Of a stretch of DNA of 64,000 nucleotides, positions 1 to 64,000 are shown one piece after another. The notes under the pieces are model-generated. The model ran no database searches and was not told where the DNA came from. It was given only the letters and a program-made list of their open reading frames with translations. Source of the DNA: Komagataeibacter medellinensis NBRC 3288 (lineage in GTDB: Bacteria > Pseudomonadota > Alphaproteobacteria > Acetobacterales > Acetobacteraceae); assembly GCF_000182745.2 (NCBI RefSeq), contig NC_016027.1, forward strand, positions 2,579,001 through 2,643,000, in the 5' to 3' direction. Made by a program: the position numbers and the translations under genes. Position 1 is the stretch's first letter. Every line of letters starts with the position of its first letter.

Positions 1-1
1 A

Positions 2-994
2 GCCAGAACCCGAAATGCTCTGCTTGAGGCTGGTGCCTCGATAGAAACCGCTGAAGCCACGACGCAGGCCCTGCTTTATGCCTCCCGCATTGGGGTGGAC
101 AGTCACGGCGTACGTCTGGTCACGCATTACGCAGCCATGTTGCGCGCAGGAAGACTGAACGGGACGCCTGCGCCGAAGGAGCATCGCACCGCCCCTGCGA
201 CAGCGCTGCTGGATGCGGATGATGGACTGGGTCATTACGCCTGCTACCACGCCATGCAACTGGCCATTGAAATGGCGACGCAGACCGGTATAGGTGCTGT
301 GGGGGTGAGCCGTTCATCGCATTGCGGAGCGGCGGGCGCCTATGCCCTCAAGGCAGCGGAAGCGGGCATGGTAGGAATCATGACCAGTAATTCCGATGCC
401 AACGTAACACTATTCAGAGGCACTCACGCATTCCACGGTACAAACCCCATTGCCATGGCGGCCCCGGTTGAGGGCCAGATGCCTTGGCTGCTAGATATGG
501 CAACGTCATCCATCCCATTCAACCGTGTGCGTCTATACCGTTCGCTCGGACTCCCCCTGCCTGCCGATGTTGCGGCAGATGCCGAAGGTCACATGACGCA
601 GGATGCCATGCAGGCATCAATGCTGTTGCCGCTTGGGGGAGAAAGCTATGGCTTCAAGGGTGCCGGGCTGGCTGGCATGGTCAGCATTCTGTCCGCGGTG
701 TTGACAGGCGCGATGATCGATCCCCGCATGATCCAGATGACGGATACGTCCGATTTTGCCACGCCGCGCAATGTTGGCCATTTCTGCATCGTACTGGATC
801 CCGCGCGCTTTGTAGGACGTGAAGGGTTTGACAGGGCGTTGAAGGACTATCTGACTATGCTGCGTGCTACCCCCTCCACCATAGCCGGGGAGAGCGTGAT
901 GGCACCCGGTGACCGGGAATGGACAACGATGGAAGAGCGCAAACGTACAGGTATTCCCGTTGATCCAGATACGCGTGACTTCCTGAAACTGTAA
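2..994 (+). CDS. Ldh2/malate-lactate dehydrogenase family oxidoreductase, 5' end outside the window
   Basis: NAD(P)-dependent 2-hydroxyacid dehydrogenase of the Ldh2/MDH2/AllD fold. The open frame runs from the left window edge, and the residues before the internal GTG at 95 (ARTRNALLEAGASIETAEA...) match the N-terminal helix of this family, so the true start lies upstream. Visible family features are the VDSHGV motif near the N-terminus, SRSSHCGAAGAYA, a GTNPIAMAAP segment and GFKGAGLAGMVSILSAVLTGA near the C-terminus. Substrate (malate, lactate, ureidoglycolate or a sugar acid) cannot be decided. A 9-bp stem-loop at 1065-1088 follows the gene but lacks a T tract. Confidence 0.88.
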   Translation, partial: ARTRNALLEAGASIETAEATTQALLYASRIGVDSHGVRLVTHYAAMLRAGRLNGTPAPKEHRTAPATALLDADDGLGHYACYHAMQLAIEMATQTGIGAVGVSRSSHCGAAGAYALKAAEAGMVGIMTSNSDANVTLFRGTHAFHGTNPIAMAAPVEGQMPWLLDMATSSIPFNRVRLYRSLGLPLPADVAADAEGHMTQDAMQASMLLPLGGESYGFKGAGLAGMVSILSAVLTGAMIDPRMIQMTDTSDFATPRNVGHFCIVLDPARFVGREGFDRALKDYLTMLRATPSTIAGESVMAPGDREWTTMEERKRTGIPVDPDTRDFLKL

Positions 995-1087
995 GGTTTT
1001 GCCTAAACTAGATTTTGGCGGTTTACGCGGCATAGCAGGCGGGTTTCTTTGATATTGACGGGCACCCTGCCCGGTTAAGCGGGCAGG

Positions 1088-1989
1088 GCGATCAGTTCAA
1101 AGCGTTTTCCCGGACTATGGATTTTGAGGTGTTCTGTCCTGATCCGGAAGCTGTTCGAGCGCTTTGACGCTATCCTGCGGAACGCCGGTTATCTGTCGAT
1201 GTCAGGCCAGATCCTGGATGGCATGCCGGTGGCGGCGCCAAAGCAGCGCAATACCCATGGGGAGAAAGCCGCTCTTCGGAAAGGCCGGATCCCCGAAGGC
1301 TGGGAAGACAGGTCGGCAAGGCTGGCCCACAAGGACAGGCACGTCCGCTGGACGCTGGAGTTCATGAAGGCAACGCGGCAGGAGGACCGTCCACGGGCTT
1401 CGCTATCTCGTTCTTTGACTACAGATCGCATGTTTCCATCAATCGAAAGTGTCGGCTGATCTGGAAATGGAAAGCGATGGATGCCGCCGCCAGTGATGGC
1501 ACCAGGCTGCGCGAGGATCTGTTGGACAAAACCAATACGGCCTTAAGTGTCCGGGCCAACATCGCGTATCGCTCGAAAGCCAATGAAGACTTCATGGACA
1601 AAGAGGGTTTCGTCTCGAAGGTCCACGGAAAAAAGCCGCATCTCTGGCCCATGCCCCGGCATATCCAGCGGTCCAGCGCGGAGAAGCCGGTGATCCGATC
1701 CCGCATCGAGCCTGTTTTTGCCGCTCAGAAATCGCAGATGGGTCTGTTCGTCTGGACCGTGGGTATGACCTGGGTCACCATGAAGATCGGGCAGGCCAAT
1801 ATCGTCTACACCATGCGCTGTTTCCTCTTTCCCGAGAGGGGAATGCCACAGCGTAGTCATTCCCAATGGCGACAGCGCCCGGTCTGCGCAAAGCACACAT
1901 CGAAAGTCACCCCGGGGACCGTCAGTCAGAACGAAAAAAGCCTGAAATCATAGGTCGGATACATCAATCAACGGTTCTTCGATCCCTCC
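1088..1989 (+). pseudogene. Decayed IS5-family element: transposase relic with one terminal inverted repeat
   Basis: The region is homologous to the intact IS at 8178-9466 but in the opposite orientation. Homology starts near 1088 (GGCGATCAGTTCAAAGCG). It jumps at about 1143 from the N-terminal DFEVF-PD segment straight to KLFERFDAILRNAGYL, so roughly 180 bp are missing. It then shifts frame near 1400-1470 before continuing as MDAAASDGTRLRE... to the C-terminus. Catalytic positions have drifted (ANIAYRS here, ADTAYRS in the intact copy). The right terminal repeat GGTTCTTCGATCCCTCC is preserved at 1973-1989; the left one is lost. It cannot make a functional transposase. Confidence 0.9.
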
Positions 1990-2149
1990 ATCTTGGATTG
2001 AAGACGCTGCGCGTCTCGTGAGATCGCAGCGACCTGAAAGTCCTTGAAAGCGCTTGCCTGACTGTTGCGAGGCCAAGGCCCTTCGATGCTCCCGTGACCA
2101 GACAGATTTTTGATTGTGTTATGTCGTGATCCTTCTTTATCCAGTTCAT
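1990..2149 (-). pseudogene. Short-chain dehydrogenase (SDR) N-terminal fragment cut by the IS relic
   Basis: Reading from ATG at 2149 leftward gives an SDR N-terminus with the Rossmann motif TGASKGLGLAT (TGxxxGxG), then a one-base frameshift at about 2067, after which the next frame continues as FKDFQVAAISRDAQRLQSKM, the expected beta2/alpha region. The sequence then stops against the terminal repeat of the IS relic at 1989. About 50 codons of a normal 240-250 codon gene survive. This is consistent with IS-associated truncation followed by decay. Confidence 0.75.
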
Positions 2150-2169
2150 GAATTCTGGATTGATATTTT

Positions 2170-2910
2170 TCAGCTTTCGATGTCGCCATTCTGTATGGCG
2201 GTGCGGATGGCCTGGGCGGTCGTCGATGCACCAAGCCGCTTGCGGATACGACGCAGATGATTTTCGACCGTGCGCTCCGAAAGCCCAAGGATCGCGGCAA
2301 TATCGACCTGCCGCCGTCCCGCCGCCGTCCAGGACAGCACTTCGCGTTCTCTCTCCGAGAGCCGAATGGCAATCTTCTCGCTCGGGCCGTCAAGCAGCCT
2401 GCGTACCGTTGCAAAGGCGGCGCCAGCGGCCAGAGATAGGGCAAGGCGCGCCGTGACGGACGCGTCGATCTGCGTCCCCCCAAGGCTCATGGCACCTTCA
2501 AGGCCCAGCGGTCCGAAGATGGGGATCTGGATGCCGTGGATACCTGCTCCCTGCGGCGTATCGACTATTCGGTAGTATTCGCCGGATGCTCCGGTTGTCT
2601 TGGTCCAGAAGAACGGCTCATGGGTCTCAAGCATATGATGCGTCACCGGGCAGCGCCGGACATAGCTTGTGGCATCGACGTGCTTGCCGTCACCAAACCA
2701 GTCCCCCTCGACCCAGTAGATACGATCAACAACCTCCTCGCGTGCCGAGGACGCCGCGAACAGCACGAAACGGTCATAACCGAGCTCCTGCCCGAACGAC
2801 CGGATGGCGTCCTCGACGGTAGCCTGCGTCTTCGTCCGCAGGATCATGGTCGCGACGGCAAACGCCGCCTCGGCGATCGAACCCGTCATGTTCGGATTCC
2901 ACAGCAGCAT
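2170..2910 (-). CDS. LuxR-family transcriptional regulator with autoinducer-binding-like domain (LuxR solo)
   Basis: 246 aa. Residues about 30-160 resemble the autoinducer-binding domain; residues about 180-240 form a clear GerE-type helix-turn-helix (LSEREREVLSW, IAAILGLSERTVENHLRRI, KRLGA). The usual acyl-homoserine-lactone pocket signature (WxxxY ... DP) is not recognisable: the matching region reads GDWFGDGKHVDATSYVRRCPV. No luxI-type synthase is in the window, so it fits a 'solo' that senses another ligand. It is the last gene of a same-strand run hchA-MDR reductase-SnoaL fragment-luxR with a 10-nt gap upstream. Start could be 2910 (GGGAGG about 18 nt upstream) or the internal ATG at 2889. 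Confidence 0.85.
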   Translation of the reverse strand: MLLWNPNMTGSIAEAAFAVATMILRTKTQATVEDAIRSFGQELGYDRFVLFAASSAREEVVDRIYWVEGDWFGDGKHVDATSYVRRCPVTHHMLETHEPFFWTKTTGASGEYYRIVDTPQGAGIHGIQIPIFGPLGLEGAMSLGGTQIDASVTARLALSLAAGAAFATVRRLLDGPSEKIAIRLSEREREVLSWTAAGRRQVDIAAILGLSERTVENHLRRIRKRLGASTTAQAIRTAIQNGDIES

Positions 2911-2920
2911 ATTCTGGTCG

Positions 2921-3109
2921 TCATCCCATTTCCTCCCGAACCGCCATCAGCCCTGACCAGATGGCCACGCCCTTGTCGCGTGCAGGCCCATCGAGCCCGG
3001 CAGGAATATAGTTGATCATGCCATGATCCGAAAAACACCCGAGCATGGCGTCGATATCCTTGCGACGGTAGGATTCGAAGAATGTTTCTACGGTTTTCGA
3101 GAGAGACAT
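2921..3109 (-). pseudogene. Truncated SnoaL/NTF2-like small protein
   Basis: 62 codons from ATG at 3109. The start MSLSKTVETFFESYRRKDID and the following CFSDHGMINYIPAG are typical of the first half of SnoaL-like (NTF2-fold) proteins, which are usually about 120-140 residues. Here the reading frame ends abruptly after GLMAVREEMG, so the second half of the cone fold is missing. A deletion that brought the luxR gene next to it is a plausible cause. Whether any folded product remains is doubtful. Confidence 0.6.
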
Positions 3110-3140
3110 GTCGGGTTTCTTACCTGTCAAAGTCCTGACG

Positions 3141-4136
3141 TTACGCGTCCAGACGCACCAGCGCCTTGCCGGTGTTACCACCACTGAAGAGTGAGAAGAA
3201 CGCTTCCGGTCCGTTATCGAGGCTGTTAAAAATTGTATAGCGGCTCTGGATCAGTCCCTTGGACACCCAGTATCCCATCTGCGCCATGCACTCACTGCGA
3301 CGGGACATGAAATCACTGTTGATGAATCCCCGGATCTGAAGGCGTTTGGAGATGATGGCAAACAGGTTGGCAAATCCGATCGGTGCGTCGGAATTGTACA
3401 TGCCGATCATGCCGCAGATCGCAAATCGGGCATTGCGTTTCGCCACGCCCATCGCCGCATCGAGCTGTTCGCCACCGACATTGTCGAAATAGACATCCAG
3501 ACCGTCTGGTGCCGTCGCGCGTAGCTTGTCTTCGAACGGACCGGGAGATTTGTAATCGATGACATGATCGGCGCCTAGAGAGCGCACGAAGTCGCATTTC
3601 TCAATACCCCCCGCTGATCCGATGACCGTCATGCCACGCAGCTTGGCGATCTGGACTACCAGAGATCCGACAGCACCCGCAGCCGCCGACACGAATACCA
3701 CATCACCCGGTCTGGCTTCAGCGATGTCGAACAGCCCAAAATAAGCTGTCATGCCGATAGTGCCGAGAGTATCAAGGAAATATTCGTCCTTCAGGTCTCC
3801 GTCCGGCAGCGGAAGCGCATCCTCAGCCTTGAGAGTGGCGCTATCCCGCCAGCCCAGAAAATGACTGACCCGGTCGCCAACCTTGAAACACTCCGACCGC
3901 GTTTCAACCACGCGTCCGACGGCGGCCCCCGTCATGGGTTCGTTCAGTTTGAATGGCGCGATATAGCTGTCTCCCTCGTCCATGCGGGGGCGCATGTAGG
4001 GATCGACCGAGAAAAAGCTGTTCGAGACCCTGATCTCACCATCTTTCAATGGCTGGTCGGGTATGTCCCGCAGCGCAAAGCTCTTCATGGTCGGAGCGCC
4101 TTTCGGGCGGGATACGAGAGTCCAGGCATGCGACAT
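3141..4136 (-). CDS. NADP-dependent oxidoreductase, MDR superfamily (prostaglandin reductase/CurA-like)
   Basis: 331 aa from ATG at 4136 (MSHAWTLVSRPKG); an upstream in-frame ATG at 4181 is less likely because family members begin near this point. Hallmarks of the zinc-independent medium-chain reductases are SVDPYMRPRM near residue 50, the NADP-binding AAAGAVGSLVVQIAKLRG near residue 150 and YFDNVGGEQLDAA. Such enzymes reduce the carbon-carbon double bond of alpha,beta-unsaturated ketones and aldehydes. It lies 31 nt upstream of the SnoaL fragment and 125 nt downstream of hchA, suggesting a reactive-carbonyl stress unit. The exact substrate is unknown. Confidence 0.88.
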   Translation of the reverse strand: MSHAWTLVSRPKGAPTMKSFALRDIPDQPLKDGEIRVSNSFFSVDPYMRPRMDEGDSYIAPFKLNEPMTGAAVGRVVETRSECFKVGDRVSHFLGWRDSATLKAEDALPLPDGDLKDEYFLDTLGTIGMTAYFGLFDIAEARPGDVVFVSAAAGAVGSLVVQIAKLRGMTVIGSAGGIEKCDFVRSLGADHVIDYKSPGPFEDKLRATAPDGLDVYFDNVGGEQLDAAMGVAKRNARFAICGMIGMYNSDAPIGFANLFAIISKRLQIRGFINSDFMSRRSECMAQMGYWVSKGLIQSRYTIFNSLDNGPEAFFSLFSGGNTGKALVRLDA

Positions 4137-4261
4137 GCGTTTTGCTTTCTGCTCAGGATATACTTGGGAAGTATGGCCCATTGGGCATCCGGGGAAGCGG
4201 AGGCTCAGGCGATTGCGGGCGATCTGGCGGCAAATAACCGCCTGAACCTTTCCCCTTGATG

Positions 4262-5131
4262 TTATGCATTGACAGCTTTGAGAAGTGTTTCGGCCGCAAG
4301 CTTGCCAAGATTATTCGACGCCAGCGGACTGTCACCTGTCAGAAGCAGACGATCACGGTGGACCTGTCCGGTAATCCCCGTGTTGAGGATCTTGACGTTG
4401 TACTTGCGCAGGTTTTCACCCACCAGCCACGCCATTGGTCCGGGAATGTAGCCGATCTCGATGTTGGCTCCAGTGTCCAGACTGTCGGGGAACACGCACA
4501 TTTCATAGCCTTCATAAGCGAACTTGCCGCCATCGACCACCGTGGCCAGCAGGCTAGCTGGTCCATGGCAGAGCGAGATCGTGAAGCGCTCGTTGGCTTG
4601 TGCCCAGTGAAGGATGTCGCCGACGTCCTTGCTGAACGGAACGCCGTTGAGCACGCCGTGGCCACCGGGGATGAAGACGCCAAGGTAAGGTGTTTCGGCC
4701 GTGAAACCCTCACCGATTACATCCGCTAGCTTCTTGGGCTGTTTGAGCTGCTTTTCGTATTTCTTGTAGGTCGCCCTGACGGCTTCGTCCTCGTGTGGGA
4801 AGGCCCACCACTCGAGCTTCACCGGATCGCCAGAAATGGTCGCGACTTCGATTTCAAACCCGGCCGCGTCAAGATGATACATCGGCAGCAGCATTTCCAC
4901 CGGGTGATTGCCGGTCGAGAAAAATTCGCCACCCTTCATCATCAGATAGCGCTCCTGCGAGCCGATCATCAGGATCTTCCACTTCCCGCCCGTATAGGGC
5001 TTCGGGTAAGTTGTCCCGTCGAAATCCGTTTTCGAGGACGTATATTTGGTCAGGGAATATGCCGACGGAAAGAAGGCATCGTCTTCCGCGCGGTCGGGAA
5101 CCGGAGCGCGGCTCAGTTGTTCATCGCTCAT
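4262..5131 (-). CDS. hchA: Hsp31-type glyoxalase III / protein deglycase
   Basis: 289 aa, DJ-1/PfpI superfamily. Start chosen at ATG 5131 because AGGAGAAG sits 5 nt upstream. The nucleophile-elbow motif [10 protein letters not shown] carries the catalytic Cys-His pair, and the conserved [11 protein letters not shown] and [13 protein letters not shown] segments fit Hsp31 of E. coli in length and order. The family converts methylglyoxal to lactate without cofactor and has holdase and reported deglycase activity. It is first in a same-strand run with an unsaturated-carbonyl reductase and a LuxR regulator, consistent with electrophile defence. Confidence 0.9.
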
Positions 5132-5402
5132 GGATCTTCTCCTGTTGATAAACCAGCCGCCCATATCGATTGGCGGTGAAGCCTATTGATGTCCGTAATC
5201 GGGCAGGGCGACGTGGTGCAAATTGGATCATAGGGGATTATGTGCAGGGAAAAATAAGGGAAATCCCTCAATATGCCATGATCAGGAAAAGCCTGTCAGG
5301 AACATGAAAAACAACGATTATGATTGATGGTATCTTCTTCGGACTGAGCGTATTATCAGAATGCGTGATCGACAGGCGCGCAGTCGAGAAAAAGCGAATG
5401 AA

Positions 5403-5945
5403 ATGCTGAATATAAAAACGGACCGGCTTATTCTTCGGCGTTTTCGTGAGGAGGATAGCTCAGCTCTGTATGCCTATCTGCATGATCCGCAATCCAGTTG
5501 TTTCTTTTCACTCAGACTGTCTGACGAAGATTCTGCTTTAACTGAAGCAAAGAAACGCAGCGCTGATGACCAATACGTTGCTGTCTGTCTCAAGAAGAAT
5601 GATGAACTGATTGGCGATCTCTTTGCTATGTCAGAAGAAGACGCCATTTCGGTTGGATGGAATTTCAACCCCCGTTTCGCCGGGCAGGGATACGCGTTCG
5701 AGGCCGCGCACGCTCTGTTTGCCTACCTGTTCGACGAACGACACGCACGTCGCCTTTATGCCTATGTTGAAGACACCAATCAGCCGTCGCAGCGTCTTTG
5801 TCAAAAACTGGGCATGCGCCTGGAAGGAACATTCATGGAGTTCATCTCTTTCATGAAAGATCAGCAAGGTCAGCCAGTTTACGAAAATACCATGCAGTAT
5901 GCGATCCTGCGACGCGAATGGGGCACTCTGAAAGCACGAGTTTGA
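5403..5945 (+). CDS. GNAT-family N-acetyltransferase (RimJ/RimL-like)
   Basis: 180 aa from ATG 5403 (MLNIKTDRLILRRFREED); an in-frame ATG at 5361 would add 14 residues. The TDRLILRRF opening, the VGWNFNPRFAGQGYAFEAA motif A (acetyl-CoA pyrophosphate loop, R/Q-x-G-x-G/A variant) and the NQPSQRLCQKLGMRLEG motif B identify an acetyltransferase_3/RimJ-type enzyme. It probably acetylates a protein N-terminus or a small amine. It stands alone between divergent or convergent neighbours. No ribosome binding site of quality is seen for either start. Confidence 0.85.
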   Translation: MLNIKTDRLILRRFREEDSSALYAYLHDPQSSCFFSLRLSDEDSALTEAKKRSADDQYVAVCLKKNDELIGDLFAMSEEDAISVGWNFNPRFAGQGYAFEAAHALFAYLFDERHARRLYAYVEDTNQPSQRLCQKLGMRLEGTFMEFISFMKDQQGQPVYENTMQYAILRREWGTLKARV

Positions 5946-6032
5946 AATTCAAAACGTCATGGTGGCTGTGATAATGCCAGACATTCCGTTTTCATGCTTT
6001 CGGCCAAAGTGCCCGTGTTCCCTCTTTTCTTG

Positions 6033-6827
6033 TTATGAGGGCTCCGGTTTCGCGACATGGAGAGCGAAACGAATGGCACCGGGTGTTTCCAGACCGGGCT
6101 TCAGTTCCATCGACGGGATCTGGTAGTCGCCGCCGTTTTGCTTCCGGTATGGGATCGGCGTTGTCGTTGCGAGCGTGCGCATACGCTCGCGAAGTTGCTC
6201 GGACACAATTCCGAAACGTGCATCATCCAATCGGTCTACCCTGTAAGCGACGAAAGGCGGTAGTACTGTGAAGCCGGGATAGAACAGGATGCCGTGATTG
6301 ATGGGGAACAGCAGATCATCAATCTGGCCGTTGATCCCACGCTCGGAGTAATGCTCCGGCCAACCTCCGGCGGTAACGACCAGCATGGCGCGCTTGCCCG
6401 CCATCATGCCTTCGCCATAGCGATCACCCCAGCGGCGATCGCTGTGTTCTCCGACACCATACGCAAAGCCACAGGCATAGACGCGATCGACCCAGCCTTT
6501 GAGGATCGCGGGCATGGTGAACCACCAGAGTGGAAACTGGAGAATCACGGTATCGGCCCAGCGAAGTTTCTCCTGCTCTGCCTTCACGTCCTCCGTCAGG
6601 CCGTTTACTGCGAATTCTCGGGAAGATGCAGATGCCACTTTCAGGCGCTCACCGGCAGGCAGATCCGGGAAGTCGCTGCGGTCGACGGCCGCTTTCCAGT
6701 GCATGCTATAAAGATCAGAGACTTTGACCTCGTGCCCCTGCGATTGCAGTTCGGTGACTGCGGTATCGAGAAGGGTACCATTGAGGGAGTGTCGTTCGGG
6801 ATGGGCGAATACGATCAGGATATTCAT
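6033..6827 (-). CDS. NAD(P)H:quinone oxidoreductase, flavodoxin-like fold (NQO1/MdaB/KefF type)
   Basis: 264 aa. The flavodoxin-like opening MNILIVFAHPERHSLNG, the central ILQFPLWWFTMPAILKGW motif and the GKRAMLVVTAGG strand are signatures of FAD/FMN quinone reductases, which carry out two-electron reduction of quinones with NAD(P)H. It is divergent from the LysR gene at 6931 across about 100 bp, the usual layout for a LysR regulator and its target. Confidence 0.9.
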   Translation of the reverse strand: MNILIVFAHPERHSLNGTLLDTAVTELQSQGHEVKVSDLYSMHWKAAVDRSDFPDLPAGERLKVASASSREFAVNGLTEDVKAEQEKLRWADTVILQFPLWWFTMPAILKGWVDRVYACGFAYGVGEHSDRRWGDRYGEGMMAGKRAMLVVTAGGWPEHYSERGINGQIDDLLFPINHGILFYPGFTVLPPFVAYRVDRLDDARFGIVSEQLRERMRTLATTTPIPYRKQNGGDYQIPSMELKPGLETPGAIRFALHVAKPEPS

Positions 6828-6930
6828 GCGCGGAGCCTTGTCTTGGTAAAAAAGAGTCGTTTCCCGGTAAGACTAGGCGATAGGATATTCTTCTCCCATA
6901 TGGCGATAGCGGAAGGCACAGTGCCGAAAA

Positions 6931-7848
6931 ATGGAACAGTCTCTGGTCTCGTTGGAACGGATGCGAACCTTTGTGCGCATTGCCGAGCGCGGCAATCTGG
7001 CCGCTGTCGCACGGGAAACCGGTGTCGGACAATCGACAGTAACGCGGCATCTGCGTGAACTCGAAGAGGCTCTGGGTGTCTCGTTACTGACACGCACCAC
7101 GCGCCGTACCGCGTTAACAGACGAAGGGGCGCGATATTATACGCAGTGTGTGCAGATTCTTTCCCTCGTTGAGCAGGCAAGCCAGGAAATGCGCGACACA
7201 CGGCAGGCAACGGCCGGAACGGTGCGTATTTCCTCTACCGGTGCATTAGGCGTTCTGCACGTCAGTCGTCTCGTTTATGCTTTTCAGGACGAAAACTCAG
7301 GCATCAGGGTGGAATTCGGTCTGACGGACGAGCGTATTGATCTGGTGCGTGACGGTGTCGATATCGCCATCCGTCTTGGCCCCCTGAGTGATTGCGCGAT
7401 GAAACTGCGCTCCCTTGGCGAGAGCCAGCGCATGTTGGTCGCATCGCCTGAATGGCTGCGTCGCAACGGTCCGGTGCGGCGCCCCGAGGACCTGCGTCAG
7501 CTTGAGGGCGTACGGATGTCCCGTGTGCATGGCTCGGACCGGCTGGTTTTGCGGAGCACGAGCGGCAGAAATCATGTCTTGCCATTTCATGGTCGATTGA
7601 TTGTGGATCATGGTCTGGCGGCGCGCGATGCGTTTCTTGCCGGTCGAGGCTACGGACCGGCTCATCGCTGGCTGGTGGAGGACTGCTTGCGGGATGGTCG
7701 TCTTGAGCATGTGTTACCGGACTATACGCTGTCGTCCGTGCCGCTGAGTATGCTGATCGCGCCAGAGCGGACAAACCTGACCCGGGTCCGCTTCTGCGTG
7801 GATTTTCTCGCCGATGGACTCAGCCGGATCGCTGGTATCAGCCGGTGA
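6931..7848 (+). CDS. LysR-family transcriptional regulator
   Basis: 305 aa. The N-terminal winged HTH is clear: RMRTFVRIAERGNLAAVARETGVGQSTVTRHLRELEEALG, followed by LLTRTTRRTALTDEGARYY; residues about 95-295 form the substrate-binding domain of the CrgA/DsdC-like group that ends in a short GISR tail. Start at ATG 6931; an internal ATG at 6961 preceded by GGAACGG is also possible. Divergent from the quinone reductase gene, which it most likely controls. Confidence 0.9.
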   Translation: MEQSLVSLERMRTFVRIAERGNLAAVARETGVGQSTVTRHLRELEEALGVSLLTRTTRRTALTDEGARYYTQCVQILSLVEQASQEMRDTRQATAGTVRISSTGALGVLHVSRLVYAFQDENSGIRVEFGLTDERIDLVRDGVDIAIRLGPLSDCAMKLRSLGESQRMLVASPEWLRRNGPVRRPEDLRQLEGVRMSRVHGSDRLVLRSTSGRNHVLPFHGRLIVDHGLAARDAFLAGRGYGPAHRWLVEDCLRDGRLEHVLPDYTLSSVPLSMLIAPERTNLTRVRFCVDFLADGLSRIAGISR

Positions 7849-8177
7849 TAGCCCCGGATTTGATGCAGCTTTCGGCCTGTTTGCGGATGAAGGCTAACAT
7901 GCGCCTGCGGATCAGTCCGCTGACGGGGCGGATGAGGTACCAATAGGGCGCAAAACGCCGTCGCGTCGCGGACGTAGGGCAGAAAACACTTGTCTCGGTC
8001 GTGAGACGGTATGTGCCGCGTGTTAGTGGCTGAAGCGTGTAGGACAGCACAAGTGTGCAGACGTCCTGACGTACGCAGGCCAGGAAATCTTCTGTCGAGC
8101 GGCACGGGAGCAATCCGTAATCGGCTTCCCAGAATGCACCGATCAGGCCGAAAGCGAGGGCGTTGTTCCCATCACGT
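7838..8177 (-). pseudogene. 3' part of an SRPBCC-like conserved protein, 5' end removed by the IS5 element
   Basis: The minus-strand frame is open from the IS border at 8177 down to the TGA at 7838 with no real start codon. The translation begins DGNNALAFGLIGAFWEADYG and continues to LTTETSVFCPTSATRRRF and WYLIRPVSGLIRRRML, which is the C-terminal half of a widespread SRPBCC-like family (the typical GLVGRFWR and TRV.C.D..SRRRFR.YW..I.P.SG motifs, as remembered). The first half is missing and does not appear on the other side of the IS. It overlaps the end of the LysR gene by 11 nt. Confidence 0.7.
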
Positions 8178-9466
8178 GGAGGGATCGAAGAACCGTTGAT
8201 TGGCGCGCGTGGTTCCTGATTTCAGGCTTTTGTCGTGCTGATTGACGGTTCTTGGGGTGACTTTTGATCTGCGTCTTGAGCAGATCGGACGCTGTCGCCA
8301 ATGGGATAGCTACGCGGCCGCGTTCAACCTCTCGAGGAAGAGGAAGCGGCGCATGTTGTAGACGATATTGGCCAAGCCAATCCTCATGGTGGCCCGGGTA
8401 ATGCCCACGGTCCGGACGAACAATCCCGTCTGCGATTTCTGATCGGCAAAGACATGCTCGACGCGGGATCGGATGACGGACTTCCCTGCGTTAGAGCGCT
8501 GGATATGGCGAGGCATGGGCTTGAGATGCGGCTTTTTCCTGTGAACCTTCGAGACGAAACCCTCTTTGTCCATGAAGTCCTCATTGGCTTTCGAGCGATA
8601 CGCGGTGTCGGCCCAAACGCTTGAGGCCGTATTGGTTTTATCGAGCAAGCCCTCGCGCAGCCTGGCACCATCACTGGCGGCGGCATCCGTCGCTTTCCAT
8701 TTCCGGATCAGTCGAAACTTTCGATCGATGGAAATATGCGATTTGTAGCCAAAGAACGGGATGGCGAGGTCCGTGGACGGGAGCGTCCCGTCCTCCTGCC
8801 GCTTTGCCTTCGTGAACTTCAGTGTCCATCGCGCATGGCGATCCTTGTGGGACAACTTGGCAGGCTTGTCCTGCCAGTCCTGCGGAATGCGGCCTTCCCG
8901 AAGATCAACTTTCTCCGCGTTGGTATTGCGCTGCTTTGGCGCCGCCACCAGCGTGGCATCCAGGATCTGGCCGGACATCGGCAGATACCCGGCGTTTCGC
9001 AGGGTGGCGTCAAAGCGCTCGAACAGCTTCTGGATGGCGCCAGCCTCGGTCAGCCGTTCACGGAACAGCCAGACCGTTTTGGCGTCAGGCACCCGGTCCG
9101 ATAACGCCAGGCCGAGGAAGCGCATGAAGGACAGCCGGTCGTTGATCAGATACTCCGTTCGCTCGTCGGAGAGATTGTTCAGCGTCTGGATCACCAGGAT
9201 CTTGAACATCAGCACCGGATCAAACGGGGGACGGCCACCTTTACTTCCGTCCGCATAGGCCAGAGCCCTGTCCAGATCAGGACGGAACACCTCAAAATCC
9301 ACAGTCCGAGAAAACGCTTCGAGCTGATCGCCAAGGCCACTCAAACGGGCTAGTCGCTCGTCCACATCAAAGAAGCCCGGCTGCTTCATGAGCCATTCCC
9401 TCAATCATCACAGAAGAGAGGGAATCACACACAGAGGGCCAGAACCAGGGGTTTTTCGAACCCTCC
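8178..9466 (-). mobile_element. Complete IS5-family insertion sequence, 1289 bp
   Basis: Terminal inverted repeats are GGAGGGATCGAAGAACC at 8178 and, read from the other strand, GGAGGGTTCGAAAAACC ending at 9466 (15 of 17 positions identical). One intact transposase gene fills the element. No direct target repeat is seen: the outer flanks are ...CACGT and ATCTG.... The neighbours on both sides are truncated unrelated genes, so a deletion or rearrangement next to the IS is likely. A decayed inverted copy lies at 1088-1989. Confidence 0.92.
8310..9389 (-). CDS. IS5-family transposase
   Basis: 359 aa from ATG 9389 (MKQPGFFDVDERLARLSGLGD); an in-frame ATG at 9404 would add five residues. The N-terminal domain with GGRPPFDPVLMFKILVIQ is the IS5 helical domain. 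The DDE catalytic residues are recognisable in SGQILDATLVAAPKQRN, in WADTAYRSKAN and in RSRVEHVFADQK, the last fitting the R-x3-E-x6-K signature. The frame is uninterrupted, so the element may be active. Confidence 0.95.
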   Translation of the reverse strand: MKQPGFFDVDERLARLSGLGDQLEAFSRTVDFEVFRPDLDRALAYADGSKGGRPPFDPVLMFKILVIQTLNNLSDERTEYLINDRLSFMRFLGLALSDRVPDAKTVWLFRERLTEAGAIQKLFERFDATLRNAGYLPMSGQILDATLVAAPKQRNTNAEKVDLREGRIPQDWQDKPAKLSHKDRHARWTLKFTKAKRQEDGTLPSTDLAIPFFGYKSHISIDRKFRLIRKWKATDAAASDGARLREGLLDKTNTASSVWADTAYRSKANEDFMDKEGFVSKVHRKKPHLKPMPRHIQRSNAGKSVIRSRVEHVFADQKSQTGLFVRTVGITRATMRIGLANIVYNMRRFLFLERLNAAA

Positions 9467-10064
9467 ATCTGTCAATGCCGGGCATCGGCACGAATCCCGG
9501 TAGCGCCCGAACACGATCGACCCAGCGTGTCAGCGCGCCAAAAGGGGTGAGGTCGATCCCGCCTTCATGGGACAGTGCAAGGTAGGGAAACAGTGCGCAG
9601 TCCGCGATGGTCAGCCGGTTAAGCGCGAACCAGTCATGGACGCTCAGATGCTGGTCCAACAGGGGCAAAAGCCGCTGCGTGACGAGAAGCACGCTTTCCA
9701 TTGAACGATCATAGCCGAATTTCCGGATCAGGCGGGCCGTGTTTGGACCGTCACGCACCTCATTCGCGGCGATGGAAAGCCATTGCACGATTTCGGCCTG
9801 GGCTGCTGGTTCTTGCGGCCACCATGTTCTGTCCGCGAGTTGGCCGCCCAGATAGACGAGGATCGCCTGAGAATCGCGCAGAACGGTTTCCCCGTCGACC
9901 AGAACAGGCACTTCCTGGAATGGATTCAGGGCTGTGAACCCCGCGGTGCGCTGCTCGCCTGCCGCGAAGTCTACAGGCACGTTTTCCAGAGGAATTCGAG
10001 CCAAGGCCGCCAGGAGGCGCACCTTATAACAATTGCCAGAGAGTTCGAGATTGTAGAGTTTCAT
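9467..10064 (-). pseudogene. Glutathione S-transferase, extreme 3' end replaced by IS5 sequence
   Basis: From ATG 10064 the product starts MKLYNLELSGNCYKVRLLAA, the thioredoxin-like GSH-binding domain with the cis-Pro segment NPFQEVPVLVDG and the SDSQAI-type motif LRDSQAILVYLG, followed by the helical C-terminal domain ending LPGFVPMPGID. The frame then runs into the IS terminal repeat at 9466 and picks up about 20 foreign residues before stopping at 9408. GSTs of this type end close to that point, so only a few residues are lost and the protein may still work. Confidence 0.8.
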
Positions 10065-10355
10065 GAATGCTTCTTCGCCATGCGTGATGACTACGTCTGA
10101 GCTGTATAAAGGATTCTGCCCGTAAGCGCACGCTTTGTCGCCGTGCTGGAAAGGGGAAGCGGGATAAAACGATGTACAGCTTGGCGCGGCGATGACCTTC
10201 GCGTTTTCTGATCTGTCTGAGCAGCGGTTTGTGCTCACGTAATGTCCCATTGCTGTCGCATCTTGATGGATCGCATGGCTGTGTATTTTTAATGGGTTCT
10301 TATAACTTGTTGCTTCCTATGTAGTTAGGCTATCCGATCTGGAGAAAATAGCCCG

Positions 10356-11615
10356 ATGATGCATACTTTTATGGCTGGCTTGAAAATAGAGGGGCCGCAA
10401 GGCATTCCGTCAAACCGCGCATTGTTTTCATTATGTGCCCTGAATTTTTTCATGGCTGACGTCCAGGCGGGGATTGGTCCTTTCCTGGGAGTGTTTCTCC
10501 AGCGTCATGGATGGCAGACCGGACCGATCGGTTCTGTCATGACGGCTGGTGGTATTGTCGGCATGCTGGCTACCATTCCTGCCGGCGCACTTATTGATCA
10601 GACGACGAAAAAGCGCCTGTTTGTCATTGTCGCGGCGTTATGCACCATTTCAGCCTCGCTTCTGTTACTGAGTTCACAATCAGTCTTTGTCGTGACTATC
10701 AGCCAGCTTGCCACGGCGCTGGCCGGGGCGGGGATTGGCCCCCTGATGGCGGGAATGACGCTTGGTATCGTTCACCAGAAGGGTTTCAACGCGCAGATTG
10801 GCCGGAATCAGGCATGGAACCATGCTGGCAATATGGTAGGAGCCGCTTTGTCCGGGTGGCTTGGATGGCAGTTTGGCCTGTCCGCGATTTTCTTTCTTGA
10901 AGTCACATTTGGTCTGCTGGCTATCGCTGCCGTGCTCCTGATTCCTGAGAAATCCATCGACCATCAAGCAGCGCGGGGGCTGGAATACGGAGACAGCCAT
11001 GCTGTTGGTAAGGCGGAAGGGATAAGGGCGTTTCTTCGGCACAAACCGCTTCTGATCCTCGCAGCCTGTCTCTGTTTCTTTCATCTCGGCAATGCTGCGA
11101 TGCTGCCGCTTTACGGTATGGCTGTCGTCAGTGCGGGAAAGGGTAACCCCGCAATGTTTACGGCGATGACTGTGGTGGTGGCCCAGGCTGTGATGATCGG
11201 CGTCAGCCTTCTGGCCATGCGTTTTGTAGCGCGCCGTGGATATTGGATCGTACTGCTGATTTCGTTTGCCGCTCTGCCGCTTCGTGGCGTGATTGCAGGC
11301 ACGTTCATCGAGTATTGGGGCGTGTGGCCTGTGCAGTTTCTGGACGGTATAGGTGCGGGACTTCAAAGCGTTGCCGTGCCCGGTCTGGTGGCGTGGCTTC
11401 TGAACGGCACAGGACGGGTCAATATGGGACAAGGTGTGGTCATGACGGCACAAGGTATCGGGGCAAGTCTCTCACCGGCGCTGGGAGGCTGGCTTGCCGA
11501 GGGTCTCGGTTATTCAACCGCATTTTACACTCTCGGCTGTTTTGCACTTCTGTCGTTGGGACTGTGGGTTTCTTCAGCGTCAGTCATGCGTTCCGCGGAC
11601 CGTGCACCCGCATGA
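10356..11615 (+). CDS. MFS transporter
   Basis: 419 aa with about 12 hydrophobic segments. An initial ALNFFMADVQAGIGPFLGVFLQ helix, the GMLATIPAGALIDQTTKKR loop 2-3 motif (G-x3-D-x-R-x-R-like) and a second half starting near residue 225 define a major facilitator. GGAG lies about 11 nt upstream of ATG 10356. Its stop codon overlaps the next start (ATGATG at 11612-11617), so it is translationally coupled to the ArsB-like gene. The substrate is unknown; a drug or metalloid-conjugate exporter would suit the neighbour. Confidence 0.88.
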   Translation: MMHTFMAGLKIEGPQGIPSNRALFSLCALNFFMADVQAGIGPFLGVFLQRHGWQTGPIGSVMTAGGIVGMLATIPAGALIDQTTKKRLFVIVAALCTISASLLLLSSQSVFVVTISQLATALAGAGIGPLMAGMTLGIVHQKGFNAQIGRNQAWNHAGNMVGAALSGWLGWQFGLSAIFFLEVTFGLLAIAAVLLIPEKSIDHQAARGLEYGDSHAVGKAEGIRAFLRHKPLLILAACLCFFHLGNAAMLPLYGMAVVSAGKGNPAMFTAMTVVVAQAVMIGVSLLAMRFVARRGYWIVLLISFAALPLRGVIAGTFIEYWGVWPVQFLDGIGAGLQSVAVPGLVAWLLNGTGRVNMGQGVVMTAQGIGASLSPALGGWLAEGLGYSTAFYTLGCFALLSLGLWVSSASVMRSADRAPA

Positions 11616-12865
11616 TGTTTCATCATGAGGCGATCTGGGCGATCGCAGCATTGACAACGGCCGGAGTCATTATCCGGCCGTTTCGGGTTCCCGAGTGGGT
11701 GTGGGCAGTAAGTGGAGCAGGGCTTCTTGTCGTGACGGGTCTGATCCCCGTTTCCATGGCAGGATCAGGGATACTGAAAGGGGGCGATGTCTACCTGTTC
11801 CTGATCGGCATGATGCTGCTGAGTGAGACAGCACGGGTGAACGGTCTGTTCGACTGGATTGCGACGTGGGCAGTCAATCATGCCGCAGGCTCAACGACCA
11901 GGCTGTTCACGCTGGTCTATCTGGCTGGTGTCGTCGTGACGACATTCATGTCCAATGATGCGACGGCTGTTGTACTGACACCTGCAGTGCTTGCAGTGGC
12001 TACCAGAGCGAAAGCAGATCCACTCCCCTTGCTGTTTGCCTGTGCGCTTATTGCCAATGCCGCCAGCTTCGTCCTGCCGGTTTCCAATCCGGCCAATCTG
12101 GTTCTTTACAACGGCACTCTCCCGGCTCTGGGATCATGGATGGCATCTTTCGCGCTGCCATCCATGATGGCCATCGTGACAACCTATCTGGTTCTCCGTC
12201 TGGTTGAGCGTAAACATCTCAGACAGGAGTGTACATCTCAGGTTGAGCAGATGCGCCTGAGTGTGGCTGGAAGAGCTTCTCTCGCTGGAATCGTGCTGAC
12301 GGCAGTCCTGCTCGTGACGATTTCCGCTTTTGATCTTCCCCTCGGGCTGCCGACCGCGCTGGCGGGTGTGGCAACGGCTTTGGGAGTATCCGCGCAGGCA
12401 CGACGCTCACCACTAACATTGGTGCGGGAGATTTCGTGGGGCGTTCTGCCCCTCGTGGCAGGGTTGTTCGTTCTGGTGGAAGCTATCAACTGTACCGGAC
12501 TGATCGGAGATATCGCACGGATGCTTCGGCGTGCAGCCCAGTCTGATCCTATGATAGCGGCTTTCGGTTCCGGCTCCCTGCTGGCCTTTGTCTCAAACCT
12601 CATGAATAATCTGCCAGCCGGGTTGATCGCGAGCGAAGCAGTGGCACAGGCGCATCCGCCACGTCTCGTTGTCGATAATCTTCTGATTGGCGTGGATCTT
12701 GGCCCTAATCTGTCGGTCACGGGATCACTGGCCACAATACTGTGGCTTCAGGTGATCCGTCGGGGCGGCCAGGATGTCGGGTTTTTGCAATTTCTCAAGA
12801 TAGGTGCCGTTGCCATGCCTGTGGCGCTGTTGAGCGCCTTCGGCGCGCGATTTTTGATGGGATGA
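11612..12865 (+). CDS. ArsB-type arsenite/anion permease (ArsB/NhaD superfamily)
   Basis: 417 aa, strongly hydrophobic. Start at ATG 11612 (or 11615), overlapping the MFS stop; a longer open frame beginning at 11243 is only a shadow of the MFS gene. Family signatures are FMSNDATAVVLTPAVLAVA near residue 105, FVLPVSNPANLVLYNG near residue 150, FVSNLMNNLPAGLIASE near residue 325 and GVDLGPNLSVTGSLATILWL near residue 350, the last closely matching ArsB. Arsenite export is the likely role. No arsR or arsC is adjacent and the MFS pairing is unusual, so other anions are possible. Confidence 0.85.
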   Translation: MMFHHEAIWAIAALTTAGVIIRPFRVPEWVWAVSGAGLLVVTGLIPVSMAGSGILKGGDVYLFLIGMMLLSETARVNGLFDWIATWAVNHAAGSTTRLFTLVYLAGVVVTTFMSNDATAVVLTPAVLAVATRAKADPLPLLFACALIANAASFVLPVSNPANLVLYNGTLPALGSWMASFALPSMMAIVTTYLVLRLVERKHLRQECTSQVEQMRLSVAGRASLAGIVLTAVLLVTISAFDLPLGLPTALAGVATALGVSAQARRSPLTLVREISWGVLPLVAGLFVLVEAINCTGLIGDIARMLRRAAQSDPMIAAFGSGSLLAFVSNLMNNLPAGLIASEAVAQAHPPRLVVDNLLIGVDLGPNLSVTGSLATILWLQVIRRGGQDVGFLQFLKIGAVAMPVALLSAFGARFLMG

Positions 12866-12873
12866 GATTTCGG

Positions 12874-13323
12874 TTATGGTTCCATGGAATCAACATTTTC
12901 AAGCACATGTCTGAGCAGGGATATGAGCGTCTCAATCTCATCTTCGGTCAGACCTCTTGTCATTTCCGAATTTCCCTGACGGAGGATTGCGCGTCCTTCC
13001 GGAAGTTTTTCCAGTGTCGCGTCTGTCAATGAAATCAGGCTTGAGCGTTTGTCCTCGGGGTCTGGCACACGTTGTACCAGCCCGTCCCGTTCCATACGGG
13101 ACAGCATCTGGGCCATGGTTGGTTGCTCAACCTTGGCCCATTTCGCCAGTTCCTTCTGCGATAACTCTGTTCCATCCTTAAGGGCCGTCAGAACCGGCAG
13201 TTGCGCGGTTGCAAATCCCAGATGCCGTAACCGTACGTCGCCTATCCGGGTCAGGCCGCGGGCGATCCGACTGAAATAATGACCGGGATGACGAAGAGGG
13301 TCCCAGTCGTCAGAGTTTTCCAT
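12874..13323 (-). CDS. MarR-family transcriptional regulator
   Basis: 149 aa winged-helix protein: LPVLTALKDGTELSQKELAKWAKVEQPTMAQMLSRMERDGLVQRVPDPEDKRSSLISLT covers the MarR recognition helix and the DxRS beta wing. It is divergent from the TetX-like monooxygenase gene and the spacer contains two near-identical palindromes, so it probably represses both genes and responds to a phenolic or antibiotic-like ligand. It converges with the ArsB gene with only 8 nt between stop codons. Confidence 0.92.
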   Translation of the reverse strand: MENSDDWDPLRHPGHYFSRIARGLTRIGDVRLRHLGFATAQLPVLTALKDGTELSQKELAKWAKVEQPTMAQMLSRMERDGLVQRVPDPEDKRSSLISLTDATLEKLPEGRAILRQGNSEMTRGLTEDEIETLISLLRHVLENVDSMEP

Positions 13324-13326
13324 TGA

Positions 13327-13360
13327 ATAGGTTCCTATGTTTTTATATATAGGCTCCTAT
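13327..13360. promoter_or_regulatory. Two MarR-type operator palindromes in the divergent promoter region
   Basis: ATAGGTTCCTAT at 13327-13338 and ATAGGCTCCTAT at 13349-13360 are perfect ATAGG-N2-CCTAT inverted repeats. The second extends to TATATAGG-CT-CCTATATA. Their centres are 22 bp apart, two helical turns, so two regulator dimers could bind the same DNA face. The sites touch the start of the MarR gene (13323) and end just before the monooxygenase start, as expected for autorepression plus control of the divergent gene. Confidence 0.75.
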
Positions 13361-13364
13361 ATAA

Positions 13365-14492
13365 ATGGGATGCAAAGACATGGCAACGCAACGGATTGCA
13401 ATTATAGGGGGTGGTCCGGGTGGTTTGATGCTTGCCCGTCTCCTGCAACGTCAGGGGAAATGCCCTGTAGTTCTGGAACGGGACCGGCATGCAGAGGAGC
13501 GCCCTCAGGGAGGCTCTCTCGATATGCATGATGAGACCGGCCAGTATGCGATGGAGCATGCGGGTTTACGAGAAGCATTTATGGCGGTAGCCCGCCCGGA
13601 AGATCAGGGAGATCGCCTTTACAATGCCGCAGGCGTGCTTCTGTTTGATCGTAATGAGCCTGCGGACAACCGGCCAGAAATCGATCGATCCGTGCTGCGT
13701 CAGATCCTGCTGAACTCCCTCATGCCCGGAACTGTGCGCTGGGGGCGGCGAATAACCCGAATTGCTCCTGAAGAGAGCGGCTTCGTGGTGGGTGGCGACG
13801 GGTGGTCCGAACGGTTTGATACTGTCATAGGTGCGGATGGCGCATGGTCCGGTGTTCGCTCCCTGCTAAGCGATGCCGTGCCGCTTTATGAAGGGGTTAC
13901 GCTGGTTGAGTTGGGGTTCGATGTGAGCCGTCATCCTCGCGTCAGTAAACTGACCGGTAACGGCAAAATGCTTGCGGTCGGTGACAACCGTGCACTGATT
14001 ACGCAGCGAAACGGTGATGGCCATATTCGCGGATACGCGGGCATCAGGCTGACAGAAAGTTTGGCCAAAGAGTGGGGAAGCTGGTCCGGCAAAAACGTGC
14101 GGCTGGCATTGCGGGATGTTTTTGCCGGATGGGCGCCGGAATTGCAGGACGTGATTGAAACGGGAGATTTTATCGGTGTAAGACCGCTTTATGCCCTGCC
14201 CATCGGTCATTCCTGGAAAAGTCAGGCCGGCCTGACCCTGCTGGGTGATGCCGCGCATCTCATGTCTCCGTTCTCGGGCGAAGGGGTTAATCTTGCGCTG
14301 GCTGATGCCGTGGAACTGGCGGATGCTCTGACTTCGGCCGATGACTGGTCCCCAGTCAGTCGGTATGAATGCGCCATGTGTGCACGTGCGACTGTGGCAG
14401 CCGAGGGGGCAGCACAGGACTTGAGAAGCGTTTTCTCCTCTGCAGGGGTAGAACACGTCCTGGAGCACTATCGCGCTCGCGTGCATGCGTAA
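13365..14492 (+). CDS. FAD-dependent monooxygenase, TetX-like
   Basis: 375 aa. N-terminal FAD-binding GGGPGGLMLARLLQRQG (GxGxxG, about residues 12-28), an HxEERPQGGSLDMH segment that resembles the TetX group, the GADGAWSGVRSLL (DG motif) near 160 and the second FAD motif GLTLLGDAAHLMSPFSGEGVNLALADAVELAD near 300 (GD motif). Class A flavin hydroxylases of this type oxidise aromatic or polyketide substrates; TetX itself inactivates tetracyclines. The start could also be ATG 13380 (MATQRIAIIGGGPGG), which would fit the family better. It is divergent from a MarR regulator with two operators. Confidence 0.88.
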   Translation: MGCKDMATQRIAIIGGGPGGLMLARLLQRQGKCPVVLERDRHAEERPQGGSLDMHDETGQYAMEHAGLREAFMAVARPEDQGDRLYNAAGVLLFDRNEPADNRPEIDRSVLRQILLNSLMPGTVRWGRRITRIAPEESGFVVGGDGWSERFDTVIGADGAWSGVRSLLSDAVPLYEGVTLVELGFDVSRHPRVSKLTGNGKMLAVGDNRALITQRNGDGHIRGYAGIRLTESLAKEWGSWSGKNVRLALRDVFAGWAPELQDVIETGDFIGVRPLYALPIGHSWKSQAGLTLLGDAAHLMSPFSGEGVNLALADAVELADALTSADDWSPVSRYECAMCARATVAAEGAAQDLRSVFSSAGVEHVLEHYRARVHA

Positions 14493-14618
14493 AAAGATCT
14501 GAAAACTATCGTATAAGCTCGCGCTTTTGGCAGCATCAATCGGATTGGGTAATAAGGTAACGTAAAGGTCTGTGCGCGACTTGGGTGTGAAAGAATTAAA
14601 CTACCGATTGAGTATGTT

Positions 14619-15443
14619 CTAATTCTCTATCGGGCCAGTTTTGGAATACCGTTCAGCCATATATCGCCCAGGTGGTGCACCGAGAACATTGCGAAACATG
14701 GTTACGAAACTGGGAACACTTTCGTAACCCAGAGCATTGGCGACCTGTTGGATCGTCATGCCGGTCGCCAGCCATTTTATTGCCAGCATGACGCAGAGTT
14801 GCTGACGCCAGCGACTGAAACTCATGCCGGTCTCCCTGAGGATCAGGCGGGATAGGGTGCGTGTACTCAATCCAGCCTGACTGGCCCAGACAGTCATGGG
14901 GGCCTGCTCAGAAGGTACTTCTATCATACGATCAACAATTTTCCGCACTCGCATATCACGAGGCATAGGAAGATGGAGATTCTCGACGGCCGCTGCAGCA
15001 AGTTCATCAAGCAGTACATCCTGCATACGGGTAATCGCGTCGGTTGTTTCGTAAAAAAGTGGCAAGGCTGCGGTCCGGGCAAGAAGTTCGCGCAACAGTG
15101 GTGTTATCGCGATTGCCCTGCACGAGTGCAGGGCCGCCGGACTGGCCGCCGGATCAATGAAGGCGTTATACCCTTTGAGCACTCCACTTGCATAAACGGT
15201 ATGGCGCGCACCACCGGGGATCCAGATGGCACTGTGCGGCGGGACGATCCAAAATCCTCCCTCTACTTCGCAGCTTAATGCGCCGCTTTGAACCATCATG
15301 ATCTGGCTTTTAACGTGGCAGTGAAATTCCAGCTCGATCTTATCCAGATGCTCGAACGCATACCCGTAAGCCACAATACGGCGCGGAACCTCATCTGGTT
15401 CTATCCAGTCCTGTTCTGTTGATCGGTCGGACAATATTGGCAT
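14619..15443 (-). CDS. AraC-family transcriptional regulator
   Basis: About 274 aa from ATG 15443 (MPILSDRSTEQDW); an in-frame GTG at 15467 would add eight residues. Residues about 35-110 form a cupin-like sensing domain (LEFHCHVKSQIMMVQSGAL, WIVPPHSAIWIPGGARH). The C-terminal double HTH is clear: TVWASQAGLSTRTLSRLILRETGMSFSRWRQ and TIQQVANALGYESVPSFVTMFRNVLGAPPGRYM. It is divergent from the FAD oxidoreductase at 15631, its probable target. Confidence 0.9.
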   Translation of the reverse strand: MPILSDRSTEQDWIEPDEVPRRIVAYGYAFEHLDKIELEFHCHVKSQIMMVQSGALSCEVEGGFWIVPPHSAIWIPGGARHTVYASGVLKGYNAFIDPAASPAALHSCRAIAITPLLRELLARTAALPLFYETTDAITRMQDVLLDELAAAAVENLHLPMPRDMRVRKIVDRMIEVPSEQAPMTVWASQAGLSTRTLSRLILRETGMSFSRWRQQLCVMLAIKWLATGMTIQQVANALGYESVPSFVTMFRNVLGAPPGRYMAERYSKTGPIEN

Positions 15444-15630
15444 GATGCTATTGTTGCTGTGACGCACCCATCTGGCAAGATCGAATAATAATCTGGCTGG
15501 AGTTCGTAATGACGCCAGACGAAACAGAATGATAATTTTATGGAGCGATCACAGACCGTCATCAGGGGAAGGCCGGGTCTCCCATGCGGTTCCTGTGCCC
15601 TATTGCAGCATGATGATGGAAAGAGACACC

Positions 15631-16830
15631 GTGAAGGCTCGAAAGAAAATCTTGATTTGTGGCGCTGGTATTGCTGGTCCCGTATGTGCTTACTGGCTGC
15701 ACCAATATGGCTACGAGGTTGTTGTTGCCGAGAGGGCGCGCACCCTACGTGATGGTGGCCAGAATGTGGATATTAAAGGAGCGGGGCAACAGGTCATCAG
15801 GATGATGAGGCTTGTCGAGCGTATCGAAGCCAAAAACACCCTGGAACAGGGGCAGAAATACGTTGATGCCGCAGGAAAACTGGTTGCTGCGTTCCCCAAA
15901 GGGGCATTTGCCACTTTGACAAACGATTTTGAAATTATGCGCGGCGATTTCGCGCAGATCCTGTTCGAAGCCACTGCCCAAACATGTGACTATCGTTTTG
16001 AAACATTCGTCAAAGACCTTGAAGAGAAAAACGGCAGCATGTCGGTGACGTTCAACAATGATAGTGTCGAAGAGTTTGAATTTGTCATCTGTGCCGAGGG
16101 GATCAGTTCAGCGACCAGAAACATGATCCTGCCAAGCGAAACCAGTTTTCGTTATCTTGGTGCCTACATGTCGTTTTTCAAAATTAGCAAACGCCCGGAA
16201 GACGATCAATGGGCTTATAGTGTTAATGGTGTCGATGGAACATTCATAACATTGCGGCCGGGCAACGAAGGAGAGACGACTGTTCTTGTCACTTTTCTCC
16301 GAAAAAAACACGATATCACGTGGGATAATCAGGATGATGCAAAAAAAATGCTGCGTGATGCCCTGAAGGGGCGGGGAACAATCGCGGACCGTATCAGTAT
16401 GGAACTGGAGACGGTTCGTGACTTTTATTTCGGACCGATGAGTCAGGTCAAAGTATCCCGCTGGTCGCATGGGCGCTTTGTACTGTTGGGCGATGCGGCC
16501 TACTGTCCAACTGCCTTCACGGGTGAAGGAACGGCTCTGGCTCTGGTCGGCGCTTATGTGCTTGCTGGTGAAATCAAGCGGGGTGCACATTACGCAGAGG
16601 CTTTCAACATGTATGAAGCTCTTGTTCGTCCTTATGTGCATGCCTCGCAGAACCGGATGAATCCCGTTCTCGTGCGTCTTATTCATCCTCGAAGCCGAAT
16701 AGCGATTTCACTGACGCATATGGTCCAGAAAATCCTTGCAAGTCATCATGTTCAGAAACGTCTCAGACTGGGCGCAGAGAAACGGGAGAAGAAAATCACA
16801 GAAGACTTTGTATTTCCGAATTATGCGTGA
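15631..16830 (+). CDS. FAD-dependent oxidoreductase / aromatic-ring hydroxylase-like
   Basis: 399 aa from GTG 15631, chosen because GGAAAGAG precedes it by 5-6 nt and the protein then opens with KKILICGAGIAGPVCAYWL; ATGs at 15610-15616 would add a few residues. GxGxxG at residues 10-15, ICAEGISSATRNMIL (DG motif variant) and RFVLLGDAAYCPTAFTGEGTALALVGAYVLAGEI (GD motif) place it in the PHBH-like flavin monooxygenases. Divergent from an AraC regulator. Substrate unknown. Confidence 0.85.
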   Translation: MKARKKILICGAGIAGPVCAYWLHQYGYEVVVAERARTLRDGGQNVDIKGAGQQVIRMMRLVERIEAKNTLEQGQKYVDAAGKLVAAFPKGAFATLTNDFEIMRGDFAQILFEATAQTCDYRFETFVKDLEEKNGSMSVTFNNDSVEEFEFVICAEGISSATRNMILPSETSFRYLGAYMSFFKISKRPEDDQWAYSVNGVDGTFITLRPGNEGETTVLVTFLRKKHDITWDNQDDAKKMLRDALKGRGTIADRISMELETVRDFYFGPMSQVKVSRWSHGRFVLLGDAAYCPTAFTGEGTALALVGAYVLAGEIKRGAHYAEAFNMYEALVRPYVHASQNRMNPVLVRLIHPRSRIAISLTHMVQKILASHHVQKRLRLGAEKREKKITEDFVFPNYA

Positions 16831-16861
16831 GGGTGAGGTGCTCCCATTCGTTCGGACAGAT

Positions 16862-17083
16862 TTACGGGTTGAATAAGTTATCGTCCGGTCGTTGCTCTGT
16901 CGCCAGTTTCTTGTTGTTTCTGACCGCCATCGCTGCCGGGGTTAACCCCGGCAGCGATGGCGGAGTGGACCCATGATACGCCTCATCGGGCATACGTCCA
17001 GCGAGCGCCAAGTGCAGGCGCCGCGAATTATTATGATCCATCCATTTCACCAGGCTGGCAGGAAGTAAGGTAGTCCGGCGCAT
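16862..17083 (-). pseudogene. IS3-family transposase C-terminal fragment
   Basis: The minus-strand frame contains WMDHNNSRRLHLALAGRMPDEAYHG, the end of the DDE domain of IS3-group OrfB proteins (consensus YN..RPH.AL.G.TP.EAY). Only about 70 codons remain, without the catalytic Asp residues, and no terminal repeats are recognised around it. A remnant of an insertion. Confidence 0.75.
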
Positions 17084-17215
17084 TTTTGTCGAATATTATA
17101 TGCGTGAAAGCCGGGCGGGGGCATCGCGTTGCTTGTTTCAGGGTATGATCCTAGCTTGTCGAGTCAGGACAGTCTCCTCTTTTGCTGTCCATAACTGGAG
17201 TAGCAGGAAAGCATC

Positions 17216-18586
17216 ATGGCCGCAGACGAACTCACGGGACTGATCGGATATCTCGGTCAGGATGACTGGCAGGACTATTTCGCGGAAGTGCTCGGCGATC
17301 ACATCGGGCCGGCGCTGGAAGCGGGTGACATCACGTTCGGAGATCTGGCGGAGATGATCGGCCCCGACGTCGCCATGACGCTGTGGGGCTGTGCCTTTGA
17401 GGATTTTCTGGGGCAGGACTGGGATAACGACCGGAATATCGTTGATGTCTATCTGAAACGCCGGGGCTGGAAGGAAGGGCCGCGCAACAGCGCCTATATG
17501 CGTGCGCTCAGGGCTTCGGTCATGAGCCTGTATGAAGTCTCGGACATCAGACCCGGCCAGAGCTTCATGGCGCGTGACCTGCTGCGGAGGGGCGAGCCTG
17601 TTCTCGTGCATGAAGGCACCGCCACCCGGACGCTCAGACAGTGGGACCGGATTGCAGCGCGCCTTGTGCCGTCCGATGGAAAGACCATTCTGGCAGGCGG
17701 ACTGCTCGCCTATTCACGGGACGCCTGTGAGGATCTGGCCGCAAACCTTTACAAGGCGCTACGGAAAAAACGCGGCAAGGCGGAATTCCCGAAAGTGGAT
17801 ACGGAAACCCTGCGGGAACTTGCGCCGATGTTCACGCTAACCTGGCTGTTTCGGACGCTGGAAGACATGGCCCGGCAGATGGAGGGTCCGGCGCTGTTCA
17901 ATGGCGATGGCGAGGATCTGGTCTTCCATGAAGTATGTTTCCCGCTGGCGAAGGGCGTGACGCAGAAGAAGGTGGCGGATGCGCTTGAGGGCGTGGTGGC
18001 CCTGCGCCCAGAGAGCCGGTCGTTCTGGAACTGGCTGAAGGAGGGGGAGAGTGATCCTGTGCCATTGTCCGAACGGGATAAAAACGGACGGTTCCTGCGC
18101 ACCGAGATGGACGATGGTGCGATCGTATTGGGCACCCTGGAACTCAAGGGGCGGCAGTTACGGTTGCAGGTGAATTCGGAAAACCGTGCCGAACGTGGGC
18201 GTGCCATGCTGCAGGCCGTTCTGGGCACGCTCGTGGGCGCGCCCCTGACGCAGATCATGACACCGGTGCAGGCAATAGAGGAGCGGGAGCATGGTGGACG
18301 GGCTGCATCGCCAGACCTGCAGATCCTGCCTGAAGAGGAAGCGCGGATCATCGGGCAGATGCTGGAGCGCCATTACCGGCAGACGCTTGATGAGCCGGTT
18401 CCATCTCTGGGAAATATGACGCCGCGTGAGGCTGTTCGGACGGCTTCAGGACGTAAAAAGGTAGCCACCTGGCTGAAGGATATTGAAAACACGACAGCCC
18501 GTGCCCTGAAAAATGACGATGCGGGCGCTACTTACGATTTCGGATGGATGTGGCACGAACTTGGAATCACCACGCTCCGGAAATAG
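17216..18586 (+). CDS. Conserved protein of unknown function, 456 aa
   Basis: No recognised enzyme motif, signal peptide or membrane segment. The N-terminal 70 residues are acidic; a middle block reads VYLKRRGWKEGPRNSAYMRALRASVMSLYEVSDI and RDLLRRGEPVLVHEGTATRTLRQWDRIAARLVP; the C-terminal part contains LGNMTPREAVRTASGRKKVATWLKDIEN, a TPREA-type element I associate with unannotated C-terminal domains in several alphaproteobacterial proteins. GGAAAG lies 7 nt before ATG 17216. It is monocistronic and flanked by an IS3 fragment and a pseudogene, so it may be an acquired accessory gene. I do not assign a function. Confidence 0.7.
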   Translation: MAADELTGLIGYLGQDDWQDYFAEVLGDHIGPALEAGDITFGDLAEMIGPDVAMTLWGCAFEDFLGQDWDNDRNIVDVYLKRRGWKEGPRNSAYMRALRASVMSLYEVSDIRPGQSFMARDLLRRGEPVLVHEGTATRTLRQWDRIAARLVPSDGKTILAGGLLAYSRDACEDLAANLYKALRKKRGKAEFPKVDTETLRELAPMFTLTWLFRTLEDMARQMEGPALFNGDGEDLVFHEVCFPLAKGVTQKKVADALEGVVALRPESRSFWNWLKEGESDPVPLSERDKNGRFLRTEMDDGAIVLGTLELKGRQLRLQVNSENRAERGRAMLQAVLGTLVGAPLTQIMTPVQAIEEREHGGRAASPDLQILPEEEARIIGQMLERHYRQTLDEPVPSLGNMTPREAVRTASGRKKVATWLKDIENTTARALKNDDAGATYDFGWMWHELGITTLRK

Positions 18587-18734
18587 GCTGCTTGCACCCA
18601 CCTTCTGAACGCTCTGGATTAACTTATGCGGCGCTGCAAGCGGACATCATCTGTAGAATGTGGTGTCAAAAAACGGCACCTCACCGTTAACGTGGTGATA
18701 CCTGTCTATATGGCCGGGTATTCGGATAAAAACC

Positions 18735-19615
18735 ATGTCGAGGCCCGTTCTCGTTACCGGTGTGGGGCCAGTCAGGCTGATCATGGCCGCTGAACTGGCC
18801 CGGTATGGTCCTTGTGTCAGAATGATCGACAGGTTGCCGACCTGCACCACCCAGTCCTGCGTTTTGGCTATCTGGTCCCGGACGTTGGAACTGCTTGATG
18901 CATCGGGCTATGCGGATGCGTTTATCGCCACCGGGCTACGGGTAAGCGCTGTCCGTCTTTACGCGGGCAACAGGACACTTGCCCGGGTCCCGTTTGGAGC
19001 GATCGCCTTTTCCTTCAATTATCTGCTGATGCTTCTACAATCGCAAACCGAATGACTGCTGGCAGAACATCTCAAGGCTTTTGGTATAACGGTCGAACGC
19101 GGGTTCAAACTGACTGATTGTGTTGACAGGGATGACGGTGTTTCATGCATACGGGCGGCAGGATCGAGATGCTGGAAGCCGCGTGGCTCATCGGTTGCGA
19201 TGGTACGCATTCCATTGCTTGCACCAGAATGGGTCTGACATTCGAGGAAGACGCACTGCACGCGGAGTTTATCCTCGTTGATGTGCATATAGCGGAACTT
19301 GCGGCCCCGCCAGATGAGTCAGCGATTTTCTGGCATCCGGTCAGAGCATGAACATGCAGGATGTCTTCAATCTCGCCCGGAAACTGGCACTTGTCGAGCG
19401 GTAGGAAGCCAGACCAGGACTGCTGGGCAGCTACAGTATCGAACGCAGTCGTGTCGCGTGGCAGAAGCACGGGTCATGATCGCAGGTCATGCATCCTTGC
19501 TGATGCCCGAAATGTGCTGCTCTCCCCGGATAAAAACGGGATCTGGCTGGTGCGTCCCGATGGCTACGGCGCGGCTGCTGCAAAAAGTGGAAACTGGACC
19601 ATAATTGATATGGCC
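18735..19615 (+). pseudogene. FAD-dependent aromatic hydroxylase (PheA/TfdB-like) pseudogene
   Basis: The frame opens with MSRPVLVTGVGPVRLIMAAELARYG, a drifted GxGxxG motif, followed by TLELLDASGYADAFIATGLRV. It is broken by a TGA at 19053, continues in frame as LLAEHLKAFGITVERGFKL, shifts frame near 19140 to AAWLIGCDGTHSIACTRMGL (DG motif), then jumps straight to MNMQDVFNLARKLALVER with a TAG at 19402 and GLLGSYSIERSRVA. The usual substrate domain between these motifs is missing. The C-terminal thioredoxin-like end is seen as DKNGIWLVRPDGYGA. Non-functional. Confidence 0.8.
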
Positions 19616-19934
19616 CTAACAGACTATCAGATCGGGATTTTTTTTACGCAACAACATTTCTTGAATTATGAAAATAATAGAGTTCCCGATATAAAGAACA
19701 GAAATATGGTTTCATAAGTTATGAATAATATCCATTTCAGATCCCAATCCGGAATCTTGCTAAAACGGATTATAACACTTTGATGATATTCGGTCATGAA
19801 CCTGACAGATAACAACCGTCTTCAAGGCATATGTGAACTTCCCTTGGTCATGCGGCTTTGACCTGTGACTTTCAAACCATCTCTTTCAAAACAGATGGCT
19901 TTTGTAAAAAGGTTAATTTTCTGAAGGGGGTGCC

Positions 19935-20777
19935 TCATAACCGAAGCATGCCTGTAACCAGGGTCGTCGTTATGCCTCCAATCCAGATTTTTCCGTTTTC
20001 CAGATCGACATGCACGCGTCCGGCCCGACCGAGCCGGGTGCCCTGACTGGCAATGTAATGCTCAGGTGCCAGCCCACGGCCTATGAGCCACTGTGCCAGC
20101 CCGGCGTTCAGGCTTCCCGTCACGGGGTCTTCGTTCACCCCGCAACCCATGGCAAAGGCGCGCACCTCGAACTGGACCTGTTTTCCATCCTGTATGGCAT
20201 CCCATGGACCTATGACACCAATACTCAGATCGGACAGGGCTGCGTAATCCGGTTCGAGCGCCAGGACCTCTTTTCGCGACCCAAGCATAATGGATAGCCA
20301 CCCCGGTCCATTGTCAGTCCATGCCGCTGCCCGAATGGACGAGGGTGCAATCTTTAGCCCTGCTGCAACACGGTGCAGCAGGTCCGGTTCCACCAATCCA
20401 GACCGCTGCAACGGGGGAGCAGCAAAAGCAAGGTAGCCGTTATGGGAGCGTACCGGCACAAGACCCAGACCACATTCTTGTATGATCATATGCCTACGTG
20501 GCTGGCCACCTGCGGCCAGCCAGGCGTGACAACTGCCCAGGGTAGGGTGGCCTGCAAATGGCAGTTCGGTCTGCGGTGTAAAAATACGGACCCTGTAGTC
20601 TGCCTCCAGCGTGGTTGGGCGGAGTAGAAATGTTGTTTCACTCAGGTTTGTCCAGTTGGCAAAAGCGGACATCTGTTCGGTGGTCAGGGTATCTGCACCG
20701 ATCACCACGGCAACCGGATTGCCTTTGGTCGGTTCTGAAGAAAATACGTCAATCTGCTGAAACTGCAATTCAGCCAT
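19935..20777 (-). CDS. PhzF-family isomerase/epimerase
   Basis: 280 aa from ATG 20777 (MAELQFQQIDVFSSEPTKGNPVAVV); the open frame extends further upstream but without family similarity. Signatures of the diaminopimelate-epimerase-like PhzF fold are the GNPVAVV opening, NLSETTFLL with the catalytic Glu near residue 45, LPFAGHPTLGSCHAWL near residue 75 and NEDPVTGSLNAGLAQWL near residue 210. The true substrate is unknown outside phenazine producers, and no phenazine genes are present. It is followed upstream (13 nt) by the acetyltransferase gene on the same strand. Confidence 0.9.
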   Translation of the reverse strand: MAELQFQQIDVFSSEPTKGNPVAVVIGADTLTTEQMSAFANWTNLSETTFLLRPTTLEADYRVRIFTPQTELPFAGHPTLGSCHAWLAAGGQPRRHMIIQECGLGLVPVRSHNGYLAFAAPPLQRSGLVEPDLLHRVAAGLKIAPSSIRAAAWTDNGPGWLSIMLGSRKEVLALEPDYAALSDLSIGVIGPWDAIQDGKQVQFEVRAFAMGCGVNEDPVTGSLNAGLAQWLIGRGLAPEHYIASQGTRLGRAGRVHVDLENGKIWIGGITTTLVTGMLRL

Positions 20778-20790
20778 GGTTGCTTGCCCG

Positions 20791-21351
20791 TTAAGTAATC
20801 TGCCGAGAATGTAAACCAGTGTGCAAAGGTCGTGCCGGATTGCCTGCCACGGTTGCGTCAGCAGCCACATCATGCGTGACGACGCTGCCAGCCCCGATAA
20901 TGGCATTATCCCCGATCGTGATACCGGGCAGAATGATGGCACCGCCGCCGATCCAGACATTTCTACCGATAGTAATGGGGCGGCCGAATTCCAGCATTTT
21001 CTGGCGTAATGCAGCGTCTCGGGGGTGATCAGCGCTCAGGATCTGGACGCCGGGGCCAATCTGCGCGCCATCCCCGATTCTGATGGGTACAACATCAAGC
21101 ACGATGCAGTTGAAATTGAGGAACACATTGTCCCCCAGAAAGATATTATAACCATAATCACAATGGAAAGGTGGCCGGATACAGGCGTTCTCTCCAACTG
21201 CGCCCAGTCGTTCAGGCAGGGACCCATTCAGGTTATTGTACCGGACAAGCCATTGAGCACATTGCGCCATATCGTGTTGCAGTTCGGGGTCGCTGGCGGA
21301 ATACAGATCGCCAGCCAGCATTTTCTGTTTCTCGCTTCGGTAGGGTATCAT
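20791..21351 (-). CDS. Sugar O-acetyltransferase, maltose/galactoside acetyltransferase-like
   Basis: 186 aa. MIPYRSEKQKMLAGDLYSASDPELQHD is the Mac N-terminal domain, followed by left-handed parallel beta-helix hexapeptide repeats (GDNVFLNFNCIVLDVVPIRIGDG, IGPGVQILSADHPRDAALRQ, IGRNVWIGGGAIILPGITIGDNAIIGAGSVVTHDV). The catalytic His is in the SADHP segment. Transfers acetyl from acetyl-CoA to a sugar. The ATG at 21351 overlaps the stop of a short upstream frame (ATGA at 21348-21351). Confidence 0.9.
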   Translation of the reverse strand: MIPYRSEKQKMLAGDLYSASDPELQHDMAQCAQWLVRYNNLNGSLPERLGAVGENACIRPPFHCDYGYNIFLGDNVFLNFNCIVLDVVPIRIGDGAQIGPGVQILSADHPRDAALRQKMLEFGRPITIGRNVWIGGGAIILPGITIGDNAIIGAGSVVTHDVAADATVAGNPARPLHTGLHSRQIT

Positions 21352-21660
21352 GTCAGGCCATGCACCGTCTTGTTGAGTGGCGGAGTCAATCGCCAGTCAG
21401 AAAAACGCACCGTAATGCCTTTGCGCTCCGGCGTGCAACACATCGGGCCTACCGTGTATGGTGGCAGATCATAACCTCCGTTACCGTGAACATGCACATG
21501 ACGGGCCCCGACACGCAGATGATGATACGATCGGCAAGCCCTGCTGTTCTGGATGAACGGCCTGTTTAAAAAAATACATTGCCTGCAAGCTGGCGGTTGC
21601 ACTACGGGGCTGCGTGTCACCACACCGGGGGGCAGGCGGCCTGGCCTGTACACGTCTGAT

Positions 21661-21987
21661 AAAAGGGAGTGTTCCAGACCCTTCCCGATATCCTGGTCAT
21701 GCGCGGCGGTATGATCGTGCAGGCTATCGATACCAAATGGAAACGCCTGACCCGCCGGATGGATGACCCCAAACAGGATGTCAGCCAGAGCGATGTCTAC
21801 CAGATGATGGCTCATGCACGGATCTATGACTGTCGGCGGCTCATGCTGCTCTACCCGCACCATGCGGGGCTGGAGGCGGCGGTGTATTATATCCCCCAAC
21901 GGCCCGACCAACTGGATGTGAACAGTAGACATGGCCAACATCACCGGCCTGCCGGACCGGCTGCGCGCACTCTGTGCCGGGTGCTGA
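21661..21987 (+). pseudogene. McrC-family restriction subunit, C-terminal remnant
   Basis: The + strand reads FQTLPDILVMRGGMIVQAIDTKWKRL, then DVSQSDVYQMMAHARIYDCRRLMLLYPHHAGL. This matches the PD-(D/E)xK nuclease region of McrC-like proteins (DUF2357/LlaJI), with PDILV and DTKWK as the metal-binding motif. A one-base frameshift near 21922 restores TVDMANITGLPDRLRALC before the TGA at 21985. The N-terminal part and the partner GTPase McrB are absent, so this is a dead remnant of a methylation-dependent restriction system. Confidence 0.75.
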
Positions 21988-22046
21988 CCTGCGGGCGGGA
22001 AGCCAGCGCCGATAATCGGTAACCGCAATCTGGTACGCGCCGCCGG

Positions 22047-22751
22047 TCACGCTGCCGGTGCGCGGCATCCATTCTCCAGCCCCGCAAGGAAAATTCGTAC
22101 CGCGCACTCGAAGCGCGGGCGGATCATGCGGTCGATCCATGATGGCTCCGATGCACAGGCCAGGTTCTGCAGCATCAGGTCGCCAATCGTCATGCCGAAA
22201 AGCATGTTGCCATACATCGCAACATCTTCCACCTTGTACCCTTCCCGCCGCATGTAGCACGACAGCCAGTTGGTCAGGACATTATCCCGGCCGCCACAGC
22301 GCAGGCTGGTCAGGATCTGGCGGATGTCAGCCGATTCCTGCGATTCCGTGATCAGCGCGCGGATCAGGCTTATCCGGTCGGGGCGCAGGATGATCCCGCC
22401 CAGCGCCAGCAGCAGGTTTGTCAGTTCGTTCGCGGGGTCTGTTATGTCATGGCAGAACGGGGCCGTAACATTGAACAGCCGGCTGCTGACCAGTGTGTGG
22501 AACAGGTCCTGCTTGGAATTGAACATCTGGTACAGCGTGCGCTTGGACATGGCGGAATGCTGCGCCACCTTGTCCATGGATGCGGCATGGTAGCCACATT
22601 CCTGCAGCACCGTGCTGGCCGCGTCGAGTATCCGCTCGCGCCGTTCGCATTCTTCCATTTCCGGCGGTCGGCCTGGACCACGCCTGCGACTGTCGCATCC
22701 GTCAGGGGAAGGCAGTTGCACTTCATGTCCATTCTTACTCATTCGTAACAT
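22047..22751 (-). CDS. TetR-family transcriptional regulator of the adjacent RND pump
   Basis: 234 aa. The N-terminal HTH reads RERILDAASTVLQECGYHAASMDKVAQHSAMSKRTLYQMFNSKQDLFHTLV, typical of TetR/AcrR; the remainder is the helical ligand domain. A basic, proline-rich leader (RRRGPGRPPEMEECERR) precedes it. It is divergent from the RND efflux operon at 22935 with about 180 bp between starts, the standard arrangement for a local repressor. An alternative start is ATG 22742. Confidence 0.9.
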   Translation of the reverse strand: MLRMSKNGHEVQLPSPDGCDSRRRGPGRPPEMEECERRERILDAASTVLQECGYHAASMDKVAQHSAMSKRTLYQMFNSKQDLFHTLVSSRLFNVTAPFCHDITDPANELTNLLLALGGIILRPDRISLIRALITESQESADIRQILTSLRCGGRDNVLTNWLSCYMRREGYKVEDVAMYGNMLFGMTIGDLMLQNLACASEPSWIDRMIRPRFECAVRIFLAGLENGCRAPAA

Positions 22752-22806
22752 GCTCCGACCGATTTTACACGGAAGCCCAGCTTGACCGTCTTATGGAGAC
22801 GATATA

Positions 22807-22837
22807 GTTTTCTATTCATTGAAAACCAAATGGTTTC
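22807..22837. promoter_or_regulatory. Candidate TetR operator between regulator and RND operon
   Basis: Two overlapping inverted repeats occur in the divergent spacer: GTTTTC-N8-GAAAAC at 22807-22826 and the near-palindrome GAAAACCAAATGGTTTC at 22821-22837. Position between divergent starts and symmetry fit a TetR-type site, but the evidence is sequence symmetry only. Confidence 0.4.
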
Positions 22838-22934
22838 GTTATTTGGCGTTCCTGTGGCAGCCATGTGTGGCACACGACATGGACGTTGCCCGGAAACATA
22901 TTCTACATAGCGGCGAACAGGCCGGTTGGTGACC

Positions 22935-24092
22935 ATGATGCATTACTCCCGTATCGTAGCCCCGGCGGCACTGATACTGTCTCTTGCGGCCTGCCAGCGG
23001 CATGCAGCCGCCCCCAAGCTGCCGCCCCAGCCGGTCAGGGTGGTTACCCTCCAGGCGCAGCCGGTACAGATTACGACCCAACTGCCCGGCCGGACCGAGG
23101 CGTTTGAAATCGCACAGGTGCGACCGCAGGTCAGTGGAGTGATCCAGAAGCGCCTGTTCCAGGAAGGCACGGATGTACAGGCTGGCCAACAGCTGTACCA
23201 GATTGATCCCGGCATCTATCAGGCTGCTGTGGATACGGCGCAGGGTCAGCTTCTGCATGCCCAGGCCAATGAGGTAACAGCCCGTGCCAAGCTGAACCGC
23301 TACGGGCCGCTGCTCAAGGCGCATGCCGTAAGTCAACAGGAATATGACGACGCCCTTGCCGCCGAGCGTGGGGCGCAGGGCGATATCCAGGCCGCCAAGG
23401 GCCAGCTTGAACGGGCGATGGTCGATCTGGGCTATACGCACATGAATGCGCCCATTACCGGGCGGATCGGTCGTTCGATCCTGACCGTGGGCGCGCTGGT
23501 TACCGCCAGCCAGACCAATAACGTGGCGATCGTAACCCGGCTCGATCCGATTTATGTGGACGTGAACCTGCCCGCGACCGAACTGCTGCGCTTCAAGCGT
23601 GAACTGGCGCAGGGGCGGCTGACGCGCGTGGGCGACAACGCGGCCAGCATTACCATCGCGCTGGAGGATGGTACGACCTACGAGCATTCCGGTCGCATGG
23701 AATTTTCCGAAGTCAATGTGGATGAAACAACCGCTACCGTGGTGGTGCGTGCGGTCATGCCCAACCCCGAGCGCCTGTTGCTGCCGGGCATGTATGTCCG
23801 TGCCCAGTTGGCGGAAGGTATTGACCCCGCCGCCCTGCTGGTGCCGCAGGAAGGCGTGCTGCGCAATTCTCACGGGGATCCGCAGGTGTGGGTGGTGGAT
23901 GCCGACAACAAGGTTAGCCTGCGCCCGGTCGTGGTGGGGCAGGCTATCGGCACGAACTGGCTTGTGACCGCTGGCCTGAAAAGCGGCGAGCGCGTGGTGG
24001 TGCAGGGCATACAGAAAATTCATGCCGGCGATACGGTGACCCCCACCGATGCTGCCGCCACAGATGCGGCCGTCCCGGCCAAGGCAGGATAA
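22935..24092 (+). CDS. RND efflux periplasmic adaptor (membrane fusion lipoprotein, AcrA/MexA type)
   Basis: 385 aa from ATG 22935 (or 22938). The leader MMHYSRIVAPAALILSLAAC ends in a lipobox, LAAC, so the mature protein should be a lipoprotein of the inner membrane facing the periplasm. Adaptor motifs include LPGRTEAFEIAQVRPQVSGVI, the hairpin with LLKAHAVSQQEYDDALAA, and MNAPITGRIGRS. It links the inner-membrane pump to the outer-membrane channel. First gene of a three-gene operon; the pump starts 6 nt downstream. Confidence 0.93.
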   Translation: MMHYSRIVAPAALILSLAACQRHAAAPKLPPQPVRVVTLQAQPVQITTQLPGRTEAFEIAQVRPQVSGVIQKRLFQEGTDVQAGQQLYQIDPGIYQAAVDTAQGQLLHAQANEVTARAKLNRYGPLLKAHAVSQQEYDDALAAERGAQGDIQAAKGQLERAMVDLGYTHMNAPITGRIGRSILTVGALVTASQTNNVAIVTRLDPIYVDVNLPATELLRFKRELAQGRLTRVGDNAASITIALEDGTTYEHSGRMEFSEVNVDETTATVVVRAVMPNPERLLLPGMYVRAQLAEGIDPAALLVPQEGVLRNSHGDPQVWVVDADNKVSLRPVVVGQAIGTNWLVTAGLKSGERVVVQGIQKIHAGDTVTPTDAAATDAAVPAKAG

Positions 24093-24098
24093 CGCCTC

Positions 24099-27000
24099 AT
24101 GTCATTGTCGCGCTTCTTCATTGACCGGCCTGTCTTTGCGTGGGTGATCGGGCTGATCATCATGCTTGTGGGCGGAGTCTCCATCTTCAGGCTGCCCATT
24201 GCGCAGTATCCCTCCATCGCGCCGCCACAGATTGCCATAACGGTCACCTATCCCGGTGCGTCCGCCGATACGGTGAACGATACGGTCGTGCGCCCGATCC
24301 TGCAGCAGATGTTCGGCCTCGATCATCTGGAATATATTTCGTCCCAGTCCTATGCCTCGGGACAGATGGAAATCGACCTGACCTTCGCGCAGGGGACCAA
24401 CCCCGACATCGCGCAGGTGCAGGTGCAGAACAAGCTGCAACTGGCCCAGCCCAAGCTGCCGCAGGAAGTTACGGCGCAGGGGCTGAGCATTACCAAGGCC
24501 GTCAAGAACTTCATGATGGTCATTGCCTTCATCTCGACCGATAACAGCATGACGGGCGCTGATATCGCGGATTATGTGGCTTCTAACATTTCCGATCCGC
24601 TCAGCCGTGTGACCGGCGTGGGGGACCACACGCTGTTCGGCGCGGAATACGCTATGCGGATCTGGCTCGACCCTTCAAAGCTGTACAAATACGCCCTGAC
24701 GGTTGGCGACGTGCAGACCGCGATCCAGACGCAGAACATCCAGGTTTCATCGGGTGAACTGGGTGGTGTGCCCGCCACCAAGGGCGCGCGGCTGGATGCG
24801 ACCATCATCGGCCCGACCCGCCTGCATTCGCCCGAGGAGTTCGGCAAGATCCTGCTCAAGGTGCAGCAGGATGGCTCGCAGGTGCGCATACGCGATGTGG
24901 CGCGCGTGGAACTGGGACCGCAGACCTACAATACCCATTCCTTCTACAACAATATGCCGGCTTCGGGCATGGCCCTGAAGCTTGCACCGGGGGCCAACCA
25001 GCTCCAGACCGAAACTGCGGTGCGCGAGCAGATAAAGGAACTCGAACAGTTCTTCCCGCCCGGGCTCAAGACCGTCTATCCGCTGGATACCGAGCCGTTC
25101 ATCGTCCTGTCGATCAAGGAAGTGGTCATCACGCTGGCGGAAGCGATCGTGCTGGTGTTCCTGGTGATGCTGGTCTTCCTGCAGAACTTCCGCGCCACCC
25201 TGATCCCCACCATCGCGGTGCCGGTGGTGCTGCTGGGTACGTTTGGCATCCTTGCCGCCCTTGGCTTTTCCATCAATACGCTGACCATGCTGGCCATGGT
25301 GCTGGCGGTGGGCCTTCTGGTGGATGACGCCATCGTGGTGGTCGAGAATGTCGAGCGCGTGATGACGGAGAAGAAACTCTCCCCCCCCGAAGCGGCCCGC
25401 CAGTCCATGGATGAGATCTCGGGCGCGCTGGTTGGCATCGTTCTGGTGCTTACCGCAGTGTTCCTGCCCATGGCCGCGTTTGGCGGGTCCACGGGGGTGA
25501 TTTACCGGCAGTTCTCCATCACCATTGTCGCGGCCATGTGGCTTTCGGTTCTGGTGGCCATGGTCATGACACCGGCCCTGTGCGCCACCATGCTCAAGCC
25601 TGGCACGCATGAAAAGACAACGGGTGCCGCGGGCTGGTTCAACCGCCACTTCAGCCGGTTGACCAATGGCTACCAGAATGGTGTGAACCGCGTGCTGGGC
25701 CATGCCGGCGTGTCCATGCTGGCGTTCGTTGTGATTACGGTCGGGGTGGGCTTCCTGTTTATGCGCCTGCCCACGGGCTTCCTGCCCGATGAGGACCAGG
25801 GCCTGATCTTTGGCCAGATCACCATGCCACCCAGTTCCACCCTGGAGCAGACGGCGGCGGTCAACCACATGGTTGCGGACTATATCCTCAAGACCGAAGG
25901 CAGGAATGTTGAATCCGTTTATTCCATGAACGGATTCAACTTTGCAGGCCAGGGGCAGAGTGCTGGCGCTTTCTTCATCCGGCTCAAGGACTGGGATGAC
26001 CGCCCCGCCGCATCACAGACATCGGCTGCGATTGCCATGCGCATCATGATGCATTTCTGGATGAATCCGGCCGCCCAGATATTTGCCATCAACCCGCCTG
26101 CCGTACTGGAACTGGGCAACGCCACCGGGTTTGATGTGGAACTGGAAGACCGTGGCCACCTTGGTCATGCCAGGATGCTGGAAGCGCGCAACATGGTGCT
26201 GGGTCTTGCGGCCAAGGACCATCGTCTGACCGCCGTGCGCCCTAACGGCATGGAGGACGCAGCGCAGTACCATCTGGATATCGACCGTGAGAAAGCCAAT
26301 GCGCTGGGCCTCACCATTGCCGATATCAACACCACCATCGAAGGGGCGCTGGGGTCGATCTATGTCAACCAGTTCCTGCGGGATGACCGTGTGAAGCAGG
26401 TCTATATCCAGGGCGAACCCGATGCGCGCATGATCCCTGATGACCTGAACAAATGGTACATCCGCAACGCAACCGGCGCGATGGTTCCGTTCAATGCCTT
26501 TGTATCCGGGCAGTGGATCATGGGACCGCAGAAGGTGGAGGACTATAACGGCCTGAACGCCTTTGAAATTCTTGGTCAGCCTGCCGCCGGTTACAGTTCG
26601 GGTGACTCGATTGCCGCCATCAAGGATGTGCTGGCCAAGCTGCCGCCGGGCGTTGGGTATGAGTGGACCGGCCTGTCGTATGAGCAGATGGCATCAGGCG
26701 CCTCCACCGGCCCGCTTTATGCGCTGGCGCTCATTGTCATCCTGTTCTGTCTGGCCGCACTGTACGAAAGCTGGGCCATTCCGTTTGCCGTGCTGCTGGT
26801 CATCCCGCTAGGCGTGCTGGGGGCGATTGTCGCAACCTTGGGGCGGGGCCTTGCCAATGATGTCTATTTTCAGGTTGGCCTGCTGACCACGGTGGGGCTG
26901 GCGGTGAAGAATGCCATCCTGATCGTGGAATTCGCCAAGGCGTTTTTCGAGAATGGCGCCACACTGGAGGAATCGGTGCTGGAAGCCGGGCGCGAGCGCC

Positions 27001-27224
27001 TGCGGCCCATCCTCATGACCTCCATTGCTTTCGTGGTGGGTGTGTTCCCGCTGGCCATCGCCACGGGGGCCGGTTCCGCCGCGCGTGTGGCCATTGGCAC
27101 CGCTGTGGTGGGGGGCATGGTTACGGCAACCCTGCTGGCCGTGTATTTCGTGCCACTGTTTTTTGTCGTTGTCCTGCGCCTGTTCCGGGTAAAGCGCCTG
27201 TCCGAACGGACAAAGGGAGAGTAA
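24099..27224 (+). CDS. RND multidrug efflux permease (AcrB/MexB, HAE1 family)
   Basis: 1041 aa, the usual length for HAE1 pumps. The N-terminus MSLSRFFIDRPVFAWVIGLII matches AcrB helix 1. Proton-relay residues are present: the paired Asp in VGLLVDDAIVVVENVERV (TM4, Asp407/408 of AcrB) and Lys in GLAVKNAILIVEFAKAF (TM10). Repeated large periplasmic loops follow TM1 and TM7. It exports amphiphilic drugs or solvents using the proton gradient. Between the adaptor and the outer-membrane channel with gaps of 6 and 5 nt. Confidence 0.95.
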   Translation: MSLSRFFIDRPVFAWVIGLIIMLVGGVSIFRLPIAQYPSIAPPQIAITVTYPGASADTVNDTVVRPILQQMFGLDHLEYISSQSYASGQMEIDLTFAQGTNPDIAQVQVQNKLQLAQPKLPQEVTAQGLSITKAVKNFMMVIAFISTDNSMTGADIADYVASNISDPLSRVTGVGDHTLFGAEYAMRIWLDPSKLYKYALTVGDVQTAIQTQNIQVSSGELGGVPATKGARLDATIIGPTRLHSPEEFGKILLKVQQDGSQVRIRDVARVELGPQTYNTHSFYNNMPASGMALKLAPGANQLQTETAVREQIKELEQFFPPGLKTVYPLDTEPFIVLSIKEVVITLAEAIVLVFLVMLVFLQNFRATLIPTIAVPVVLLGTFGILAALGFSINTLTMLAMVLAVGLLVDDAIVVVENVERVMTEKKLSPPEAARQSMDEISGALVGIVLVLTAVFLPMAAFGGSTGVIYRQFSITIVAAMWLSVLVAMVMTPALCATMLKPGTHEKTTGAAGWFNRHFSRLTNGYQNGVNRVLGHAGVSMLAFVVITVGVGFLFMRLPTGFLPDEDQGLIFGQITMPPSSTLEQTAAVNHMVADYILKTEGRNVESVYSMNGFNFAGQGQSAGAFFIRLKDWDDRPAASQTSAAIAMRIMMHFWMNPAAQIFAINPPAVLELGNATGFDVELEDRGHLGHARMLEARNMVLGLAAKDHRLTAVRPNGMEDAAQYHLDIDREKANALGLTIADINTTIEGALGSIYVNQFLRDDRVKQVYIQGEPDARMIPDDLNKWYIRNATGAMVPFNAFVSGQWIMGPQKVEDYNGLNAFEILGQPAAGYSSGDSIAAIKDVLAKLPPGVGYEWTGLSYEQMASGASTGPLYALALIVILFCLAALYESWAIPFAVLLVIPLGVLGAIVATLGRGLANDVYFQVGLLTTVGLAVKNAILIVEFAKAFFENGATLEESVLEAGRERLRPILMTSIAFVVGVFPLAIATGAGSAARVAIGTAVVGGMVTATLLAVYFVPLFFVVVLRLFRVKRLSERTKGE

Positions 27225-27229
27225 TCCAG

Positions 27230-28729
27230 ATGACTGTTCTCTCCATACTCAGGCGCGCAGGGACTGCTGGCATGGCGGGCCTGCTGCTGGCGGGTTGTAC
27301 CATGATCCCGCATTACAAGCGCCCCGCGCCGCCACTGGCCAAGGCATGGCCCGCCTATGCCAATACCGGGCAACCCGTGGTGGAAAATCCGCTGGCGGCG
27401 GATCTGGGCTGGGCGGAGTTCTTTACCGACCCACGGCTCAAGGCGCTGATTGCCATTGCCATACGTGAAAACCGTGACCTGCGGCAGGCAGCGGCTGATA
27501 TACGCCGTGCGCAGGGGCAATTCGATATCCAGCATGCCGGTCTGTTTCCCGCCATCAGTGGCGGTGGACAGGCGATGTTCCAGGCACCTTCCGGCGCGGC
27601 TGGTCTGAGCTTTGCGCCAGGTCTGGATACCGGTAGCCCGCCCCTGTTTAAGTACTACCAGATGGGTATTGGCGTTTCGTCTTACGAAATTGATCTGTTC
27701 GGCCGTATCCGCAGCCTGTCGCGTGAGGCAGCCGAGCATGCGCTGATGCAGCGTGAGAATGCGCGTGCCATGCTGATCAGCATCATCTCACAGGTGGCCA
27801 CGGCCTATATTTCGTGGCTGGGGGATCAGGCGCAGTTGCATCTGTCCGATCAGACCATGGCGTCGCAGCAGGCCACGCTGGATATGGTCAAGGCCCGTTT
27901 CACCCATGGCGAGACGGATGAGATGACCGTGCGCCAGACCGAGACACAGGTGGCGCAGAGTGGCGCCTTTCGCGATGAATCGCGCCGGCATGTGGCGCAG
28001 GATGAAAACCTGATCACGCTGCTGATCGGTGAACCGATACCTGATAACCTGCCCCCCGCCCGCCCGCTGGGGGAACAGACCATCATGCAGGACCTGCCGC
28101 CGGGTTTGCCAGCCGATGTGCTGGAACACCGGCCCGACATCATGTCTGCCGAGCATGACCTGCTGGCGGCCAATGCGGATATCGGGGCCGCCAAGGCGGC
28201 CTTCTACCCGCGCATAACCCTTACGGCATCGGACGGGATCAGCAGCCTGCAGCCGCACAAACTGTTCACCTCGGCCGCCACGACATGGGGCGTGTCGCCC
28301 CAGTTGCAGGTGCCCCTGCTCAACTGGGGACAGAACAGCGGCAACCTGAAGGCTTCGCGCGCCATGCGGGCCTCCAAGGCCGCAGCGTATGAAAAGACCG
28401 TGCAGTCTGCCTTCCGCGAAGTGGCGGATGCGCTGGCCGCGCGTGACACTTACCGTGACGAGACGGGACAGATGAATACATATGTCTCAACGACCGGAGA
28501 TGCCTATCGCCTGGCAATGATGCGCTACAGGGCCGGGACAGATTCGTACCTGACCTCGCTGGTCTCGCAGCGTAATTACCTTCAGGCGCAGCAGTGGCAG
28601 ATCACGATTGCCGTCTCGCGCTACCAGAACCTTGTGACGCTCTATCGCGCGCTGGGCGGTGGCTGGACCGAGCACACACCGCCGCCCCCTGCGCCCAAGG
28701 GGCAGAAGGCTGCGGTCCGTAAGGGGTAA
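27230..28729 (+). CDS. RND outer-membrane factor lipoprotein (NodT/OprM family)
   Basis: 499 aa. The signal peptide ends in the lipobox LLAGC (about residue 22). Two internally related TolC-type repeats are visible (NRDLRQAAADIRRAQGQFDIQHAGLFPAI and EHDLLAANADIGAAKAAFYPRITL), along with the NodT motifs YEIDLFGRIRSL, LPPGLPADVLEHRPDIMSAE and TYRDETGQMN. Forms the trimeric outer-membrane channel of the pump encoded just upstream. Followed 7 nt later by a dispersed repeat that may act as terminator. Confidence 0.93.
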   Translation: MTVLSILRRAGTAGMAGLLLAGCTMIPHYKRPAPPLAKAWPAYANTGQPVVENPLAADLGWAEFFTDPRLKALIAIAIRENRDLRQAAADIRRAQGQFDIQHAGLFPAISGGGQAMFQAPSGAAGLSFAPGLDTGSPPLFKYYQMGIGVSSYEIDLFGRIRSLSREAAEHALMQRENARAMLISIISQVATAYISWLGDQAQLHLSDQTMASQQATLDMVKARFTHGETDEMTVRQTETQVAQSGAFRDESRRHVAQDENLITLLIGEPIPDNLPPARPLGEQTIMQDLPPGLPADVLEHRPDIMSAEHDLLAANADIGAAKAAFYPRITLTASDGISSLQPHKLFTSAATTWGVSPQLQVPLLNWGQNSGNLKASRAMRASKAAAYEKTVQSAFREVADALAARDTYRDETGQMNTYVSTTGDAYRLAMMRYRAGTDSYLTSLVSQRNYLQAQQWQITIAVSRYQNLVTLYRALGGGWTEHTPPPPAPKGQKAAVRKG

Positions 28730-28735
28730 TGCAAG

Positions 28736-28831
28736 AAGTTTTTGGTGAAGCTTTTTCAGGGTCTATTGGGGATTATCCAAAACGCTTCAAGGAATGTCGC
28801 CTTTGTGAAAAAAGGCGGCACCCAAAAACGT
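28736..28831 (+). repeat. Dispersed palindromic repeat, copy 1
   Basis: Starts AAGTTTTTGGTGAAGCTTTTT and ends GGCGGCACCCAAAAACGT, so the outer ends are imperfect inverted repeats (GTTTTTGGTG / CACCCAAAAAC). An internal stem GCCTTT/AAAGGC is at about 28798-28816. The same element is at 61950-62025 and, in the opposite orientation and more diverged, at 31175-31254. It follows the RND operon and precedes convergent arfB, so it can fold as a terminator-like structure. Confidence 0.8.
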
Positions 28832-28859
28832 CTGTTATTTTTCTCAGGCATACGCGCCC

Positions 28860-29267
28860 TCAGTCCGTAAAGCGGCCGCTGCGCCCCTGCTTGATGCGGC
28901 TGCGGTGCTGCTTGTTGTCCAGCCGCTTGCGGCGCTGGCTGCGTGAGGGGCGGGTGGGTACGCGATAGGCCTGTACCGTGCTGGCCTCCCCGATCATCTC
29001 GTGCAGGCGGGCAACCGCATCCTCGCGGTTACGGGTCTGGCTGCGGAAGCGGCGCGCGGTCAGCACGATCACGCCATCGCCCGTCATCCGGCTGCCCGCT
29101 ACCTCGGTCAGTCTGTGCTTGGTGCGTGGTGGTAGAGAAGGAGAATTGCGTACGTCAAAGCGCAGTTGGGCCGCCGTTGCCACCTTGTTGACGTTCTGCC
29201 CCCCGGGACCGGAGGCCAGGATATAGGTCACATGTAATTCATCATCGGGAATGACGGGCGGCGGCAT
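28860..29267 (-). CDS. arfB: Alternative ribosome-rescue factor / peptidyl-tRNA hydrolase ArfB (YaeJ)
   Basis: 135 aa. The catalytic GGQ motif is in ILASGPGGQNVNKVATAA near residue 22, the invariant loop shared with class I release factors. The long basic C-terminal tail (SRSQRRKRLDNKQHRSRIKQGRSGR) is the part that enters the empty mRNA channel of stalled ribosomes. The release-factor codon-recognition domains are absent, which distinguishes it from PrfA/PrfB. Single gene convergent with the RND operon. Confidence 0.93.
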   Translation of the reverse strand: MPPPVIPDDELHVTYILASGPGGQNVNKVATAAQLRFDVRNSPSLPPRTKHRLTEVAGSRMTGDGVIVLTARRFRSQTRNREDAVARLHEMIGEASTVQAYRVPTRPSRSQRRKRLDNKQHRSRIKQGRSGRFTD

Positions 29268-29400
29268 GGCGGTTTACGGTCCTGGAACGGGCGAGATATG
29301 GCGCAGGCTCATGGGCCGCCCTGCACGGGCGGCATTGCTGTGTCGGCGGTTTGCCATCACCATGTATGCTACATGACGACAGGAGCGGAGTAGCGCAATC

Positions 29401-29685
29401 ATGAACGAACAGGCAATAACCGACCAGTTGCGCCAGGCACTTGCGCAGGCGGCAGGCGATGCGGCGCAGGCCAAGGTCATGCCTGTGGTCAGGATGATCG
29501 CGGCCCAGCAGCTTGTGGTCATGGACCTCATGCAGATGCTGGTGGAGGCAAAGGTGCTGCATGCTGATGAGATCGCAGCCCGTATGCGCCACCACATGGA
29601 GCATACCGACCCCAAGGATATGGCGGCCCGCACATTGTTCGAGCAGGTGCGCGCACGTTTCGCGGCTACGGCCAAAAGCTCCTGA
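29401..29685 (+). CDS. Small helical protein of unknown function, 94 aa
   Basis: No family recognised. The product is predicted largely alpha-helical from its Ala/Gln/Met-rich sequence (ITDQLRQALAQAAGDAAQ, VVRMIAAQQLVVMDLMQML) and has no signal peptide or membrane helix. First of three closely spaced small genes (29401-30168) on the same strand, 22 nt ahead of the next. AGGAGCGGAG lies about 8 nt upstream of the start. GC and codon use match the core neighbours, which supports a real gene. Confidence 0.65.
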   Translation: MNEQAITDQLRQALAQAAGDAAQAKVMPVVRMIAAQQLVVMDLMQMLVEAKVLHADEIAARMRHHMEHTDPKDMAARTLFEQVRARFAATAKSS

Positions 29686-29707
29686 TAACGTAAGGAATGT
29701 GTTGCAG

Positions 29708-29893
29708 ATGGCTGATCACCCTCCCGCGTTGCGGGCTGAAATTGCGGCGCTCAAGACAGAACTTGCCCGCTTGCGTGACGAACTGGCGATCGCGCGCAGG
29801 ACCATACAGGACCTGAACCTAGAACTGCGGCGTGAACCGCCACGCCCCCCGCCACGTGGCGGCAGGGGACTGGGCGGGATATCGCGGCCATGA
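29708..29893 (+). CDS. Short coiled-coil protein of unknown function, 61 aa
   Basis: ATG at 29708. The first 43 residues form a clear heptad-type coiled coil (LRAEIAALKTELARLRDELAIARRTIQ), and the remainder is Pro/Arg/Gly-rich (PPRPPPRGGRGLGG). Stop overlaps the next start (ATGA at 29890-29893), indicating translational coupling. Unknown role; possibly an assembly or scaffold partner of the adjacent small proteins. Confidence 0.6.
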   Translation: MADHPPALRAEIAALKTELARLRDELAIARRTIQDLNLELRREPPRPPPRGGRGLGGISRP

Positions 29894-30168
29894 CGGCGGA
29901 GCGTGATGCAACCGGCCGAGCCATGGTTTACCCTACCGTAAGCTGCGGGGCAGAAGCGGTGCAGGATTCCATTGTGGTCATGGACCTGTTCATGGCGACG
30001 GCGCCCGAGCACATGCCCAAGGGTGACAGGCGGGTTGTAACCGTACTGCCCCCCGAGCTTGCCCTTAATCTCGCCCAGCAACTGACCGCTGCGGCCGAAA
30101 AGGTGCAGGCTGCCCGTGCCGGGAAGGTCACGGCGCCATCAGGGGGCAGTAGCGGCAGCCCGGCGTAG
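29890..30168 (+). CDS. Small conserved-looking protein of unknown function, 92 aa
   Basis: Starts at ATG 29890, overlapping the previous stop by 4 nt. The product contains SIVVMDLFMATAPEHMPKGDRRVVTVLPPELALNLAQQLTAAAEKVQAA, i.e. a short beta segment then a long helix, and a low-complexity Ser/Gly tail. No family recognised. Its 3' end overlaps the convergent glycosyltransferase gene by 30 nt. Confidence 0.6.
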   Translation: MTAERDATGRAMVYPTVSCGAEAVQDSIVVMDLFMATAPEHMPKGDRRVVTVLPPELALNLAQQLTAAAEKVQAARAGKVTAPSGGSSGSPA

Positions 30169-31089
30169 GCGCATGGCGCCATAACGCAGGTTGACCGTCG
30201 CCTGCCCGCCTTGCACCGTAGGCACGGGCATGGTGTTTTCCAGCGCCGCACGCATCGCTTTTTGCGAGGCCATGTGCACAATGCCGACTGGCGGATGGGG
30301 AAAAAACAGGTTGGCAAGTTGACCTGTGGTCTCATCCAGCAGCCAGGGGCCTAGGTAATTGTGGCTGTTGTCGAGGAATGTTACGGGCAGGCCGTCGATA
30401 TAAACCGCCAGCGCCATGCATAGCTGGTCCTGTGTGAAGGCGGTGTTACGGCGGGGCAGGATCATTTCCTGCCAGCGCCGTAGCACCGGCCAGATCGTGG
30501 CCTTGCGGTGCAGGCAGAATACGCCGGCATTGAGCAGCGGCTTTGCACCAATGCGCCGGCGTATGGCAAAGGACAGGCGCGCGCGGGTCGCATTTTTATA
30601 CAGGAATGACCGGATCTGCATCCATCCAGGGCAGATCCAGCGTACGCCTAGCAAGTCGGCGCGTTTGGCCCCGATTTCGGGCACGATGGCCAGCGTGCCA
30701 CTGTTCGCGGCCGCAAACAGGCGTTCGATCGCCATACCATCCTGCACCCATGTATCGGCATCCAGCCACAGGATCAGGTCGCAGTCCGGCAGCATCCGGT
30801 CCAGCCACAGCTTGCATATGTTGATGCCCAGACTGGGGCGGCGACGCAGGATATGCTGTGGCGTATAATCGGGAATATAGGGGGCTAGGACCCGTATCCC
30901 CTGCTGGTGCAGGCTGGCCACCTGCTGTGCCGTCATGCCGCAGTCGATCACCGCGATGGGGGTGGCCATGTGCGCGCGGACGGAGGCGATGAGTTCCGCC
31001 ACCAGTACGAAATACGCGCTGTCGCAACCGGTCACGATAATTCGGCGGTCCATGCATTCTGGCGTAGTAGGGAAAGGGAGTACTGTCAT
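30139..31089 (-). CDS. Glycosyltransferase-like protein with DxD motif (GT8-like fold)
   Basis: About 316 aa from ATG 31089 (MTVLPFPTTPECMDRRI); ATG 31053 (MDRRIIVTGCDSAYF) is equally plausible because it begins with the first beta strand of the GT-A fold. The nucleotide-sugar/metal motif is LILWLDADTWVQD near residue 120, and KPLLNAGVFCLH and TFLDNSHNYLG fit GT8-like transferases. No membrane segment. Probably a polysaccharide or protein glycosylation enzyme; same strand as the two transferases at 31418-33786 but separated by repeats. Confidence 0.72.
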   Translation of the reverse strand: MTVLPFPTTPECMDRRIIVTGCDSAYFVLVAELIASVRAHMATPIAVIDCGMTAQQVASLHQQGIRVLAPYIPDYTPQHILRRRPSLGINICKLWLDRMLPDCDLILWLDADTWVQDGMAIERLFAAANSGTLAIVPEIGAKRADLLGVRWICPGWMQIRSFLYKNATRARLSFAIRRRIGAKPLLNAGVFCLHRKATIWPVLRRWQEMILPRRNTAFTQDQLCMALAVYIDGLPVTFLDNSHNYLGPWLLDETTGQLANLFFPHPPVGIVHMASQKAMRAALENTMPVPTVQGGQATVNLRYGAMRLRRAAATAP

Positions 31090-31174
31090 GCCTGCCATTA
31101 TAGAGGCAGGCATGACTTGCGGAAATATGCTCTGATTAAGAGAATATTTTAAATTAACGTATTGTTGAAAACAA

Positions 31175-31254
31175 TAAAATTCCCAAGTGCCACCTCTTTT
31201 TAAAAGGGTGATGGTCTCTGAAGCTTTTTGAAAAAAGCTTCACCAAAAACTTTC
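31175..31254 (-). repeat. Dispersed palindromic repeat, copy 2 (diverged, inverted)
   Basis: Read on the minus strand it begins AAAGTTTTTGGTGAAGC and continues with CTTTTTTCAAAAAGCTTC, then a second stem CACCCTTTTAAAAAGAGGTG (31190-31210). This matches the start and the two-stem plan of copies 1 and 3, although the distal end is diverged. Sits in the spacer between two glycosyltransferase genes. Confidence 0.65.
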
Positions 31255-31300
31255 AGGCGTTTGCGGACCATTTCACTGGCTTGCTCCTGAAAATGCTTTT

Positions 31301-31419
31301 AGCAGCCTGTCGGGTTGGGAAGGGCTAGGGCCTGTTCCGTCTCCTTCTTCCATCCCTATAATATAGGAAGAATTTCAAGATCTAACAGGCCCTGGAAATG
31401 CCCAACCCGACAGGCTGCT
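31301..31419. mobile_element. 119-bp MITE-like element with 19-bp perfect terminal inverted repeats
   Basis: AGCAGCCTGTCGGGTTGGG at 31301-31319 is repeated exactly inverted at 31401-31419, and including the next base each end reads TAGCAGCC...GGCTGCTA, giving flanking TA dinucleotides as in Tc1/mariner/IS630-type insertions. A second inner inverted repeat AGGGCCTGTT/AACAGGCCCT is at 31327-31336 and 31384-31393. There is no coding capacity. The outer right end supplies the TAG stop of the glycosyltransferase at 31418. Confidence 0.7.
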
Positions 31420-32221
31420 AGGTCTTGACGACCGATGTGGCAGCACGGGCGCGGGCGGTTAGTTCGGGGTGTCGGAAGGCCATGATGGCGCGCAGGCTTT
31501 CATGGGCGGCCCAGGCATCGTTCGTGGTGCGGGAATTGCCATGCACACGATAGCGGCACAGGATCTCGGGCACGTAGCCTGCTTCCAGTCCGTGATCCAT
31601 GAATTTCAGCCAGAAATCATAATCCTCCCACCCTTCATCGATATGGCTGTAGCCATCGACATCCATCCATGCCTGCCGACGGATGAGAGCCATGACATCC
31701 ACATAATTCTCGCGCGCCATCTGGGTTGGGTCCCATATGTCGGCCGAACCGATGTGCTGCTCGCGCCCGAAGAACTCGATCTGGCTGTACGTGGCGTCAA
31801 ACCCGCCATCGCGCGCGGCTTCATGCAGGCGGCCAAGGGCGCGGGGGTAGATTATATTGTCTGCGTCCATCACGAATACGAACGTCCCCACAGCATGGTG
31901 GAATGCAGTGTTCCGCGCGGCGGAGGGGCCCTGGTTACGTGCATGTACGATCAGGGTGGCGCGCCAGAACCGTTTATGGTTGGCCTCCATCCAGGCGGCG
32001 ATCAGGGCTACGGATTCATCTTGTGTGGACTGGTCGTCCACGACTACTAAATCAAGGGCCGCATGGGTCTGGGCGGCCAGGGAGTCGAGCGCTGCGATGA
32101 TGTAGCGGCCATAATTGTAATTGGTCAGACAGATACTGATCAGGTCCGCAGGCTGCCTGCGGCGGCTTTTGAACGTGCAGACGGTCTGGCCGGTGGCCAT
32201 CCACGGGGCATTGAGGCTCAT
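31418..32221 (-). CDS. Family 2 glycosyltransferase
   Basis: 267 aa from ATG 32221, which overlaps the upstream stop (ATGA). The GT-A fold is evident: ISICLTNYNYGRYIIAALDSLAAQTH, VVDDQSTQDES, a GPSAARNTAFHHAVG segment and the DxD motif VFVMDADNIIYP; GWEDYDFWLKFMDHG is the ED acceptor motif with the catalytic-base-like acid. The final codons ...TSVVKT and the TAG stop abut the MITE-like element, so the original C-terminus may have been longer. Probably adds a sugar during exopolysaccharide or O-antigen synthesis. Confidence 0.88.
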   Translation of the reverse strand: MSLNAPWMATGQTVCTFKSRRRQPADLISICLTNYNYGRYIIAALDSLAAQTHAALDLVVVDDQSTQDESVALIAAWMEANHKRFWRATLIVHARNQGPSAARNTAFHHAVGTFVFVMDADNIIYPRALGRLHEAARDGGFDATYSQIEFFGREQHIGSADIWDPTQMARENYVDVMALIRRQAWMDVDGYSHIDEGWEDYDFWLKFMDHGLEAGYVPEILCRYRVHGNSRTTNDAWAAHESLRAIMAFRHPELTARARAATSVVKT

Positions 32222-33786
32222 GCTTCTGGCGTGCTCCATACATACGAGATGAACCCGCGAATCTGCGCGCAACGGGCGCGATTATGGGCGGGGGTGCCAA
32301 TCAGGTTTAGCGCGGCGGTACGGATTTCCTCCGCCCTGGCTTTGCCATCGGGCGTGTGCAACAGCCATTCGATCAGGTTGGGGATGTGGCGACCGGTTTC
32401 TTCCAGAAAATGAACATTGGGCTGAAAAACCGGGTGTGGCAGGCATGGTTCGGACACGACCACGCTGCCATTGGCCATCGCGCCCTTTACAATGCGGTGC
32501 CATTCAAAAAAACCGTATTCATCGCGGTGGATGTTCAGTGCAATGCGCGAATGCCCCGCAACATGGGTGGCCAAGCGAGAGAGCAGTCGGTCACGCGGAC
32601 TGCTGTCAATCGGTGTCGTGAATTTCCGATAATAAAAGTAATTGCGGTACTGCGCTAAGAAACCGGCATTGCGGGCGAAGAACTTTTCGCGGTGGGGAGA
32701 ACTACCGCCAAAGAAACTTACGTCCAGTTGCCGCCGGGTAAAGGGTGTCAGCGGGTCGGGTTGCTTGCGGCAGGCTGGCGGCAGGACACGCACCATGGGA
32801 TGATCCATGTCCGCCTTTTGCAGGTAGCTGCGCGTGCCGTCGATATTGGGCGTGAAATGGATGGCGGGCATGCCGGCCTGGCGGAAGCTCCTGGCCATCT
32901 GGTGACAGATATCGATCACGCCAGCGGACATGAGCAGGAAGGGGATGCCGCGTTCGAACCACAGGGTCTGTGGCTGTTCGGTGTTGAACATGATGGCATC
33001 CTGAATGATGCTGCCCGTAGCCCAGACCTGCCCGCGTCCGATATGGAAGAACTCATGCGGGGCAACGAATATGCACAGTTCAGGGCGCAGTTCAGGGTCG
33101 GTGTTTTCATCCAGAAGGGCGCAGTTCAGCCCCGCGTCAGTCAGGGTACGCTGAAGGTCGGCTGCAATTTCATGGATGAAGACGTTACCGCCCGAATTGT
33201 AGAAAATGCCGATACTGTCAGGCACCGGGCCATCGGGGGCCGTATGGGCCGCCTCATCGGGGTCAGTGCCGATACACAGGGTGCCCAGCGTTTCGGATAC
33301 GCGCAGCGCCTTGAAGATGCGCCGTCCTTCCGGCACGCCATACAGTAGTGCATGTTCCGCAAGGTCGGTCGTACTGCTGGTTACGTCGCGGTTCAGGTCA
33401 TGATAATCGGCGGGTTCAAAGAACGGCAGTTGTTCCAGTGTTCGGACCCCAAGGCTCAGGTCTTCCAGCCGGAAGCGTGTCAGCAGGCCGTGATGGGCGA
33501 CATGGCAGCCGCCATGGGCCTGCAGGAAATGGATGAAGGGGTTGCGGTTCTCTGCCGCCGCATCGGGGTGCTGCGTCACATACAGGGCAGGGCGGAAATT
33601 ACGGTTGGGGCGACGACCTTCGCGAAAGCCGTATTTGACGTAATGGACCAGCGGCTCATAGCCGGACCCTGCAATGTCCTGATTGGTGGCAAGATAGAAT
33701 TCCGCATCGAACTGACCGGATTCCCTGATGAGGTTGAGGTCCTGTTGTTCGGCTGGGGTCAGGGTCAGGAGCAGATCCGCGGACAA
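32218..33786 (-). CDS. Glycosyltransferase-like protein with N-terminal FDAEFYL repeats and CgeB-like C-terminal region
   Basis: 522 aa. Two copies of a short N-terminal module are visible: FDAEFYLATNQDIAGSGYEPLVHYVKYGFREGRRPN (residues about 25-60) and FFEPADYHDLNRDVTSSTTDLAEHALLYGVPEGRRIF, a module that often precedes transferases in polysaccharide clusters. The C-terminal half contains DVSFFGGSSPHREKFF, HSRIALNIHRDEYGFFEWHRIVKGAMANGSVVVSEP, which resembles GT-B transferases of the CgeB group with a KxxM-type acceptor. Translationally coupled to the downstream GT2 gene. Confidence 0.72.
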   Translation of the reverse strand: MSADLLLTLTPAEQQDLNLIRESGQFDAEFYLATNQDIAGSGYEPLVHYVKYGFREGRRPNRNFRPALYVTQHPDAAAENRNPFIHFLQAHGGCHVAHHGLLTRFRLEDLSLGVRTLEQLPFFEPADYHDLNRDVTSSTTDLAEHALLYGVPEGRRIFKALRVSETLGTLCIGTDPDEAAHTAPDGPVPDSIGIFYNSGGNVFIHEIAADLQRTLTDAGLNCALLDENTDPELRPELCIFVAPHEFFHIGRGQVWATGSIIQDAIMFNTEQPQTLWFERGIPFLLMSAGVIDICHQMARSFRQAGMPAIHFTPNIDGTRSYLQKADMDHPMVRVLPPACRKQPDPLTPFTRRQLDVSFFGGSSPHREKFFARNAGFLAQYRNYFYYRKFTTPIDSSPRDRLLSRLATHVAGHSRIALNIHRDEYGFFEWHRIVKGAMANGSVVVSEPCLPHPVFQPNVHFLEETGRHIPNLIEWLLHTPDGKARAEEIRTAALNLIGTPAHNRARCAQIRGFISYVWSTPEA

Positions 33787-34376
33787 TATCGTTACCTTGG
33801 CTGGAGCTTGGTGCGTTGCGGAGTCATGCCTTCATGCTCCGCACTGCTTTCCGGCTAAGGCAGATCAATTAATAATTGATTATTTCTGCCATTTATTTCT
33901 GAGGAAAGTCTCGGCTCCGTGCGGCATGCAGGGCGTATGCTGTACCGGATGGTCATAATTGCCCTCGCTGGTGCCGCATTATGGGCCTGCGTGCTCGGGT
34001 AGTCTTCCGAAAGACATGATCCATGCTGCCGGTGCACGCAGCGCGTGGATTTTTCACTTCAGGAATAAGATATTATCAATCCTAATGTATATGGAATTGA
34101 TAGCGGGTAGCATGCCATAGCCCACCATGTGGCAGGTGGCCGCACATCATATCCCGCCTCCCTGACAGACGGTCTGCTGGAAGGCACCATCCGCAGGGCT
34201 TGCTGGCCCACACGAAACCGCGTGAACGGGACATGCATGGCGGAACCATGGTGCCTCTGTTAGGCTGGGGGATGGAACGGTCGTGTGTACGGGGTGGGGA
34301 ACTGCCGCTACGCTGGGGCATTCCTGTTCATGGATGGAGATGATGCGCGCAGTGGCGCGTACAGAGGGGGCGGCGC
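33787..34376. other. Intergenic region of about 590 bp without a supported gene
   Basis: Short open frames occur on both strands but none has a ribosome binding site plus family resemblance. The stretch from about 33862 to 33900 and 34048-34100 is AT-richer than its surroundings and probably carries the promoters of the divergent genes at 33786 and 34377. No repeat shared with the rest of the window was noticed. Confidence 0.5.
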
Positions 34377-35045
34377 ATGTATCCGGCACAGATTTACGGG
34401 CACGCAGATGTGCCGGGGTTTGTCAGGCGGCACCGCTGGTTCTGTATTGCGATGCCGCTTCTGTTGGCCCTGCTGGCGGCCATGGCGGGCTACCTGCGCT
34501 GGAGCGACCATAGTGATGCCAGATTTGCCCGCCATAATACGCTTATGAAGCATTCGCAGGAAGAAGCGGCCTATGCCCGCCAGCTTGCTGAATATGACGA
34601 GACGATCATCAGGAACCGGCGCGTCTTTCTGGATATCACGCGTGCGGATTTCACACGTGTTGCTCCGCCTTCACAGATGGCATGGCTTGTGCAGGAATAC
34701 CGCAAGTTCGATGTCAGCCGCGTCAAGGTCTATGACGGGCATGAAATACGCCCCTACGTGCCCGAGGCCTGCGCTGACCCGTTATGCTTCATCCCGATCT
34801 TTGTTGAGGAACTGCATGATGACCCCATCCATAACAGGAAGTATGTGCAGGTTGGCGCGTTGCAGGATATGTCGCGCACGCTGATCATCGATACCGAACA
34901 GTTCTGGCGGTTGCGCAAGCTGGTCATCCGTGTCGATGCCATTCTGTTCGCTGCCTATCACCAGCAGATAGAAGACTACGAAAAGGCGATACAACTCCGT
35001 GACTCGCTCGAGATGTTGCGGCAGGCGGCGCAGAAGATGCATTAG
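34377..35045 (+). CDS. Membrane-anchored protein of unknown function, 222 aa
   Basis: One N-terminal transmembrane helix (WFCIAMPLLLALLAAMAGYL, about residues 22-41) after a short Arg-rich cytoplasmic segment, so the bulk should lie in the periplasm. The body is charged, with a cysteine pair in EACADPLCFIP and a helical C-terminus (QIEDYEKAIQLRDSLEMLRQAAQ). Family not recognised. 69 nt upstream of the manC-type gene on the same strand; it might be part of an exopolysaccharide unit, but this is inference from position only. Confidence 0.65.
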   Translation: MYPAQIYGHADVPGFVRRHRWFCIAMPLLLALLAAMAGYLRWSDHSDARFARHNTLMKHSQEEAAYARQLAEYDETIIRNRRVFLDITRADFTRVAPPSQMAWLVQEYRKFDVSRVKVYDGHEIRPYVPEACADPLCFIPIFVEELHDDPIHNRKYVQVGALQDMSRTLIIDTEQFWRLRKLVIRVDAILFAAYHQQIEDYEKAIQLRDSLEMLRQAAQKMH

Positions 35046-35114
35046 TACAGACGGTAAAACAGGTTTCATTCATGCCGTGGCACGAAGCTGACGGCGTTTT
35101 TTAAGGAGTCATGG

Positions 35115-36578
35115 ATGGGCACGACCATTACGCAGGCGGCGCGGCAACAGGAGCCGGTCTCCTCTCTCGTGGTTCCGGTTATCCTGTCCGGCGGTAGTGG
35201 CAGCCGGTTGTGGCCCGTCTCGCGCAGTTCCTACCCCAAGCAGTTCTGGCCGCTGGTCTCGAAGCATACGATGGTGCAGGAAACCGCGCTGCGCAGTCAT
35301 GGCGCGGGGTTCAGCGCGCCGATCGTGGTGTGTAACAACGAGCACCGCTTCATCATGGCCGAACAACTCAAGGAAGTGGGGGTGACGGGGGCGCATATCC
35401 TGCTGGAGCCGGTGGGGCGTAATTCGGCGCCCGCCATCACGGCTGCCGCCGTGCTGGCGGCTGAGACCGACCCCGATGCCGTGCTGTGGGTCATGGCGGC
35501 CGATGCCGCGATGCAGAAGCCGCAGAATGTCGGCCCTGCCCTGGCGCTGGCGGCACAGATTGCGCGTGCGGGCCGTATCGTGACCTTTGGCATGACGCCA
35601 ACCCGGGCGGAAACCGGCTACGGTTACATTGAAAAAGGTGCGGCGCTGGACGGGTATGACGGGGCTTTCTCCGTTGCCAAATTTGTTGAAAAACCGGATG
35701 CGGACAAGGCCGCCTCCATGTTTGAATCCGGGCGTTTTCTGTGGAATTCGGGCATGTTCGTCTTTACGGCCCGCACCATGTTGGCCGAGATGGAAAAATT
35801 CGAGCCCGCCATCGTTGCCGCCGTGCGCGAAGCCATGGACAGGAGGCGCTCCGACATTGATTTCGAGCGGCTGGATGCAACCGCCTTTGCAGCATGCCCC
35901 GATATTTCGATCGACTATGCCGTGGCGGAACGGACCAGCCTCATGACCGTCATCCCAGGTGATTTCGGCTGGTCTGATGTCGGCAGTTGGGATGCGTTGT
36001 GGGAGCTCAGTCCCAAGGATGATGCGGGCAATGTCAGCATCGGGGATGTGTTCATGCACAACACATCGGGCAGCTACGTGCGCAGTGACGGCGTGCTGAC
36101 CGCCGTGACGGGTGTGGAAGACCTGCTGGTCGTGGTCAAGGATGACGCGGTGCTGGTCACGCATCGCCAGCACGCGCAGGATGTGAAAGCCATCGTGGCC
36201 CAACTCAAGAAAGCCGGGCGCAAGGAAGCAACGGCCCATACACGCTGCTACCGCCCGTGGGGCTTTTACGAGACCCTGATCAAGGGCAGCCGCTTCCAGG
36301 TCAAGCGCATCGTGGTGGACCCGGGGGAAAAGCTTTCGCTACAGAAGCATTTCCATCGCGCCGAGCACTGGGTTGTGGTGGAAGGCACAGCACATGTCAC
36401 TCGTGATGAGGAAATAATCCTGGTGCGCGAGAACGAGAGTGTCTATCTGCCACTGGGTACCGTCCACCGTCTTGAAAATCCCGGTCGCATTCCCCTGACG
36501 TTGATCGAGGTCCAGTCCGGTCCTTATCTGGGTGAAGATGATATCGTAAGGCTGGAAGATATTTACAGCCGTTCCTGA
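35115..36578 (+). CDS. manC: Bifunctional mannose-1-phosphate guanylyltransferase / mannose-6-phosphate isomerase
   Basis: 487 aa, the usual length of type II PMI-GMP proteins (ManC/XanB/AlgA). AAGGAG lies 6 nt before ATG 35115. The pyrophosphorylase signature GGSGSRLWPVSRSSYPKQF is at residues about 24-42; FVEKPDADKA is the active-site lysine region; the C-terminal cupin isomerase domain has QKHFHRAEHWVVVEGTAHV and PLGTVHRLENPG. It makes GDP-mannose from fructose-6-phosphate-derived mannose phosphates for exopolysaccharide such as acetan. Confidence 0.94.
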   Translation: MGTTITQAARQQEPVSSLVVPVILSGGSGSRLWPVSRSSYPKQFWPLVSKHTMVQETALRSHGAGFSAPIVVCNNEHRFIMAEQLKEVGVTGAHILLEPVGRNSAPAITAAAVLAAETDPDAVLWVMAADAAMQKPQNVGPALALAAQIARAGRIVTFGMTPTRAETGYGYIEKGAALDGYDGAFSVAKFVEKPDADKAASMFESGRFLWNSGMFVFTARTMLAEMEKFEPAIVAAVREAMDRRRSDIDFERLDATAFAACPDISIDYAVAERTSLMTVIPGDFGWSDVGSWDALWELSPKDDAGNVSIGDVFMHNTSGSYVRSDGVLTAVTGVEDLLVVVKDDAVLVTHRQHAQDVKAIVAQLKKAGRKEATAHTRCYRPWGFYETLIKGSRFQVKRIVVDPGEKLSLQKHFHRAEHWVVVEGTAHVTRDEEIILVRENESVYLPLGTVHRLENPGRIPLTLIEVQSGPYLGEDDIVRLEDIYSRS

Positions 36579-36619
36579 TCAGTCTGCGCTCCCGCTGCCA
36601 GCCCTGCTGCCGGATGCCA

Positions 36620-36823
36620 CTTTCCCATGGCATCCGTGTGTGTCGGGTCTGGTGATGGGAGTACGAATGAGGCGCCGCGTCTTGTGGCGCGCTCATGCGC
36701 GCCATCTTCCGTAACATTAACCGCAACAATCGCACTACCTTCCTGTGCGAACAGAAGTGCGGTTGCGGGGCCGATACCGGAAGAGGCGCCGGTAACGATT
36801 GCCACCTTATTGAGTAATCGCAT
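36620..36823 (-). pseudogene. Short-chain dehydrogenase N-terminal fragment
   Basis: ATG 36823 begins MRLLNKVAIVTGASSGIGPATALLFAQEG, an intact SDR TGxxxGxG cofactor motif, but similarity ends after about 45 residues (AVNVTEDGAHER) and the frame continues without SDR character to a stop at 36563 inside the manC gene. About 80% of the protein is missing. It is a truncated remnant convergent with manC. Confidence 0.65.
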
Positions 36824-37233
36824 GTCTCAGCCTCGGTTCTGGATGATCCGGTATACATGATTTCTGCCATTTCCGGCATGCCATGGTAGATAATATTGTA
36901 CATAAGTAACTATTTATATAATTTGTAATAAAAATTCCTGAGATGCCGCAATTCAGGATTGTATACTTGTGCGTGGAGTGATTTGGATTACGTAATCCTG
37001 TGTCAATTCCTGCCATATGTCGGGGCATACGGCCCGTAGCACCCAGAGGAACGGGTTTAAACAGGAAGAGCTGGAAACTGGGCGTATTCTTGCCCAATGG
37101 TATGAACTCGTGATGGAGAAGGCAGAACAGATTGCCATTTGCCATTTAATAACTGCCGGGTAGTGAGTCTGGCGTATGTTTATGATGTGGCGACGGACAG
37201 GTGGTAAAACAGCCGGAAAACGGGGAATATCTG
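36824..37233. other. Intergenic region upstream of the pstS Pho-box array, no supported gene
   Basis: About 400 bp between the SDR fragment and the pstS regulatory region. Short minus-strand frames here show no family resemblance. The first part (36880-36960) is AT-rich. I see nothing else that can be named. Confidence 0.45.
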
Positions 37234-37273
37234 CATTCATATTTCCTTCATAAAACTGTCATGGATATATCAT
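37234..37273 (+). promoter_or_regulatory. Pho-box array: four 7-bp repeats at 11-bp spacing upstream of pstS
   Basis: CATTCAT (37234), CCTTCAT (37245), CTGTCAT (37256) and ATATCAT (37267) are direct repeats with exactly 11 bp between starts, separated by 4-bp AT-rich spacers. CTGTCAT is a perfect match to the E. coli PhoB half-site and each of the others keeps 5 of 7 positions or close to it. The array is about 83 bp upstream of the pstS start, consistent with activation by PhoB under phosphate starvation. Confidence 0.75.
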
Positions 37274-37355
37274 TTTATTTTGCATGAGTAATTTTTTATT
37301 GTCCGTCCTGTCGGCTTCACGGTCAGACGCGTCTGTCTTCTTCATGTCGGAGAAC

Positions 37356-38375
37356 ATGAGTATTATGTACTTTCCTGCCCGAATGCTTACATGTGCCCTG
37401 TTGGCAACCGCCCTGCCGGTCATGGCGCATGCTGCGGATATTACAGGTGCCGGTTCCAGCTTTGCTGCACCCATTTACGGAGCCTGGGGGGCAGACGCGC
37501 GGAGTGCGACTGGCGTTAACCTCAATTACCAGACGGTAGGCTCCAGTGCGGGCCAGAACCAGATCCTGGCTGGCACGGTTGATTTCGGTGCATCTGATGT
37601 GCCCATGGAGCGCCAGAAGCTGGAAGCCGCCCATCTGTTCCAGTTCCCGACCGTAATGGGTGGGATCGTGCCGGTCATCAACCTGCCTGGTATTGCCGCC
37701 AACAAACTCCAGCTTGATGGTCCCACGCTGGCCGCCATTTACCGTGGCGAGATCGACCAGTGGAACAACCCCAGGATTGCTGCCCTGAACCCCGGCCTGA
37801 AGCTGCCCGATACCGCGATCGCAACGGTACATCGCGCTGATGGTTCGGGCACGACGGCTGTTTTTACCGGCTATCTGGCTCACGTATCGCCTGAATGGCG
37901 CGAAGGGCAGGGCACGGGTGCCTCCATTGCATGGCCCGGCGGTATTGGCGCGCGTGGTAATGATGGCGTGGCCGCTTCCGTGCGGAACACCGAGGGCGCA
38001 ATCGGCTATGTTGAGTATGCCTTTGCCGCCAATGCACACATGGTGACTGTCAAACTCAAGAATCATAGCGGTGTTTTTGTATCGCCCGACATGGACAGCT
38101 TCAACAGTGCTGCGGCAGCAGCGGACTGGAAAGACGCTTCCCACTTTGCAGTTGACCTGCTTGATACCGCCGGCGTAGGGGCATGGCCGATTATGTCCCC
38201 CACCTATGTGCTGGTTCCGGTGCCCACCGGCAAGACCGCCCATGGCGCGGATGTACGCAAGTTCTTCGGCTACGCACTCAAGAGCGGTGATGCCGCAGCC
38301 TATCGTCTTGATTACGTGCCGGTGCCGGCAAGCGTCAAAACCGATATTCTGAAGCAGTGGGATGGCGCGAAGTAA
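37356..38375 (+). CDS. pstS: Phosphate ABC transporter periplasmic substrate-binding protein
   Basis: 339 aa from ATG 37356; other in-frame starts are 37344 and 37365, GGAG lying at 37349-37352. The signal peptide (MLTCALLATALPVMAHA) is followed by ADITGAGSSFAAPIYGAW, the phosphate-binding loop of PstS. Further ligand motifs are TVGSSAGQNQILAGTVDFGASDVPM and HRADGSGTTAVFTGYL. Family length and order fit. No pstCAB genes follow; a terminator comes right after, so pstS is separate here. The Pho-box array upstream supports regulation by phosphate. Confidence 0.93.
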   Translation: MSIMYFPARMLTCALLATALPVMAHAADITGAGSSFAAPIYGAWGADARSATGVNLNYQTVGSSAGQNQILAGTVDFGASDVPMERQKLEAAHLFQFPTVMGGIVPVINLPGIAANKLQLDGPTLAAIYRGEIDQWNNPRIAALNPGLKLPDTAIATVHRADGSGTTAVFTGYLAHVSPEWREGQGTGASIAWPGGIGARGNDGVAASVRNTEGAIGYVEYAFAANAHMVTVKLKNHSGVFVSPDMDSFNSAAAAADWKDASHFAVDLLDTAGVGAWPIMSPTYVLVPVPTGKTAHGADVRKFFGYALKSGDAAAYRLDYVPVPASVKTDILKQWDGAK

Positions 38376-38404
38376 GTCATTCCCTGCCACTAACGATGTT
38401 ACAG

Positions 38405-38438
38405 GGCTGTCCAGATATCTGGGCAGCCTTTCTGTTTT
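38405..38438 (+). terminator. Rho-independent terminator after pstS
   Basis: GGCTGTCCAGAT / ATCTGGGCAGCC (38405-38428) folds into a long, nearly perfect hairpin with one T-G wobble, followed by TTTCTGTTTT. It lies about 30 nt downstream of the pstS stop. Confidence 0.85.
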
Positions 38439-38579
38439 CTGAACATCGCATAAATCATAAAGATGTTTGGTTAAGCCTGTTTCAACAGGTTCAGGGAATG
38501 CTGTCTCTTTGAAAAAAGTAACATTTATAAACGCCAGTTTTTATTCCCTTCACGCTGGGCATCCCGTGCACGACCGGGT

Positions 38580-39908
38580 TCATAATGCGGCCATGGGTGG
38601 CATATCCGTAATCATGCCCCCTTGGAGCAAGGCAGAGAGCTTGCCTAGCGCTTCGCCCCGGTCCACTGACTTGCCATAGGGCATGTTGGGCCTGAGCCGT
38701 TCCTCCAGCCGTGCTACGGAGCCACGGCGCGGCCATGGGCGACGCAGTAGTTCTTCCACCAGTTCAGGATGACGCCAGGGAATATCAATCCAGGCGGCAC
38801 CATGGCGCAGGGTGCTGGCATCGGCGCGCAAGATCTGCGGGAACAGGGCAATCATACGGCGTCCCTCTGCTTCCATGGCAGGGGTACATGCTGGCTGCCG
38901 GCTGCCGCATATATGGTTGAGCAGGCGGTGGATCAATGTCGTGCCGCCATGGTACAGATGGCCGATCTGGGTCAGGCGGGGGTTCATTTCAATGAAATGA
39001 TACGTACCGGTTTTTGCGCACCGGACAAAATCCAGCCCGAAAAAACCCGACAGGTTCAATGTCGCGCATGTAACCTGCGCGGCGCGCTCCATATCGGCGG
39101 ACTGGGTAATCTCTATTACGGTGGCAGCACCCGTACGGCCCTGATAGGAGACGACATCTACCCCCAGCATGCCAATCACCTTGCCCTCCCAGCATGCCAC
39201 CATGATATTGGCGGGCTTGCCCGGTATATAGGCTTGGGCGATGACGGGCATGGACTGCCGTGTCGTGGCTTCCATAAAGGAATAGATATCACGATCAGCC
39301 AGGAGTACCCGGAGCGCACAGGCCATCCGGACCGGTTGCGACAGACGGCGGAAACCGTTTTCCGCTTCCTGAAGGGTATCGGCAATCACGACGCCCGATC
39401 CTCCCCAACTCCGGTCGCGCTTGAGTACCCATGGCCCCGGCGTGCTCGCACACCACCGTTTCAGGTCGTTCACGTCATTCAGATTGATGGCGGCAGGTGT
39501 CGGAATATCGCGAGCCCGCAGCATATCGATCAGCCTGAGCCGTGTCTGTGTATAGGCAAAATAGTCCGACTGGCCCAGCGAGCGGGTGATGATGTCGCGG
39601 CAGAGCCTCCCAGCCGGGGTCTTGGGGTCAGCTTCCCTGTATACCTGATGCAGCGCCCCCACCGCGCGGTCATCGGCAGGAATGATCAGATCCGGCCTTA
39701 TCCGCACAATGGCATCCGACAATACGGCGGTTGTGGAGAGATACGGATAGTTCTGGAAGGTCCTGATCCCCTTCAGGCACCGAAGCGAATGGCCGGGTGG
39801 ACACAAGGCATGGACTGTAACGGCACTTTCCAGAAATTCCAGCGCCGCGCGGGTAATGGCTGACCACCACACGGAGGTGATGATAAGAACTGTAAAATCA
39901 TTTTTCAT
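38580..39908 (-). CDS. ATP-grasp ligase-like protein of unknown substrate
   Basis: 442 aa from ATG 39908 (MKNDFTVLIITSVWWSAITRAA). A pre-ATP-grasp domain (LIIPADDRAVGALHQVY) is followed by the ATP-grasp core: GPWVLKRDRSWGGSGVVIADTLQEAE (the nucleotide-binding Lys and glycine loop) and GLDFVRCAKTGTYHFIEMNPRLTQIGHL, the carboxylate metal-site motif with E-x-N-PR. This is the carbamoyl-phosphate-synthase-like subset that makes carboxyl-amine or carboxyl-thiol bonds via acylphosphates. It is 29 nt downstream of a flavoprotein gene on the same strand; together they look like a small biosynthetic unit. Confidence 0.8.
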   Translation of the reverse strand: MKNDFTVLIITSVWWSAITRAALEFLESAVTVHALCPPGHSLRCLKGIRTFQNYPYLSTTAVLSDAIVRIRPDLIIPADDRAVGALHQVYREADPKTPAGRLCRDIITRSLGQSDYFAYTQTRLRLIDMLRARDIPTPAAINLNDVNDLKRWCASTPGPWVLKRDRSWGGSGVVIADTLQEAENGFRRLSQPVRMACALRVLLADRDIYSFMEATTRQSMPVIAQAYIPGKPANIMVACWEGKVIGMLGVDVVSYQGRTGAATVIEITQSADMERAAQVTCATLNLSGFFGLDFVRCAKTGTYHFIEMNPRLTQIGHLYHGGTTLIHRLLNHICGSRQPACTPAMEAEGRRMIALFPQILRADASTLRHGAAWIDIPWRHPELVEELLRRPWPRRGSVARLEERLRPNMPYGKSVDRGEALGKLSALLQGGMITDMPPMAAL

Positions 39909-39936
39909 GGTTTTGGACTTTTCAGTTCGGTTTTGG

Positions 39937-41169
39937 CTACGCGGAAGCGGCTTGTGATATGGGCAATTGTACGGATTGGCGCCTGAACCGGGCCGACAGC
40001 CGCCGTGCGGCAAAGCGCGCGCCCCAGGCAAAGCGGAGCATGGGCCCGAAACTGCCTGCAGCCAGCGGGCCGATGAAGTAAAGCCCGGGAACGCTCGATT
40101 CAAAGTTGTGGGATAGCCGGGGCATGTTGTCATCCTTGCGGATGGCGTGTGCCAGCGCAGGGTCCATAAAGGGGATGCGTTCGGGGGCTACTTGCACGCC
40201 AGTGCCAAAAAATACGTGGTCGACCTCTACCGTGCATCGGCGGTCTACTTTGATATCCTGAAATTCAAGATGGACCTGCTGGCCATGCATGTGCGCTTTC
40301 TGAAGGTCGAGGTTAAGCCAGATCGGCACCTTCTCCCGCACGACCTGCCCCGTAACCCAACTGGCGGCGGGCCCGAGATGGCCGCGGGTTATGCGCAGCC
40401 GCAGCTTGGCAGGAAGCATATGGAATATATCGGGTAGGTCGCATGCCATGCGCGAGCGCCAGCCCGTTCCCAGCCCTGATAACGGTTTTTTCACGCGCCG
40501 GGCCAGTAGCTTCAGCCCCTTGATGGGTTCAGGCGGGTTATTGATCCATATTTTGGGTCGACGTGTGCAGATAAAGGTTTCCGCTCCCGCCTCATGCAGG
40601 AAACTTGCCGTATCCACCGCTGAGGCCCCGGCACCGATCACCGCGACCCGCTTGCCTGCAAACTGGTCGAAGGCAGTCTCGTTGAACGTATGGCTGAAAC
40701 GTTCGGGCGGAAGGTTCCGGGCGGCAGGCGGTATGCAGGGGAAATGCTGGATACCAATGGCCATGACGACATTACGGGCAAAGACATTCTCGCCCGTGTC
40801 CAGGGTTAGCATGAACCCGTCACGCATTTGGGAAAGGTGCTTGACCAGAAAGGGTTCAAGCTGGGGAACATGGGTTTTCTGGAAGGCTTCGCCATATTCA
40901 ATGAAGATATTATTGGGAATGGGCTTGCCGATGGAAGCATACGGGTAGCCACGTTCCCTGCAGAAGCGTTCCAACGTGGATCTGCGATCGGGGTCAAACA
41001 GGTCAAGAGCAAAGCCTTCGGCCTTGAGGCGCAGCATCCTGGGCACATGATCACGCCAGAACCCCATGGGATGACCAAAAATGCGAAAATTTGTCCCTTG
41101 TTTGTTCAGATGTGCCGCCAGCGAAAGACCGTAAGGCCCTGCTCCGATAATGGCTATGTCGATATACAT
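39937..41169 (-). CDS. FAD/NAD(P)-dependent oxidoreductase, flavin-containing monooxygenase-like
   Basis: 410 aa from ATG 41169 (MYIDIAIIGAGPYGLSLAAHL). Two Rossmann motifs are visible: FAD-binding GAGPYGLSLAAHL at residues about 9-21 and NAD(P)-binding VAVIGAGASAVDTASFLHEAG near 170. A GHPMGFWRDHVPRMLRLKAEG segment and the final GLYFIGPLAAGSFGPMLRFAWGARFAAR fit FMO/N-hydroxylase-like enzymes, with weak similarity to the SidA/IucD idea. Upstream lies an AT-rich region with a probable promoter. Partner: the ATP-grasp gene directly downstream. Confidence 0.8.
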   Translation of the reverse strand: MYIDIAIIGAGPYGLSLAAHLNKQGTNFRIFGHPMGFWRDHVPRMLRLKAEGFALDLFDPDRRSTLERFCRERGYPYASIGKPIPNNIFIEYGEAFQKTHVPQLEPFLVKHLSQMRDGFMLTLDTGENVFARNVVMAIGIQHFPCIPPAARNLPPERFSHTFNETAFDQFAGKRVAVIGAGASAVDTASFLHEAGAETFICTRRPKIWINNPPEPIKGLKLLARRVKKPLSGLGTGWRSRMACDLPDIFHMLPAKLRLRITRGHLGPAASWVTGQVVREKVPIWLNLDLQKAHMHGQQVHLEFQDIKVDRRCTVEVDHVFFGTGVQVAPERIPFMDPALAHAIRKDDNMPRLSHNFESSVPGLYFIGPLAAGSFGPMLRFAWGARFAARRLSARFRRQSVQLPISQAASA

Positions 41170-41232
41170 CACAGATCCATCATCCTGTATGCCCAAATAC
41201 CATAAATATTTTAATAAATAAAAAAATAACAC

Positions 41233-41778
41233 ATTTTTTTATTTATGATTGAGTGTTTCTATACACATAATTACCTTAGACCCTTTTGTGGGTAAGGGAA
41301 CGGTAGGAGTGGCGCTGTTCTGTTTCGCCACAAGTTAACCATACATTTACCTTTTGATGAACAACAATCAGAAAAAAATCAGTAAAGCAGAAAGACGGGG
41401 GGGTAGATAAAAATCCCACACTTTCTGCCAATTATCGTTGATTCCTGGTTGAAATTTGGGATTTATTTATAAATTTTATTTTTTAGGGAACTTTTTCCTA
41501 TTTGCATTACACGTGCACAAAGTTGATTCTATTGCCGCATATGGCATAGAGATGTATGAACACATGATAAAAGATATAGAATAGATTTAAAAAATACTTT
41601 AATAATTTAATAATTAATACATATAGCGAAGTCTTTTAAAGATAAATATCATATTTTATCAAAGTTTCAGGTAATTTTTACATAAATAAATACATCATTA
41701 TAATAAACTTTATTAATAATTTTGTTATTTTACTTTTAGTGTCACATACTGACATCTTCTCGGAATGGGGCCGTAGCC
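41233..41778. other. AT-rich intergenic region, about 550 bp
   Basis: This stretch is far lower in GC than all neighbours (long runs such as TTTATTTATAAATTTTATTTTT). No gene is supported. It contains multiple TATAAT-like sequences and probably the promoter of the flavoprotein/ATP-grasp unit. Such AT-rich DNA next to a decayed transporter and a tRNA gene is compatible with insertion of foreign DNA or an H-NS/MucR-type silenced segment, which cannot be decided from sequence. Confidence 0.55.
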
Positions 41779-42040
41779 ATGTCCCTGTTCGTGCTGTCGC
41801 CCCTGATCCGTATGATGCGCGGCTTCCTGCTGCGCGTGATGAATTCGGATTTTATCCGCACGGTTCGCGCCATGGGGCTGCCGATATGGTGTATCTATGA
41901 TCAGGTTGGTGATATCCTGCATGGGACGATTGTAGAAGAAGGAGAGTATGAAAGGATTTTCCAAAATCCTTAGTCTCCCTATACGGCGGCTCTGCTGGAT
42001 GCGATTCCGTATTTCAGGCGCGCCAGCCCTGTTTCATAAG
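41779..42040 (+). pseudogene. Peptide/nickel ABC transporter relic (permease and ATPase fragments fused)
   Basis: The frame begins with LIRMMRGFLLRVMNSDFIRTVRAMGLP, matching the cytoplasmic loop of Dpp/Opp permeases (SDFVRTARAMGLP-type EAA loop). It passes within 20 codons into GTIVEEGEYERIFQNP, the end of a DppD/OppD-type ATPase. A TAG is then read through the same frame to SPYTAALLDAIPYFRRASPV and the final TAA. Everything between these pieces has been deleted. It cannot function. Confidence 0.7.
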
Positions 42041-42311
42041 AGATTATCTCAAGGTAACAGGTTGATGGATCGCGGCGTTTCCTTGACCCTTTCTGGGGGA
42101 AAGATTTGCCAAAAAATCCTTTTCCCATCCGACACAGCTATGGCATCGGGCAGGGGGGCAAGGGAAGGGCAAGGTCAGGGAGCACCGCACAATGCCACTG
42201 CTATCCCCCGACAGGCCGGATCGGGTGGCGCTGCCGGGATACGCGGCATGACAGATGGCGGTGGAAAGCCATGCCCAGAAAGAGCGACTGGAACTGTTTT
42301 GGAGTGTATGT
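42041..42311. other. Intergenic region between ABC relic and tRNA gene
   Basis: About 270 bp. No convincing coding frame, no recognised repeat. It lies downstream of the 3' end of the minus-strand tRNA gene. Confidence 0.4.
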
Positions 42312-42619
42312 TGGTGTCCGCGGCGGGATTCGAACCCACGGCCCCAGGATTCATACCACTTCGGCTTTCACCGCCGCCATGTTGCACATGGCGTTCGTGG
42401 TCTGGACTGTCCCTTCACCATGGACCGTGTGCGGTCGACAGGTGCTGCCCATCCAGTCTCTACACCTTACCGGCAGAAGCCGGTCTTGGCTCGGGATTGG
42501 CACGGCAGCGAACTGCCAGAGCGTTCCCCGAATTTGAGCAGATCCGCCATGTGGTTTCCCGTCATGACGCCCAATTAAAACCAGGAATCCTGTGCTCTAT
42601 CCGGCTGAGCTACGCGGAC
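42312..42619 (-). tRNA. tRNA-Arg(CCU) interrupted by a group I intron
   Basis: Exon 1 (42619-42583) reads GTCCGCG-TA-GCTC-AGCCGGATA-GAGC-A-CAGGA-TTCCT; exon 2 (42351-42312) reads AA-TCCTG-GGGCC-GTGGG-TTCGAAT-CCCGC-CGCGGAC-A-CCA. All stems pair: acceptor 7 bp, D stem GCTC/GAGC, anticodon stem CAGGA/TCCTG, T stem GTGGG/CCCGC with one G-T pair. The 7-base anticodon loop TTCCTAA contains CCT. The mature tRNA is 77 nt with genome-encoded CCA. The intron lies after the third anticodon base. The same position is known for tRNA-Arg(CCU) introns in Agrobacterium. Confidence 0.93.
42352..42582 (-). ncRNA. Group I intron (IC3-like), 231 nt, in the tRNA-Arg(CCU) anticodon loop
   Basis: 5' exon ends in T and the intron ends in G (complement of 42352), as group I splicing requires. 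Core segments match the Azoarcus tRNA-Ile intron: CGGGAAACCAC in the P2 loop (P2 CGTCATG pairs with CATGGCG), CTCAAATTCGGGGAA (42525-42539, P4/J), AATCCCGAGCCAAG (42485-42498, J6/P6), AAGGTGTAGAGACT (42455-42468, P3/P7), ATGGTGAAGGGACAGTCCAG around 42401-42420 (P8/P3/P7). P1 can form between exon CCT and intron GGG. No endonuclease ORF is present, so it is a small autocatalytic ribozyme without its own mobility gene. Confidence 0.92.
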
Positions 42620-42692
42620 ACACTTGGGTCTTGTAACCGAGCGTATGCCGTGCGGCAAGGGTGTTTACAGTCCGTGGAACGATTTTGAACAG

Positions 42693-43715
42693 CTAGCGGC
42701 GCCTACGTGCCTGCTGCGCCAGACTGCACAGGCGGGCAACATGGCGCAGGGTCAGCACGATATCGGGGCTACCGGTCTGTTTGCAGGCCAGTTCCAGGGC
42801 CTGCGTTTCCTGTGCCGCGCGCAACAGGGCGGGCGCGGACCACACTGTCAGCGCCTGGCCAAAGCTGTCCGTGCGCTTGAAGAAGACCGGCGGTCGCAAC
42901 TGCTGCATGGCATCGGCCCGGCTCATGCCCCCATCCATTGCCAGCCGAACCCGGCGCAGGCGGTGGATGTGAGACAGAAGGGCGCGGGTCATGTCGGTGG
43001 GGCGGCTGCCATCAACCGTCAGCGCGCGCTCGGCCGCCGCATCGGCTTCCCTGCGTTGGCCCGCCATGGCGGCGAAGGCTGCATCCTCCATCGAAACACC
43101 GGCGGCATCCCCCACACAGGCCCGTACATCTTCCAGCCCCAGTCGGCCGCCAGTGCCGGCAAACAGGGCCAGTTTTTCCACTTCGCTGCGGGTGGCAGCG
43201 CGATCAGGGCCGGCACGTTCGACCATCCAGCCCAGCGCATCGGGGTCTATGCCCACTTCCTGTGCGGCCAGCATCTGGCGGATCGCCCCTTCCAGCGCAC
43301 GGCCTTCTTCGGGGTAGCAGCCGATCAGGGCGCAGTGTGCGTCTTTTTCCACAAAGCCACGCAGTTTGGAGCGAGCTTCTAGCCCCGGTGCTTCCATGAT
43401 CACCAATGCATCGGATGGTTGCGCCAGGCTGCGCTTCAACGGTTCGAGCAGGCTGTCATCGGCTCCCTCGCGCAGCCAGATTACGCGCCGCCCACCACTT
43501 AGCGACAGGGCGGTCATTTCTTCTTCCAGCCGGGCATGGTCCGCACGCCCCAGCATGGCCACACGAAAGGGGTCATGCAGGTCGGGGCAGATGGCTTTCG
43601 CGGCTGTGGTGGCCCGTTCGCGGATCAGGCCGACATCATCACCATGCAGCACGATGACCCGCAGCCTGCCCGGCGCTTGTAGCGTGGTGGCGATATTGCG
43701 CGGGCTGACCTTCAC
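42693..43715 (-). CDS. holA: DNA polymerase III delta subunit
   Basis: 340 aa. GTG start at 43715 overlaps the lptE stop (TGA at 43712-43714). The product resembles HolA: residues LRVIVLHGDDVGLIRERA near the N-terminus (replacing the Walker A of clamp loaders), then ERAGPDRAATRSEVEKLALFAG and a helical collar with LLSHIHRLRRVRLAMDGG. It opens the beta clamp as part of the gamma complex. Final gene of the leuS-lptE-holA unit. Confidence 0.93.
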   Translation of the reverse strand: MKVSPRNIATTLQAPGRLRVIVLHGDDVGLIRERATTAAKAICPDLHDPFRVAMLGRADHARLEEEMTALSLSGGRRVIWLREGADDSLLEPLKRSLAQPSDALVIMEAPGLEARSKLRGFVEKDAHCALIGCYPEEGRALEGAIRQMLAAQEVGIDPDALGWMVERAGPDRAATRSEVEKLALFAGTGGRLGLEDVRACVGDAAGVSMEDAAFAAMAGQRREADAAAERALTVDGSRPTDMTRALLSHIHRLRRVRLAMDGGMSRADAMQQLRPPVFFKRTDSFGQALTVWSAPALLRAAQETQALELACKQTGSPDIVLTLRHVARLCSLAQQARRRR

Positions 43716-44560
43716 TGGCTGCCATGCCCGCCAATGTTGATGCCGGACATGTCATCCGTTGTATTGTTGCGCTGCGCATCCGGCTGGACGTAGCGCGATG
43801 AGGAGGCGGGGATGTTCTCCATGGGGCTGCCCTGCGTTGCCGTATCCCCGCCCTCGTTATTCTGTTCGTTAAGCTGTGAATCCGTCCGGCCCGTGGCCAT
43901 GGCGGGCAGCCCATCCGCGCCGGGCATCTGGGCGGGAAGTTCGTTGTTGGGATTGACCATGGCATTGGGGTCGGTATAGCGCGGCTGGTCCTGGCCTGCG
44001 ACCGACCCGTTCAGCGCGGGCTTGGAATGGGTGCGGAACCAGACCGCCACCTGTTGTGTAACCTGTTCGGCCAGGTTTTTGGCCACGCGGCTGCGTACCG
44101 TCTCCAGGTTCAGTGTCAGGGCAAAATACTGCTCGTAGGTGTTGTTCACCCCATCCACAACCGAAGCATCGCCGCCTGCCAGAAGTTGCGGGCTCTCACC
44201 CAGCGTAAAGAGTTGCCAGTGGGCAAAGGCGGTGGTGCGCGTGCGGCCGGAGGTGTTGTCGGCGTGGATGTCCACCGCCTCGTTCATGATGTAGCTCTTG
44301 ATCTGGAGCGCGTAACGGGTCGGATTTTCCGGCCCTGCCCCGCCCAGATCCTGCTGCAGGAACTGCCGCAGCTGTTGTCCGTACCGTTCGGGAATGATCG
44401 GGACGTAAACCTGCTTCAGTTCGGCCAGCACGTTCGATACGGTGGGTTTGCCATCAGCGCCGATATGGGTTCCCGTCGTCTTGTACATGGGCGAAAAGCC
44501 ACACCCCGCCAGCGCAAGCAGGCCGCACAACAGGGTGGTCAGACGGACGGGATGCGCCAT
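43712..44560 (-). CDS. lptE: LPS-assembly lipoprotein LptE, with long disordered tail
   Basis: 282 aa. Lipoprotein signal LLCGLLALAGCGFSPMYK is typical of LptE (Cys at about 20). The middle region (ELKQVYVPIIPERYGQQLRQFLQQDL, TFAHWQLFTLGE-type strands) follows the LptE fold, ending near ...AEQVTQQVAVWFRTH. The last about 90 residues are low complexity (NPNNELPAQMPGADG, NEQNNEGGDTATQ), unusual for this family. LptE plugs LptD in the outer membrane. Located between leuS (3 nt) and holA (4 nt overlap), the conserved alphaproteobacterial order. Confidence 0.9.
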   Translation of the reverse strand: MAHPVRLTTLLCGLLALAGCGFSPMYKTTGTHIGADGKPTVSNVLAELKQVYVPIIPERYGQQLRQFLQQDLGGAGPENPTRYALQIKSYIMNEAVDIHADNTSGRTRTTAFAHWQLFTLGESPQLLAGGDASVVDGVNNTYEQYFALTLNLETVRSRVAKNLAEQVTQQVAVWFRTHSKPALNGSVAGQDQPRYTDPNAMVNPNNELPAQMPGADGLPAMATGRTDSQLNEQNNEGGDTATQGSPMENIPASSSRYVQPDAQRNNTTDDMSGINIGGHGSQ

Positions 44561-44563
44561 GGC

Positions 44564-47197
44564 CTATTTCGCCACCACGAAATTGACAATCCGGCCGGGC
44601 ACATGGATGCGCTTTACAATCCGGGCACCTTCCAGCAGGCGGGCCACGTTTGGTTCGGCTTCGGCCATGGCAATGACCTGATCCGCCGGCAGATCGGGGG
44701 CGACCGCGATGGTGCCGCGCAGCTTGCCCATGATCTGCACCGCAATGGTCAGTTCACTGGCCTTGAGCAGTTCGTCAGTAGCGGTAGGCCATGCGCGCTC
44801 CACCACAGGCTGGCTGCCCGGTTCCAGCAGCGCCATCATCGCTTCTGCCTGATGCGGAACCATGGGGGCGACCAGCAGCGCGATGATGGTGGCAGCCTCG
44901 CGTCGGGCAAAGGCCATGCCATCTTCCGCCGCCGCTTTTTCGGCATCGGCCATGGCGGAGGTCAGTTCGTGCAGGCGGGCCACCGCCACGTTGGCGCTGA
45001 AGCTTTCCAGCGCATCGGTCACCGCCACAATGGTGCGGTGGGTGGCGCGGCGCAGCGCATCCGCGCTGCGTGATAGTGTTGTGGGGCATGCCGTGCCTGC
45101 TGGCACCTGTTCCGCCACCGTGCGGACAATACGGAACACGCGCTGCAGGAAGCGGGCGGCAGCCGCCACGCCGGATTCCGTCCATTCCATATCACGTTCC
45201 GGCGGGCTGTCGGACAGCACGAACCACCGCGCCGTATCCGCCCCGAAGCGCTCGATAATGGCGACAGGTGCCACCGTGTTGCGCTTGGACTTGGACATCT
45301 TTTCCACGCGCCCGATGGTAACGGGCTGGCCATTGTCGCGGCGCACGGCGCTGTCACCCCGGCGCTCGACTTCCTCAGGGTACAGCCAGCTGCCTTCGGC
45401 GTCGCGGTAGCTTTCGTGGTTGACCATGCCTTGGGTGAACAGGCCGTCAAACGGCTCATCCACATGCAGGTGCCCGGTTTCGTGCATCGCGCGGGTAAAG
45501 AAGCGGGCATAGAGCAGGTGCAGGATCGCATGCTCGATCCCGCCGATATACTGGTCCACCGGCAGCCAGCCATCAGCTGCGGCCGGCACTGTGGGCGTTG
45601 CCGCGTGCGGCGCGGTAAAGCGGGCGAAATACCATGAACTGTCCACGAAGGTGTCGCAGGTATCGGTTTCACGCTCGGCAGGTTTGCCACAGTTGGGGCA
45701 GGCCACGTGCTTCCATGTTGGGTGGTGGGCCAGCGGGTTGCCGGGGCGGTCGAATGTCACGTCCTCGGGCAGCTTTACGGGTAGCTGGTCATCGGGCACG
45801 GGCTGCGCGCCGCAATCAGTGCAGTGAATGACGGGAATGGGGCAGCCCCAGTAGCGCTGGCGCGAGATGCCCCAGTCACGCAGCCGCCAGTTGACCACGC
45901 CTTGACCAATGCCCATGCCTTCCAGCCGGGTAATCGCTTCTTTCTTTGCGGCCTGGGTATCAAGCCCGTCAAGGAAGCCGGAATTGAATAGCGTGCCATG
46001 CCCGTCACATGCCTTGTCGGTCATGGTGAAAGTTGCCGCATCCGCTCCCGGCGGCAGGATGACGGGGGTAACGGGCAGGTTGTATTTGCGTGCGAAATCA
46101 AGGTCGCGCTGGTCGCCGCACGGACAGCCGAACACGGCACCTGTGCCGTAATCCATCAGCACAAAATTCGCGATCCAGACCGGGAAGGACTTGTCGGACA
46201 TGAACGGATGGCTGACCCGCAGGCCGGTATCGAACCCACGTTTTTCCGCCGTTTCAATCGCTTCTTCCGATGTGCCCAGGCGCTGGCATTCGGCAATGAA
46301 TTCCCCTGCCGCCGCGTTTTTGGCGGCAACCTTGGCCGCCAGCGGGTGATCGGCTGCAATGGCAAGGAAGGACATGCCGAACAATGTGTCGGGGCGGGTG
46401 GTGAACACCGCGACCGAATCAAGATCGGTATCGAAACCGGCAGGCGGCTCATGCAGACCGAAACGCACCTTCGCCCCTTCGGAGCGGCCGATCCAGCGTT
46501 CCTGCATGGTGCGCACGCGTTCAGGCCAGCGCGGTAGGTTGGACAGGCCATCAAGCAGTTGCGGGGCGAATTTCGTGATTTTAAGGAACCACTGCGACAG
46601 CTTTTTCTGTTCGATCAGCGCACCCGACCGCCAGCCGCGCCCATCGACCACCTGCTCGTTCGCCAGCACGGTGTTGTCCACGGGGTCCCAGTTGACCCAG
46701 CTTTCGCGCCGCTCGACCAGCCCGTCCCTGAGCATGTCGAGGAACAGCTTCTGCTGCTGGCCATAATATTCTGGCAGGCAGGTTGCGATCTCGCGGTCCC
46801 AGTTAAATGAAAAGCCCAGCCGCTTGAGTGTAGCGCGCATGGCAGCGATGTTGTCCATCGTCCACTGGCCCGGATGCACGCCGCGTTCGCGCGCCGCGTT
46901 TTCCGCCGGTAGGCCAAACGCATCCCACCCCATCGGGTGCAGTACGCTGAAGCCGCGCGCACGCTTGTAGCGCGCCACCACGTCACCCAGCGTGTAATTG
47001 CGCACATGACCCATGTGCAACTGCCCCGACGGGTAGGGGAACATTTCCAGCACATAGTATTTCGGCCGGTCGGCGGGAGGGACATCGGGAACATTGAAGA
47101 TGCCCGAGGCGGCCCAGCGTTCCTGCCACAGCGGTTCTGCCGTGCTGAAGTCATAGGCGGGGAGGGCGCTGTCCGGTGGTGTGCTGGTTTCGGTCAT
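44564..47197 (-). CDS. leuS: Leucyl-tRNA synthetase
   Basis: 877 aa. The class I HIGH motif is [16 protein letters not shown] near residue 60; the KMSKS motif is [11 protein letters not shown] near residue 650. The CP1 editing domain contains TTRPDTLFG, and Cys clusters of zinc-binding type ([16 protein letters not shown]) are present. Charges tRNA-Leu. First gene of a tight three-gene unit. Confidence 0.97.
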
Positions 47198-47291
47198 CTG
47201 CTTCTGGTTCGGTGTGCGGGGCAGGCGGCGCGTGCCTGCGGGCGGGGGTGGCAGGCGCCACCCGGCGGGAAAGGGTAGGGTGGCAGGGGCC

Positions 47292-47822
47292 TTAGTGCTG
47301 GCCGCTATCGGTGCGCAGCTGTCGTGCGCGCGTCAGGATACGGGCCGTGATGTCGGATACCGTATTGGCGGCCACGGGGGTGTCCACCCACTGGTTGTCC
47401 TCATAGGCCTGGCGGAAGACCGAGACCCGCAACGCATCCGAACGCAGGCTGCGCGAAAGGATGAAGCAGGTGATCTTGAAGCGCTCGTCCTTGGTGGCGG
47501 GGGGGGTGTACCAGTCCGTCAGGATCACGCCCGCCACGGCGTCGGCCGAAGCAAAGGGCATGAAGGACAGTGTATCGAGCGCGCCGCGCCACAGGAAGGC
47601 ATTGACCCCGTTGCTTTCCAGCGGCGTCGAGCCACCATTAGCGCCCCGGTCTTCCTTAAGCAGGCGATTCTGCGGAATGGCCAGCCCGCTCCTGTCATGC
47701 TGCGGCGCGCTGCCGCAGCCGGCCAGCAGGCTGGCAGCCATAAGGGCAAGGGCTGCACGCGGCGGTAGGGGGCGGCGCTGGGGCACGGCGGAGGGGGCTG
47801 GATTGGGCGGGCGAAGGGTCAT
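47292..47822 (-). CDS. DUF3576-family lipoprotein
   Basis: 176 aa from ATG 47822. A lipobox is visible at [15 protein letters not shown] (Cys about residue 36). The mature part contains [29 protein letters not shown] and [23 protein letters not shown], the pattern of DUF3576 proteins found upstream of leuS in many alphaproteobacteria. Function unknown, presumably an envelope protein. Ends 94 nt upstream of leuS on the same strand. Confidence 0.85.
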
Positions 47823-48044
47823 GATGCCTCTATGGACGCCGGGGATGGCCCCCGCAGGTGGTAATCCGGCCATGCGCCTGAACTGCCGGTGGTGCCGGGC
47901 AGGGTGCGTCCTAGCCTGTCTCGTTCTCCGTATCTTCATATCGTGCGATGCCTGTCCCGCCAAGTCGCACGGGCACTTTACCGTGCCTTGCGTGACAATC
48001 CGGGCATTAGGGCGCAAAAATACACGCCGCGCGCACAGCAATGG

Positions 48045-50111
48045 ATGATGATGAAATACGTGGAACCCCGGCCCGGCCTGCCTGTTTCCTGTTTACTGGC
48101 GGTCCTGTGCATGGGGGTGCTGGCATGGTCCCTTGCGCCTGTACCGGCCCGGGCGGTGGCAGGGGGGAGTGTGGGCATCGCCGCCCATGCCGCCGACATG
48201 GCGGCCCGCATGCAGCCAGCCGAGCAGCAGGCCGTGCTGCAGGCCCGCCCCATAGGGGGAGGCAGTGCTGGCGTGCAGGCAGGGGGGGGCATGCTGGCGT
48301 GGCCGGGCGTGGCCCGGCTTGGCCTGCCCGCGTTGCGCATGCCCGATTTTTCCGGTGCGGCCCGCTCCGCCGATGATGGTCCCCATCCCATGCTGCCCTG
48401 GCTGGCGCTGGCGGCGACATGGGACCCTGACCTGGCCCGCCGGGTGGGGGTGGCACGCGCCCATGCCGAATGGGTGCAGGGGCGCGCCGTTGTCCGGGTA
48501 GGGGGGATCGACCTGCTGCCATCAAACCGCCTGCAGGCGGGTGAGGACCAGGTACTGGCGGGCACCATGGCCGGCATGATTGGCATGGGCCTGCTGTCGG
48601 GGCATGTGCTGCCCGTGTTCGGCTCGGTCATGAAGGAGGAGCAGGTCCGCGACGATGGCGCCCTGCCCGAACGCGCGGCCCCCGTTCCCGCTGCCCATCT
48701 GGCCGATGGCAGCCTGCTGGGGCTGGCCATGGCGCTGGAGATTGCCCATGGTGGCGCTGTGCTCTGTGGCGGCATGGCGGCCTGCCAGACGGTAACGGGA
48801 CTGGAGGCGATGGTGCATGATGCCTGGCATTTTCCCGGTATGGTCATGGCGGTACCTGGTGGCCTTGGCCTGGCACAGGACGGTGATGCCGGCGCCGTTC
48901 CTGCGGCATTGGCCGCAGGCGTGGACATGGAGCAGGTCTCGGCGCGCGAGGACGGTCATGACATGTTTGGCGCTCCCCTGCGGCAGGCGCTGAAAGACGG
49001 CAGCGTCAGGCCCGCCCAGTTGCAGGCCATGGGCACGCATATCCTGGCATCCTTCTACATGGCTGGCAGCCTTGACCATCCGCCGTCTTATACCTCAGCC
49101 AGGGCAACGGCTGTCATCCCGCCCGGAACCGATACGCTGGTGGGGGATGTGGAGGCGGAGGGTACCGTCCTGCTCCAGAATGAAAACCGGGTCCTGCCCT
49201 TCAATCCCGCCCTTGGTCCGGTACTGCTGCTGGTGCGCGCGCCCATGCGCCATGCGGCGGCCTTGCTGGCCGATGAACTGCGCCACGCGGGGCTGGACGT
49301 AACGGTTACGGTGGCGGCACAGGGCACAGGCGCGCCGGGCACCCTGCCGCCAGCCACGGCGCAGGCCGCGCGCACGCTGGTGCTCAGCGACAGTGATGAG
49401 GATAACCGGATGATCTCCACCCTAGCGGATCTGGGGGGACATGTTGCCGTGGTGCTGACCCATGATGACCCCGACCGGACCATGCCCTGGCTTGATATGG
49501 TGGATAGCGTGGTGCAGGCCTGGGCGTGGCGTGACGGGCATGCCCGCCCGCTGGCGGCGCTGCTGTCCGGGCAGCAGGATTTTTCCGGCCATCTGCCCGT
49601 AACGCTGACTGGCGGCTTCTACCCGCCGGGGATGGTGGATGCAGATTACCGTGCCTTCGCACGGGCACATGTGGTGCCGCTGTTTCCCTTTGGCTACGGC
49701 CTGTCGGCACGCGGGCACCTGACATTGAGCGACCTGCATGTGGTGCGTGAAGGCATGCATCTCAATGCCAGTTTTTCCATAACCAATCCTGATGGGGCCC
49801 CGGTGCGTGCCGTGCCGCAGCTTTATGTCGACCCGTCCCCCGCTCAGGTGGCCCCGCCCAGGCTTGCCGCGTGGCGCAGTATCATGGTGGCACCAGGGCA
49901 TACGGTGCGGGTGAGCCTGCCGGTCAGCCTGCGCCTGCTGGCGCAATGGAATGTGGCTGGCGGCAACTGGGCGGTGGCGACGGGGGATTATACGCTTTCA
50001 CTCGGGTTCTCATCGGTCATGCTGGTGCGGCATGCGGGGGTGCACCTGCCTGCCCTGCATGTGCCCGCCGTTCTGGACACGGCCCCGTCCCCCGGCACTG
50101 CGGCGGACTGA
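48045..50111 (+). CDS. Secreted glycoside hydrolase family 3-like protein lacking the nucleophile motif
   Basis: 688 aa from ATG 48045 (or 48048/48051); an open frame reaches back to 47889 but has no signal-peptide logic. Signal peptide VSCLLAVLCMGVLAWSLAPVPARA. GH3 landmarks in the TIM barrel are recognisable by position (AAMSAADMAARM-like start, PALRMPDFSGAARS, LAATWDPDLARRVG, AGEDQVLAGTMAGMIGMGL), and the C-terminal GH3_C domain (GTVLLQNENRVLPFNP) and fibronectin-like tail (YGLSARGHLTLSD) are intact. Yet the K-H-F and S-D-W motifs are replaced (VFGSVMKEEQ and GMVMAVPGGLGLAQ), so the catalytic Asp is not visible. Likely a non-catalytic glycan-binding relative, though misplaced alignment is possible. 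Confidence 0.75.
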   Translation: MMMKYVEPRPGLPVSCLLAVLCMGVLAWSLAPVPARAVAGGSVGIAAHAADMAARMQPAEQQAVLQARPIGGGSAGVQAGGGMLAWPGVARLGLPALRMPDFSGAARSADDGPHPMLPWLALAATWDPDLARRVGVARAHAEWVQGRAVVRVGGIDLLPSNRLQAGEDQVLAGTMAGMIGMGLLSGHVLPVFGSVMKEEQVRDDGALPERAAPVPAAHLADGSLLGLAMALEIAHGGAVLCGGMAACQTVTGLEAMVHDAWHFPGMVMAVPGGLGLAQDGDAGAVPAALAAGVDMEQVSAREDGHDMFGAPLRQALKDGSVRPAQLQAMGTHILASFYMAGSLDHPPSYTSARATAVIPPGTDTLVGDVEAEGTVLLQNENRVLPFNPALGPVLLLVRAPMRHAAALLADELRHAGLDVTVTVAAQGTGAPGTLPPATAQAARTLVLSDSDEDNRMISTLADLGGHVAVVLTHDDPDRTMPWLDMVDSVVQAWAWRDGHARPLAALLSGQQDFSGHLPVTLTGGFYPPGMVDADYRAFARAHVVPLFPFGYGLSARGHLTLSDLHVVREGMHLNASFSITNPDGAPVRAVPQLYVDPSPAQVAPPRLAAWRSIMVAPGHTVRVSLPVSLRLLAQWNVAGGNWAVATGDYTLSLGFSSVMLVRHAGVHLPALHVPAVLDTAPSPGTAAD

Positions 50112-50203
50112 GGGCCTGTTCCCGGAATTTTTTCCTTTTCACCCCAAATACTATTGCAAAGCAGGGGGCAGGCATGTTGCGGCTTGGCCGCCGTGCCGAC
50201 ACC

Positions 50204-51307
50204 TTACTGGCCGGGCCGTATGACCGTGCAGGGCAGCCCCTGTGATGCAAGGGTCGCGCATGCGCGGGTTGCCGCAACCTGCGACAGGCCGGCAAGGCGC
50301 GCGCGATAGATCACGCCCGTGGGCCTGCTGACCGGAATGACCATGCTGCGCGCACCCTGCAGGGCCGCGAAATCCCCCTGCCGCGCCATGGAATTGGCAA
50401 ATCGGGCCTGTCCCTCGGCTGAGAAGGCGCCCACCTGCACCATCCATGCCCCGTAACCTGCCCCGGCGCTGGTAGCAGGGGGGGCGGTGGTGCGTGTCTC
50501 GGTGCGGCAGGTGGTGCCGGTGGGGTCATAGGCGGCATTTTCATCCTGCACGCAGGCGGTGCGGCGCTGTAAGGGGGCGGGCGGGTTGAGGGTTGCGTAC
50601 TGGACGTAGGTATGACCCGGCTGGATTGTGGTGCCCCCCGTGCCCAATGGCGGCGGGGTGGCGCTGACACGCTGGCTGGAAGAGCCATAAACCGCCAGCG
50701 GCCCACTGAGTGCGACCTCATTGCCCAAGTTGGGCGTGATGATGCGCAGGTAGCGCACGGTCTGGCTGGGCAGGGGGCGGCCGTTTTCAAGGTAATCGTT
50801 CACACGCACGGTGCCTGCGTTGTAGGCGGCCAGGAATCCCGGCGCGCCATACATCCCGTACAGGATACGGATATAGGCGGTGCCCGCCAGAATGTTGTTG
50901 TGCGGGTCATACGGGTCGGCGCCAAGGTGGTTGCGCTGCCGCATCTCGGCATAGGTGGGCGGCATGAGCTGCATCAGCCCGATCGCCCCGCTGGCGGAAC
51001 GGGTCAGGTGGCCGTCAATATATTCGTTCCCGCCCGATTCCTTCTGTATCACCGCGCGGATCCACGGCTGCGGTACGCCAAAGCGGGCGGAGGCATCGGC
51101 AATATAGGGCTGCCACGGGTCGTTTGCGGGGCCCGGCGGGCGGTAAGCGGCCTTGCCCTGGTAATAGCGCTGGTAGTGTGCCCCGCCATTGCTCATGCCG
51201 CCGGAACTGGCGCAGGCGGCAAGTCCCAGCCCCATCATTCCCAGTATGAAAAACCGCGTGATATCCGCGCGTGTGGGCAGGCTTGGTCGTTTGTTCAGAT
51301 CAGGCAC
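50204..51307 (-). CDS. Lytic transglycosylase (SLT domain) with C-terminal SPOR domain, lipoprotein-like
   Basis: 367 aa. A lipobox-like signal GMMGLGLAACASSG is near residue 30. The SLT domain (about 62-190) has IRAVIQKESGGNEYIDG with the catalytic Glu, SASGAIGLMQLMPPTYAEM, and GTAYIRILYGMYGAPGFLAAYNAG. The SPOR domain occupies the last 80 residues (MVQVGAFSAEGQARFANSM), binding denuded peptidoglycan at division septa. Cleaves the glycan backbone without hydrolysis. Overlaps DUF1489 by 13 nt. Confidence 0.92.
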   Translation of the reverse strand: MPDLNKRPSLPTRADITRFFILGMMGLGLAACASSGGMSNGGAHYQRYYQGKAAYRPPGPANDPWQPYIADASARFGVPQPWIRAVIQKESGGNEYIDGHLTRSASGAIGLMQLMPPTYAEMRQRNHLGADPYDPHNNILAGTAYIRILYGMYGAPGFLAAYNAGTVRVNDYLENGRPLPSQTVRYLRIITPNLGNEVALSGPLAVYGSSSQRVSATPPPLGTGGTTIQPGHTYVQYATLNPPAPLQRRTACVQDENAAYDPTGTTCRTETRTTAPPATSAGAGYGAWMVQVGAFSAEGQARFANSMARQGDFAALQGARSMVIPVSRPTGVIYRARLAGLSQVAATRACATLASQGLPCTVIRPGQ

Positions 51308-51738
51308 AGTTCCGCCAGTTCGTTGCGCAGGGCCTTGGGCAGTACATCGCCACTATGGCTGCTGGTCCGCAGGTCAGGGGGGGCATCCTCGGGGCGGAGG
51401 TAGCGCCAGCCCTGGAACGGGCGCATGGCCCGGGGGCTTACGGGAATGATTTCGGGCGCCATGACCACCAGTGCGCAGGCGGTTCCATCCTCACGCGTGT
51501 CGGGGCGTATGGCGGTAATGCGCTGGCGGCACAGGATGCGCCCGCCAATCACGCGGTAGATCGACCCCCCCTCGCATATCTCCGCTGCCCGGCGGGGGTA
51601 CATGCGCGTGCGGAACCACGGCAGGCCAGCGGTGTCCGTGCCATCCAGGTCATCGACCGGCGGGGTCTGGTGGGACTGGCGGCGGACCAGATCCTCGATG
51701 GACCCGATGCCGACCGCCAGTTTGACCATATGAAGCAT
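51295..51738 (-). CDS. DUF1489 family protein
   Basis: 147 aa from ATG 51738 (MLHMVKLAVGIGSIEDLVRRQ). TRMYPRRAAEICEGGSIYRVIGGRILCRQRITAI and PFQGWRYLRPEDAPPDL match the DUF1489 family of alphaproteobacteria, a small soluble protein of unknown function. An upstream open frame to 51879 is not needed. Followed by and overlapping the transglycosylase gene. Confidence 0.85.
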   Translation of the reverse strand: MLHMVKLAVGIGSIEDLVRRQSHQTPPVDDLDGTDTAGLPWFRTRMYPRRAAEICEGGSIYRVIGGRILCRQRITAIRPDTREDGTACALVVMAPEIIPVSPRAMRPFQGWRYLRPEDAPPDLRTSSHSGDVLPKALRNELAELCLI

Positions 51739-51754
51739 GGGCGCGCGGGTCCGC

Positions 51755-52885
51755 TTACTGCCCGTGGGCGGGAAGGTCGCTTTGAGCTTCCTGTGCAAAA
51801 GTGTCCCGGAAGCGCTGGGCGTCAATACTGCGCACGATATGCATGCGCTGCATCGGGCTGCCATGGGGAACCAGCGCATCGGGTACTACAAAGGCGTGGC
51901 CGTAATGCGGGCCACGACTGGTATCAATATCCAGATGTGCGTCCACGGCCGATGTGATCAGCGTAGGGTCGGCCGCAATTGCCGCCGTCATTTCATCCCA
52001 CATGGGCAGTGGCTCGTAATAGGCGCCGATATAACTGGTCAGCGCGGTTTTCTTGCTGGTCAGCCTTGCCAGATATTCGCGTGACAGCATCAGGTCGTTC
52101 GACACGCTGCCCACCACCGTGATCGCCTTCCATGGCGCGGTCAGCGTGATGTGGGCGCCTTCGGGATCGAAGATCATGTTGAAGTCGGAGGCGAAGTCGG
52201 CATTGCCGGTAACTGACATCATGCTGGTATCGAGCATGCCCCCCATGAAGATGAGCTGCTTCGCCGTCTGGGCAAAGGTCGGGTCCTGACGGATGGCAAG
52301 CGCCAGATTGGTCAGCGGCCCGGCCGCCAGGATCGTGACCTGGTGCGGGTGGGCATGCACCTGCTCGATCAGGAACTGTGCGGCACTCTGGGCTATTGGC
52401 GCGGTATGGGGGGTGCCTTCCTTCATCGGGCCGATGCTGGCGGGCTGGGTGTCGGTCGCCTTGTCGATCGAGCCCATGCCACCCCACGCACCCTTCCACG
52501 GTATGGTGCCAAACTGCATTTCATGCAGGCGCATCTCGGCGCGGGTATTGACCAGCGGGTAGACCGCGCCATCGGCCACCGGCACATCCGTACGGCCAAT
52601 AATTTCAAGCAGGCGGCGCAGATGAGCCGATTCTGAATTCTCCCATCCATCGCCGCTGACCACCGTAAAGCCCAGTACGCGCACATGCGGGTTGAACAGC
52701 AGCGGGATGATGGAAAGCTGGTCTGAGCCGCCCGGACCAAGGAAATCGTTGTCCTCGATCACCAGTTCCGGCCCGGACGTGTCGGAGGTGGGAGCGGGGG
52801 CTGCGTGGGCGGTGGTAGCCACCAGTGTCACGGCTGCCGCACAGGCTGCAAGCCGCTTTGACAGCGAAAGGACGGATGAAAACAC
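51755..52885 (-). CDS. Secreted nucleoside hydrolase (IUNH family)
   Basis: 376 aa from GTG 52885, chosen because AAGGAG lies 8 nt upstream and the product then begins directly with a signal peptide (MFSSVLSLSKRLAACAAAVTLVATTAHA). The longer ATG start at 52921 would put 12 extra residues before it. IUNH features are VIEDNDFLGPGGSDQLSI (in place of the usual DxDxxxDD calcium-binding loop: E-D-N-D), ILAAGPLTNLALAIRQDP and IFMGGMLD, DFASDFNMIFDPEG (NxxxD) and the C-terminal GHAFVVPDALV. Hydrolyses purine or pyrimidine ribosides, here outside the cytoplasm. The calcium loop differs from the classic DTDP-GIDD pattern. Confidence 0.88.
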   Translation of the reverse strand: MFSSVLSLSKRLAACAAAVTLVATTAHAAPAPTSDTSGPELVIEDNDFLGPGGSDQLSIIPLLFNPHVRVLGFTVVSGDGWENSESAHLRRLLEIIGRTDVPVADGAVYPLVNTRAEMRLHEMQFGTIPWKGAWGGMGSIDKATDTQPASIGPMKEGTPHTAPIAQSAAQFLIEQVHAHPHQVTILAAGPLTNLALAIRQDPTFAQTAKQLIFMGGMLDTSMMSVTGNADFASDFNMIFDPEGAHITLTAPWKAITVVGSVSNDLMLSREYLARLTSKKTALTSYIGAYYEPLPMWDEMTAAIAADPTLITSAVDAHLDIDTSRGPHYGHAFVVPDALVPHGSPMQRMHIVRSIDAQRFRDTFAQEAQSDLPAHGQ

Positions 52886-52937
52886 GCAGCATGCTCCTTG
52901 GTCTGGATATTGTTGCGCCATGGTATTGCCTAAATTC

Positions 52938-54128
52938 CTAAAGCACCAGTGCGGCGAGCAGGCTTTCCAGTCGCAGGCGGCCTTCCGCCGTGGCGCGCAG
53001 GTTCTGGCGGGCAGTATCATGCACCACGTACCCCTCTTCCACCGCCGCTTCCATCATGGCCGGGTCGGTTGCATCCGTAATGGACATGCCGGTGCGCCGG
53101 GCAAAGCGGGGCAGCGAAATGCCTTCCGCCAGCCGCAGGCCCATCAGCAGCATCTCGCGCGCGCGGTCGCGGTTGTCCAGCGGTTCATCGGGGTGGGCGC
53201 CGGTGCCGGTGCGTTCCACGCGTTCGGCCCATGGCTCGGGTGCCCGGTGGCGGCGGGTGGCGGCGGTTACCCCATTACAGGTCAGTCGCCCATGGGCGCC
53301 GGGGCCAATGCCCAGATAGTCGCCATAACGCCAGTAGGTCAGGTTATGGCGGCTTTCGGCACCGGGGCGGGCGTAGTTTGAAATTTCGTAGCCCAGCAGG
53401 CCGTGTCGATCTGCCACTTCGGCGGTCAGTCCATACAGCCGGGCGGCGTCATCGCTATCGGGCAGGCGGAAACGGCCCTGGCGGTACAGGCCTTCGAAGC
53501 GGGTGCCGGGTTCAATGGTTAACTGGTAGAGCGAGAGGTGATCGGATACCAGCGCAAGGGCCGCCTCAAGCTCGGCCCGCCAGGCGCGCGCATCCTGCTC
53601 CGGCCGGGCATAGATCAGGTCGAACGAGATGCGGTCGAACAGCCCGCGTGCCGTCTCCAGCGCGGTGATGGCCTGTTGCGCGTCGTGTTCGCGGCCCAGA
53701 AAGCGCAGGGCTTCGGCATCAAGGCTCTGCACACCGACCGAAATGCGGTTGACCCCGGCATCGCGGAAGGCGCGCAGCAGGCCGGTTTCCACGCTGGTGG
53801 GGTTGGCCTCCAGTGTAATTTCCACGTTGTCCGTCAGGCCGAACAGGGTGCGGGCGTCTTCTATCAACCCCGCCACGGTTTCCGGCGCCATGAGGGAGGG
53901 GGTGCCGCCACCAAAGAAGATCGAGCCGATCCGCGGCCGCTCCATCGGGCCGTCACCCATGCGCCCGGCCTCGAACGCCAGTTCGCGCCGCAATGCCGCG
54001 CCAAAGCGCATGCGCGGGACCACGTCGCGCACATGGCTGTTGAAATCGCAGTACGGGCATTTGGACAGGCAGAACGGCCAGTGCACGTACAGCGCCAGCG
54101 GTTCCGCCATGCCCATATCGGGGTTCAT
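52938..54128 (-). CDS. hemW: Heme chaperone HemW (radical SAM, formerly oxygen-independent coproporphyrinogen oxidase-like)
   Basis: 396 aa from ATG 54128, 5 nt after the kup stop. The radical SAM cluster motif CLSKCPYCDFNSH (CxxxCxxC) is at residues about 19-31; IGSIFFGGGTPSLM, EANPTSVE and GVNRISVGVQSLD are the SAM-binding strands. It lacks the fourth Cys of the HemN CxxxCxxCxC motif (CPYCDF), which supports HemW rather than HemN. Inserts heme into respiratory proteins. Downstream of kup, before the nucleoside hydrolase gene. Confidence 0.9.
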   Translation of the reverse strand: MNPDMGMAEPLALYVHWPFCLSKCPYCDFNSHVRDVVPRMRFGAALRRELAFEAGRMGDGPMERPRIGSIFFGGGTPSLMAPETVAGLIEDARTLFGLTDNVEITLEANPTSVETGLLRAFRDAGVNRISVGVQSLDAEALRFLGREHDAQQAITALETARGLFDRISFDLIYARPEQDARAWRAELEAALALVSDHLSLYQLTIEPGTRFEGLYRQGRFRLPDSDDAARLYGLTAEVADRHGLLGYEISNYARPGAESRHNLTYWRYGDYLGIGPGAHGRLTCNGVTAATRRHRAPEPWAERVERTGTGAHPDEPLDNRDRAREMLLMGLRLAEGISLPRFARRTGMSITDATDPAMMEAAVEEGYVVHDTARQNLRATAEGRLRLESLLAALVL

Positions 54129-54133
54129 GCGGG

Positions 54134-56125
54134 TCAGATCCCCAGCCGTACACCCAGTTCCACAACGCGGTCGGGCGGGATACGGAAGAACTCGGTTGCC
54201 GGTGTGGCATTGCGCGCCATGAACAGGAACAGCGACATCCGCCACCGCGACAGTTTGGGCACGGACGAGCGCACCAGCAGTTCCCGGCTGGTGAAGTAGG
54301 AGGCCTGCAATGCATCGAAATCGAGGCCGTTGGCCTTCAGGTCTTCCAGCGCGCGGGGCAGGTTGGGCATTTCCATAAAGCCGTAGCGCAGGATGATGCG
54401 GTAGATGTCAGGTGCGAGTTCCTGCAGTGCCACGCGGTGGCCGTGGTCGGCTTCGGGCTGGTCCAGTGTCTGCACGGTCACGAACAGCACGTGGTCATGC
54501 AGGACCTTGTTGTGCTTGAGGTTGTGCAGCAGGCAGGCGGGCACGAAATCGGGGTTGCCCGTCATGTACACCGCCGTGCCCGGCACGCGGATGATGCGTG
54601 ACTGCGGCAGGCGGGCCAGGAACGAGTTCATCGGCATACTGTCCTGCTTCTGCCGGTTCATGATCAGCTGGCGGCCCTTCTTCCACGTCGTCATCATCAG
54701 GGTAAGCACGATACCCAGCAGCACCGGCACCCAGCCGCCCTGCGGGATCTTGAGCGCGTTGGAGGCAAAGAACGTCGTATCCAGCAGGAAGAACCCGCCA
54801 AAGGTTACAATGGCTGCCGGCCGCGACCAGTGGTACAGCCTGCGGAACACCACCATGGCCAGCACACAGGTGCACATGAACGTGCCCGTCACCGCAATGC
54901 CGTAGGCCGAGGCCAGCGCATCCGAACTGCGGAAGGCCAGCACCAGCAGTAGTGCCCCCACCATCAGGAAGCGGTTGAACTCGGGCAGGTAAATCTGACC
55001 TTCTTCTTCTGCATTGGTGTGGGTCACGCGCATGCGCGGCAGGTAGCCCAGCTGGATGATCTGGCGGCACAGCGAGAACCCGCCAGAGATGCCCGCCTGG
55101 CTGGCAATGACCGTGGCAAAGGTGGACAGGATGATCATCGGTACCTGCAGCCAGTGCGGGCCGAGCAGGAAGAACGGGTTTTCCAGCGCCTTGGGGTCTG
55201 AAATGATCAGCGCGCCCTGGCCCAGGTAGTTCAGGGCCAGGCAGGGCAGCACGCAGAACAGCCACGCATAGCGGATGGGCTGGCGGCCGAAATGCCCCAT
55301 ATCGGCATAAAGCGCCTCCGCCCCCGTGACCGACAGCACGACCGAACCCAGCGCAATGAATGAAAGCCAGCCGTGATAGATGATGAACTGCACCGCATAG
55401 GTAGGCGATATGGCCAGCAGCACGGCGGGATGGTGCAGGATCTGCAGGCCCCCCAGTATACCCAGCAGGCTGAACCAGACCAGCATGATCGGCCCGAATA
55501 TGGTGCCTACCTTGCCCGTGCCGTAGCTCTGCACCGAGAACAGGCCCACCAGTACCAATAGGGCAATGGGAATGACCAGGTCGCGCGCGGCGGGGAAACT
55601 GACCTCCAGCCCCTCCACGGCTGACAGCACGGAAATGGCGGGCGTGATCATGCCATCGCCGAAGAACAGGCATGCCCCCCCGATTCCCACCATGCCCAGG
55701 GCAATGCGCATGCGGTTGCTGGGGGCGACGCGCTGGGCCAGCGACATGAGCGAGATGATCCCACCCTCGCCATTATGGTCGGCGCGCATGATCAGGATGA
55801 CGTATTTGACCGTCACGATCAGCAGTAGCGACCAGATGATCAGGCTGAGCACCCCCAGCACTTCCCACGGTGCGATCCGGTGGTGCTGCGAGACCACCAT
55901 GATGGTCGAGCGCAGGGCGTAGATCGGGCTTGTGCCAATATCGCCAAACACCACACCCAGCACGCCCAGCAGGGCGGCGAAGCCCACGGGGTTGGCCGCG
56001 TGTTCGTGCTGGTCCGCCCCGTATTCGGTAATCTTGGGCGGTGTGCCGGTGGCCGGTGCGGCATGGGCACCGCCATTCGGGGTCGTCGAAAGTCCGGGGG
56101 CATCAGGCCCCGTGGGTTGCGTCAT
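54134..56125 (-). CDS. kup: Low-affinity potassium transporter Kup
   Basis: 663 aa from ATG 56125 ([17 protein letters not shown]). About 12 transmembrane segments fill residues 45-475, starting [26 protein letters not shown], the signature of the KUP/HAK/KT family; [19 protein letters not shown] follows. The hydrophilic C-terminus ends in [15 protein letters not shown]. Takes up K+ with protons. It precedes hemW by 5 nt, so they may share a transcript. Confidence 0.94.
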
Positions 56126-56230
56126 GTCGTGACGGCTCCGCGGCAATGAAGACTGAAAACCGGCATCTCGTCGCGGCCGGATAGTTCCGCATTACCGCCT
56201 AGCCCCATGCGCAGCAAGGCCCGTATCCGC

Positions 56231-56938
56231 TCAGGTGCCATTCGCCCCGCCTTGCGTCGCGGCGGGGCGCGCGCCAAAAATGGCGCTGCCCACGCGCACC
56301 AGCGTTGCGCCACAGGCAATCGCGCGCTCGAAATCGGCTGACATGCCCATCGATACGACATCCAGCCCATGCCTGCGTGCCATGGTGGCAAGCGTGTGGA
56401 AATGCGGCGTCGGGTCCTGATCGTGGGGCGGGATGCACATCAGGCCGCGCACGATGCCGGGGCCAAAGCGTTCCAGGCTTGCGGTGATGAAAGCATCGGC
56501 ATCTTCCAGCCTTACGCCGGATTTCTGGCTCTCGTCGCCGGTATTGACCTGCACCAGCAGACCCGGCATGCGGCCCGCCCTGTCGGCAGCGCGTGCAAGG
56601 GCATCGGACAGGGCGGGGCGGTCAAGGCTTTCGATCATGTCGGCAATGCGTACGGCTTCCAGCGCCTTGTTGGTCTGCAACCCGCCGATGATATGCAGCC
56701 GCAGGTCGGGCCAGCTTGCGCGCAGGCCGGGGAATTTGGCGGCTGCCTCCTGCACCCGGTTCTCGCCGAAGAGGCGTTGCCCCGCTTCCAGTGCTTTGAT
56801 GACGCTGGCCTGCGGGTGGAACTTGGATACGGCCACCAGTCCCACGCTGGAGGCCTGCCTGCCCGCCGCCTGCGCGCTGGCTGAAATACGGGTGCGGATG
56901 CCCGTCAGGGCCTGTGCTATGGAGGATGATGTTGACAT
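56231..56938 (-). CDS. YggS-family pyridoxal phosphate homeostasis protein
   Basis: 235 aa from ATG 56938. The alanine-racemase-like TIM barrel has LVAVSKFHPQASVIKALEAG with the PLP lysine, FGENRVQEAAAKFP, LHIIGGLQTNK and VSMGMSADFERAIACGATLVRVGSAIFG, which holds the phosphate-binding SMGMS loop. YggS/PROSC proteins bind PLP without being racemases and buffer the cofactor. Next to kup on the same strand (gap 105 nt), divergent from the methyltransferase gene. Confidence 0.93.
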   Translation of the reverse strand: MSTSSSIAQALTGIRTRISASAQAAGRQASSVGLVAVSKFHPQASVIKALEAGQRLFGENRVQEAAAKFPGLRASWPDLRLHIIGGLQTNKALEAVRIADMIESLDRPALSDALARAADRAGRMPGLLVQVNTGDESQKSGVRLEDADAFITASLERFGPGIVRGLMCIPPHDQDPTPHFHTLATMARRHGLDVVSMGMSADFERAIACGATLVRVGSAIFGARPAATQGGANGT

Positions 56939-57018
56939 GGCTCTAGGCTTGGCATGAATACCTCCCCGGTCAAGCCCCCGTGTGCCCGTGGGTGTCGCAG
57001 CTTTCAGGTCAGGATTAT

Positions 57019-58362
57019 ATGAAGTCTCCCCCATCATCCCCCCCCATGGGCCGCAGGCCCGGAACTGGCCGCCCCGCAACGGGCCGCCCGGACCGGCAGG
57101 GGTCGAAGGCCGCCCCGGACCCCACGCGCGATATCGCCTTTGATATCGTGGAAGGGGTGATCGCCCACCGGCGCATGCTCGATACATCGCTTGAACATTC
57201 CGCCGCCGCCCGCACGGCCGAACCGCGTGACCGTGCCGCCGCCCACAGGCTGGCCGCCACCGTGCTGCGCCACATGGGCACGGCGAACGAAGTGCTGGCA
57301 CCCTTCCTCAAGCGCGAACCGCCAGAACCGGTGCGTGTGGTGCTACTGATTGGCGTGGCGCAACTCCTGTTTCTTGACACGCCGCCGCATGCGGCCGTCG
57401 CTACCTCCGTCGCCCTTGCGCGCAGGCGGGGGCTGGTGCCGTTTGCCGGGCTGGTCAATGCCGTGCTGCGCCGTGTCGCGGCGGGTGGTACGCAGGCGCT
57501 GGAAGGACTGGACCAGCCACGGCTCGATGTGCCGGCGTGGCTGTGGCAGTCCTGGGGGGCGCTGGCGCGGCCCATTGCCATGGCCCTTGGCCACGAGCCG
57601 CCCCTTGACCTGACCATTCGCCCCGGGGCCGAATCCCCCCCGGGTGGTGAACTGATGCCCGGCGGCAGTGTGCGTTTTGCGGCAGGCACGGCAAAGGTTG
57701 CCGAACTGCCCGGCTTTGCCGAAGGCGCATGGTGGGTGCAGGACATGGCGGCCACCCTGCCCGCGCGCCTGCTGGACGTGAAAGCGGGTGAACGCGTAGC
57801 CGACTTATGTGCGGCACCGGGCGGCAAGACCGCCCAACTGGCCTGTGCCGGGGCGGATGTGTTTGCCATCGAGCGTGAGGGCAGGCGGATCGAGCGCCTG
57901 CGCGCCAATCTGACCCGGCTGGGACTGGATGGCGTACATGTGATCCATGCCGATGCTGCCGGATGGCGGCCTGAAACGCCGCTGGATGCGATCCTGCTCG
58001 ATGCGCCGTGTTCGGCTACCGGCACCATCCGTCGCCACCCCGATGCCATGTGGATCAAGCGCCCACGTGACATCGCCACCATGGTGGAAGGACAGGACCG
58101 GCTGCTGGCCGCCGCGCGTGATATGCTGCGCCCCGGCGGGCGGCTGGTCTATGCCGTGTGCTCGCTCCAGCCCGAGGAAGGCGAGCAGCGCGCCCGCGCC
58201 GCAGAAGCGATGGGCCTAATTGCCGATCCTTTCACGCCAGAGGAACTGGCCTTCCTGCCGCAGGCCCGCACGCCGGAGGGGTGGCTACGCACCCACCCCG
58301 GCATGCTGGCCGCACAGGGGGGCATGGACGGGTTTTTCGCCGCCCGTTTCCGCCGCGCCTGA
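57019..58362 (+). CDS. rsmB: RsmB-like 16S rRNA (cytosine-C5) methyltransferase
   Basis: 447 aa from ATG 57019, AGGA 5 nt upstream. An N-terminal NusB-like domain (RDIAFDIVEGVIAHRRMLDTSLEH) precedes the Rossmann methyltransferase: ADLCAAPGGKTAQLA (SAM motif I), DAPCSATGTIRRHPDAMW (motif IV, PC) and YAVCSLQPEEGEQ (motif VI, catalytic Cys). Both conserved Cys residues are present. The gene order rsmB-rpe-heparinase-like fits a housekeeping cluster in this group. Confidence 0.88.
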   Translation: MKSPPSSPPMGRRPGTGRPATGRPDRQGSKAAPDPTRDIAFDIVEGVIAHRRMLDTSLEHSAAARTAEPRDRAAAHRLAATVLRHMGTANEVLAPFLKREPPEPVRVVLLIGVAQLLFLDTPPHAAVATSVALARRRGLVPFAGLVNAVLRRVAAGGTQALEGLDQPRLDVPAWLWQSWGALARPIAMALGHEPPLDLTIRPGAESPPGGELMPGGSVRFAAGTAKVAELPGFAEGAWWVQDMAATLPARLLDVKAGERVADLCAAPGGKTAQLACAGADVFAIEREGRRIERLRANLTRLGLDGVHVIHADAAGWRPETPLDAILLDAPCSATGTIRRHPDAMWIKRPRDIATMVEGQDRLLAAARDMLRPGGRLVYAVCSLQPEEGEQRARAAEAMGLIADPFTPEELAFLPQARTPEGWLRTHPGMLAAQGGMDGFFAARFRRA

Positions 58363-58424
58363 AAGAGGAGGAAAAGACGCAGGAAATATTGGCGCACATC
58401 ATGGATTGCTGTTAAAAAACAGGC

Positions 58425-59102
58425 ATGGCTGCTCTCAAGCCCCCCCTCATCGCACCGAGCCTGCTGGCTGCGGATTTCTCATGTGCGGCGGATGAAGTCG
58501 CCGCCGTTGAACGCGGCGGCGCCGACTGGCTGCACCTTGATGTCATGGACGGGCATTTCGTGCCCAACCTGTCCATGGGGCCGCAACTCATCAAGGCGCT
58601 GCGACCCAGGTCGAAGCTGGCGTTTGACGTGCATCTCATGATCGCGCCGGTGGACCCGTATATCGAAGCCTTTGCAAAGGCAGGCGCGGACCATATCCAC
58701 CTGCATGTGGAGGCCGGGCCGCATACGCACCGCTCGTTGCAGCATGTGCGCGACCATGGGGTAAAGCCCGGCATCGCCATTTGCCCCGCCACCCCGCCTG
58801 AGGCGGTGAGCGAAGTGCTGGATCTGGTGGACATGATCCTTGTCATGACGGTCAACCCCGGCTTTGGCGGCCAGAAATTCCTGACCAGCCAGCTTGCCAA
58901 GATCAAGACCCTGCGCCGTATGGCCGATGCTACGGGTCGTGACATCCGCATCGGGGTCGATGGCGGCATCACTGCCCAGACCGCGCCGCTTGCAGTGGCT
59001 GCGGGTGCCGATGTGCTGATTGCGGGCACATCTGTCTATGGGCAGGATGATTACGGTGCAGCCATAAGGGATTTACGGTCCGGGGTGCATATCCCGGCGT
59101 GA
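58425..59102 (+). CDS. rpe: Ribulose-phosphate 3-epimerase
   Basis: 225 aa TIM barrel. Metal and catalytic motifs: LIAPSLLAADFSCAADEV, DWLHLDVMDGHFVPN (His/Asp metal ligands), FDVHLMIAPVDPYI, VNPGFGGQKFLTSQLAKI, and IGVDGGITAQTAPLAV with the catalytic Asp. Interconverts ribulose-5-phosphate and xylulose-5-phosphate, central to the oxidative pentose phosphate metabolism used by acetic acid bacteria. Confidence 0.96.
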   Translation: MAALKPPLIAPSLLAADFSCAADEVAAVERGGADWLHLDVMDGHFVPNLSMGPQLIKALRPRSKLAFDVHLMIAPVDPYIEAFAKAGADHIHLHVEAGPHTHRSLQHVRDHGVKPGIAICPATPPEAVSEVLDLVDMILVMTVNPGFGGQKFLTSQLAKIKTLRRMADATGRDIRIGVDGGITAQTAPLAVAAGADVLIAGTSVYGQDDYGAAIRDLRSGVHIPA

Positions 59103-59139
59103 GAGACCGCCCCCCGATAGAGTGCAGGGGTGAAGTGTC

Positions 59140-60831
59140 ATGCCGCTGAAGCGCCTGACACGTGGGGCGCGTCTGTCCCTTGCGCGGCTGCCCGTGTTTG
59201 GCCATGGCAGGCGGCTGCCGCCATCGCCTGTCCATAATGTGCGCGACCTGTGGCCGGGGGATCCGGTGGTCGGGGCCAGGCTTGTCCGTGGCAGTCTGAC
59301 ATGGGCGGGTTATACCCACCCTGTTGGCCCAGGCATGTGGGATGCGCCGGAATTCGAACCGGTTTTCCGTGAAGGTCTGCTCGGTTTCCGCTGGCTGCGC
59401 GACCTGCGCGCGGTGGGCACCGATGCGGCGCGACTCAAGGCGCGCGCGCTGGTTGATGACTGGCTGCACCACCCCTCCCAGAACCCGCTGGCGCTGGAAT
59501 GTGGGGTGATCGGCGCGCGTGTGGCCGCGTGGCTGGGGCATTATGATTTCTTTGCTGCCTCCGCCAGCGATGCCTTCCGCCAGCGCCTGATGGCCCGCAT
59601 TCTGGTGGAAGGGCGTACGATTGCAGCGCTTATGCCGCCCGAACGGCATGACTGGCATGCTCTTGCCGCCCTGAAGGGCCTGCTTGCGGTGGCGGTAGCC
59701 ATGCCGGAATATACCGGCTTCCTGGCCCGGTACCGCCGCTATATCGATACCGTGGTGGAACACCAGGTCCTGCCAGACGGCTGGCATGTCGAGCGTAGTC
59801 CCGAGGTGCAGTTGCGCGCCTTACGTGAACTGGCGGAAATGCGCGCCATGATGCAGGCGGTCCAGCATGCGCTGCCCCATTCGGTTGCCCTGGCGCTGGA
59901 CAAGATGAGCCCGGTGCTGCGCGCCATGCGCCATGGTGACGGGGGGCTTGCACTGTTCAATGGCAGCCATGAACGCAGTGCGGCCCTGGTGGAGATGGTG
60001 CTCTCCCAGGCCACGCGCACGCGGGTGGTGGCCAGCAGCATGCCCGATGGCGGGTTTGTGCGTGCGCAGGCCGGGCGCTCGCTGCTGCTTGTGGATGTGG
60101 GGGTGCCGGCTCCTCACGGCCATGACCGCAATGCCCATGCGGGTACGCTGTCGTTTGAATTCTCATGTGCGCGTCAGCGCCTGATCGTTAACTGTGGCGG
60201 GGGCGTGCTGCCTGCGTGGAAAGAGGCCCTGCGGCAGACGGCGGCCCATTCCGTTGTGGTGGTGGAGGAGATGTCCTCCTCCGAATTCGGTGCGGACGGG
60301 ACCCTGCGCCGCAGGCCCGCTCATGTGGGCGTGGAGCATGCGGTGGCTGAGGGCGCGCACTGGCTCAATCTCTCGCATGATGGGTATCATGCCTCTGCGG
60401 GGGCGACTTATTACCGCAGGCTCTACCTTGGTGGCGATGGCGAGATCCTGCGCGGCGAAGACGTGCTGGAGGGCGAGCGCGAACTGGCCTTTGTCCTGCG
60501 GCTGCATTTGCATCCATCCGTCAACGCCGTTGATGCGCAGGATGGGTCGATCCTGCTGGAAGCGGGTGAACAGCACTGGCGCTTTCGTGCCATGGGCGGC
60601 GTGGTGGACCTGGAGGAAAGCGTGTACCATGGTGGCCCAAGTCCATGCCGCACGTTGCAGCTTGTGGTGCGGGTGGACCCGGCAGCGCGGGCAGCAGGCG
60701 ACGCCCCGCCATCGGAGGAAGCCGGGGGGCCGCCCTCTGGGGCATCAGGGACTGCTCTGGTGTCGCCGGGGCGGGTGCGGCAGGTGGTGCGCTGGGCCTT
60801 CAGGCGTGAAAAGCTGCTACTGTTGGCATGA
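59140..60831 (+). CDS. Heparinase II/III-family protein
   Basis: 563 aa. The alpha/alpha toroid region (HDWHALAALKGLLAVAVAMPEYTGFLARYRRYIDTVVEHQVLPDGWHVERSPEVQ) precedes a beta-sandwich with SFEFSCARQRLIVNCGGG and AHWLNLSHDGYHASAGATYYRRLYL, a pattern of Hepar_II_III proteins. In many alphaproteobacteria a cytoplasmic member sits near rsmB and purH and has unknown function. No signal peptide. The ATG of the next gene overlaps its stop (ATGA), so the two are coupled. Confidence 0.85.
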   Translation: MPLKRLTRGARLSLARLPVFGHGRRLPPSPVHNVRDLWPGDPVVGARLVRGSLTWAGYTHPVGPGMWDAPEFEPVFREGLLGFRWLRDLRAVGTDAARLKARALVDDWLHHPSQNPLALECGVIGARVAAWLGHYDFFAASASDAFRQRLMARILVEGRTIAALMPPERHDWHALAALKGLLAVAVAMPEYTGFLARYRRYIDTVVEHQVLPDGWHVERSPEVQLRALRELAEMRAMMQAVQHALPHSVALALDKMSPVLRAMRHGDGGLALFNGSHERSAALVEMVLSQATRTRVVASSMPDGGFVRAQAGRSLLLVDVGVPAPHGHDRNAHAGTLSFEFSCARQRLIVNCGGGVLPAWKEALRQTAAHSVVVVEEMSSSEFGADGTLRRRPAHVGVEHAVAEGAHWLNLSHDGYHASAGATYYRRLYLGGDGEILRGEDVLEGERELAFVLRLHLHPSVNAVDAQDGSILLEAGEQHWRFRAMGGVVDLEESVYHGGPSPCRTLQLVVRVDPAARAAGDAPPSEEAGGPPSGASGTALVSPGRVRQVVRWAFRREKLLLLA

Positions 60832-61940
60832 AGGTCCTTGAAATCACCAATGTCGATTTCTCGATGCGGCAGTTCCTCTTCCCGCTCATGCAGGCCCTGC
60901 GCGAACGGGGGCACGATGTGACAGGGGCCTGCGCCGAAGGCCCGCTGCTTGATGCCATGTGTGCCGATGGCCTGCGGGTGGTGGCCGTTCCCATGTCGCG
61001 CACCCTTTCGCCCGTGGCGCAGTGGCGGGCGTGGCGGGCGCTCGTGCGCCTGATCCGGGAGGAAAAGCCCGACCTTGTGCATGCCCATATGCCCATCAGC
61101 GGCCTGCTGGGGCGGTTTGCCGCCTGGCGGTGCGGGGTGCCGCGCGTGGCCTATACCTGCCATGGTTTCCTGTTTAACCAGCCGGGATCGCGCCTGCGGC
61201 GCATGGCGTCCCTTGTGTTGGAATGGCTGGCGGGCAAGGTGACGGATATTTACCTGACCGTATCGGAGGAAGAATCGCGTGATGCCCGCAGGCTGGGTAT
61301 CCACCGCTGTGCCACCGGTATTGGTAACGGGCGTGACCCTGCCATTTTTCATCCCGACCCGGCCGCCCGAATCCGCCTGCGCGCGCAATTAGGTGTGGGG
61401 GCGGGGCAGGTTGTCATCCTGGCAGTCTCCCGTCTTGTGCGTAGCAAGGGCTATCCCGAACTGCTGGCGGCCATGCGGGCGTTGCCGGGCAATGCCGTAT
61501 TGTGGATTGTAGGCGAGCGCCTGCCCAGCGACCGGGGGGAGGATCTGGAACCCTGTTTTGCTGCCGCCCGTGCGGCACTCGGGCCAAGGCTGGTCTTTCT
61601 GGGCTACCGTGAGGACGTGGCGGCTATCATGACGGCAGCGGATATTTTTGTGCTGCCCAGTCATTTCGAGGGCCTGCCAATGAGCGTGATCGAGGCCATG
61701 CTGTGCGGCCTGCCGGTGGTCTCCACCGATATTTCTGGCCCGCGTGAGCAGGTGGTGGCGGGGGAAACCGGCCTGCTGGCCCCCCCGGCCGACGTGCCGC
61801 AACTGGCGGCAGCACTGAGGGCGCTGGTGGTGGATGATGCTCTGCGTCAGCGCATGGGCACGGCGGGGCGTGCGCGTGCGCTGGCATGTTATACGCAGGC
61901 TGCTGTCATGGCCCGCACGGTATCTTTGCTAACGAAATGA
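60828..61940 (+). CDS. Family 4 glycosyltransferase
   Basis: 370 aa, GT-B fold. N-terminal LEITNVDFSMRQFLFPLMQALRERGHDVTGAC, then HAHMPISGLLGRFAAW and ILAVSRLVRSKGYPELLAAM (donor domain), and the E-x7-E region SHFEGLPMSVIEAMLCGLPVVSTDISGPREQV. Probably acts on a lipid-linked or polysaccharide acceptor. Coupled to the heparinase-like gene, which suggests a shared role in a cell-envelope glycan. The repeat at 61950-62025 follows. Confidence 0.9.
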   Translation: MKVLEITNVDFSMRQFLFPLMQALRERGHDVTGACAEGPLLDAMCADGLRVVAVPMSRTLSPVAQWRAWRALVRLIREEKPDLVHAHMPISGLLGRFAAWRCGVPRVAYTCHGFLFNQPGSRLRRMASLVLEWLAGKVTDIYLTVSEEESRDARRLGIHRCATGIGNGRDPAIFHPDPAARIRLRAQLGVGAGQVVILAVSRLVRSKGYPELLAAMRALPGNAVLWIVGERLPSDRGEDLEPCFAAARAALGPRLVFLGYREDVAAIMTAADIFVLPSHFEGLPMSVIEAMLCGLPVVSTDISGPREQVVAGETGLLAPPADVPQLAAALRALVVDDALRQRMGTAGRARALACYTQAAVMARTVSLLTK

Positions 61941-61949
61941 AATAGAAAG

Positions 61950-62025
61950 AAGTTTTTGGTGAAGCTTTGTTCAAAAGCATTCAAAAGAATGCTGCCTTTT
62001 TTAAAAAGGCAGCACCCAAAAACGT
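61950..62025 (+). repeat. Dispersed palindromic repeat, copy 3
   Basis: Begins AAGTTTTTGGTGAAGCTT and ends GGCAGCACCCAAAAACGT; the internal stem GCTGCCTTTTTTAAAAAGGCAGC (61991-62013) is a strong hairpin. The flanks AAATAGAAAG / CTTTTCTATTT extend the inverted repeat outwards. It separates the convergent glycosyltransferase and the gene at 62056, so it can act as a bidirectional terminator. Best-preserved copy in the window. Confidence 0.85.
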
Positions 62026-62055
62026 CCATTCTTTTCTATTTCTAACGCGCGTGCC

Positions 62056-62622
62056 CTAGCGGCGCGGCGTGGCCTGCGGCTGATTTTCAGGCTGTTCCTC
62101 GGGCTGGCTGCCTTCGCCCCCCATGGCCTTGATCAATGCCTGGGTCTGGGCTTCATGTGACTTGATCAGTTTGACGTTATCGGGGTTGAGCGTGGGCATG
62201 GAGCGGCTGTCCTGCGCGGGGTGCTGCATTACGGCGGTGGTCATGCCAAAGGTGGTGATGCCCATCACGAATTCCCGTGCCGTCATGCCATATTTCTGCA
62301 GGATCGGCTGGAGTTGCGGCATGGCTTCCGTGCGCTTGATGGTATCTTCAAGCGACATGTTGGGCGTTTCGGGCGGGGAAATCCGCGACTCGCGGATCTG
62401 CTCGATCACCGGTGTCATGCGCGAAAAGAAATCCTTTGGCAGCTTGTACTGCGCCACTGTCTGCATGTCGTGTTGTATGGCGGCCTGCTGGGCAGCGCTG
62501 GGGGCCTGCTGCTGTGCAGCGGGTTGCTGTGCCTGCACCGGGGTCAGGTAGGCGGGCAGGCAGGTGAGCGCCAGCGCGCAGGTGGTGGCGACAAGCGCCT
62601 TGCGGAAGGGGGAAGCGGTCAT
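62056..62622 (-). CDS. Predicted secreted protein of unknown function, 188 aa
   Basis: The N-terminal signal peptide KALVATTCALALTCLPAYLTPVQA precedes a Gln/Ala-rich linker (QQPAAQQQAPSAAQQAAIQ), a helical body (YKLPKDFFSRMTPVIEQIRESR, TIKRTEAMPQLQPILQKYGMTAREFVMGITTFGMTTAVM) and a Gln/Glu/Pro-rich tail. The repeated short amphipathic helices suggest a periplasmic protein; no family name is assigned. Start overlaps the upstream aminopeptidase stop (ATGA, 62619-62622). Confidence 0.75.
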   Translation of the reverse strand: MTASPFRKALVATTCALALTCLPAYLTPVQAQQPAAQQQAPSAAQQAAIQHDMQTVAQYKLPKDFFSRMTPVIEQIRESRISPPETPNMSLEDTIKRTEAMPQLQPILQKYGMTAREFVMGITTFGMTTAVMQHPAQDSRSMPTLNPDNVKLIKSHEAQTQALIKAMGGEGSQPEEQPENQPQATPRR

Positions 62623-63866
62623 GGCTGGTTACTCCATTCACCCTGTCGCATCAGGGGTTCGCGGGTGCCATCATGGTTGATGGCGTCCACGTCGATCTTG
62701 CTGGACCCGATCATCCAGTCAATATGGATGAAGCTGCTGTTCGCACCCTGCTGGGCCAGATGCGCCTCGGTCAGGGTGTCGGTATCAAGCATGCACTTGG
62801 CATAGGACTGACCCAGCGCGATGTGGCTGGCCGCGTTCTCGTCAAACAGGGTGTTGCGGAACAGGATCCCGCTTTCGGAAATGGGGGAGGACGCGGGTAC
62901 AAGCGCGACCTCACCCAACCTGCGCGCGCCATCATCGGTATCAAGGATGCGCTCGAGCACCGCCTGCCCTTGGCTTGCGCGGGCTTCAACAATACGGCCG
63001 TCCTCAAAGCGCACGGCAATATCGTCAATCAGCGTGCCTTGGTGGAACAGCGGCTTGGTCGCGCGCACCGTGCCGCTGACCTTGCGGGCGTGCGGGGTGG
63101 TGAACACTTCCTCGGTGGGAATGTTCGGGTTGCATACAATGCCGTTGCCCGCAGGTTCCGCACCGCCTGCCCAGGCATGGCCATCGGCCAGGCCCACGGT
63201 CAGGTCGGTATCGGGGCCGCTAAAGTGCAGGGCGGCAAAGCGGCGGTCATTGAGCCACGTCGCCCGTCTGTGCAGGCGGGCGTTGTGGGCTTCCCATTCC
63301 GCCACCGGGTCATCCACCATCACGCGCGATGCCTGGAAGATCGCATCCCACAGGCGCGAAACCGCTTCCTTTTCGGGCAGGTCGGGAAAGACCTGTGCCG
63401 CCCAGGCCGGGGTGGCGAAGGCCACGATGTTCCAGTTGATGGCAAAGCGCGTGATCAGTTCCATGGCCGGGCGCCCCGCGCGTGATGCCGCGCGTGCCAC
63501 GCGGGAGACGCGCTCGGGGTCTTCATTGGCCAAAAGCACAGGGTTGCCGCCGGTAATTGCCATGCGGGCCGCGCCCTTGCGGTAGGCGGTGGCCATGCCG
63601 TCGTGCAGCCAGTCGGCGGCGGTATCGAGTGTGTCGTCGGCGGCGTGGTGGAAGCGTGCCAGGGTTGTTATGTCATCGGCATAGAAAGGCGTAACTAGCG
63701 ATGCCCCGGCCCTGTAGGCATGTTCCGTGATCCGGCGTACCAGTGGCACGGCATCAAGCGGTGCCGTAATGAGAAGTTGCTGGCCATGGGCGATGTTCAC
63801 GCCAACACGCACGGCCACTTCAGCCAGGCGGTCCAGAAGATGTTCATGCTGGGGGGAAAGAGCCAT
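62619..63866 (-). CDS. M29-family aminopeptidase (AmpS/PepS-like)
   Basis: 415 aa. M29 metal ligands are recognisable: CNPNIPTEEVFTTPHARKVSG (first Glu), ESGILFRNTLFDENAASHIALGQSY (second Glu, His) and SSFIHIDWMIGSSKIDVD (His, Asp). LAEVAVRVGVNIAHGQQLLITAPLDA is the typical N-terminus. A cobalt- or zinc-dependent exopeptidase with broad specificity. Coupled to the downstream periplasmic gene by a 4-nt overlap. Confidence 0.92.
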   Translation of the reverse strand: MALSPQHEHLLDRLAEVAVRVGVNIAHGQQLLITAPLDAVPLVRRITEHAYRAGASLVTPFYADDITTLARFHHAADDTLDTAADWLHDGMATAYRKGAARMAITGGNPVLLANEDPERVSRVARAASRAGRPAMELITRFAINWNIVAFATPAWAAQVFPDLPEKEAVSRLWDAIFQASRVMVDDPVAEWEAHNARLHRRATWLNDRRFAALHFSGPDTDLTVGLADGHAWAGGAEPAGNGIVCNPNIPTEEVFTTPHARKVSGTVRATKPLFHQGTLIDDIAVRFEDGRIVEARASQGQAVLERILDTDDGARRLGEVALVPASSPISESGILFRNTLFDENAASHIALGQSYAKCMLDTDTLTEAHLAQQGANSSFIHIDWMIGSSKIDVDAINHDGTREPLMRQGEWSNQP

Positions 63867-64000
63867 GCGTCATCATATCCTGTAAGAAGCGGGTCATGTG
63901 CCGCATGCCCGCGGGGTGGGTGCAGGATAGACGACACGCTCCCTTTAGGTAAGATGATAACCGAAAACCGGCGGGAGCATGCAGTCAATGAAACAGGTGC

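Follow-up and report, generated by a model that had tools for sequence, protein, structure and literature searches.

The Azoarcus tRNA-Ile intron is a small intron of the IC3 type that lies in the anticodon loop of its host. It is named as the Azoarcus tRNA-Ile IC3 intron in PMC3984707. PMC7717549 describes a second system, BbgpI, an intron in the tRNA-Arg(CCU) of Bartonella bacilliformis that self-splices in vitro and is spliced in vivo, and for the tRNA-Arg(CCU) intron family it cites Agrobacterium and Paquin 1999. In acetic acid bacteria, a 2015 genome paper (PMC4596401) marks one tRNA(Arg) as split by a sequence resembling group I introns; the mark is given to species of Asaia, Acetobacter, Gluconobacter, Komagataeibacter and Gluconacetobacter, and not to Granulibacter. 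Since these five acetic acid bacteria include Komagataeibacter, the type of intron that we describe below is not new. Cyanobacterial tRNA-Arg, tRNA-Gly and tRNA-Lys introns of 22 to 49 nt are reported as group I in PMC5733544; in our own judgement, they are too short for a group I core.

The window analysed here, a stretch of 64,000 nucleotides, comes from Komagataeibacter medellinensis NBRC 3288, and the locus occupies positions 42312-42619 on its minus strand. With introns allowed, ARAGORN called a tRNA-Arg(cct) with an intron of 231 nt, matching exactly the coordinates and the anticodon-loop site given in the initial annotation. The 5′ exon (37 nt; 42583..42619, minus strand) has the anticodon CCU at its end, and its final 9 bases are the same in all 56 rows of the alignment described below; the 3′ exon (40 nt; 42312..42351, minus strand) encodes the CCA. 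The intron (231 nt; 42352..42582, minus strand) contains no recognised gene, has its terminal G at 42352, and is inserted between anticodon base 36 and base 37. Once the 231 nt are removed, the two halves form the cloverleaf that had been proposed for them, with full acceptor, D, anticodon and T stems that are paired throughout, the only wobble being a single one in the T stem. ARAGORN run without introns called no tRNA in the window, and Rfam at gathering cut-offs gave no match there. Because the tRNA is missed at default settings, the gene is easily omitted from annotation; beyond annotation, the window's own intron matters little.

The tRNA is preceded, at a distance of 73 bp and in the same orientation, by holA (42693..43715, minus strand), which encodes the delta subunit of DNA polymerase III (TIGR01128, 155.8 bits against a cut-off of 80), and leuS lies further upstream, beyond holA. 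holA stands beside the tRNA in 18 of the 69 family loci checked, all 18 of them intron-bearing, and in none of 12 intronless loci, although the flanks are short and absence means little. The nearest of nine loci compared is that of Komagataeibacter rhaeticus (L217), with 88.6% identity over 4.8 kb; the contig coordinates of its intron agree with those of the intron match in G587, a genome from the genus of the window. Elsewhere in the window (38580-41232, minus strand), an ATP-grasp protein adjoins a pyridine-nucleotide/flavin-type oxidoreductase.

At relaxed settings, in a search of 551 bases, the Rfam group I intron model RF00028 matched the insert with 34.8 bits (E 3.2e-7), and the match takes in the entire model, from position 1 to position 253 of 253. 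Across the 3.5-Mb genome the intron was the sole match at E <= 0.001 (E 4.8e-7). The score of 34.8 bits is below the Rfam gathering cut-off of 50, which is a curation threshold and no defining biological feature. The match, together with covariation of the fold, confirms the group I core that had been placed inside the insert: the core from P3 to P8 is conserved, with its guanosine site in P7, and the U at the 5′ splice site, its U.G pair in P1 and the G at the end of the intron, the first and last of which had been noted from the sequence, are invariant in all 56 aligned tRNA-Arg(CCU) introns. The longest stop-free stretch on the intron sense strand is 76 codons, and neither this nor any of six open reading frames overlapping the intron matched a Pfam family at E <= 0.001; we saw no homing endonuclease, in agreement with the initial annotation. 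The drawn fold has a simple P5, with no P5abc seen, which together with the small size and the tRNA host is consistent with IC3 as a tentative label.

The fold was drawn on the window sequence and then counted over an alignment of 56 tRNA-Arg(CCU) introns, comprising that of the window and those of 55 of the 74 family genomes holding one; left out were L037 and L066 (unread bases), L057 (missed by the exon search) and the remaining loci, which were unfetched. All elements are on the minus strand. The internal guide GGG (42570..42572) pairs with the exon CCU (42585-42583) to form P1, with U.G at the splice site. P2 is a hairpin (42545..42569) with a GAAA loop, present as GAAA in 52 of the 56 rows, and 7 of its 9 pairs show two-sided changes. 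The stretch from P3 to P3′ (42445..42541) holds P3 (42541-42536 / 42450-42445), P4 (42531-42527 / 42495-42491), P5, P6, P6a and the 5′ strand of P7 (42458-42454). It is followed by a segment (42405..42444) with P8 (42444-42441 / 42419-42416), changed on both sides in 3 of 4 pairs, and the 3′ strand of P7 (42409-42405), the guanosine-binding helix. A P9.0-like helix (strands 42401-42397 / 42359-42355) encloses P9 and a GNRA-capped hairpin (42355..42401 as a whole), and helices 13-15 together have 16 pairs, 13 of them with two-sided changes; the loop of this last hairpin is GNRA in 56 of 56 rows.

Over the alignment, 95.4% of 3836 cells were paired and 44 of 69 pairs carried two-sided changes. 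Shuffled alignments gave 82.7% paired cells and 30.5 two-sided pairs, none of 500 being as high as the real alignment, and six slid registers gave 31-43% paired. Since every one of the 500 shuffles and each of the six slid registers falls below the true register in pairing and covariation, we conclude that the fold, with its conservation across these introns, is not due to chance. Covariation is carried by P2, P3, P5, P6a, P8, P8a, P9.0, P9 and the last hairpin. P1, P4, P6 and P7 do not vary in the 56 rows, and hence offer no covariation, either for or against the fold. Pairing is looser in places: the upper pairs of P5 are kept in just 79.4% of cells, and 23 of 56 rows fail to form one terminal pair of the P9.0-like helix. 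The 5′ side of P8 reads CCUGUC, the form in the window, in 15 of 56 rows and CCUAAG in 9 of 56, which is reminiscent of the known tetraloop receptor. The minimum-energy fold of the precursor departs in part from the catalytic fold, in a program that cannot represent a pseudoknot.

We built a model, R1, from 56 cores, with Arg and Leu introns together; because the window supplies one of these sequences, the strong match of R1 to the window is partly by construction. The initial annotation had suggested comparing presence or absence of the intron in related genomes, and in this comparison R1 matched all 19 genomes of the genus, in four of which the host tRNA was checked, and 88 of the 200 genomes of the family sample, at 99 places. 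By hand count, 74 of the 99 places are in tRNA-Arg(CCU), that is, in 74 of the 200 genomes. R1 also matched 130 of 200 genomes in a sample of the order, where every row shown belonged to the same family, 49 of 385 in a sample of the class and 41 of 398 in a sample of the phylum, these samples overlapping and the large ones being filtered more strictly. At empty sites, in all 12 loci chosen for looking intronless, nothing separates the two exons. The kinship with alphaproteobacterial tRNA-Arg(CCU) introns that had been proposed was likewise supported, both by insertion after CCU and by the grouping of intron sequences, the window row falling within a supported tree set of 12 rows, all Arg(CCU). 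In one genome, G169, a truncated copy (L049; C1:1816992-1817098) comprises the 3′ part of the intron and the 3′ exon, with a full copy elsewhere in the genome. It could be an attachment-site duplicate; by inspection alone, we recognised no integrase among the long open frames beside it.

We are close to certain that a group I intron (IC3-like), with no gene of its own, splits the only tRNA-Arg(CCU) gene that we found here, at the junction of bases 36 and 37, and that it most likely self-splices to yield a mature AGG-reading tRNA. The intron would fold within the precursor RNA and bind guanosine in P7; with the exon CCU paired to the guide GGG in P1, a cut would follow after the U of this triplet, and the exons would then be joined after the terminal G. 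These two steps, demonstrated for the Bartonella relative, most likely operate here as well. Within the bacterial family, the intron would have been mostly inherited and often lost. An intron of the archaeal bulge-helix-bulge type, spliced by proteins, could occupy a comparable anticodon-loop location, but we rejected this reading as having practically no chance of being correct, given a group I core that matches RF00028 along the entire model and a host genome that is bacterial. A decaying relic, with splicing lost, the tRNA dead and AGG read by tRNA-Arg(UCU), would fit with the intact tRNA-Arg(UCU) of this genome and with the rarity of AGG (8 among the 166 Arg codons of five genes in the window). 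However, every catalytic element is intact, the exon ends flanking the splice sites show no change across the 56 rows except at one position, and R1 matches all 19 genomes of the genus; we regard such decay as very improbable, and retain the self-splicing intron as our interpretation.

The initial annotation had further claimed that decoding of AGG depends on ribozyme splicing, and this is not supported as stated. The tRNA-Arg(UCU) type generally reads AGG by wobble, and an uninterrupted tRNA-Arg(UCU) is present in the genome of the window, so that ribozyme-dependent decoding is too strong a claim for this genome. If AGG were nonetheless wholly dependent on this ribozyme, splicing would be a possible control point for translation. 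We found no second copy of tRNA-Arg(CCU) in the genome, interrupted or not, which favours dependence, in a tRNA list that is possibly incomplete (0 of 47 tRNA matches read as Ile(GAU) or Ala(UGC)). On the other hand, relatives with an uninterrupted tRNA-Arg(CCU) exist, and a promoter and terminator scan gave nothing on the tRNA strand: no promoter was found, and the one terminator-like site is on the opposite strand and represents fewer than in shuffles. Taken with the intact tRNA-Arg(UCU), these observations make complete dependence unlikely in our estimation. A draft genome of about 180 contigs, G076, has both tRNA-Arg(CCU) and tRNA-Arg(UCU) interrupted (loci L025 and L041), and in this draft we found no intact copy of either AGA/AGG-reading tRNA. 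There, the best full-length or near-full matches to an Arg(UCU) query were Arg(ACG), Lys(UUU) and Arg(CCG). For an Arg(CCU) query, the two exons, lying apart, gave the only matches above about 90%. Decoding of AGA and AGG could be ribozyme-dependent in G076.

Introns of the same type occur in other tRNA genes. The remaining 25 places in the family, assigned partly by eye, were Leu(UAA) (14), Thr(GGU) (5), and Lys(UUU), Arg(UCU) and Leu(CAA) (one each), with two in a gene that resembles Leu(UAG) but has an odd loop and one in a weak Asn(GUU) (46.5 bits). In the set of all loci, where many genomes are seen twice and 118 loci came by a pattern from the intron 3′ end, 244 of 245 matches received host labels, among the matches listed: Arg(CCU) 105, Leu(UAA) 95, Leu(CAA) 13, Thr(GGU) 12, Lys(UUU) 8, Lys(CUU) 4, Thr(CGU) 2, Arg(UCU) 1 and Asn(GUU) 1. 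The labels Pro (L044), Gly (L285) and Trp (L298) are held to be wrong, L047 is without a label, and that of L308 is doubtful. Ten more matches had no host label at first; two of these are partial copies, and L312 was later read as Leu(CAA). A further 20 loci comprised Ile(CAU) (4), Lys(UUU) (4), Leu(CAA) (4), Leu(UAA) (4), Thr(UGU) (1), Arg(UCU) (1), Arg(CCU) (1) and the unassigned L333; ARAGORN called the four Ile(CAU) hosts Met(CAT), and L319, L323, L327 and L331, which had tied or higher-scoring odd readings, were settled by eye.

Under the rules for assigning a host, the base preceding the 5′ splice site had to be U or C and that preceding the 3′ site G, with a 7-base loop and U33. A first round was often ambiguous, Arg CCU being also read as His, Thr or Pro, and a second chose by likeness to the tRNAs of the window genome. 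The last base of the 5′ exon is U in 233 and C in 11 of the 244 among the matches listed, a pattern that is partly built in, since the rule allowed U or C only. In the Leu(CAA) introns L167, L174, L175, L219, L220, L227, L231, L235, L254 and L255, the 5′ exon as assigned ends in C, giving C-G and not U.G at the splice site. Loci in other tRNAs fall in L032-L051, L257-L263 and L315-L334 (Leu(UAA), Leu(CAA), Thr(GGU), Thr(UGU), Lys(UUU), Arg(UCU) and Ile(CAU), some by eye). Two weak tandem matches, of 34% and 48% G+C, lie in L308:532-1147, and two matches on opposite strands lie within 630 bases in L142:5590-6219, one in tRNA-Leu(UAA) and the other without an assigned tRNA. G777 and G952 each have three R1 matches, of which one is weak, at 40 bits.

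In both large groups the guide matches its exon. By a strict test, among the matches listed, 93 of 104 Arg(CCU) introns carry the guide GGG and none carries GAG, and 86 of 94 Leu(UAA) introns carry GAG and none carries GGG. In the smaller groups, again among the matches listed, the strict fit is 10 of 12 for Thr GGU, 2 of 3 for Lys CUU and 1 of 1 for Arg UCU, and is poor for Lys UUU (2 of 8), Leu CAA (6 of 13) and Thr CGU (0 of 2), in a test that requires exact pairs and misses guides with G.U. The Thr guide GCC is uninformative, as 58 of 94 Leu(UAA) rows among the matches listed contain it too. A loose P1 test, allowing G.U in a 9-base context, was dropped: it paired 192 of 204 introns, yet swapped exons paired in 678 of 858.

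We drew a tree of 117 cores from 206 near-full cores, with Arg and Leu UAA thinned and with two Lys rows and one Arg(UCU) row. It groups mostly by host tRNA, with 14 host changes against 54.4 in shuffles, indicating that moves between tRNAs were few among the tree rows. Single host moves are unsure, because 49 of 110 inner branches are weakly supported and several long branches meet. One reading of the survey, to which we give even weight for and against, is that one small gene-less intron lineage entered the anticodon loops of about ten Pseudomonadota tRNA isoacceptors (Arg CCU, Arg UCU, Leu UAA, Leu CAA, Thr GGU, Thr UGU, Thr CGU, Lys UUU, Lys CUU and Ile CAU), nearly always directly after a U and with the guide refitted to the new exon, as reverse splicing would lead one to expect, and that a codon pair then became ribozyme-dependent in some genomes, as for AGA/AGG in G076. 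The host range outside the window (Leu, Thr, Lys, Ile and Arg(UCU)) may be new; among the matches listed, we recognised no report of introns of this type in tRNA-Thr or tRNA-Lys of Proteobacteria in the literature searched, a weak negative for a search with subscription literature mostly outside it. This wider range matters more than the window intron and is the part worth following: it provides a naturally occurring set of related ribozymes placed at various sites, and the rule for entering a new tRNA, that the guide fits the exon, is directly testable.

We conclude that the intron observation is real, that its family is already described in acetic acid bacteria, and that the window intron is a sound, ordinary member of that known family. 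In the order of its helices it is presumably the same as the Azoarcus tRNA-Ile intron, and it differs from that intron in its host tRNA. It is like BbgpI, as described in PMC7717549, in sharing the same tRNA and the same anticodon, and unlike it in belonging to another bacterium. The split tRNA(Arg) of PMC4596401 is from the same bacterial family and has an insert homologous to group I introns; unlike the present analysis, that paper notes it in one table footnote, and its section 3.1 gives no anticodon, structure or wider distribution. Finally, the proteobacterial tRNA-Leu(UAA) introns have the same core as the window intron, R1 finding both, but differ from it in being inserted after base 34 and in having the guide GAG instead of GGG.
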